A stretch of DNA of 10,233 bases. Origin: Oscillospiraceae bacterium. GTDB lineage: Bacteria > Bacillota > Clostridia > Oscillospirales > Oscillospiraceae. The stretch's first letter is position 1. Every line of letters starts with the position of its first letter. The position numbers and the translations under genes are program-made. The stretch lies in NCBI GenBank assembly GCA_017624645.1, contig JAGAMQ010000159.1, forward strand, positions 1 to 10,233, given 5' to 3'. Shown here one piece after another: positions 1-10,233 of this stretch. Below the pieces are notes generated by a model, which worked only from the letters and a program-made list of their open reading frames with translations, did not search any database and was not told the origin of the DNA.

Positions 1-732
1 CATCATGTACTCCTCCCACATAGCTTCGGTTTCTTCCACGATCTTATAGCGCTCGTACCGCTGGAAGTTCTTCACTTCCAGCTCATCGGGCTGCAGATAC
101 AGAGAATTGACCACATTGTGCTCACGCTCACCCTTGGTGCCGGTGAGGGCCCAGGGCTTTTCGTAGGTCTCGATCTCCGCATCCTCAAAGGAGATAGGCT
201 CCATCATCTGACCAATGGTGCCGTCTGCCAGGATCATGGAGGTCATACGGTACTTGTCCGCCAGATTGAAGCCTTTGATGGTCAGGCTTGCCATTTCCTG
301 CACAGAGGCAGGTGCCAGCACGATCATCCGGTAGTCACCGTGACCGCCGCCCTTGGTAGCCTGGAAATAGTCGGACTGGGAAGGCTGAATACCGCCCAAG
401 CCGGGACCGCCCCGCTGGACATTGACCACAAAGGCAGGCACATCGGAGCCTGCGATGTAGCTCAGACCCTCAGTCTTCAGAGAGATTCCGGGGCTGCTGG
501 AGGAGGTCATGACACGCATGCCGGCGGCAGCGGCGCCGTAGACCATGTTGATGGAAGCGATCTCACTTTCCGCCTGAAGGAATACACCGCCGATCTTGGG
601 CATCTTCTTTGCCATGTAAGCGGCGATCTCCGTCTGGGGAGTGATGGGATAACCGAAATAGTGACGGCAACCGGCACGGATCGCAGCCTCTGCGATGGCC
701 TCGTTACCCTTCATAAGTACACGTTCTGCCAT
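1..732 (-). CDS. vorB: 2-oxoacid:ferredoxin oxidoreductase, VorB/KorA-type subunit (partial, C-terminus outside window)
   Basis: This is the pyrimidine-domain subunit of a CoA-dependent 2-oxoacid:ferredoxin oxidoreductase, which interconverts a 2-oxoacid plus CoA with acyl-CoA, CO2 and reduced ferredoxin in the cytoplasm. The 244 visible residues begin MAERVLMKGNEAIAEAA and carry the family motif FGYPITPQTEI (about residues 26-36), then ESEIASINMVYGAAAAG, the SSSSPGISLK stretch and RGGPGLGGIQPSQSDY. The usual length is near 350-380 residues, so about a third is missing at the window edge. The ATG at 732 is fixed by an AAGGAGG site at 744-738, five bases upstream, which overlaps the stop codon of the ferredoxin gene and suggests translational coupling. 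Family resemblance is closest to the branched-chain (3-methyl-2-oxobutanoate) type, but 2-oxoglutarate or aromatic 2-oxoacid specificity cannot be excluded from this subunit alone. The TPP-binding and gamma subunits would be expected just beyond position 1. Confidence 0.93.
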   Translation of the reverse strand, partial: MAERVLMKGNEAIAEAAIRAGCRHYFGYPITPQTEIAAYMAKKMPKIGGVFLQAESEIASINMVYGAAAAGMRVMTSSSSPGISLKTEGLSYIAGSDVPAFVVNVQRGGPGLGGIQPSQSDYFQATKGGGHGDYRMIVLAPASVQEMASLTIKGFNLADKYRMTSMILADGTIGQMMEPISFEDAEIETYEKPWALTGTKGEREHNVVNSLYLQPDELEVKNFQRYERYKIVEETEAMWEEYMM

Positions 733-742
733 GGTAACCTCC

Positions 743-949
743 TTATTTCTCCACGGTGATGATGCAGTCCGGGCACATGGTTGCACAGAAAGCGCAGCCG
801 ATGCACTTTTCCTGATCGGTCATCACCGCAGGCGAATAACCCTTTGCGTTGATCTGATCCGCGGCAATGGCAAGGATGCCCTTGGGGCAGGCCGCCACAC
901 ACAGGCCGCAGCCCTTGCACAGATCGGTTTCAAATGTTAATTTTGCCAT
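743..949 (-). CDS. Two-[4Fe-4S] ferredoxin subunit of the 2-oxoacid oxidoreductase (VorD/KorD-like)
   Basis: A 68-residue bacterial-type ferredoxin with two complete cluster motifs: CKGCGLCVAACP (Cys 11, 14, 17, 21) and CIGCAFCATMCP (Cys 49, 52, 55, 59). Each motif supplies ligands for one [4Fe-4S] cluster. In the four-subunit 2-oxoacid:ferredoxin oxidoreductases this delta subunit passes electrons between the TPP-bound intermediate and free ferredoxin. It lies ten bases upstream of vorB, which is the usual gene order for this enzyme group. The start at 949 is supported by AAGGAGG at 963-957, seven bases upstream, overlapping the stop codon of the preceding ATPase gene. All eight cysteines are present, so it should be functional. 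A free-standing ferredoxin is an alternative, made less likely by the immediate linkage to vorB. Confidence 0.93.
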   Translation of the reverse strand: MAKLTFETDLCKGCGLCVAACPKGILAIAADQINAKGYSPAVMTDQEKCIGCAFCATMCPDCIITVEK

Positions 950-961
950 AAATGACCCTCC

Positions 962-1648
962 TTAAAAGATCTTCTGATCCGGTAAGTCGAAATATTTCTC
1001 CTGCAGCTGCAGGGGGAAAACATTGAAAATTTTGCCTTCCAGCAGGGGTGCCAGATCCGCTCTCACCGCAGTGAAGTACAGCGGCAGACCGGACTTTTCA
1101 CACAGCTCCCGGATAAACTCCTGAGATTCCAACAATACCTCCGGGTCCGTCGCGGGACCCAGATTGGAATTGTTGACAATGTCCGTAAAGGAAAGGCCGC
1201 AGGCCGCCTCAATCTCCCCCATGACCTCCAGCGCTTCTTCCGCTGTTCGGGTCAGAGGGCGGCAGCAGTTGGCAACGAAGATCATCCGGTAGTTGTTCTC
1301 CTCCCGGATGGCAGGCACATACCGCCCCAAGGCATAAGCGCCCCGGTCGTCGCCGCCGATGTCCATAATGCCGTACAGGCTTTTATCCTGCACCAGCCGG
1401 TAGATCTCCGCCGGCAGTGCCGGAAGATCCACATTGGTATTTGCAAACTGGGGACTGATCAGCTCCACCCCCGCCTTACTAAGCCTTTCGGCACTGTCAG
1501 CAGTGCGGAAATAGGGGTTAACGATGTCTAAGTCCCCGATGCAGGTCTTTTTACCCTCGTCAGCCAGCGCCACAGCGTAATTCACCGCAATGTTGGTCTT
1601 GCCGCTGCCGTAGTGACCGGCAAACAAAGTCAGTCGTTTATGTTCCAT
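962..1648 (-). CDS. P-loop ATPase of the MinD/ParA/CobQ-like superfamily, operon partner of VorB
   Basis: A 228-residue cytoplasmic P-loop NTPase. The Walker A motif is GHYGSGKT (residues 11-18). Further on come GDLDIVNPYF (38-47), in the position of the switch region of SIMIBI ATPases, and the Walker-B-like strand GIMDIGGDDRG (93-103). The second lysine of the deviant MinD/ParA Walker A (KGG at the motif start) is absent, so this is not a classical partitioning ATPase. No membrane segment or iron-sulfur ligand cluster is visible. Its function is not established from sequence. Its position between the acyl-CoA synthetases and the oxidoreductase subunits, with gaps of 9 and 12 bases, suggests a job in assembly, activation or cofactor loading of the oxidoreductase; that is inference. 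The start at 1648 follows AAGGTGG four bases upstream. Confidence 0.85.
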   Translation of the reverse strand: MEHKRLTLFAGHYGSGKTNIAVNYAVALADEGKKTCIGDLDIVNPYFRTADSAERLSKAGVELISPQFANTNVDLPALPAEIYRLVQDKSLYGIMDIGGDDRGAYALGRYVPAIREENNYRMIFVANCCRPLTRTAEEALEVMGEIEAACGLSFTDIVNNSNLGPATDPEVLLESQEFIRELCEKSGLPLYFTAVRADLAPLLEGKIFNVFPLQLQEKYFDLPDQKIF

Positions 1649-1657
1649 CGTACCACC

Positions 1658-3946
1658 TTACAGCTTCTTTCTAATAATTTTTCCGCTGGTGGTCTTGGGC
1701 AGGGATTCCTTAAATTCCACGATCCGGGGATACTTGTAGGGAGCGGTACGGGACTTGACATAGTCCTGAATCTGCTTTTTCAGCGCATCGGTGCCCTGGA
1801 AGTCCTTGACCAGCACAATGCTTGCCTTGACCACCTGACCCCGGATCTCGTCCGGTGCTGCGGACACGCCACATTCCAGCACATAGGGCAGCTCCATAAT
1901 GACATTTTCGATCTCAAAGGGTCCAATCCGGTAGCCGGAGGACTTGATCACATCGTCGGCTCTGCCCACATACCAGAAGAAGCCGTCCTCATCCTTCCAT
2001 GCCAGGTCACCGGTGTGGTAGAAGCCGTCCCGCCAGGTTTCGGCAGTGACTTCGGGGTTGCCCTCATAGCAGTAAGCAAGACCGCAGGGCAGGCCCTTGG
2101 AAATATCAATACAGATCTCGCCGCTTTCGCCGGGCTCCACTTCCTGTCCGTCGGGGTCCAGCAGGTGGACATCGTACAGAGGAACAGGCTTGCCCATAGA
2201 GCCGATCTTATGGCTGTCACCGATGAGATTGCCTATGATCAGGGTGCTTTCGGACTGACCGAAGCCCTCCATAATGTCCAGTCCCGTTGCCTTCTGGAAC
2301 TGGCGGAACACCTCGGGGTTCAGGGCCTCGCCGGCAATGGAGGCATGCTGCACCGAAGAAAGGTCAAACCGGGAAAGATCCTGCTTAATGAGCATCCGGT
2401 ACATAGTAGGCGGTGCGCAGAAGGTGGTGATGCCGTACTTGGCAAAGAGCGGCAGGATCTTCTCCGCATCAAAGCGGTCAAAGTCATAAACAAAGTTGGC
2501 AGCCTCGCAGAGCCACTGTCCGTAGAGCTTGCCCCACAGAGCCTTTGCCCAGCCGGTATCGGAGATGGTCAGATGCAGACCCTCGGGGTCTACCTGATGC
2601 CAGTATTTTGCGGTAATAAAGTGTCCCAGAGGATATTTGTAATTGTGGGCCGCCAGCTTGGGATATCCAGAGGTGCCGGAGGTGAAGAACATCAGCATGG
2701 GGTCTGAGCCGCAGGGGGCATCCTCCGTCCGGGGATAGCGGCTGCTGAACATGGGATATTCCTCATCAAAGTTGTGCCAACCTTCCCGGCTGCCCCCCAC
2801 AAGGATCTTATGCTGAAGCCCAGGACTTTTGGCGGCTGCTTCGTCCACAGCGTCTGCCACATCGCCGTCGGCGGTGCAGAGGATCGCCTTGACCTTGCCG
2901 GCTGCAAAGCGGTATGTAAAATCCTTTTCCAAAAGCTGATTGGTGGCAGGGATCGCCACAGCACCCAGCTTGTGCAAACCCAGAATAGCAAACCAGAACT
3001 GGTAGTGCCGCTTCAGCACCAGCATCACCCGGTCGCCCCGTTTGATACCAATGGACTTGAAGAAATTGGCTGCCCGGGCAGATTCCTTCATCATATCCTT
3101 GAAGGTGAAGCGCCGCTGGGTCATATCCTCGGACACATGGAGCATGGCAAGCTTATCCGGCTTCTCGGTACCCAGAGCATCCACCACATCAAAGGCAAAG
3201 TTGAACTGCTCTTCGTTCTGGAAATCGATGGCAGTAAGCTTGCCGTCGGTGACGGTAGGAGTAATAAACTTGCGATAGACCCGGGGTTTCTTTTCCGTCA
3301 GGTCCTTCTTGATGCCGGGAGTTGCCACCGCAGCTGCCTGCTCGCCCTCACGGGCAGCGGAGTTGCTCAAAACGATGGCGTAAAAAGCACAGTCTTCACC
3401 GTCCACAGCGATCATGCCGTGGGGGGTGGAAGAATCGTAGTAAATACAGTCGCCGGGGTGCAGCACCTCGGAGTGTCCGCCGATCTGGATGCGCATATGA
3501 CCCCGGATGACGATGTCGCACTCCTGACCCTCGTGGGTCACCAGCTGGATATCCTCATATTCCGCACCGCTTCTGTAGGCGATCTCCATGTAAAGAGGCA
3601 GAGCGATACGGTTCCGGAAGCCGGCGGCAAGGTTGAAGCCTACCATGTGGTGTGCTTCCTCGATGCGCTGACCGTCACCCTTACGGGTCAGGGCGTAGGA
3701 ACGAAGCTTGGGGCTTTTGCCCTCCAGCAGGTCGCCCATGTCCACGCCGAAGCTCAATGTACAGCGGTACAGGAAAGCGATGCTTAAGTTCCGGTTGCCC
3801 TCTTCGCACTGGGTATATTCTTCGACAGTCAAGTCGGTGCGCTGCGCCATCTCCTCCACGCTCAGGCCGGTAATGAGCCTAAGCTCCCGGATTCTAGCGG
3901 CAACTTCTTTTGTTTTGTAGTCCGCGCCGGTCATGTTCTGTTCCAT
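1658..3946 (-). CDS. XRE-HTH / cupin / AMP-forming acyl-CoA synthetase fusion (paralog 2 of the operon)
   Basis: A 762-residue three-part protein. Residues about 13-77 form an XRE-type helix-turn-helix (RIRELRLITGLSVEEMAQ, then the FGVDMGDLLEG ending typical of the fold). Residues about 130-195 form a cupin with HEGQECDIVIRG and a distal GDCIYYDSSTPHGM, as in XRE-cupin regulators of the PuuR/SutR type. Residues about 245-762 form an ANL-family ligase that makes acyl-CoA from acid, ATP and CoA. Its motifs are FTSGTSGYPK (421-430, P-loop), GFGQSES (561-567), YHTGD (643-647), GRADDVIKSSGYRIGPFEIE (661-680) and the catalytic lysine K756 in KTTSGKIIRKKL. The motif set matches medium-chain/branched acyl-CoA synthetases. 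Normal members are about 530-560 residues; the excess is the fused regulator. Met1 at 3946 has a weak AGAGG site; Met5 is an alternative. It has its own promoter (3998-4026) besides read-through from the T-box, and 9 bases separate it from the ATPase gene. Confidence 0.9.
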   Translation of the reverse strand: MEQNMTGADYKTKEVAARIRELRLITGLSVEEMAQRTDLTVEEYTQCEEGNRNLSIAFLYRCTLSFGVDMGDLLEGKSPKLRSYALTRKGDGQRIEEAHHMVGFNLAAGFRNRIALPLYMEIAYRSGAEYEDIQLVTHEGQECDIVIRGHMRIQIGGHSEVLHPGDCIYYDSSTPHGMIAVDGEDCAFYAIVLSNSAAREGEQAAAVATPGIKKDLTEKKPRVYRKFITPTVTDGKLTAIDFQNEEQFNFAFDVVDALGTEKPDKLAMLHVSEDMTQRRFTFKDMMKESARAANFFKSIGIKRGDRVMLVLKRHYQFWFAILGLHKLGAVAIPATNQLLEKDFTYRFAAGKVKAILCTADGDVADAVDEAAAKSPGLQHKILVGGSREGWHNFDEEYPMFSSRYPRTEDAPCGSDPMLMFFTSGTSGYPKLAAHNYKYPLGHFITAKYWHQVDPEGLHLTISDTGWAKALWGKLYGQWLCEAANFVYDFDRFDAEKILPLFAKYGITTFCAPPTMYRMLIKQDLSRFDLSSVQHASIAGEALNPEVFRQFQKATGLDIMEGFGQSESTLIIGNLIGDSHKIGSMGKPVPLYDVHLLDPDGQEVEPGESGEICIDISKGLPCGLAYCYEGNPEVTAETWRDGFYHTGDLAWKDEDGFFWYVGRADDVIKSSGYRIGPFEIENVIMELPYVLECGVSAAPDEIRGQVVKASIVLVKDFQGTDALKKQIQDYVKSRTAPYKYPRIVEFKESLPKTTSGKIIRKKL

Positions 3947-3964
3947 GAAAAACCTCTCAAAGTT

Positions 3965-3996
3965 CAGGTTAATCTGCGAAAAATTCCGCAGGTTAA
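3965..3996. promoter_or_regulatory. Direct repeats plus imperfect palindrome just downstream of the internal promoter (candidate operator)
   Basis: Two exact copies of CAGGTTAA lie at 3965-3972 and 3989-3996, 24 bases apart start to start. Between them is an imperfect palindrome with CTGCG/CGCAG arms at 3974-3978 and 3987-3991; allowing mismatches, 7 of 9 positions are symmetric. The block sits immediately downstream of the -10 box at 3998-4003, where a bound repressor would block transcription or an RNA hairpin could form in the 5' leader. Because the gene it precedes encodes an XRE-HTH domain, autoregulation is an attractive explanation, but nothing in the sequence proves binding. Confidence 0.4.
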
Positions 3997-3997
3997 A

Positions 3998-4026
3998 ATT
4001 TTATCACTATCAGAAAATCTTGTCAA
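3998..4026 (-). promoter_or_regulatory. Near-consensus sigma-70-type promoter for the second synthetase fusion gene
   Basis: On the minus strand a perfect -35 box TTGACA (4026-4021) is followed, after exactly 17 bases, by TAAAAT (4003-3998). This is the strongest promoter match in the window. Initiation would fall near 3991, about 45 bases before the ATG at 3946. It lies inside the operon, so the downstream genes (second synthetase, ATPase, ferredoxin, VorB) can be expressed independently of the T-box at 6371-6647. Confidence 0.75.
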
Positions 4027-4055
4027 TAAATCGGAAGAAATATTAAGGCACTCTC

Positions 4056-6323
4056 TTAAAGCTTATTGCGCATAATTTTTCCGGAGATGGTCTTGGGCAG
4101 TTCTGTACGGAATTCCACGATCCGGGGGTACTTGTAGGGCGCGGTGTGGTTCTTGACGTAGAGCTGGATCTCCTTCTTCAGCTCCTCGGTAGGCTCTGTG
4201 CCGGCAACCAGCACGATACACGCCTTGACCACCTGTCCCCGAACCTCGTCGGGAGCGGCGCAGACGCCACATTCCAGCACATAAGGCAGCTCCATGATGG
4301 TGGATTCGATCTCGAAGGGTCCGATACGGTAGCCGGAGGACTTGATCACATCGTCGGCTCTGCCCACATACCAGTAGTAGCCGTCCTCATCCCGCCATGC
4401 CACATCTCCGGTGTGGTACATGCCGTCATGCCACACAGCATCGGTGGCCTCCTGATTGCGGTAATAGCCAAGGAATACGCCGCAGGTGGGCTTGGGATCG
4501 GTACGGATGACGATTTCCCCGTTGACACCGTCCTCCACCGGGTTGCCGTCGGAATCCACGATATCAATACCGTAGCCGGGAACCGGCTTGCCCATCGCAC
4601 CGGGTTTGATATTGGCACCGTAGAGATTTGCAATGCCCAACGTCATTTCGGTCTGGCCGAAGCCTTCGTGGATCCGCAGACCGGTGGCCTTCTCGAACTG
4701 ATAGAAAACCTCCGGATTCAATGCCTCACCGGCGGTGGTGGCATGATGGATGGAGGAAAGATCGTACTTGCTCAGATCCTGCTTAATAAGCATCCGGTAC
4801 ATGGTAGGCGGTGCACAGAAGGTGGTAATGCCATACTTGGCAAACATGGGCAGGATCTTCTCCGCGTCGAAGCGGTCGAAATCATAGGTAAATACCGCAC
4901 CCTCACACAGCCACTGGCCGTAAAGCTTACCCCACAGGGCCTTGCCCCAGCCGGTTTCGGAGATGGTGAAGTGCAGGCCGTCCCGCTCACACAAATGCCA
5001 GTATTTGGCTGTGACATAATGTCCCAGGGCGTACTTATAGGAGTGGGTCGCCATCTTGGGATAACCGGTGGTGCCGGAGGTAAAGAGCATCAGCATAGGA
5101 TCGCTGCCGCAAGGTGCATCCTCCCTGCGCTCATAACGGCGGCTGAACAGACCGTATTCCTCATCGTAGTTGTGCCAGCCATCCCGGCTGCCGCCCACAA
5201 GAATCTTGGTCAGGTTCATGCCCGCAGACTTTTCTGCCAGTTCCACTTGGGCGGCGGTATCCCCATCCGCTGTACAAACAACAGCGCTCACATCCGCAGC
5301 CTGGAATCGGTAGACAAAATCATGCTCCATCAGCTGATTGGTGGCAGGAATGGCAATGGCGCCCAGCTTGTGCAGGCCCAGAATGGCAAACCAGAACTGG
5401 TAGTGACGCTTCAGCACCAGCATCACCCGGTCGCCCCGTTTGATACCCAGAGATTTGAAGTAGTTGGCACTCTGGGAGGAAGCATCCTTAATATTCTTAA
5501 AGGTAAAGCGCCGCTCCGTCATGTCGTTGGCCACGTGCACCATAGCCAGCCGGTCCGGCTCCTGCCGGGCGATGGCATCCACCGTATCAAAGGCAAAGTT
5601 GTAGTGGTCTGCATCCTCGAAGGACACATTCTGCAGGGTGCCCCGGTCATCTTCCTGTGCCTTGACGAACTTTTCGCACAGCAGCGGATGGGCATTGCGC
5701 ACCCGGGCACTCTGTCCTATGTAGAGCTTCTGATCGGTGGCATCGCTTGCCATGATCACGGCAAGGAACACACACTCCTGCCCATCAATGGCAATCATGC
5801 CATGGGGGGTAGAGGACTTGAAGAAGATGCTGTCACCCTCCCGGAGGATCTCCTCATGGTCGCCCACCCGGATGCGCATAGCACCCTTGATTACCATGTC
5901 AAATTCCTGACCGGCGTGGGTTGTGATGTGGATGGGCTTATCCTGCAGCTCGGCAGAATACTGATAGGTAACCCAGTAAGGGGTGGCAAGCTTCTTACGG
6001 AACATGGGAGCCATGTCCTGGATGGTGATGCCGTCCTCGCTGGCAGTTACAAGGCCCTTGCCCCGACGGGTAACGGTATAACCGGAAAGCTTGGCGCTGC
6101 GACCCTCCAGCAGCACGGTGATCTCCACGCCGAATATCTTGGCACAGTTGTGCATAAAGGTAAAGGGCAGATCCACAGTACCGGATTCGTACAGACAGTA
6201 GGTATCCTCCGTCAGTTCGGTCAGCTCCGCCATTTTCTGTATGCTGTAGCCCAGAATGTCACGCATATCCCGGATACGCATTGCCACATCCATCAGCTGG
6301 GTAGAGGGGTTCAAGTCTTTCAT
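4056..6323 (-). CDS. XRE-HTH / cupin / AMP-forming acyl-CoA synthetase fusion (paralog 1, directly behind the T-box)
   Basis: A 755-residue paralog of the next gene with the same three-part build. The XRE-like HTH spans residues about 14-75 (RIRDMRDILGYSIQKMAEL, ending FGVEITVLLEG). The cupin spans about 130-190 (HAGQEFDMVIKG and GDSIFFKSSTPHGM). The acyl-CoA synthetase runs from about 240 to 755, with LFTSGTTGYPK (413-423), GFGQTEM (554-560), YHTGD (636-640), GRADDVIKSSGYRIGPFEIE (654-673) and catalytic K749 in KTISGKIMRNKL. All ATP-, AMP- and CoA-step motifs are intact, so it should be an active acid:CoA ligase (AMP-forming). Substrate is not readable from motifs; branched short-chain acids fit the T-box and vorB context. 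The two paralogs are very similar in the synthetase half and much less so in the HTH, including the recognition-helix region. The ATG at 6323 has GAAAGGA about ten bases upstream and is the first gene after the T-box terminator (6371). Confidence 0.9.
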   Translation of the reverse strand: MKDLNPSTQLMDVAMRIRDMRDILGYSIQKMAELTELTEDTYCLYESGTVDLPFTFMHNCAKIFGVEITVLLEGRSAKLSGYTVTRRGKGLVTASEDGITIQDMAPMFRKKLATPYWVTYQYSAELQDKPIHITTHAGQEFDMVIKGAMRIRVGDHEEILREGDSIFFKSSTPHGMIAIDGQECVFLAVIMASDATDQKLYIGQSARVRNAHPLLCEKFVKAQEDDRGTLQNVSFEDADHYNFAFDTVDAIARQEPDRLAMVHVANDMTERRFTFKNIKDASSQSANYFKSLGIKRGDRVMLVLKRHYQFWFAILGLHKLGAIAIPATNQLMEHDFVYRFQAADVSAVVCTADGDTAAQVELAEKSAGMNLTKILVGGSRDGWHNYDEEYGLFSRRYERREDAPCGSDPMLMLFTSGTTGYPKMATHSYKYALGHYVTAKYWHLCERDGLHFTISETGWGKALWGKLYGQWLCEGAVFTYDFDRFDAEKILPMFAKYGITTFCAPPTMYRMLIKQDLSKYDLSSIHHATTAGEALNPEVFYQFEKATGLRIHEGFGQTEMTLGIANLYGANIKPGAMGKPVPGYGIDIVDSDGNPVEDGVNGEIVIRTDPKPTCGVFLGYYRNQEATDAVWHDGMYHTGDVAWRDEDGYYWYVGRADDVIKSSGYRIGPFEIESTIMELPYVLECGVCAAPDEVRGQVVKACIVLVAGTEPTEELKKEIQLYVKNHTAPYKYPRIVEFRTELPKTISGKIMRNKL

Positions 6324-6370
6324 ATTCCTTCGTTCCTTTCGGGAATTAGTCGGGTTCAGGGGGTAAAATG

Positions 6371-6405
6371 AAAAAATCTCAAGAGCGCATACATTGCTCT
6401 TGAGA
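6371..6405 (-). terminator. T-box-controlled intrinsic terminator
   Basis: On the minus strand a 10-bp perfect stem (arms 6405-6396 and 6386-6377, CTCAAGAGC core) with a 9-base loop is followed by a run of T (6376-6371). Directly upstream is the antiterminator region 6434-6407, with GAGT/ACTC closing arms around the T-box bulge sequence. This layout makes termination conditional on tRNA charging. Confidence 0.9.
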
Positions 6406-6647
6406 CGAGTATGGTTCTACCCGCGGTACCACTCAAATTGCGGCAAGCGCCGCCTCTTTAGGCTCTAACAAGCCCTAGTCCTTAACGCGGACACACGGAG
6501 AAGGCTTACCTTTCGGCTCGCCGTCCCGGCTCGGAAGTGATGGGTCCTGTGGGACACGGAGCTGTCGGTTTGCACCAAACACCGACTCTCTGAAAATTCC
6601 GTCTTCCCGACCGTCTTCGTCTTCGCCTGTTACTTCTTTGGCATTGT
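6371..6647 (-). ncRNA. T-box riboswitch leader, predicted isoleucine specifier (AUC)
   Basis: Reading the minus strand, the leader contains a Stem I base GACGAAGACGG (6621-6611), the conserved distal segment AGAGAGTCGG with its TTTGGTGC loop and ACCGAC return, a GCGGC/GCCGC hairpin (Stem III, 6453-6440), the T-box GTGGTACCGCGGG and a terminator. The UGGU bulge would pair with an ACCA tRNA end having discriminator A. The specifier is placed at ATC (6541-6539), followed by A, because this triplet lies at the same distance from the CCGAG end of Stem I as CTG does in the second T-box of this window. AUC would read tRNA-Ile. The pairing just above the specifier loop is irregular, so the codon call is less sure than the riboswitch call (riboswitch about 0.97, codon about 0.6). 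It governs the synthetase/ATPase/ferredoxin/vorB operon. Confidence 0.95.
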
Positions 6648-6653
6648 AGAGAT

Positions 6654-6682
6654 AGTTTACCATGTCTTCGTGAGAAAGTCAA
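6654..6682 (-). promoter_or_regulatory. Promoter of the minus-strand T-box operon
   Basis: Minus-strand -35 TTGACT (6682-6677), 17-base spacer, -10 TAAACT (6659-6654). Initiation near 6647 would begin the transcript shortly before T-box Stem I, as expected. A second TTGACT lies further upstream (6759-6754) but has no good -10 box at the right distance. Confidence 0.65.
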
Positions 6683-6761
6683 ATGTTTTTCCTACAAAGT
6701 ACAGCGTCTTTTACCCCCCTGTTTTCGGCATATTCCATAAAACCGCTGTTTGGAGTCAAAT

Positions 6762-6779
6762 CCCGGTTGACAAACCGGG
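6762..6779. repeat. Perfect inverted repeat over the -35 box of the plus-strand promoter
   Basis: CCCGGTT (6762-6768) and AACCGGG (6773-6779) form perfect 7-bp arms around GACA. The repeat contains the whole -35 element TTGACA (6767-6772), a position typical of a repressor operator. No regulator is identified; the fused XRE domains encoded on the other strand are possible candidates. Confidence 0.5.
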
Positions 6780-6795
6780 GGTTTTATGCTTAAAT
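6767..6795 (+). promoter_or_regulatory. Promoter of the plus-strand T-box operon
   Basis: A perfect -35 TTGACA (6767-6772), 17-base spacer and extended -10 TGCTTAAAT (TG at 6787-6788, -10 hexamer 6790-6795). A perfect TATAAT at 6804-6809 is an alternative -10, but the sequence about 17 bases upstream of it is a poor -35. Initiation would be near 6802 or 6816, both just upstream of T-box Stem I. Confidence 0.65.
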
Positions 6796-6801
6796 GCACA
6801 C

Positions 6802-7072
6802 TATATAATATTGTAACGACGATGACGGAAATTTACCTTTTCCGGAAGCTTCAGAGAGCCGGCGGTGGGTGCGAGCCGGTGCGGAAGGTTTTGGTATTCT
6901 GATTCCCGAGTTGATCCTGCAAACACATCTGTCAGTAGTGGGATCCGGCTGCCTCCGTTACGGGCCGGAGCTTGTTGGAGCTTGACGAGTGATTCTCCCC
7001 CGGGAGAGTAATCAGGGTGGTACCGCGAATGTAAATTCGTCCCTGAGGTCTTCACGACCTCAGGGATTTTTT
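6802..7072 (+). ncRNA. T-box riboswitch leader, predicted leucine specifier (CUG)
   Basis: The plus-strand leader has a Stem I base GACGATGACGG (6818-6828), the conserved AGAGAGCCGG distal arm with its GGGTGCGAGCCGG return, a Stem III hairpin (GATTCTCCC/GGGAGAGTAATC), the canonical T-box AGGGTGGTACCGCG (7014-7027) and a terminator. TCAGGG (7012-7017) can pair with CCCTGA (7041-7046), which is also the 5' arm of the terminator, giving the mutually exclusive antiterminator. The specifier is placed at CTG (6899-6901) followed by A, at the same position relative to the CCGAG end of Stem I as ATC in the divergent T-box. CUG would read tRNA-Leu, fitting the LeuA-family gene downstream. The codon call is tentative (about 0.5): a neighbouring TTC triplet overlaps the same loop, and CUC is the more common Leu specifier. 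Confidence 0.95.
7041..7072 (+). terminator. T-box-controlled intrinsic terminator
   Basis: A 10-bp perfect stem (7041-7050 with 7056-7065, CCCTGAGGTC and complement), a 5-base loop and a run of six T at 7067-7072. Its 5' arm is shared with the antiterminator of the T-box. Confidence 0.93.
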
Positions 7073-7092
7073 CTTAAAGGAGCGAATGTGCT

Positions 7093-8499
7093 ATGAAGAA
7101 AATCCGAATCAGCGATGTGACTATGAAGCAAACGGCACAGGGCTTTTCCCTGTCCTTCAAAGAGAAGATTGAACTGGCCAAGCTATTGGACCGGTTGGGC
7201 ACCGATCTCATTGAGCTGGAGGGGATCCGGAACCCCCGAATCGATTCCCTGCGGATCAAATCCATTGCCGCAGCTGTGGAAAACAGCACCGTTGCTGTCC
7301 CCGTGGACCTGAACCCGGACAGTGTGAGTGCAGTATGGTTAGCGTTGCAGCAGGCAAAGCATCCCCGGCTGCAGGTGTGTGCCTCCGTCAGTGCGGTGCA
7401 GATGGAGTATCTGTTCCACCGGAAGCCCGACGCCATGCTGGATGCCATCTCCAAAACCATTGCCGCCTGCCGGACCGTGTGTGAGGATGTGGAATTCGTT
7501 GCTGACGATGCCACCCGCAGCGAAAGTGCTTTTCTGCAGCAGGCAGTCACCGCCGCCATGGAAAGCGGTGCCACTACCGTTACCCTGTGTGACACCGCCG
7601 GCACTATGCTGCCTGCGGAATTTGCTCTCTTCCTGCAAGACCTTTATAAGGCAGTACCCGCCCTTTCGGAAGTCACTTTGGGCGTTTCCTGCGCCAATAC
7701 CCTTTCCATGGCAGATGCCTGCGCAATCGCCGCCGTGGCTGAGGGTGCCGCAGAACTGAAGGCCGCCGCTTATCCTTTGGATGGTGCCAGCCTTGCCAAT
7801 GTGGCAAAGCTTTTGGGTGCCAAGGCAGATGCCCTCCAAATTTCCTGCAACATCCGCCTGACCCAGCTGAGCCGGATCACAGAGCAGATCACATGGATGT
7901 GCCAGACCGGCAAGAACAAAGCCGCTCTGGAAGAAACCGAGCAGGATAACAGCGGCATCTTCCTCACCGCCCATGACGATATGACTGCGGTGTCTAACCT
8001 GGTGGAAAAACTGGGCTATGATCTTTCTCCGGAGGATACCCAGCGGGTCTATGATGCTTTCCGGCAGATCGCGGAAAAGAAGGAGCAGGTCAGCTCCAAG
8101 GAGCTGGACGCCATTGTAGCCTCCGCCGCCATGCAGGTGCCCTCCACCTATCAGCTGGACACCTATGTGGTCACCTCCGGCAACACCATCTCCGCCACCG
8201 CCCACATCAAGCTTCTGAAAAACGGGCAGCCTGTGGAGGGAGTTTGCATCGGTGACGGCTCCATTGACGCGGCATTTCTTGCCATTGAAAAAATTACCGG
8301 CTGCCACTACGAGCTGGACGACTTCCAGCTTCAGGCAGTGACTGAAGGCCGGGAGGCTATGGGTCAGACGGTGGTAAAGCTTCGCTCCGGCGGCAAGCTC
8401 TACTCGGGCAGAGGCATCTCCACAGACATCGTGGGTGCCGGTATCCATGCCTACCTCAGCGCCCTGAACAAGATCCTTTATGAGGAGGAAGAAGAATGA
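7093..8499 (+). CDS. LeuA-family (2-isopropylmalate synthase-like) protein with degenerate active site and intact leucine-regulatory domain
   Basis: A 468-residue protein collinear with 2-isopropylmalate synthase. It has an N-terminal HMGL-like TIM barrel (about 1-250; e.g. VEFVADDATRS 133-143 and AAMESGATTVTLCDTAGTM 154-172), a linker subdomain (about 255-345) and a C-terminal LeuA allosteric/dimer domain (about 350-465; GDGSIDAAFLAIEKITG 387-403, GRGISTDIVGAGIHAYL 439-455). The catalytic signatures are gone. The family DTTLRDGEQ is DVTMKQTAQ (8-16), replacing the metal-ligand Asp by Gln13 and the catalytic Arg by Lys12. The HxH metal motif is SCA (199-201). The GxGERxGN region is replaced by YPLDGASLAN (227-236). 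Claisen condensation of acetyl-CoA with 2-oxoisovalerate is therefore unlikely; a leucine-sensing regulatory or scaffold role is inferred. Leader T-box, AAAGGAG site (7076-7082) and the ATGA overlap with the next gene indicate one co-regulated unit. It is slightly shorter than typical LeuA (about 510). Confidence 0.88.
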   Translation: MKKIRISDVTMKQTAQGFSLSFKEKIELAKLLDRLGTDLIELEGIRNPRIDSLRIKSIAAAVENSTVAVPVDLNPDSVSAVWLALQQAKHPRLQVCASVSAVQMEYLFHRKPDAMLDAISKTIAACRTVCEDVEFVADDATRSESAFLQQAVTAAMESGATTVTLCDTAGTMLPAEFALFLQDLYKAVPALSEVTLGVSCANTLSMADACAIAAVAEGAAELKAAAYPLDGASLANVAKLLGAKADALQISCNIRLTQLSRITEQITWMCQTGKNKAALEETEQDNSGIFLTAHDDMTAVSNLVEKLGYDLSPEDTQRVYDAFRQIAEKKEQVSSKELDAIVASAAMQVPSTYQLDTYVVTSGNTISATAHIKLLKNGQPVEGVCIGDGSIDAAFLAIEKITGCHYELDDFQLQAVTEGREAMGQTVVKLRSGGKLYSGRGISTDIVGAGIHAYLSALNKILYEEEEE

Positions 8500-10233
8500 A
8501 GCTCTCCTTTTCCACCCGGGGCTGGCCCGGACTGACTTGGGACGAAATGCTGGAAACCGCTTTGGACATGGGTTTTTCCGGCGTAGAGGTGTATAACCTG
8601 CCCAAGTTTGACCCCCTGCTGGAACGGGGCGGTCCTTTCCATAAATACCAGACAGCCGCCACAGTGCGGCAGCTTCGGGAAAAGAAGCTGTCCATCCCCT
8701 GTTTTGACACTTCCTGTGACCTGACCTCTGACCCCGAAGCAGTGCAGACCCTTTCTACTCTGATGGAGGTGGCCCACAACACCCAGGTGGCCTATGTGGT
8801 GGCATGCGCCCTGCAGGACAAAGAGGATCTGGTCATCGAAGCATTGGAGCAGCTTCTGCCCCATGCAGAAGAACTGGGTGTCACCCTTCTTTTGAAGACC
8901 AGCGGCATCTATGCCGATACCGGTCGCCTGCGCAGCCTGCTGGACCACTTTGCCAGCGACCGACTGGCAGCTTTGTGGGATGTCCACCACCCCTACCGGG
9001 ATCACGGAGAAAGCGGCGACACCACCATCAAAAACCTTGGCAGCTATGTGTGCCATGTGCACCTGCGGGATTCCGACGACGAAGGAGTATATCAGCTCAT
9101 CGGCGAAGGCACCATGCCCATTGAGGATGTGATGCGGGCTCTGTCCTCGGTGAACTATGACGGCTTCCTTTCTTTGGAGTGGAAACCGGAATGGCTGGAG
9201 GAGCTGCAGGACCCGGAGATCATTTTCCCCTACTTCGTCAACTACATGAGCCGGTTCCATTCCACCCGGGACATGAAAAAGTCCTTGTACTTCAACCACG
9301 ACGGCACAGGCCAGTATATCTGGAAAAAGGACGAGCTGGTGAATCTCACCTTCTCTCAGGTGCTGGACCGGGTGGCAGAGGAATTCCCGGATCAGTACTG
9401 CTTCAAATACACCACCTTGGACTACACCCGGACCTATGCCCAGTTCCGGGAGGATGTAGACCGGTTTGCCCGGGCGTTGGTGTCCATGGGTGTCAAGGCA
9501 GGCAGCAAGGTGGCAGTGTGGGCAACCAATGTGCCTGCATGGTATATCACCTTCTGGGCCGCCACCAAGCTGGGTGCCGTGCTGGTCACCGTGAACACCG
9601 CCTACAAGAGCCACGAAGCAGAGTACCTGCTCCGTCAGTCCGACACCCACACCTTGGTGATGATCGAAAACTGCCTGGACTCCGACTACCGGGGCATCAT
9701 CAACGAGCTTTGCCCCGAGATCGCCGGCACTAAGCCGGGTCAGCCCCTGCATTGCAAGCGCCTGCCCTTCCTGCGCAACGTGATCACCGTAGGCTTCCGC
9801 CAAAGCGGCTGCCTCACCTTCGACGAGGCAATGGAACGCTACGATCTTGTCAGTGCCGAACAGGTGGCACGGATGGCAGCAGCGGTGAGGCCCAACGACG
9901 TGTGCAACATGCAGTACACCTCCGGCACTACAGGCTTCCCCAAGGGTGTTATGTTAACCCACTACAATGTGGTAAACAACGGCAAGTGCATCGGCGACCG
10001 GATGGGTCTTTCCACGGCAGACCGTATGATGATCCAGGTACCTATGTTCCACTGCTTCGGCATGGTGCTGTCCATGACCTCCTCCATGACCCACGGCGCC
10101 ACCATGTGTCCGCTTCCTTATTTCTCCCCAAAGCCCGCCCTGGCGTGCATCCATCAGGAGCGCATCACCACCTTCAACGGCGTGCCCACCATGTTCATCG
10201 CCATGATGCAGCACGAGGACTTCGCCAAAACCG
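8496..10233 (+). CDS. Fusion of a xylose-isomerase-like TIM barrel with an AMP-forming acyl-CoA synthetase (partial, 3' end outside window)
   Basis: An uninterrupted frame of 579 complete codons reaching the window edge; its ATG overlaps the previous stop (ATGA), implying translational coupling. Residues about 1-235 resemble a sugar phosphate isomerase/epimerase (AP endonuclease 2-like) barrel: MKLSFSTRGWPGLTWDEML start, WDVHHPYRDH (161-170), CHVHLRDSD (186-194) and GFLSLEWKPEW (223-233), which supply the Asp, His and Glu metal ligands of the family. The first expected Glu ligand is Lys134 in LLLKTSG. Residues about 285-579 are the N-terminal part of an ANL acyl-CoA synthetase of FadD-like type: TYAQFREDVDRFARAL (313-328), the P-loop YTSGTTGFPKGVMLTH (474-489) and PMFHCFGMV (516-524). 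The motifs from GYGxTE onward, including the catalytic lysine, lie beyond the window. This ligase is not a close copy of the two minus-strand synthetases. Substrates of both halves are unknown. Confidence 0.9.
   Translation, partial: MKLSFSTRGWPGLTWDEMLETALDMGFSGVEVYNLPKFDPLLERGGPFHKYQTAATVRQLREKKLSIPCFDTSCDLTSDPEAVQTLSTLMEVAHNTQVAYVVACALQDKEDLVIEALEQLLPHAEELGVTLLLKTSGIYADTGRLRSLLDHFASDRLAALWDVHHPYRDHGESGDTTIKNLGSYVCHVHLRDSDDEGVYQLIGEGTMPIEDVMRALSSVNYDGFLSLEWKPEWLEELQDPEIIFPYFVNYMSRFHSTRDMKKSLYFNHDGTGQYIWKKDELVNLTFSQVLDRVAEEFPDQYCFKYTTLDYTRTYAQFREDVDRFARALVSMGVKAGSKVAVWATNVPAWYITFWAATKLGAVLVTVNTAYKSHEAEYLLRQSDTHTLVMIENCLDSDYRGIINELCPEIAGTKPGQPLHCKRLPFLRNVITVGFRQSGCLTFDEAMERYDLVSAEQVARMAAAVRPNDVCNMQYTSGTTGFPKGVMLTHYNVVNNGKCIGDRMGLSTADRMMIQVPMFHCFGMVLSMTSSMTHGATMCPLPYFSPKPALACIHQERITTFNGVPTMFIAMMQHEDFAKT

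Follow-up and report, generated by a model that had tools for sequence, protein, structure and literature searches.

In accounts of rumen microbes (PMC7356843, PMC2812497), isoleucine, valine and leucine are formed from 2-methylbutyrate, isobutyrate and isovalerate, and the ruminococcal isovalerate work cited there dates from 1962. CoA synthetases for such branched acids are known from other organisms: MacsMa of Methanosarcina acetivorans is described as preferring 2-methylbutyrate, with Trp259 as a critical residue (PMC10455477), and MbcS of Staphylococcus aureus as selectively activating 2-methylbutyrate and isobutyrate (PMC10026030). For T-box leaders of Firmicutes, the specifier codon is reported to name the amino acid of the pathway to which the controlled gene belongs (PMC2494555). 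In listings from searches of the open-licence literature, no description was found of XRE-cupin-acyl-CoA synthetase fusions or of acyl-CoA synthetases controlled by T-boxes.

Here, we analyzed a stretch of 10,233 nucleotides from an Oscillospiraceae bacterium (the window) in which two such fusions, gene B first and gene A second, lie in tandem on the minus strand. It is likely, judging from sequence comparisons, that A and B are AMP-forming synthetases that attach CoA to short-chain branched acids, that they belong to an anabolic salvage route under T-box control (acids to acyl-CoA, to 2-oxoacids, to Ile and Val) and that their N-terminal XRE-cupin part is a former regulator now serving as an enzyme module. 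The features of the window are as follows.

1-732, minus strand: VorB-like 2-oxoacid:ferredoxin oxidoreductase subunit, incomplete at the window edge
743-949, minus strand: ferredoxin-like protein, 68 aa, with two 4Fe-4S-type cysteine clusters seen by eye
962-1648, minus strand: ParA/MinD-like P-loop NTPase, starting 9 nt past gene A
1658-3946, minus strand: gene A, XRE-cupin-acyl-CoA synthetase of 762 aa, predicted isobutyryl-CoA synthetase (Val branch)
1661-3238, minus strand: acyl-CoA synthetase part of gene A, residues ~237-762
2546-2548, minus strand: Ala467 codon of gene A, counterpart of Gly460 in gene B
3362-3691, minus strand: cupin of gene A, residues ~86-195
3719-3925, minus strand: XRE-like helix-turn-helix (HTH) of gene A, residues 8-76
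3974-3991, minus strand: 5'-UTR hairpin of gene A, within a previously proposed operator (3965-3996), sequence not conserved
3998-4026, minus strand: promoter-like TTGACA-17-TAAAAT upstream of gene A, by eye
4056-6323, minus strand: gene B, XRE-cupin-acyl-CoA synthetase of 755 aa, predicted 2-methylbutyryl-CoA synthetase (Ile branch)
4059-5636, minus strand: AMP-forming acyl-CoA synthetase part of gene B, residues 230-755
4944-4946, minus strand: Gly460 codon of gene B, the one catalytic position dividing Ile-type from Val-type paralogues
5748-6074, minus strand: cupin of gene B, residues 84-192, with H136, E140 and H174 invariant
6102-6308, minus strand: XRE-like HTH of gene B, residues 6-74, recognition helix acidic
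6398-6632, minus strand: T-box leader of gene B with an Ile specifier (AUC), E 6.8e-17, scoring 81.6 bits where the Rfam gathering score is 93
6654-6682, minus strand: promoter-like TTGACT-17-TAAACT upstream of the Ile T-box, by eye
6813-7047, plus strand: T-box leader in divergent orientation with a Leu specifier (CUG), 106.5 bits
7093-8499, plus strand: LeuA (2-isopropylmalate synthase)-like protein, 468 aa, by profile matches
8496-10232, plus strand: xylose-isomerase-like TIM barrel fused to an AMP-binding enzyme, incomplete at the window edge

A sequence-only reading of this DNA had placed a whole XRE-HTH plus cupin regulator ahead of a full synthetase in both proteins, and Pfam domains and structure prediction agree with it. 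AMP-binding, AMP-binding_C and Cupin_2 scored above the Pfam cut-offs in A and B, while the HTH_19 match was weaker (E 4.9e-6 for A and 7e-5 for B) and under the Pfam gathering score in both; at E 0.001, HTH_19 was detected in 59 and Cupin_2 in all of 62 aligned relatives. AlphaFold confidently predicted an HTH of five XRE-type helices at residues 6-73 and a cupin barrel, as in the fold of XRE-cupin regulators, but since the full-length pTM was only 0.66, the modelled arrangement of module and ligase was disregarded. The catalytic motifs are complete (S416, G417, T418, G556, D640 and K749 invariant in 62 rows) and, with the two AMP-binding profiles and the C-terminal Lys, place the enzymes among the AMP-forming acyl-CoA synthetases of the ANL superfamily. 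An AMP-binding domain was present in all of the best 120 of 3610 matches to the N-terminal 230 residues, and the frame of B was free of stops from the HTH into the ligase part in 80/80 named loci, 10 of which run to the contig end. Because the listed relatives carry AMP-binding and the B frames stay open, the fusion is no assembly artefact, and many gut Clostridia have it. The idea that the N-terminal part is translated on its own was rejected, since the fetched B frames are continuous or reach the contig end, and by eye no Met was noticed near the linker in B or A.

The two proteins are 60% identical over 751 aligned columns. As the earlier reading had stated, they are duplicates with the more divergent front halves: identity amounts to 43% in the HTH and 40% in the cupin, versus 67% in the N-part and 79% in the C-part of the ligase. 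Seven positions are fixed differently between the paralogues in the named loci, six in the N-terminal module and one beside the acyl pocket; class-wide, 96, 99, 111 and 116, all in the cupin part, still divide them and 58 and 93 do not. In a protein tree, a single Ile/Val change was found among rows with a readable specifier. This tree was built by a quick method from 197 N-terminal columns, 45 of its 108 inner branches are weak, long branches were flagged, and win_A, L022_A and L095_A were left unlabelled (as a third group, they raise the changes required by the table to 8). The Gly/Ala and Ile/Val splits trace to one ancient duplication and therefore the many counts given below are not independent events; the named-locus and class-genome sets possibly overlap as well.

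T-box leaders with Ile or Val specifiers appear to explain the transcription of these loci. The leader of gene B, the first gene of the pair, had gone unmentioned in the sequence-only reading. Upstream of B orthologues, a T-box was present in all 80 named loci (72 by exact motif, 8 by a variant), with 78 ATC (Ile) specifiers, one CTC (Leu; L081) and one cut off (L084), that is, Ile in 78 of 79 readable cases. The Rfam T-box model matched in 12/12 named loci tested and, with the cut-off L084 left out, the B leaders of relatives exceeded the gathering score in 8 of 11 loci. A separate T-box precedes 38 of the 52 A orthologues, with a Val specifier in all 38 (27 GTA, 11 GTC); within the window no own T-box of gene A was found, only a promoter, and the Val assignment of this gene comes from its orthologues and Ala467. 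Some specifiers were settled by eye, namely those of the A T-boxes of L043, L075, L088 and L092, with L095 A being GTC, and of the B T-boxes of L086, L101, L039, L044 and L068. In class genomes, 67 of 80 fused genes were readable by script (49 Ile, 18 Val) in a survey of 80 loci, window included, taken in rank order among the fused matches listed, with contig-edge cases skipped and L167 and L169 too short for reading. For 8 fused genes examined in class genomes no T-box was found. The LeuA-like genes of 38 loci gave Leu in 28 of 29 script readings (L095 gave ACA, outside the motif); of the nine loci unread by script, L025 and L040 were Leu by eye and seven offered no exact motif or no upstream sequence.

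Gly460 of B (Ile) versus Ala467 of A (Val) is the only catalytic position that divides the paralogues, in 74/74 versus 51/51 sequences from named loci and 19/19 versus 18/18 from class genomes; in stand-alone pairs it is Gly in 10, Ala in 7 and Met in 1. It aligns with the Gly preceding Lys256 of MacsMa (PDB 3etc), four residues ahead of Trp259 (numbering from the PDB entry title and PMC10455477), and is thus predicted to adjoin the acyl pocket of this 2-methylbutyrate enzyme. The exact acids of B and A are inferred from homology, this pocket-side residue and the T-box specifiers. The earlier suggestion of one chemistry with different targets stands as far as the chemistry is concerned; the targets are better read as different acids, for the Ile and Val branches.

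The genes behind the pair recur in relatives: of the 80 named loci, 60 have the NTPase and 58 have VorB. In 14 of the 20 loci without NTPase, less than 300 nt of contig remain, and neither gene was found in L071, L072, L074, L084, L086 and L087 despite more than 3.5 kb behind the pair. The fusion also goes along with a scarcity of ilvD, which scored above the cut-off in 15 of 65 genomes with the fusion versus 141 of 224 without it (Fisher p 1.5e-8; fused status judged by open-frame length among the matches listed, one sub-cut-off ilvD match scored absent). By hand count, ilvD occurs in 7 of 56 genomes with a T-box-controlled fusion, G051 standing outside the T-box count, versus 7 of the 8 whose fused gene has no T-box. 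Of 33 genomes in a chosen set (a full-length fusion in 18, many of them selected as such, ilvC and ilvD in 7, neither in 8; G047 and G131 excluded as ambiguous), none had both the fusion and ilvC/ilvD above the cut-off, although weak ilvC matches far under it appeared in 5 of the 18 fused genomes (G008, G041, G114, G203, G274). Strict exclusion of ilvCD by the fusion, which holds in this chosen set, was rejected because it fails class-wide; the link is not absolute, given the 15 fused genomes with ilvD and the eight fused genes without T-box.

We propose that small branched acids would be taken up from the surroundings and that, when uncharged tRNA-Ile rises, the T-box would let transcription pass and B would form 2-methylbutyryl-CoA; in most relatives, uncharged tRNA-Val would likewise release A and lead to isobutyryl-CoA. 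The downstream ferredoxin and 2-oxoacid:ferredoxin oxidoreductase could then carboxylate both acyl-CoAs reductively to 2-oxo-3-methylvalerate and 2-oxoisovalerate, and transamination would yield Ile and Val. Oxidoreductases of this type run in both directions, and we infer the reductive one here, as we do the transamination step. Given the T-box specifiers, Gly460/Ala467, the downstream ferredoxin and oxidoreductase and the rarer ilvD, activation of 2-methylbutyrate by B for Ile and of isobutyrate by A for Val, followed by reductive carboxylation, is most likely, and such a route would explain life without ilvCD. Supply of branched acyl-CoA to membrane fatty acids or to energy metabolism instead of amino acids, as MbcS, the nearest characterized NCBIfam family, does for fatty acids in S. 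aureus (PMC10026030), seems highly unlikely to us because the Ile and Val T-box control, the adjoining Leu T-box LeuA-like operon, the co-location with VOR and the depletion of ilvD all point to amino acids.

The sequence-only reading had gone further and suggested a trigger enzyme that senses its own acid, acyl-CoA or acyl-AMP and regulates transcription directly. Spelled out, DNA would be bound by the XRE domain, the ligand would be sensed by the cupin or the ligase, and the protein would act as a repressor of its own operon or of related ones. True XRE homology, the confident HTH model and a separate XRE-cupin gene directly before an unfused synthetase in 18 of 20 loci (picked among the matches listed), which is a usual layout for a local regulator, speak for it. 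However, the recognition helix is acidic in fused and stand-alone forms alike. Acidic residues occupy HTH positions 39/40/41 in 66/73/19% of B (74 of 81 sequences fitting the pattern), 38/68/96% of A (53 sequences) and 35/75/80% of stand-alone relatives (20 sequences), compared to 4/4/0% of 26 control XRE domains, which were top HTH_3 matches in 20 relatives and not specifically XRE-cupins. Similarly, the 55-aa HTH carries a net charge that averages -5.2 (B), -5.1 (A) and -6.7 (stand-alone) versus -0.4 in controls (27 of 29 counted, the wrongly extracted L133 among them). With Gln28 also lost, the usual recognition-helix pattern S/T-R-Q-x-V/I-S-K is absent.

Neither of the two operators suggested earlier found support. 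The one at 3965-3996 is better read as the 5'-UTR hairpin of gene A: hairpin and promoter occur at the gene A transcript start in the window, L022, L024, L031 and L044, a point in favor of regulation there, and three of these share TCCGG arms, but the sequence varies among relatives and no strong hairpin was predicted upstream of A in L026, L027, L033, L034 and L036. The one at 6762-6779 encloses a word resembling a -35 element, which belongs to the divergent promoter of the Leu T-box; this word recurs in relatives, and by eye the inverted repeat was not seen in them. By eye and script, no shared operator was recognized upstream of A in intergenic regions shorter than 200 nt (13 relatives), nor upstream of B in the promoter regions of 23 loci (L022-L047, exact motif). 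Ahead of the -10 of B, the closest relatives share the word GACATG, and L039 and L027 show a partial duplication of the B promoter; no operator was called, as the word fades in other loci. With an acidic recognition helix and no operator found, DNA binding by the A and B HTHs is doubtful, although an acidic HTH is no proof against it. Fusion, motifs, duplication and divergence thus survive from the trigger-enzyme proposal, and direct control of transcription, which T-box leaders already account for, is not supported; as a whole we consider the proposal unlikely.

The cupin residues H136, E140 and H174 are invariant in 52/52 rows, stand-alone forms among them, and in a second count in 47/47, 18/18 and 20/20; a metal and a small ligand are the probable binding partners of the cupin. 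As residues alone they fit the 2-His-1-Glu metal site of the iron enzyme HppE; His-Glu-His triads are common in other cupins. HppE is an XRE-cupin protein that is an enzyme rather than a regulator and is not known to read DNA. It was the top Foldseek match of the module, level with Psf4 in a second structural comparison, and aligns by sequence over both domains, which might suggest that the module is an HppE-like metal-dependent enzyme whose substrate is either the acid used by the synthetase or a second compound of the pathway. Identity is only ~21% and the whole-length TM-score ~0.5, and the rmsd of ~14 over the whole length indicates that the two domains are set differently; moreover, the HppE reaction requires an oxidant while the hosts are anaerobes, and the proposed route has no missing chemical step. 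We regard a catalytic module as very improbable.

We favor the view that the XRE-cupin part is a regulatory partner of the enzyme; the fused module would serve in enzyme regulation or assembly, its HTH having come to lack the usual DNA-reading residues, and would exemplify how the fold of a regulator can be reused within an enzyme. Tentatively, a transcription regulator may have become the allosteric module of a biosynthetic enzyme: the XRE domain may have traded DNA binding for a part in assembly, and the cupin, with its metal, may sense a pathway metabolite (Ile, Val, 2-oxoacid or acyl-CoA) and gate adenylation, in a manner that differs between the Ile and Val paralogues. If so, control would have two layers, the amount of enzyme being set by tRNA charging and its activity by the cupin.

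T-box specifiers thus offer a sequence-based assignment of acyl-CoA synthetases to amino acids across gut Clostridia, with a single residue as a testable candidate. XRE-cupin transcription regulators (e.g., 1y9q) share the two-domain order and fold of the A/B N-terminus, which differs in being fused to an enzyme and in its acidic recognition helix. The hydroxypropylphosphonic acid epoxidases HppE and Psf4 also combine an XRE-like domain with a cupin and its HxGxE...H pattern; in contrast to the A/B module, they are separate proteins, of ~21% identity to it. Of the relatives with a solved structure, MacsMa gives the best match (residues 231-752 of B, E 2.8e-183) and has Gly at the Gly/Ala position, as B does, but it is archaeal and its solved chain of 580 residues has no XRE-cupin module. 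MbcS (NF047394) is the best NCBIfam match of both A and B; their 418.1 and 430.5 bits stay below the equivalog cut-off of 850, its model of 525 positions has no XRE-cupin part and its product feeds fatty-acid synthesis. The leaders resemble the T-boxes of Firmicutes amino acid genes (RF00230) in that the specifier matches the pathway, whereas in the main text of PMC2494555 the words acyl and CoA occur 0 times, unlike the synthetase-linked T-boxes described here.

Each gene of the minus-strand pair codes for a three-part protein, with an XRE-type HTH, then a cupin, then a full AMP-forming acyl-CoA synthetase, as the sequence-only reading had described, and the pair lies beside a divergent operon with a LeuA-like gene.

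4056-6323, minus strand: gene B, 755 aa, with all three parts, first of the pair
1658-3946, minus strand: gene A, 762 aa, with all three parts, after B
962-1648, minus strand: ParA/MinD-like P-loop NTPase, between the synthetases and the oxidoreductase
6632-6398, minus strand: T-box of gene B (Rfam, 81.6 bits, under the gathering score of 93), specifier AUC (Ile)
6813-7047, plus strand: divergent T-box of the LeuA-like gene (Rfam, 106.5 bits), specifier CUG (Leu)
8496-10232, plus strand: fusion of a xylose-isomerase-like TIM barrel with a further AMP-binding enzyme, next after the LeuA-like gene and under the Leu T-box

A and B are 60% identical and, in agreement with the earlier claim of more divergent HTH halves, identity amounts to 43% for the HTH and 40% for the cupin versus 67% and 79% for the ligase parts. 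The N-terminal module is a real XRE-cupin. The HTH matches in the window score under the Pfam gathering score, and of 62 relatives in an alignment, 59 match HTH_19 at E 0.001. Fold modelling and a domain-architecture search had been proposed as checks: AlphaFold predicted five helices and a cupin barrel for both A and B (mean pLDDT 90 for the N-terminal part modelled alone), and the N-terminal 230 residues match 3610 proteins, with AMP-binding in all 120 among the matches listed. Judged by such searches, the fusion is common. It is present in all 80 named loci, the best 80 of 575 encoding a relative, many of whose titles refer to gut samples of sheep, goat, deer, buffalo, yak or horse. In a separate survey, 141 of 291 class genomes contained an N-terminal match, fused or unfused.

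A T-box precedes the B orthologue in all 80 named loci (72 with the exact motif, 8 with a variant), and Rfam, as an independent test, detected one in 12 of the 12 loci examined. Specifiers, which for the window were taken from the Rfam alignment, read ATC in 78 cases; one T-box is cut off (L084) and that of L081 (4535-4784), before an Ile-type gene, carries CTC (Leu) in place of ATC. An own T-box was found for 38 of 52 A orthologues, with a Val specifier in all 38, and 13 of the 14 others sit less than 200 nt behind B, like A of the window. For LeuA-like genes, 28 of 29 script readings gave Leu and one was ambiguous; relatives of this gene and of the TIM part are both present in 38/80 named loci. 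These readings indicate that switches for Leu and Ile lie next to each other at the locus, together with one for Val in most relatives. Similarly, 67 of 80 fused genes in class genomes were script-readable (window included), as 49 Ile and 18 Val; three more have an Ile signature, two were too short to read, and in eight (L189-L193, L205, L210, L211) a T-box was looked for and none was found. The substrate of these eight may differ, and 7/8 of their genomes retain ilvD. Also, within the promoter of gene B (6654-6682, minus strand) the spacer contains GACATG ahead of the -10, common to close relatives, and L039 and L027 have a partial duplication of this promoter.

The best solved relative of the synthetase is 3etc (E 2.8e-183), whose preferred acid, according to passages of PMC10455477, is 2-methylbutyrate. 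Among NCBIfam families MbcS matches best, with a score half that of its cut-off; it is described in PMC10026030 as selective for 2-methylbutyrate and isobutyrate. Among 125 full-length sequences of 134 from the named loci, exactly one position of the catalytic half is fixed differently (at least 90% in both types), with Gly460 in 74/74 B-type and Ala467 in 51/51 A-type sequences. In the class genomes all 19 Ile types have Gly there (L002-L020; 17 were assigned by script and the other two, L003 and L004, through a variant T-box), and all 18 Val types have Ala. This position directly precedes Lys256 of 3etc and is four residues ahead of Trp259 (numbering from the entry title and passages of PMC10455477). 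Gly at 460 would make space for one extra carbon, which fits 2-methylbutyrate versus isobutyrate. In a tree built from the N-terminal part by a quick method, the labelled rows show a single Ile/Val change, which points to one old duplication, so that Gly/Ala and specifier counts are not independent.

Downstream of A come the NTPase, then a ferredoxin-like protein of 68 aa and then VorB. The NTPase occurs in 60/80 and VorB in 58/80 named loci; of the 20 without NTPase, 14 have less than 300 nt of contig remaining and six (L071, L072, L074, L084, L086, L087) lack both genes despite room. Rumen microbes convert 2-methylbutyrate to Ile, isobutyrate to Val and isovalerate to Leu (PMC7356843, in part), and for Methanobrevibacter reductive carboxylation is a proposed step to Ile (PMC2812497, in part). 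IlvD scored over cut-off in 15/65 genomes with the fusion versus 141/224 without it (Fisher p 1.5e-8, optimistic since genomes are related), and in 0/33 genomes of a chosen set did the fusion occur together with ilvC/ilvD over cut-off. Neither ilvC nor ilvD was found in the window's own genome (68% complete). Within its genus (13 genomes), two have ilvC and ilvD without fusion, five the fusion without either gene and six none of these. Eight genomes that belong to this genus or to its order (G291, G292, G293, G295, G296, G300, G306, G307) have no full-length fusion and no ilvC/ilvD over cut-off; they are perhaps Ile and Val auxotrophs, or incomplete.

The sequence-only reading had suggested that the XRE part binds DNA, and named 3965-3996 and 6762-6779 as sites to test. 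The HTH would suit such a local regulator, a role that we consider unlikely. At places where control XRE domains have Arg, Gln and Lys, the module bears acidic residues in its recognition helix, and this holds for fused as well as stand-alone members. A shared operator was sought in front of A and B in relatives, and none was found. The repeat before A is read as a hairpin of the transcript, and its sequence varies between relatives. We take the module to serve the regulation or assembly of the enzyme and to have probably lost DNA reading. In 18 of 20 class loci with a stand-alone module an unfused synthetase comes immediately next (at 52-59% identity, or 50% for L104, which is cut), which indicates that the module is a long-standing partner of the enzyme; two such loci have a T-box read by eye as Ile and Gly as the pocket-side residue. 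The cupin triad H136-E140-H174 is invariant, and cupin positions 96, 99, 111 and 116 still discriminate Ile from Val types class-wide, whereas two other positions, 58 and 93, do not.

The component parts are of known kinds; searches of open-licence literature showed no description of their combination, of the assignment from T-boxes or of the one-residue rule. The nearest solved structures to the module are HppE and Psf4 (about 21% identity, whole-length TM-score near 0.5), which are iron enzymes built from the same two domains.
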